DNA from: Dehalococcoidia bacterium
Lineage (GTDB): Bacteria; Chloroflexota; Dehalococcoidia; Dehalococcoidales; UBA5760
Direction of reading: 5' to 3'
NCBI GenBank assembly: GCA_011176655.1
Contig: DUEB01000174.1
Location: forward strand, 1 to 11,394
Length of the DNA stretch: 11,394 bases
A program made the position numbers and the translations under genes. The notes beneath the pieces are model-generated. The model saw only the letters and a list, made by a program, of their open reading frames with translations, was not told where the DNA came from and ran no database searches. Position 1 is the stretch's first letter. Each line of letters starts with the position of its first letter. Shown here piece after piece: positions 1-11,394 of the stretch.

Positions 1-525
1 GTTGAGCCCCTGCATTTCATTGAGGAAACCGGTAAGGCGGGAATAGTTTACCTCTATCACCTGGGGCTTCCGGAGGTGGTGGCTAAGATGGTGGCTGGGG
101 ACAGGGTCTACTTGAGGGTAGAGGGCCCCAATCTGGTGGTGGAAGACGGTCGTGGCGAGTATCTGGGGCAGGTCGAGCCCAAGCATGCTCAGCGGCTTAT
201 CAGGTTAATGACGGGAGGGAATGAGTACAGCGCCGCGGTTGTCAGCTCGACGGAGGACACCGCGAATATCATTATCCGCGAGGTCTACCAGCACCCCAGT
301 CAGGACGGGCGTCTCTCCTTCCCGGCCCGGGAATTTAAGAGTCCCCGGCCCTACCTCAGCGATAGAGTGATAAAACACGAACATGATTTGGAGTATGAGG
401 AGGGGGAGGCGGTGGAGGGGGAAGAGGAGGAGTCCGATTACACTGTGGCCAGCGTTAAAGAGGGAGAACTATTGGTCGAGGAGGCTACGGACGACAGCGA
501 TATTACTGATAGTGATGAAGGATAA
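1..525 (+). CDS. Conserved-looking hypothetical protein, 3' part only
   Basis: The reading frame is open from the first base of the window to a TAA at 523-525, so this is the last 174 residues of a longer protein whose start lies outside. I do not recognise the family. The visible part has a beta-rich stretch of roughly 60 residues (positions about 33-95 of the fragment: RVYLRVEGP, YLGQVEPKHAQRLIRLM, YSAAVVSS). This loosely resembles small beta domains such as HIRAN, but that is only an impression. The last 50 residues are strongly acidic, with runs of Glu and Asp, and are probably disordered. No membrane segment or catalytic motif is visible. The gene ends 14 bases before the gyrA ATG, so the two are probably co-transcribed. 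The internal GTG at 76 is not needed as a start, because the frame continues upstream. Confidence 0.75.
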   Translation, partial: VEPLHFIEETGKAGIVYLYHLGLPEVVAKMVAGDRVYLRVEGPNLVVEDGRGEYLGQVEPKHAQRLIRLMTGGNEYSAAVVSSTEDTANIIIREVYQHPSQDGRLSFPAREFKSPRPYLSDRVIKHEHDLEYEEGEAVEGEEEESDYTVASVKEGELLVEEATDDSDITDSDEG

Positions 526-539
526 GGGGATAAGTGAAC

Positions 540-2978
540 ATGGTTTTAGGCAAAATCAAAGCGGTCAACATAGAGGAAGAGGTAAAGAGTTCTTATCTCG
601 ACTACGCGATGAGCGTCATCGTTTCCCGTGCCCTGCCTGATGTCCGGGACGGGCTGAAGCCGGTTCACCGGCGCATTCTCTATGCCATGCAGGGTCTGGG
701 GCTGACTCACACCAGCCCTCATCGCAAGAGCGCCCGTGTGGTCGGTGAGGTGCTGGGTAAATACCACCCCCACGGGGATACCTCGGTTTATGACGCTATG
801 GTGCGCATGGCGCAGGATTTCTCGATGCGCTACGTGCTGATTGATGGACAGGGTAACTTCGGCAGTGTCGATAACGACCCTCCGGCGGCCATGCGTTACA
901 CCGAGGTGCGCCTGGCCTCAATCTCTCAGGAGATGCTGTTTGACATTGACAAGGACACCGTGGACTTCATGCCCAACTTTGACAGCAGCCTGAAGGAGCC
1001 CACGGTGCTGCCCGCTCGACTGCCTAACCTGCTGGTTAGCGGCAGCTCTGGAATTGCGGTCGGTATGGCCACCAACATCCCGCCGCATAACCTGGGCGAG
1101 GTCTGCGATGCCATCTTTCATCTCGTGGACAACCCGGAGGCCACCGTGAGCGAGCTCAACCAGTTTGTCAAGGGGCCTGATTTTCCCACCGCAGGCATCA
1201 TTCTGGGGCGGGAAGGGATTAAGAGCGCCTATGCTACCGGGCACGGCAAGGTGGTGGTTCAGGCTAAGGCTCACGTGGTGGATGCTCAAGAGGTGGGGCG
1301 TCGGCAGATAGTGGTCACCGAGCTTCCCTACCAGACGAACAAGGCGGCGCTTATAGAGCGGATAGCTACGCTGGTCAAGGATAAGAAAATCAGGGGCATC
1401 AGCGACATTCGTGACGAGTCAGACCGTCAGGGGATGCGTATTTGTATTGAATTGAGGAAGGACGCCCAGCCGCGGCCGGTGCTTAACAACCTTTATAAGT
1501 ACACCGCCATGCAGTCGGCTTTCTTCATTAACATGCTGGCTCTGGTCGACGGGCAGCCCCGGGTAATCAGCCTTAAAGAGGCGCTTCAGCACTATATAGA
1601 ATTTCGCAGCCAGGTCATCACCCGGCGCTCCCGCTTCGAGCTTAAGGAGGCTAAGGCCAGGGTTCATATTCTGGAGGGGCTGAAGGTTGCCCTGGACCAG
1701 ATTGATAAGGTCATCAGCACCATCCGCAAATCGGAGACGGCGGAGGCGGCTCGCCAGAACCTGATGGCTAACTTTGGCCTGTCTCAAGTGCAGGCGCAGG
1801 CCATTCTTGATATGCCGCTCCGTCGTCTGGCTAACCTGGAGCGGCAGAAGATACTCGATGAGTATGCCGAGGTAATAAAGAACATCGCCTATCTGGAAGA
1901 GCTTCTGGCCAGCCCCAAGCGGATACTCAGCCTGGTGAAGGAGGAGGTGGCGGAACTTAGGTCCAAGTACGCTGACCCCCGGCGCACCGAAATTCAGGAG
2001 CAGGGGGTAATAGAGTTCAGCGAGGAGGACCTTATTCCTCACCAGATAATGGTGGTGACCCTCAGCAAGCGGGGTTTTGTTAAGAGGGTCCCCTCTCAAG
2101 CCTACCGGGTGCAGCATCGCGGCGGCAAGGGTATCATCGGCATGGTGACCCGGGAGCAGGATGCGGTCAGGCTCCTGGTGGTGGCCGATACCCATGACCG
2201 GCTCTACTTCTTCACCAACCGGGGCCGGGTCTTCTGTCTCAAGTGCCACGAGATTCCGGCCGACATCTCTCGTACCGGTAAAGGGACGGCGGTGGTCAAT
2301 CTCTTTCCGGTGTTGGAGCAGGAGAGGGTAACCGCCATGGTGGCGGTCAGCGATTTCAAGCGGGGCGACTACCTTATCATGGCGACCTGTGGCGGGGAGG
2401 TGAAAAAGACGGCGGTGCAGAGCTTCCTTCAGGTGCGCTCCAGCGGGCTTATCGCCATGGACCTGGAGGAAGGCGACGAGCTGTGCTCTGCCAGCTTAGC
2501 CAGCGACCAGGATGATATGGTGCTGGTGACCAGGAAGGGGCAGTCCATCAGATTTCTGGTCTCCGAGCTGAGAGCCAGCCTGAGAACCAGCGGCGGGGTG
2601 CGGGGTATACGCCTGGCCTCTGATGACCGGGTGGTTAGTATGGGGGTTGCCTATCCCGATAATTTCCTGCTGGTGGTTACCACCAGCGGCTACGGTAAGC
2701 TGACTACGGTTGATGCCTATCCCCGTCAGCACCGGGCGGGCAGCGGTGTGAAGACTTTTAAGGTTGTCGAGAAAACGGGCGAGGTGGTGGATGCCAAGCT
2801 GGTTTCCAAGGCTCATCAGCTCATGCTCATCTCAGCCGAGGGTATCATCACGCGCACCCTGGTGAGAGAGAAGGGCCCGGGTCAGGGTATTTCCATCCAG
2901 GGCAGGAGTACTCAGGGGGTGCGGCTGATGCGGTTGGGGGACGGGGACCGGGTGGTAGCTATCGCCTGCTTTGAATAG
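540..2978 (+). CDS. gyrA: DNA gyrase subunit A
   Basis: This is the breakage-reunion subunit of DNA gyrase, which works with GyrB to introduce negative supercoils. The 812-residue protein has the usual family length. The N-terminal winged-helix domain carries the catalytic tyrosine at residue 120 ([10 protein letters not shown]). The quinolone-determining helix reads [10 protein letters not shown], with Thr81 in the place of E. coli Ser83 and Asp85 in the place of Asp87. The C-terminal beta-pinwheel begins near residue 495 and carries a GyrA box, QHRGGKG, at 525-531. This box argues for GyrA over ParC. The long acidic C-terminal tail of the E. coli protein is absent. I chose ATG 540 over the in-frame GTG at 534 because the purine-rich sequence at 523-530 sits about 10 bases before the ATG but only 4 before the GTG. 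gyrB is not in the window. Confidence 0.97.
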
Positions 2979-3017
2979 TCCTCTGAGCCAGTTAGCACCT
3001 GTCGGAGAGGGTCTCGG

Positions 3018-3707
3018 ATGAAGTTGCTTTTTATCCCCGGTGCCGCTTGTGGCCGTAAGGCGTGGCTGTGTCAGACCCGGCACTTTGCCGGTTCGGAGGC
3101 GGTTACTTTGCCCGGCCACCCTGAGGGTAAGCCTTGCTCCAGCGTCGCCGGTTATGCGGCCTGGCTGCGGGACTACATTGGCGAGCAGCAGTATCAGGGT
3201 GTCGTCCTGGCGGGCCACTCAATGGGGGGCGCCGTGGCTCAGCGCTACGCGCTGGATTATGGCGACGGGGTAAAGGCTCTGGTTTTAATCAGCACCGGAG
3301 CCAGACTGAGAATCCGTCCCGAGCTGCTTGAGGCGGTGAGGGGGATGGTCGCCGGGAGGCTGGCGTGGCGGGATTATCTGGAAGAGCGCCACAGCGCGAC
3401 TGTTCCTGAGGTCAGGCAGGCCATAATTGAGGAGAGGCTGCAGATTGGCCCGGCGGTGCTGTTGAACGACCTTCTTGCCTGCGATAAGTTCGACGTGATG
3501 GATAGAGTCCGGGCTATCAGGCTGCCGACGCTGGTTATCTCTGGCCTTGATGACGAGCTGACGCCGGTAAAGTATGCTCACTATCTAGCGAGCCAGATTG
3601 AGGGGGCCCGCGAGGTTATCGTTCCCGGAGCAGCGCACTGGGTGCTCGCGGAGAGGCCGCAGGAGGTTAGTCAAGCGATAGCGGGCTTTCTGGCCGGGCT
3701 TGACTGA
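3018..3707 (+). CDS. Alpha/beta hydrolase (esterase/lipase-like)
   Basis: This 229-residue protein has the alpha/beta hydrolase fold, is cytosolic (no signal peptide) and is of unknown substrate. The visible triad is the nucleophile Ser68 in the elbow GHSMGG, the acid Asp179 in SGLDDELTP and His207 in GAAHWVL. The N-terminal FIPGAACG supplies the oxyanion loop. Residues 95-160 form the variable cap. The small cap and short length fit the BioH/MhpC-like esterase group, but the substrate cannot be read from sequence. The start ATG 3018 has the purine-rich GGAGAGG seven bases upstream. The gene follows gyrA after only 39 bases on the same strand, so read-through from gyrA is likely. Its last 41 bases also encode, on the other strand, the C-terminus of the radical SAM gene. 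Confidence 0.9.
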   Translation: MKLLFIPGAACGRKAWLCQTRHFAGSEAVTLPGHPEGKPCSSVAGYAAWLRDYIGEQQYQGVVLAGHSMGGAVAQRYALDYGDGVKALVLISTGARLRIRPELLEAVRGMVAGRLAWRDYLEERHSATVPEVRQAIIEERLQIGPAVLLNDLLACDKFDVMDRVRAIRLPTLVISGLDDELTPVKYAHYLASQIEGAREVIVPGAAHWVLAERPQEVSQAIAGFLAGLD

Positions 3708-5532
3708 GCCGGTGCTTTTGCCGGCAGGAAGGTTGCCAGCGCTGTAGTCCACAGGCGGTGCATTCCTGATAACGGCAGTCGGGGACTTCCTTGCTTACCA
3801 GGGCGTTTTTCTGTTCTCGCTTGAGGAAGGCCTGGGTTAGCCCGCTGTCGATATGGGCCCAGGGTAGCGGCTCGTTCAGGGAGAGTTCCCGTTGGGCGTA
3901 GAAACCGGGTTCAAGGTGGCTCTCCTGGAAGGCACGGAGCCAGTTTTCGTGGTTGAAGTGCTCGCTCCAGCCATCGAAAATCGCGCCCAGCTGCCAGGCG
4001 CGCTGGATAACCCCGGCCAGCCTGCGGTCGCCGCGCGACATGGCGGCTTCAAGCTGACTCACCTTGGGGTCGTTCCAGGACAGCCTGACCTCCTTACGGC
4101 GCAGCCTCTGTTTCAAAAGCTCTATCTTGGCGTTTAGCTGCGGCTCGCCTTCCTGGGCCGCCCACTGAAACGGGGTGTGCGGCTTGGGCACAAAGGTGGA
4201 CAGGCTGACCCTTAATTGAGGTCTCCCCCCTCGGCTTCTTTTGCCCAGGGAGCTGATTTTATCAATCAGGGTGGCGATAGCCTCAACGTCGCCTTCGGTC
4301 TCGGTGGGCAGGCCGAGCATGAAGTAGAGCTTGAGGCTGTTCCAGCCGTGAGCGAAGGCTTCCGCGGCGGTTTCCAGGATGGCGTCTTCCGTGGTGTTCT
4401 TATTGATTGCCTGACGCAGCCGCTCGCTGCCTGCCTCCGGGGCAAAGGTGAGCCCGGTTCTTTTATGGGCGGCTAGTGAGTCGAGCAGTCTTACGGAGAA
4501 GCTGTCGGGCCTGAGGCTCGGTAGCGACAGGATAAGGTTCCGGTCTTGATAGCGGTGGAAGAGACTGGCGACCAGCTCGCTAATCCCAGGGTAGTCGGCG
4601 GTGCTCAGTGAAACCAGGGAGACCTCGTTATAGCCGCAGTTAGCCATCAGCTCGCCGACTGCCTTGAGCACCTCCTCCGGGGGGCGCTCGCGTACCGGGC
4701 GGTAGGTGTTGCCCGCCTGGCAGAAGCGGCAGCCGCGGCTGCAGCCCCGCTGAATCTCGACGGCGCCCCGGTCGTGGATAGCCTTGATGTAGGGGACGAC
4801 CGGTCTGGTGGGGGGCGGCGGCAGCTCGGCGACTATGCGCCGCTTAATGCGGGGGCTGGCTTCGGCGACCGTGGGGGTGATGCTTTGGAAAAGACCGTTT
4901 GCCCCGTATGCTACCTGGTACAGGCTGGGGACATAGACGCCGGGCACCTGTGCCAGCCGGCGCACTAGCTCTTCTTTGGGGGCTCTCTCGCGCTTCCAGT
5001 CCCGGAACTGGCCGACCAGCTCCATGGTTACCTCTTCGCCGTCTCCGATTATGAAGCAATCGATGAAGTCTGCCATCGGCTCGGGGTTGAGGGCGCAGCT
5101 ACCGCCGGCGATGACCAGCGGCTGGGACTCGCTTCTCTCTGCGGCCAGGAGCGGGATTCGGGCGAGGTGAAGCATATTGAGCACGTTGGTGTAGGTGAGT
5201 TCGTAGCCCAGGGAAAAACCGATGATGTCAAAGTCCTTGAGCGGGCGCTGGGATTCCAGGCTATATAGGGGTATGCCGCTGGCGTGCAGGTGGTCTGCCA
5301 TATCCGGCCAGGGGGCAAAGACCCTTTCCGCAAGCACATCCGGCTGAGAATTGAGTAGCTCGTACAGGATATGTATCGCCAGGGTGGACATGCCCAGCTC
5401 GTAGAGGTCCGGGTAGGAGAGGACGATTCGAACCGGGGTCTTGTCCCAGTCTTTGGTGATGGCGTTCCACTCGCCGCCGGTATAGCGGGCGGGTTTAACC
5501 ACCTGACATAGTATATTATCGAGATTGGTCAA
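3667..5532 (-). CDS. B12-binding-type radical SAM protein, TIGR03960-like
   Basis: This 621-residue protein has an N-terminal cobalamin-binding-like Rossmann region (about residues 30-200, including SYPDLYELGMST and IIGFSLGYELTYTNVLNML) followed by a radical SAM core. The core's cluster cysteines are Cys264, Cys268 and Cys271 in RGCSRGCRFCQ, a CX3CX2C motif. Near the C-terminus, Cys586, Cys591, Cys594 and Cys603 could hold another metal. The arrangement matches the TIGR03960 family, which is often fused to or next to a DUF2344 partner and lies near rplU in other bacteria. No such partner is visible here. The biochemical reaction is unknown. The start is TTG 5532, supported by AGGAG seven bases upstream on the minus strand. 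An exact tandem repeat lies in the upstream spacer. The 3' end overlaps the convergent hydrolase gene by 41 bp. Confidence 0.9.
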   Translation of the reverse strand: MTNLDNILCQVVKPARYTGGEWNAITKDWDKTPVRIVLSYPDLYELGMSTLAIHILYELLNSQPDVLAERVFAPWPDMADHLHASGIPLYSLESQRPLKDFDIIGFSLGYELTYTNVLNMLHLARIPLLAAERSESQPLVIAGGSCALNPEPMADFIDCFIIGDGEEVTMELVGQFRDWKRERAPKEELVRRLAQVPGVYVPSLYQVAYGANGLFQSITPTVAEASPRIKRRIVAELPPPPTRPVVPYIKAIHDRGAVEIQRGCSRGCRFCQAGNTYRPVRERPPEEVLKAVGELMANCGYNEVSLVSLSTADYPGISELVASLFHRYQDRNLILSLPSLRPDSFSVRLLDSLAAHKRTGLTFAPEAGSERLRQAINKNTTEDAILETAAEAFAHGWNSLKLYFMLGLPTETEGDVEAIATLIDKISSLGKRSRGGRPQLRVSLSTFVPKPHTPFQWAAQEGEPQLNAKIELLKQRLRRKEVRLSWNDPKVSQLEAAMSRGDRRLAGVIQRAWQLGAIFDGWSEHFNHENWLRAFQESHLEPGFYAQRELSLNEPLPWAHIDSGLTQAFLKREQKNALVSKEVPDCRYQECTACGLQRWQPSCRQKHRLSQARPESPLSLD

Positions 5533-5570
5533 TAAAAGGCTCCTAGTAAAGTACTTATCTGGAAGTCAGC

Positions 5571-5644
5571 TTAAAACTCCTGGTTAAGATATTGCCTGGG
5601 AGTTGGTTTAAAACTCCTGGTTAAGATATTGCCTGGGAGTTGGT
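5571..5644. repeat. Two exact 37-bp tandem repeats with internal dyad
   Basis: Positions 5571-5607 and 5608-5644 are identical, and the first six bases of a third copy follow at 5645-5650. Each unit contains an inverted repeat (AACTCC...GGAGTT, extended inside by GG/CC and outside by TTAAA/TTTAA). Transcribed on the minus strand, each unit would form an imperfect hairpin in the leader of the radical SAM gene. The rest of the 5533-5694 spacer holds a ribosome binding site at its 5' end on the plus strand and a possible -10 box at 5663-5668. Confidence 0.95.
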
Positions 5645-5662
5645 TTAAAAACCCCGAGGCTT

Positions 5663-5668
5663 ATTATA
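5663..5668 (-). promoter_or_regulatory. Possible -10 box for the radical SAM gene
   Basis: The minus strand reads TATAAT, a perfect -10 hexamer, but I see no convincing -35 box at the usual distance. If used, the transcript would start near 5656 and carry both 37-nt repeats in its 5' leader of about 120 nt. A short GC stem followed by T residues just downstream could alternatively mark the end of the preceding metallo-hydrolase transcript. Confidence 0.35.
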
Positions 5669-5694
5669 GTTTATGGTGGGGCAGTAATCCAGCC

Positions 5695-6480
5695 TCAGCC
5701 CTCCAGCTGCGCCAGGTCGAACCTCATGCCGTCCCGGGCGCTTACCACCCTGACCCCGGTCTCCTCAGTGAGCCTCTGGGCAATCTCCCAGGGCCGGGCC
5801 CGCCACATGGGCATCCCGAAGTGGGTCAGGATGGCGGCCTTCGGCTTGAGTTCGGTGATGAGGCGCTTGGCGTCAGGCACCGAGAGGTGGTCAATATCCG
5901 GTCTCGGCTCGGAGAAGACGACATTAATAATGAGTAGCTCGCCGCCGTAGCTCTTAAGCAGGCCGTCGAAGTAGCGAGTGTCGGCGATATAGGAGAAGGT
6001 GTGCTTCTCGGTCTTAAAGAGCAGTCCGTAGGTCTCTACCGGGTGTATGTGCCGCACCGGGGTGGCCAGGGATACCCCGCCGATGGCGTAGCTTTTGCCT
6101 TCCTTGAGGAGCTCAATACCCTCGAGGTAGTTCTTCAGGTAGGAGAAGATAACCGGCTCGTTCTCTAAGGCGTCAGCGGGCGTAAAGAGCCGGCCGCGGG
6201 GCTTGAACCCGCCCTGGGTCATCGCCTCGGTCATGACGTTAACATCTCCGGTATGGTCCAGGTGGCGGTGCGACAGGATAATGGCGCTCAGCCGGTCGGC
6301 CCGGAGCTTTCGCTTGGTGGACTGAACGATACAGCCCGGCCCGGGGTCAACCAGTATTTCGGTGCCGCCCAGGTTGAGCCACATGCCCCCAGAGGCCAGA
6401 ATCTGGGTGGCCACCATGATGCGGGCGCCGCCCGTTCCCAGGAAGGTGATGGTATCCGAAGGAGCCTTTTTGTCTGCCAT
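5695..6480 (-). CDS. Metallo-beta-lactamase-fold hydrolase (RNase Z-like)
   Basis: This 261-residue cytosolic protein belongs to the metallo-beta-lactamase superfamily. The first strand motif is TFLGTGGAR (residues 12-20), typical of the RNase Z/PhnP branch. Metal-ligand candidates are His71, His73, Asp75 and His76 (SHRHLDH), His146 (HIHPVETYG), Asp167 (IADTRYF), and His198 and His220 (LTHFGMP). A two-metal phosphodiesterase-like hydrolase is therefore likely. True tRNase Z proteins have a flexible exosite arm that I do not see, so the substrate is uncertain. The start is an ATG at 6478-6480, with only a weak AGGT upstream. The gene diverges from the selenium-type cluster and precedes the radical SAM gene on the same strand across a 162-bp spacer. 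Confidence 0.88.
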   Translation of the reverse strand: MADKKAPSDTITFLGTGGARIMVATQILASGGMWLNLGGTEILVDPGPGCIVQSTKRKLRADRLSAIILSHRHLDHTGDVNVMTEAMTQGGFKPRGRLFTPADALENEPVIFSYLKNYLEGIELLKEGKSYAIGGVSLATPVRHIHPVETYGLLFKTEKHTFSYIADTRYFDGLLKSYGGELLIINVVFSEPRPDIDHLSVPDAKRLITELKPKAAILTHFGMPMWRARPWEIAQRLTEETGVRVVSARDGMRFDLAQLEG

Positions 6481-6489
6481 AGCTACCTA

Positions 6490-6519
6490 ACTATAAGCGA
6501 TGACGGCGGTTTAAGACAA
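6490..6519 (-). promoter_or_regulatory. Possible promoter of the metallo-hydrolase gene
   Basis: On the minus strand, TTGTCT (6514-6519) and TATAGT (6490-6495) are separated by 18 bases. The -10 box ends only nine bases before the ATG, so the transcript would start within a few bases of the start codon and be nearly leaderless. That would fit the weak ribosome binding site. Confidence is limited because the -35 box is poor. Confidence 0.35.
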
Positions 6520-6527
6520 TCCTTTTA

Positions 6528-6556
6528 TTGCCATCGGGGGTGCTTTCGGGTATGAT
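6528..6556 (+). promoter_or_regulatory. Sigma70-type promoter for the leader RNA
   Basis: TTGCCA (6528-6533) and TATGAT (6551-6556) are separated by exactly 17 bases, close to the housekeeping consensus. The start of transcription would be about 6563. This places a leader of about 260 nt, with an intrinsic terminator, in front of the gene starting at 6826. Confidence 0.65.
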
Positions 6557-6612
6557 ATCCGGTGGCGAGTAAAGCCGGGTATTATTACCGCGGAGGAAAG
6601 GAGGTGAGAGCT

Positions 6613-6738
6613 GTGCTCTGGATAGTGCGCCTTAACCTAGCTAGTATCTGAGACCAGAGATGCGGCACAGGGTCTGTGCCGGTCCGGCTCGAAGACCTCC
6701 GCCCCCTCTTCGGAGAGGTTACCTGGTTAGCCCCGTGA
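6613..6738 (+). CDS. Short leader ORF with internal UGA; possible 41-residue selenoprotein
   Basis: GTG 6613 is preceded by the near-perfect Shine-Dalgarno AAAGGAGGTGAG (6597-6608). Translation gives 12 residues, MLWIVRLNLASI, up to a UGA at 6649-6651. If this UGA were read as selenocysteine, the frame would continue with DQRCGTGSVPV and on to a second UGA at 6736-6738, giving 41 residues with a U-X3-C pair. The hairpin at 6664-6680 is placed as a bacterial SECIS would be. Without readthrough this is a 12-residue leader peptide ending at 6651. The open stretch after the UGA is too short to be significant by itself in GC-rich DNA. The start codon sits in the AGAGC/GCTCT hairpin. The Shine-Dalgarno could also be a chance part of a folded riboswitch. 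No family is recognised. Confidence 0.35.
6664..6680 (+). promoter_or_regulatory. bSECIS-like hairpin
   Basis: The 17 bases GGCACAGGGTCTGTGCC form a seven-pair stem with apical GGT. From memory, the E. coli fdhF SelB-binding hairpin is also 17 nt, GGTTGCAGGTCTGCACC. The two share GG at the 5' end, GGTCTG at positions 8-13 and CC at the 3' end. The gap from the UGA (ending 6651) to the loop GGT is 19 nt, against 18 in fdhF. The bulged U of the fdhF element is missing here, since the stem pairs fully. A chance hairpin, or a helix of another riboswitch class, remains possible. Confidence 0.4.
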
Positions 6739-6766
6739 CCTATACTGGGTTTCGTTAAGCCGATTT

Positions 6767-6807
6767 AAGCGGTGGTGCGGAGTTCTTCGGCCACCGCTTA
6801 TTTTTTT
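6767..6807 (+). terminator. Intrinsic terminator of the leader RNA
   Basis: AAGCGGTGG (6767-6775) pairs perfectly with CCACCGCTT (6791-6799) around a 15-nt loop. It is followed by ATTTTTTT (6800-6807). It lies 18 bases before the ATG at 6826, between promoter and gene, which is the usual place for an attenuator. If it is not conditional, the leader is a free-standing short transcript. Confidence 0.85.
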
Positions 6808-6825
6808 AGAAAGGGTTAGCAAGAC

Positions 6826-7410
6826 ATGAATGAAGGTGCTATGGGGTCTGTTAGTAGTAATCCGGAAGCGCCGTTTGAGGGTGGGGGCCTGGTGCTTTTC
6901 TCGGTGGTGCGTCAGGCACTGGAGGCCGACCGGGTTCTTCGGGAAGTGGGGTACAGGGTCAGGCTGGTTGCCCCGCCGGCGCAGTTACGTAAGGGCTGTG
7001 ATTTAGCCGTGGAGGTAAATCTGGCGGAGAAGCCCGGCATCGAGCGGCGTCTTGGGCAGGAAGGGATTAGCTACCTCAGCCTTGAGCCGCTTAAGACGGG
7101 GACGTCGCCGCTTCTGGAAATCGTGACGGTTGCTGATTTCGATAGCTGGCTCATGGTCAGGGCGGGCAATATGAAGCTCACCTTCGATAAGGAAAGCGGC
7201 CAGATTGTCAACACCTCCGGCGGCGGCTGCCCCGATATCCCATATCTCCACGCCGAGCTGGTGGGCCGGTCGCTCACTGAGGCGCCGCGGCCCCGGGACA
7301 CAGGCTTTACCCTCTGTGCCCTGATGCTGGAGCGGGCTCTGGAAGAGGGGCTCGGTATCTGGAAAGGAGACGTGTGCCATGATGCTCATTGCCGGCACGA
7401 TTCCGATTAA
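6826..7410 (+). CDS. DUF3343-like protein with C-terminal extension (putative Se/S carrier)
   Basis: Residues 19-90 match the DUF3343 pattern: a hydrophobic strand GLVLFSVVRQALEADRVL, then YRVRLVAPPAQL and a cysteine (KGCDLAVEV) where the family has its conserved Cys. DUF3343 proteins are small putative selenium/sulfur carriers. Comparative genomics links them to selenium used as a cofactor in molybdenum hydroxylases. Here about 100 extra residues follow, including a conserved-looking SGGGCPDIPYL and PRPRDTGFTLCALMLERALEEG, which I cannot assign. The total is 194 residues. The start ATG 6826 has AAGGG about ten bases upstream. The gene sits behind the leader and terminator, and its last 32 bases overlap the next gene, indicating coupled translation. 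YedF two genes downstream supports the selenium role. Confidence 0.65.
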   Translation: MNEGAMGSVSSNPEAPFEGGGLVLFSVVRQALEADRVLREVGYRVRLVAPPAQLRKGCDLAVEVNLAEKPGIERRLGQEGISYLSLEPLKTGTSPLLEIVTVADFDSWLMVRAGNMKLTFDKESGQIVNTSGGGCPDIPYLHAELVGRSLTEAPRPRDTGFTLCALMLERALEEGLGIWKGDVCHDAHCRHDSD

Positions 7411-8269
7411 GGGCTTACCGCTGGTCGTGGGTAGGGTCGGGGTGGAGGGGGAGGCTCTGGTTATCGGCGGCTACCGTATCCCTGGCACTCAGGGGACGGC
7501 GGCTATGACCAGCGCCGCTTGCCTGACCAGCGACTATCTCCGGCTTGCCTCGCCCCAGGCGGTGGTGGCCGGGGACATCGGCGAGGGCGGGGGCAGCCGG
7601 GAGATATACGAGTATCTTATCCAGAATGTGGCCAGCCTTTGCCCCACGGTGCTGGCGCTACACTACTGCCTGCCGGATATGGCCCTGATGCGGAGATTGT
7701 GCCAGGCGGTCAAGGACTGCCGGCGAAGGCCGCTCCTGATAGCCGATGCCGGTTCCATGTACGCCGCCAAGGCCGCTGGACTGGCCCCCGAGTTTGACGT
7801 TTTCACCCCGGATGCCGCCGAGCTTGCCTTTCTGGCTGACCAGGAGGCTACCCACCCGGCTTATGTTAATCGTCATCTATTTTGTGCCGATATTAGCCGG
7901 GCCCCGGCACTGATAATAGATTCTTATCGCCAGCGCAGTGCCCCCCGGCTGTTACTGGTTAAGGGGGCCATTGACTATATCGCCCGCGATGGGGATATCG
8001 TGGCTACCGTCACCGAGCCCGACGTTCCTGAGCTTGAGGCTATCGGCGGCACCGGCGATACCATCACCGGGCTCCTTACAGCTTTTGCTGATGCCGGTCT
8101 TGAGCTGGCCGAGGCGGCGCTGATTGCGGCTAAGGCGAACCGCACGGCAGGGAAATTTGCCCGGGCGACTCCAGCCACTAGGGTCAGTCAGATTATCAGC
8201 CAGTTTCCCGCTGTGTTCGGGGAGTATCTTGGTCGCTGGAGCCAGGGCTGTGCCCTAAGGAGGGTCTAG
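7379..8269 (+). CDS. Ribokinase-superfamily protein, NAD(P)H-hydrate dehydratase-like
   Basis: This 296-residue protein resembles the YjeF C-terminal/ADP-dependent NAD(P)H-hydrate dehydratase branch of the ribokinase fold. The visible signature is GGTGDTITG (about residues 224-232), which supplies the anion hole and catalytic Asp. Upstream is FTPDAAEL, where the family usually has TPN/TPH..E. Residues 60-135 form the central Rossmann part (VVAGDIGEGGGSREIYEYL, PLLIADAGSMYAAK). The N-terminus is shorter than in bifunctional Nnr, and the epimerase domain is absent. Being locked between DUF3343 and YedF, it may act on something other than damaged NAD(P)H, such as a step in cofactor modification; that is inference. 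The start ATG 7379 has AAAGGAGA at 7363-7370. The C-terminal residues SQGCALRRV are encoded in the first unit of a tandem duplication. Confidence 0.75.
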   Translation: MMLIAGTIPIKGLPLVVGRVGVEGEALVIGGYRIPGTQGTAAMTSAACLTSDYLRLASPQAVVAGDIGEGGGSREIYEYLIQNVASLCPTVLALHYCLPDMALMRRLCQAVKDCRRRPLLIADAGSMYAAKAAGLAPEFDVFTPDAAELAFLADQEATHPAYVNRHLFCADISRAPALIIDSYRQRSAPRLLLVKGAIDYIARDGDIVATVTEPDVPELEAIGGTGDTITGLLTAFADAGLELAEAALIAAKANRTAGKFARATPATRVSQIISQFPAVFGEYLGRWSQGCALRRV

Positions 8270-8314
8270 TAGTTAGGGCCAGGGCTGTGCCTTAAGAAGA
8301 GATTTGTAGTTAGG
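8241..8314 (+). repeat. Diverged 37-bp tandem duplication at the 3' end of the kinase-like gene
   Basis: Units 8241-8277 and 8278-8314 align without gaps with about 31 of 37 identical bases (both begin GCCAGGGCTGTGCC and end GTAGTTAGG). Unit 1 encodes the last residues and the TAG stop of the kinase-like gene. Unit 2 lies in the spacer before yedF. The period equals that of the repeat at 5571-5644, but the sequences are unrelated. Confidence 0.85.
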
Positions 8315-8347
8315 GTAAAATCTGCTATAGGAAAGGAGGTGGCTACC

Positions 8348-8920
8348 ATGAGTGAAATTGACGCCCGTGGGCTTCCCTGCCCGCAGCCGGTTATCAAGAC
8401 CAAGAAGGCGCTGGAAGAAATAGAGACGGGGCAGGTCACCATCCTGGTTGACAGCCCGGAGAGCCGCGAGAACGTGCGGCGTTTTGCTCAGAGCCAGGGC
8501 TGCCAGGTAGCGGTGAGGGAGGAGGGTGGGACAATCTTTCTGGATGTCACCAAGGGGATTTCGTGTGAAATCGGGCCCAAGCAGAGCGGTGATGTCATTC
8601 TCATCACCAGCGACCGGCTGGGTAGCGGGGATGAGAGGCTGGGGGAAATCCTGATGAACGCCTTCTTAAATACCCTCTGGGACTACGCGCCGAAGCCCGC
8701 TAAGCTGCTCTTTATCAATAACGGAGTCCGGCTGACCACCGAAGGCTCTGAGGTTCTGGAGACCTTAAAGCTGCTGGAGAAGGAGGGGGTTCAGGTATTT
8801 TCCTGCGGCACCTGTTTGGAGTATTATAATCTTAAAGAGAGGCTGGGGGTGGGGTCGGTGAGTGATATGTATGCTACGGTGGATGCCCTGCTGTCAGCCA
8901 CCAAGGTCATCAAGGTTTGA
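8348..8920 (+). CDS. yedF: YedF-type selenium metabolism protein (TusA/SirA plus DsrE-like domain)
   Basis: Residues 1-70 form a TusA/SirA domain with the CPxP motif at Cys11 (GLPCPQPVIKTKKALEE). Residues 80-190 form a DsrE-like domain (VILITSDRLGSGDERLGEILMNAF, LLFINNGVRLTTEGS) ending with Cys153 and Cys156 in FSCGTCLEYY. This two-domain layout and 190-residue length match TIGR03527 (selenium_YedF), found in bacteria with selD and linked to labile-selenium molybdenum hydroxylases. It probably carries persulfide or perselenide on cysteine. ATG 8348 is the start, because AAAGGAGGT (8332-8340) lies seven bases upstream. A GTG at 8339 in the same frame falls inside that ribosome binding site. 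It follows the DUF3343 and kinase-like genes on the same strand. selD, yqeB and yqeC are not in the window. Confidence 0.92.
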   Translation: MSEIDARGLPCPQPVIKTKKALEEIETGQVTILVDSPESRENVRRFAQSQGCQVAVREEGGTIFLDVTKGISCEIGPKQSGDVILITSDRLGSGDERLGEILMNAFLNTLWDYAPKPAKLLFINNGVRLTTEGSEVLETLKLLEKEGVQVFSCGTCLEYYNLKERLGVGSVSDMYATVDALLSATKVIKV

Positions 8921-8931
8921 GAGGGGGTTAA

Positions 8932-9405
8932 ATGGAGCATATCTGGGCGCCCTGGCGCATCAAGTACATCGAGATGGAAAAGCCGGCCGGCTGCATTCTG
9001 TGTGACAAGCCGGGGCAGAATTGCGATGTCGAGAACTATATTCTGCACCGGGGAAGCCAGAACTTTGTCATCATGAACAGCTATCCCTATAACCCGGGGC
9101 ATCTCATGGTCGCCCCCTATCGCCACGTAGCCAGTCTCGACGAGTTAACGGATAGCGAGCTTTACGAGCACTTTGAGATAGTCCGCCGCAGCGCGGGGGT
9201 ACTGCGGGAGGTGTTTCGCCCCCAGGGTTTTAACATCGGGATGAACCTGGGCAAGGTAGCCGGGGCTGGTATCGACGAGCATATCCATACCCATATCGTG
9301 CCCCGGTGGCAGGGCGATACCAACTTCATGCCGGTAATCTCCGGGGTGCGGGTAGTCCCGGAGGCCCTGGCGGAGACCTACCGTAAGCTAAAGGGTAAGT
9401 TCTGA
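8932..9405 (+). CDS. HIT-family hydrolase/phosphorylase (Ap4A phosphorylase-like)
   Basis: This 157-residue protein carries the histidine triad His117-x-His119-x-His121 (DEHIHTHIVPRW), the nucleotide-binding HIT catalytic loop. It also has NPGHLMVAPYRHV at 54-66 and the closing GDTNFMPVI. Cys21 and Cys24 (GCILCD) form the CxxC often seen with a zinc site in this branch. The N-terminal HIWAPWRIKYIE and C-terminal layout resemble mycobacterial Ap4A phosphorylase (Rv2613c) and related nucleotide hydrolases. It is cytosolic, acting on dinucleoside polyphosphates or nucleoside phosphoramidates. The start ATG 8932 lies 11 bases after the yedF stop, with GAGAGGGGG just upstream, so it is probably the last gene of that transcript. 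A link with selenium metabolism is not known to me. Confidence 0.92.
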   Translation: MEHIWAPWRIKYIEMEKPAGCILCDKPGQNCDVENYILHRGSQNFVIMNSYPYNPGHLMVAPYRHVASLDELTDSELYEHFEIVRRSAGVLREVFRPQGFNIGMNLGKVAGAGIDEHIHTHIVPRWQGDTNFMPVISGVRVVPEALAETYRKLKGKF

Positions 9406-9417
9406 GCTGGCGCCAGC
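9406..9417. repeat. 12-bp perfect palindrome between convergent genes
   Basis: GCTGGCGCCAGC is self-complementary and lies directly after the HIT stop, in the 25-bp gap before the convergent YkoF-like gene. No T-tract follows on either strand, so it is not a standard intrinsic terminator, though it could stabilise 3' ends. Confidence 0.5.
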
Positions 9418-9430
9418 CGTATCCCGTCCT

Positions 9431-9676
9431 TCAGCTAATCGGACAGGCGTTAGACAGGGTCAGGGACATCACTATGTCGCCCTGTGAGGCGGTCTGCTGA
9501 AACGCCTCCTTGATGGCGGCAAAGAGCGCTTCGTCAGGCCCCGATACCAGGCTGCTCATTGTCCCCGCCGTGACCTCAAGGCCGTGCTCTCGGAAAATGC
9601 CGAGCGCCTTGCTGATGACGGGAGATAGATGAGTCTGGCGCAGCGGATACATGCTGACCTGGGCGGTTAAGAACAT
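9431..9676 (-). CDS. Small YkoF-like thiamin/hydroxymethylpyrimidine-binding protein
   Basis: The 81-residue protein has the one-domain ferredoxin-like layout of the YkoF/MTH1187 group: AQVSMYPLRQTHLSPVISKALGIFREHGLEVTAGTMSSLVSGPDEALFAAIKEAF. The motif SMYPL...SPVI and the later TMSSLVSG match the ligand-binding repeat of B. subtilis YkoF, which has two such repeats. Here only one is present, so a dimer would form the full unit. YkoF binds thiamin or its pyrimidine, but this protein's ligand is unproven. The start ATG 9674-9676 is preceded by AGGAGGT with good spacing. It lies 65 bases downstream of the molybdenum oxidoreductase gene on the same strand, and the two may be co-transcribed. Confidence 0.75.
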   Translation of the reverse strand: MFLTAQVSMYPLRQTHLSPVISKALGIFREHGLEVTAGTMSSLVSGPDEALFAAIKEAFQQTASQGDIVMSLTLSNACPIS

Positions 9677-9741
9677 TCCTGTTACCTCCTCTCCGCTTGC
9701 CTGCGGGCATCCCTGGCTGGATATTAAATTCGGGTCAGTAG

Positions 9742-10449
9742 TTAGTCTTCAAAGGGGGCACCGTTAAAGAAGTCCTCTTCGAAGAAGCCTTCGTCCAGGT
9801 CGGCGCTGTTGGAGTAGCCCCGGCTTTCCCAGAAGCCCCGGTAGCTGGTGTCGTCGGAAAGCTCGATTTCGGTAATCCATTTTATCCATTTGTAGCCCCA
9901 CTTGCTCTCGGCGACCAGCTCGAAGGGGAAGCCCCGTTCCGGGGGCAGGGTCACGCCGTTCATCTTGTAGGCCATCAGTATGCCGTTATCCATAATGTAG
10001 TCGATAGGTAGCGAGGTGGTGTAGCCGTCGTAAGCGTGGAAGATGACCACCTCTGTCTCGGGTAAGGGGTTTGCCCCGGTAATCAGGTCTCTAACCAGCA
10101 CCCCTTCCCAGAGAATCTTGGTGCTCCACCCCTCGACGCAGTCGAGGGTTACCACCTTTTGGTACGATGGGTGGTTCTGGAGAACCTCCTGGTAGCTCAT
10201 TTCTGTGGGCTCGGCTACCAGCCCGCTTATCTTGAGCGTGTAACTCTCTATTTCTATTAGCTGCGGGCCCTGTATCGAGTTCTCCCGGAAGTCATTGATT
10301 GAGGAAAGGTTCTCGCCCTCGTATTCTCTAATCTCTACCGGTTCCAGCGTCCCTGGTTCCTCTGTCCTGCAGCTACCTGTCCCCAAGGCACCGGTAACCA
10401 GAGCAATGGCCAGAACTATAATGCTGAGGTCAGTTGCTATCTTTTTCAC
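9742..10449 (-). CDS. Exported sulfite oxidase-fold molybdopterin oxidoreductase
   Basis: Residues 68-195 form an oxidoreductase molybdopterin-binding domain (PF00174, the sulfite oxidase/YedY-MsrP fold). The Mo-ligand cysteine is Cys104 in VVTLDCVEGWSTKILWEGV, and the conserved GFPFELVAESKWGYKWIKWI is present. At 235 residues it lacks the C-terminal dimerisation domain of sulfite oxidase. The N-terminus KKIATDLSIIVLAIALVTGALGTGSC is a signal peptide. Cys27 may be a lipid anchor, but the lipobox TGSC is poor, so cleavage by a normal signal peptidase is possible. The C-terminus is rich in Asp, Glu and Phe. The start is GTG 10447-10449 with GAGGTG five bases upstream. A redox partner is not obvious nearby. 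The substrate is unknown; MsrP-like sulfoxide reduction is one option. Confidence 0.9.
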   Translation of the reverse strand: MKKIATDLSIIVLAIALVTGALGTGSCRTEEPGTLEPVEIREYEGENLSSINDFRENSIQGPQLIEIESYTLKISGLVAEPTEMSYQEVLQNHPSYQKVVTLDCVEGWSTKILWEGVLVRDLITGANPLPETEVVIFHAYDGYTTSLPIDYIMDNGILMAYKMNGVTLPPERGFPFELVAESKWGYKWIKWITEIELSDDTSYRGFWESRGYSNSADLDEGFFEEDFFNGAPFED

Positions 10450-10514
10450 TTTTACACCTCTCTCCTGCCTTATTACGGTACAGACGGGCAGAGTGATAGC
10501 TGTATCCTACTTTA

Positions 10515-10520
10515 ATTATA
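10515..10520 (-). promoter_or_regulatory. -10 box for the molybdopterin oxidoreductase gene
   Basis: The minus strand reads TATAAT, 65 bases before the GTG start, in an AT-rich patch that stands out from its surroundings. The best -35 candidate is TTGGTT at 18 bases, which is weak. Transcription would run away from the divergent promoter at 10568-10596. Confidence 0.45.
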
Positions 10521-10567
10521 GGCCGTTTTGAACAAATGAACCAAAAATTTTGCTCGGTTGGGTATCA

Positions 10568-10596
10568 TTGACAGGGACTTGAGGCAGTTTTACAAT
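10568..10596 (+). promoter_or_regulatory. Consensus sigma70 promoter for the HExxH protein gene
   Basis: TTGACA (10568-10573) is the perfect -35 hexamer. It is followed after exactly 17 bases by TACAAT (10591-10596). The start of transcription would be near 10603, giving a leader of about 63 nt. This leader contains the hairpin GGCGC/GCGCC (10632-10636 with 10643-10647) with GGAGGA in its loop, just before the real ribosome binding site. Confidence 0.75.
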
Positions 10597-10665
10597 CCAG
10601 GGGGCGGTAGATAAGATAGGCGGGGGCTTTTGGCGCGGAGGAGCGCCGGGATAAAGGAGTGAGGG

Positions 10666-11130
10666 GTGCTGACCGAGGATAAATGGCGGGCAATCTGTCG
10701 TGGGCTGATAGAGACGGGCTTTTTTGATGCGGCGGGAAGACCGAAGACGCTCAAGGCAATACGGCGGGTCATGGAGAGAATGCCGGCTGGCGAGCTGGAA
10801 TCTCTGAGAGAGAAGATGGCTATCATCTTTGCCCCGGCTTCCGGTATGAATGGGCAGGTATTCCCCCTGCGAGGCCCGTCCGTCTTACTCGACGGGCCGG
10901 AAGAGAGCCAGCAGCGGGTCGTGGTCTACCTGTCCCCTGAAATCGAGAAGCTCAGTCTAAAGAAGGTTGAGGCAATTGTTGCCCACGAATTTGCCCATGC
11001 CCTGCTCCATGCGCCGGACTCTCTTGAGGGGTGGTTTATTGAGCCAGAGGCCGACCAGAAGGTGCGGTCGTGGGGGTTTAAGGTGACCTACCCCAAGGTC
11101 CGCTATCCTGATAGTAAAGAGAAAGGGTAG
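10666..11130 (+). CDS. HExxH zinc metallopeptidase-like protein
   Basis: This 154-residue protein has the zincin motif His107-Glu108-x-x-His111 (VAHEFAHALLH). An acidic patch follows at residues 126-130 (EPEADQKVRSWGF), placed like the third ligand of ImmA/IrrE-type and related gluzincins. Residues 1-50 are helical. Residues 83-92 (QRVVVYLSPEIEKL) form the strand before the active helix. No signal peptide or membrane segment is seen, so it is cytosolic. The substrate is unknown, and no helix-turn-helix gene lies next to it that would suggest an ImmA-like pair. The start is GTG 10666 with AAAGGAG at 10653-10659. It has its own strong promoter, divergent from the molybdopterin oxidoreductase. 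Confidence 0.75.
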   Translation: MLTEDKWRAICRGLIETGFFDAAGRPKTLKAIRRVMERMPAGELESLREKMAIIFAPASGMNGQVFPLRGPSVLLDGPEESQQRVVVYLSPEIEKLSLKKVEAIVAHEFAHALLHAPDSLEGWFIEPEADQKVRSWGFKVTYPKVRYPDSKEKG

Positions 11131-11192
11131 TAAATGAGGGGGGTGCCGGAACCAGACACGATTAAACCCAGCTATTAGCTACTTATTATGTG

Positions 11193-11257
11193 CCTACCCC
11201 CAAGGCTATCCCGTCGGCAATTCGAACTTAAGAAGTGGTATAATCGTTGGGGGCAGG
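11193..11257. repeat. Inverted repeat flanking the DegV-gene promoter
   Basis: CCTACCCCCAA (11193-11203) and TTGGGGGCAGG (11247-11257) are inverted copies with one mismatch in 11 bases. They bracket the -10 box at 11239-11244, and the right arm lies at the expected start of transcription. Since the left arm would not be transcribed, any role would be at the DNA level, for example an operator pair. Confidence 0.55.
11236..11244 (+). promoter_or_regulatory. Extended -10 promoter for the DegV-family gene
   Basis: TGGTATAAT contains a perfect TATAAT with the TGn extension. No good -35 box is visible 16-18 bases upstream, which is tolerable for extended -10 promoters. The transcript would start near 11251 and have an AT-rich leader of about 85 nt. 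That leader contains small dyads (ATTGC/GCAAT and ACAAT/ATTGT), and I assign no function to them. The rest of 11131-11235 shows no gene or clear terminator. Confidence 0.6.
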
Positions 11258-11335
11258 TCACAATGAATGCATTGCAATAATCGCAATCGCATCAATTCAG
11301 TATTGTAAAAATCATATAAGCCAAGGAGGCAGTTA

Positions 11336-11394
11336 ATGAAAGAAGTAGCTATTATAGCTGACAGTATTGCCAAAATGCCGCCGGAGATATCAGA
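11336..11394 (+). CDS. DegV-family protein, 5' end only
   Basis: ATG 11336 is preceded by AAGGAGG at good spacing. Only 19 residues are visible before the window ends: MKEVAIIADSIAKMPPEIS. This matches the N-terminus of DegV-family fatty-acid-binding proteins, whose hallmark is a short strand followed by a D-S-T-A-x-L/M-P-P-E-like turn; here Thr is replaced by Ile. In Firmicutes such proteins (FakB) present fatty acids to the kinase FakA. Whether that holds here is unknown. With so little sequence the assignment rests on this one motif. Confidence 0.7.
   Translation, partial: MKEVAIIADSIAKMPPEIS

Follow-up and report, generated by a model that had tools for sequence, protein, structure and literature searches.

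Transcription attenuators of the trp, his and phe type combine a short translated leader, mutually exclusive helices and an intrinsic terminator, and it is the position of the ribosome that serves as the signal. A SECIS-like element was reportedly found by Thanbichler and Boeck in 2002 in the leader of E. coli selAB. The hairpin of the E. coli fdhF gene is GGUUGCAGGUCUGCACC, placed 11 nt after its UGA. The model of the bacterial SECIS (bSECIS) given in PMC13188914 has a small apical loop with a G, 16-37 nt from the UGA, on a stable stem, and bacterial SECIS elements are also treated in PMC1088965 and PMC10778597. In PMC5322559, the cellular regulation of selenium supply is called not fully understood, comparative genomics is used to propose yedE, yedF and DUF3343 as selenium genes, and a 2-hydroxyglutaryl-CoA dehydratase subunit and an activase are tabulated beside them. 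A leader of the kind reported here was not described in any title or abstract opening of the literature searched, from which subscription journals mostly lie outside, and the text of PMC13188914 gave no match for 'leader', 'attenuat' or 'riboswitch'.

The window, by which we mean the whole stretch of 11,394 nucleotides that was analysed, carries a structured leader in front of a selenium operon, with the following parts:

6528 to 6556, forward strand: promoter-like hexamers TTGCCA and TATGAT, 17 nt apart (10 of 12 consensus matches)
6575 to 6726, forward strand: structured leader core, closed by the outer helix CCGGGUA/UACCUGG (computed fold)
6597 to 6607, forward strand: Shine-Dalgarno AAAGGAGGTGA (read in the sequence)
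6606 to 6613, forward strand: GA and the 5′ strand of helix P2, running into the start codon (fold and helix count)
6613 to 6651, forward strand: leader ORF, with GTG at 6613-6615, 11 further codons and UGA at 6649-6651
6664 to 6680, forward strand: bSECIS-type hairpin GGCACAGGGUCUGUGCC, 17 nt (GGCACAG-GGT-CTGTGCC), its apical GGT starting 19 nt past the UGA
6687 to 6700, forward strand: 3′ strand GCUCGAAGACCUCC, whose predicted partner is either the P2/P1 5′ strand or the terminator loop (fold and pairing tests)
6736 to 6738, forward strand: UGA at which a ribosome passing 6649 in the same frame would next stop, 35 nt beyond the 3′ strand
6765 to 6807, forward strand: intrinsic terminator with a T7 tail (folds at 6765-6800, -21 kcal/mol, then seven T)
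6778 to 6792, forward strand: segment CGGAGUUCUUCGGCC of the terminator loop, a candidate antiterminator partner by its complementarity to the 3′ strand
6826 to 7410, forward strand: DUF3343 / Se_S_carrier gene (PF11823)
7379 to 8269, forward strand: kinase-fold gene of the YjeF C-terminal type (PF01256; TIGR00196 below its cut-off)
8348 to 8920, forward strand: yedF (TIGR03527, 226.6 bits)

Much of this had been proposed in a sequence-only reading of the same DNA, which took the locus for a possible tiny selenoprotein or UGA-plus-SECIS leader, perhaps a selenium sensor, ahead of a selenium operon. The Shine-Dalgarno, the GTG opening a 12-codon ORF, and the hairpin with apical GGU can be read in the sequence as it said; the readthrough frame of 41 residues with a U-X3-C motif is present, ending at UGA 6736-6738; the hexamers and the folded terminator agree with its claim of an independent transcript; and DUF3343 and yedF do follow, with the kinase-fold gene in between. 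It missed the helix that hides the Shine-Dalgarno and start, as well as the second way of pairing, with the loop of the terminator; together these would give the sensor a mechanism. Its leader half is supported, as a possible sensor, and its selenoprotein half is not, as described below. To our knowledge the kinase-fold gene has no clear role in selenium metabolism.

The computed fold of the window pairs the Shine-Dalgarno and start with GCUCGAAGACCUCC at 6687-6700, with GGAGGU (6600-6605) as the 5′ strand of helix P1, a helix that was counted in 24 leaders. Positions 6575-6810 fold more stably than shuffled sequence (z -3.1), and the leader core alone is unremarkable (z -1.5). The terminator was missed by a simple scan and found by folding. 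Counting both strands, the window has 357 TGA triplets, and as 24 of them pass a loose bSECIS rule, the locus as a single sequence is suggestive and not decisive. Several other identities were rejected: selC, tmRNA and other known RNAs on the strength of ARAGORN and Rfam, neither of which returned a match for the window (Rfam covariance models up to E 5), and a mobile element, there being no plasmid or phage match and a single leader copy in the window's own genome. Elsewhere in the window, a repeat of about 37 nt (ctcctggttaagatattgcctgggagttggttt) occurs twice in tandem at 5573-5648, between a radical SAM gene and a metallo-hydrolase gene.

A BLAST search with the DNA of the element alone, run on 61 and on 156 genomes, found no complete relative and matched just the promoter half in the congener G006. 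The first relatives were low-scoring nhmmer or BLAST matches among fetched loci, afterwards confirmed by model: L092 (E 0.0014), L037 (E 0.0074), L028 (E 0.22) and L038, which was picked up through its terminator (0.001). These weak matches gave leaders before yedF (L028, L037, L038) and before yedE (L087, L092). A covariance model, R1, built from L028, L037, L087 and L092 with the window left out, finds the window at 54.3 bits (E 2e-9), matching its core at 6593-6705. Of 393 genomes searched in the class, R1 matched 20, and one of these was discarded. A second model, built from 24 leaders, was run on 400 genomes of the phylum and matched 12, including two from outside the class; a model search of 29 genomes from the class of those two gave no further leaders. 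The final set comprises 30 leaders including the window, from 28 genomes and 18 genera, all Chloroflexota. Conservation in related genomes, which the sequence-only reading had left to be sought, is thus found, and on these comparisons the leader is a member of a conserved RNA family, whose conservation lifts the window's copy above chance.

As far as these searches went, the leader is confined to Chloroflexota, and the models gave nothing convincing at yedE/DUF3343 operon loci from other phyla. Two weak matches were rejected: L125 (E 0.19), where the sequence was read and lacks the features, and L188 (G459, E 0.005), which by eye apparently lies inside coding sequence and has no leader features. 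L087 and L092 are duplicates of the L172 and L173 leaders and were not counted, and L183 is the window itself. In all 30 leaders the start codon and the 3′ strand were chosen by eye. Rfam searches of nine member loci returned a sole match, a tRNA elsewhere in L189. The window is among the more divergent members, with GGGU where most have GGUN. Its promoter-like region is also kept in the congener G006, which has both flanking halves (promoter and terminator) without the leader core, and the congener G003 has a different sequence upstream. At the G006 locus (L055, 677-875) the DUF3343 and kinase genes are absent and yedF directly follows the leader remnant.

The leaders carry a coding signature up to the UGA. 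All 30 leaders have a start codon just 3′ of the Shine-Dalgarno (27 ATG, 3 GTG), and in 30/30 the first in-frame stop is UGA, never UAA or UAG, so the substitution that would have counted against the sequence-only reading does not occur. The ORF has 10 codons in 24 of the 30; the remaining leaders have 6, 7, 8, 9, 11 and 12 codons, one each, and since these are all whole codons the six departures keep the frame. UGA-N3-UGA is present in 16/30. Beyond the UGA, the same frame meets no stop before the 3′ strand ends in 29/30 leaders, whereas this holds for the other two frames in 15/30 and 21/30, and the next stop falls 11-44 nt past the 3′ strand in those 29; L191 has a UAG before its hairpin. 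The gap between UGA and hairpin varies irrespective of frame, so that three frames occur relative to the conserved fold, and because the hairpin's frame relative to the UGA is not kept, selection could be acting on continued reading as such instead of on a peptide. The post-UGA frame is in this sense conserved as open and not as protein.

The hairpin itself resembles a bSECIS in each respect of the model. The distance from UGA to apical triplet is 19-33 nt in 30/30 leaders, inside the published 16-37; a G in the first two apical positions occurs in 28/30; and the minimum free energy (MFE) is -7.5 kcal/mol or lower in 25/30. The window, with 19 nt, apical GGU and -13.6 kcal/mol, conforms on all three counts. 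Under a stricter continuous-stem rule the hairpin passes in 22/30. The consensus is GGYGCAGGUNCUGCRCC, and the hairpins of L191, L192 and L198 are degenerate. By spacing, apical G and MFE we regard the element as a bSECIS-type hairpin and as a putative element for SelB binding and Sec insertion.

In all leaders a helix joins the Shine-Dalgarno/start strand to a GCUCGAAGACCUCC-like strand. Across 24 leaders, 94.5% of the cells in the helices are paired and 16 of 24 pairs have changed on both sides, in an alignment that was fitted to the covariance model; none of 500 shuffles reaches the observed pairing, and slid versions reach 40-48%. The 3′ strand has a second complement, in the apical part or loop of the downstream terminator, as UCGAAGAACCUC with GAGGUUCUUCGA in L182 and UCAAAGAGCC with GGCUCUUUGA in L179. 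This second pairing favours the leader's own terminator: 3′ strands pair with their own downstream region at a mean of -15.5 kcal/mol and with those of other leaders at -12.6 (0/20000 permutations, all 30 leaders), and with one leader per genus the values are -16.8 and -13.9 (0/20000 permutations). The permutation test was first made with 21 of the 30 leaders and repeated on these two sets. Single leaders are uneven, and only 12/24 beat at least 190 of 200 shuffled downstream regions while the other 12 do not.

When the start strand up to the UGA was masked, as if under ribosomes, the terminator partner took at least 5 pairs in 21/24 leaders. Without masking, when the RNA ends after the partner, the start strand prevails in just 12/24, about as often as the partner, and in the window the partner already wins, with 10.1 versus 1.2 expected pairs; a switch that is off by default would therefore need co-transcriptional folding. 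The terminator rule is passed by 26/30 leaders, of which L173, L191 and L198 were discounted, and the window's terminator stands at -21.0 kcal/mol with T7. By eye, L171-L173, L176, L191 and L192 lack a convincing terminator, and these may act otherwise. The elements of an attenuator are present: a leader ORF that would be translated (judged by comparison only), a terminator before the first gene, and an antiterminator that excludes the helix at the start.

Selenocysteine machinery accompanies the leader. The window genome is 80% complete in 222 contigs and has selA and most of selB together on one 3259-base contig, in keeping with the sequence-only reading, but selC (tRNA-Sec) was not found over the cut-off in that genome. 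Its selB runs off the end of the contig, and in the congeners G003 and G006 selC lies within about 125 bases of the selB 3′ end, which is the position where the window genome's selB contig ends. Both congeners have a selD with a UGA in frame, within GAGUASK or a similar motif, so the genus decodes Sec. For Dehalogenimonas alkenigignens, PMC4918011 records selC, a Sec-containing selD and fdh. Over the set, selA passes the cut-off in 27/28 leader-bearing genomes versus 3/25 leader-negative ones, 8 of which were already known from an earlier selA survey to lack selA; with all genomes of that survey removed, the counts are 23/24 versus 3/17. The sole exception, G419, is 72% complete. The converse fails, as the leader was found in only 4 of the 16 survey genomes with selA over the cut-off (G000, G011, G012, G022), and most selA-bearing genomes near the window are without it, including G003 and G006.

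The genes that follow the leader also point to selenium. The first gene is DUF3343 in the window, yedF in three leaders (L028, L037, L038), and yedE in L171-L173, where the tested member, L172, matches TIGR04112 at 472 bits. A double-cubane reductase (NF040772) was identified by family search after L174, L184 and L186, the L184 copy being broken, and by N-terminal likeness in other leaders. Searches identified an ArsP_1 permease after L178 and L179; an OsmC protein follows L176 and an Fe-S/CCG protein L191. In 11 genomes (G012, G022, G034, G070, G080, G096, G104, G110, G116, G122, G127) yedF lies about 1.5-2.8 kb further on, on the same strand. The place of the reductase gene behind the leader and, in many genomes, ahead of yedF suggests that the enzyme has a role in selenium handling. 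Three side observations concern these loci. The ArsP_1 permeases of L178 and L179 are weakly like SaoE, below the cut-off; G388 and G299 have second, degenerate leader copies (L191, L192, around 1501-1620) before the Fe-S/CCG-domain protein; and in other Dehalococcoidia, as in some other phyla, a DUF3343 gene comes after the apparent 3′ end of yedE (loci L077, L078, L080-L095 and more).

Based on these comparisons, we think it probable that the leader works in cis as a transcription attenuator and that what it senses is the decoding of selenocysteine. We hypothesize that the leader ORF is translated up to the UGA, which SelB and Sec-tRNA-Sec would decode with the aid of the adjacent bSECIS hairpin. 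When Sec-tRNA is scarce, a ribosome would wait at the UGA and keep the Shine-Dalgarno/start strand out of P1/P2, and a ribosome queued at the start would also hold that strand open; the 10-codon spacing would fit a second ribosome at the start behind the stalled one. The freed 3′ strand would then pair with the nascent terminator loop, letting RNA polymerase enter the DUF3343-kinase-yedF operon. With Sec plentiful, a readthrough ribosome would cross the 3′ strand and stop just beyond, the terminator would fold, and the operon would be off. Insertion of Sec at the leader UGA and translation as the driver of the switch are what we infer from the conserved parts; the direction of control is the weakest step, and the opposite sign is possible. 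With slightly less assurance, though still on the side of probability, we propose a dedicated class of Sec attenuators in which Sec would be inserted as a measurement and not for a selenoprotein. The gauge would be one UGA or UGA-N3-UGA, and the operons under its control those for taking up and handling selenium in Chloroflexota.

The alternative that survives best is that binding of SelB and Sec-tRNA to the hairpin blocks the leader or changes its shape without any decoding, much as reported for the SECIS-like element of E. coli selAB, the UGA ORF being incidental. A good bSECIS-type hairpin and a selB gene in the genome speak for this, but we consider it unlikely, as it leaves unexplained the fixed start codon, UGA as first stop in 30/30, ORF lengths that change by threes, and a frame open past the 3′ strand. 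The same coding signals, together with the tie to selA, stand against a metabolite or ion riboswitch with a terminator, in which the ORF would arise incidentally from a conserved GGUGAGAGC/GCUCGAAG motif resembling a kink-turn; conserved helices and motif, a downstream terminator and an alternative pairing would suit such a switch, yet no Rfam family matches the leader in the window or in the nine member loci, and we judge this very unlikely. An ordinary translated leader, where UGA is merely a stop and the timing of termination or release sets the switch, would account for the strong signs of translation; UGA in 30/30 over 18 genera, UGA-N3-UGA in 16/30 and a hairpin at Sec spacing would go unexplained, and we allow it only a slim chance. 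The tiny selenoprotein, a functional 41-residue U-X3-C product of readthrough, has next to nothing in its favour beyond the open frame in the window and in 29/30 leaders, since the post-UGA sequence falls in three frames relative to the fold, the readthrough peptides neither align nor share sequence across the set, U-X3-C is local to the window, and the marks of a bacterial selenoprotein gene (a conserved protein on both sides of the UGA, with Cys homologues) were not found.

If the Sec-sensing attenuator is real, a bacterium would be using recoding itself as a sensor, and attenuation would extend to the 21st amino acid. It would offer a direct view of how the cellular supply of selenium is regulated, flag selenium-handling genes (the double-cubane reductase, the ArsP-type permease and the DUF3343-kinase-yedF set), and provide a compact genetic read-out of Sec decoding.

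Set beside known systems, the leader shares with terminator riboswitches a conserved fold and an alternative pairing to the terminator, and differs from metabolite riboswitches in its coding signature up to the UGA and its dependence on Sec machinery genes. Like the bSECIS of selenoprotein genes, its hairpin has a small apical loop with a G, a spacing of 16-37 nt and a stable stem, but it sits in a leader with no conserved protein after it. The E. coli selAB leader likewise has a SelB-type hairpin in the 5′ leader of selenium genes, whereas here there are also an ORF with an in-frame UGA, a terminator and a co-varying antiterminator. The nearest likeness is to the trp, his and phe attenuators, with which it has in common a short leader ORF, exclusive helices, a terminator before the operon and ribosome position as the proposed signal; in place of their run of sense codons it carries one UGA or UGA-N3-UGA with a SECIS hairpin, and the start strand itself forms one arm of the switch.
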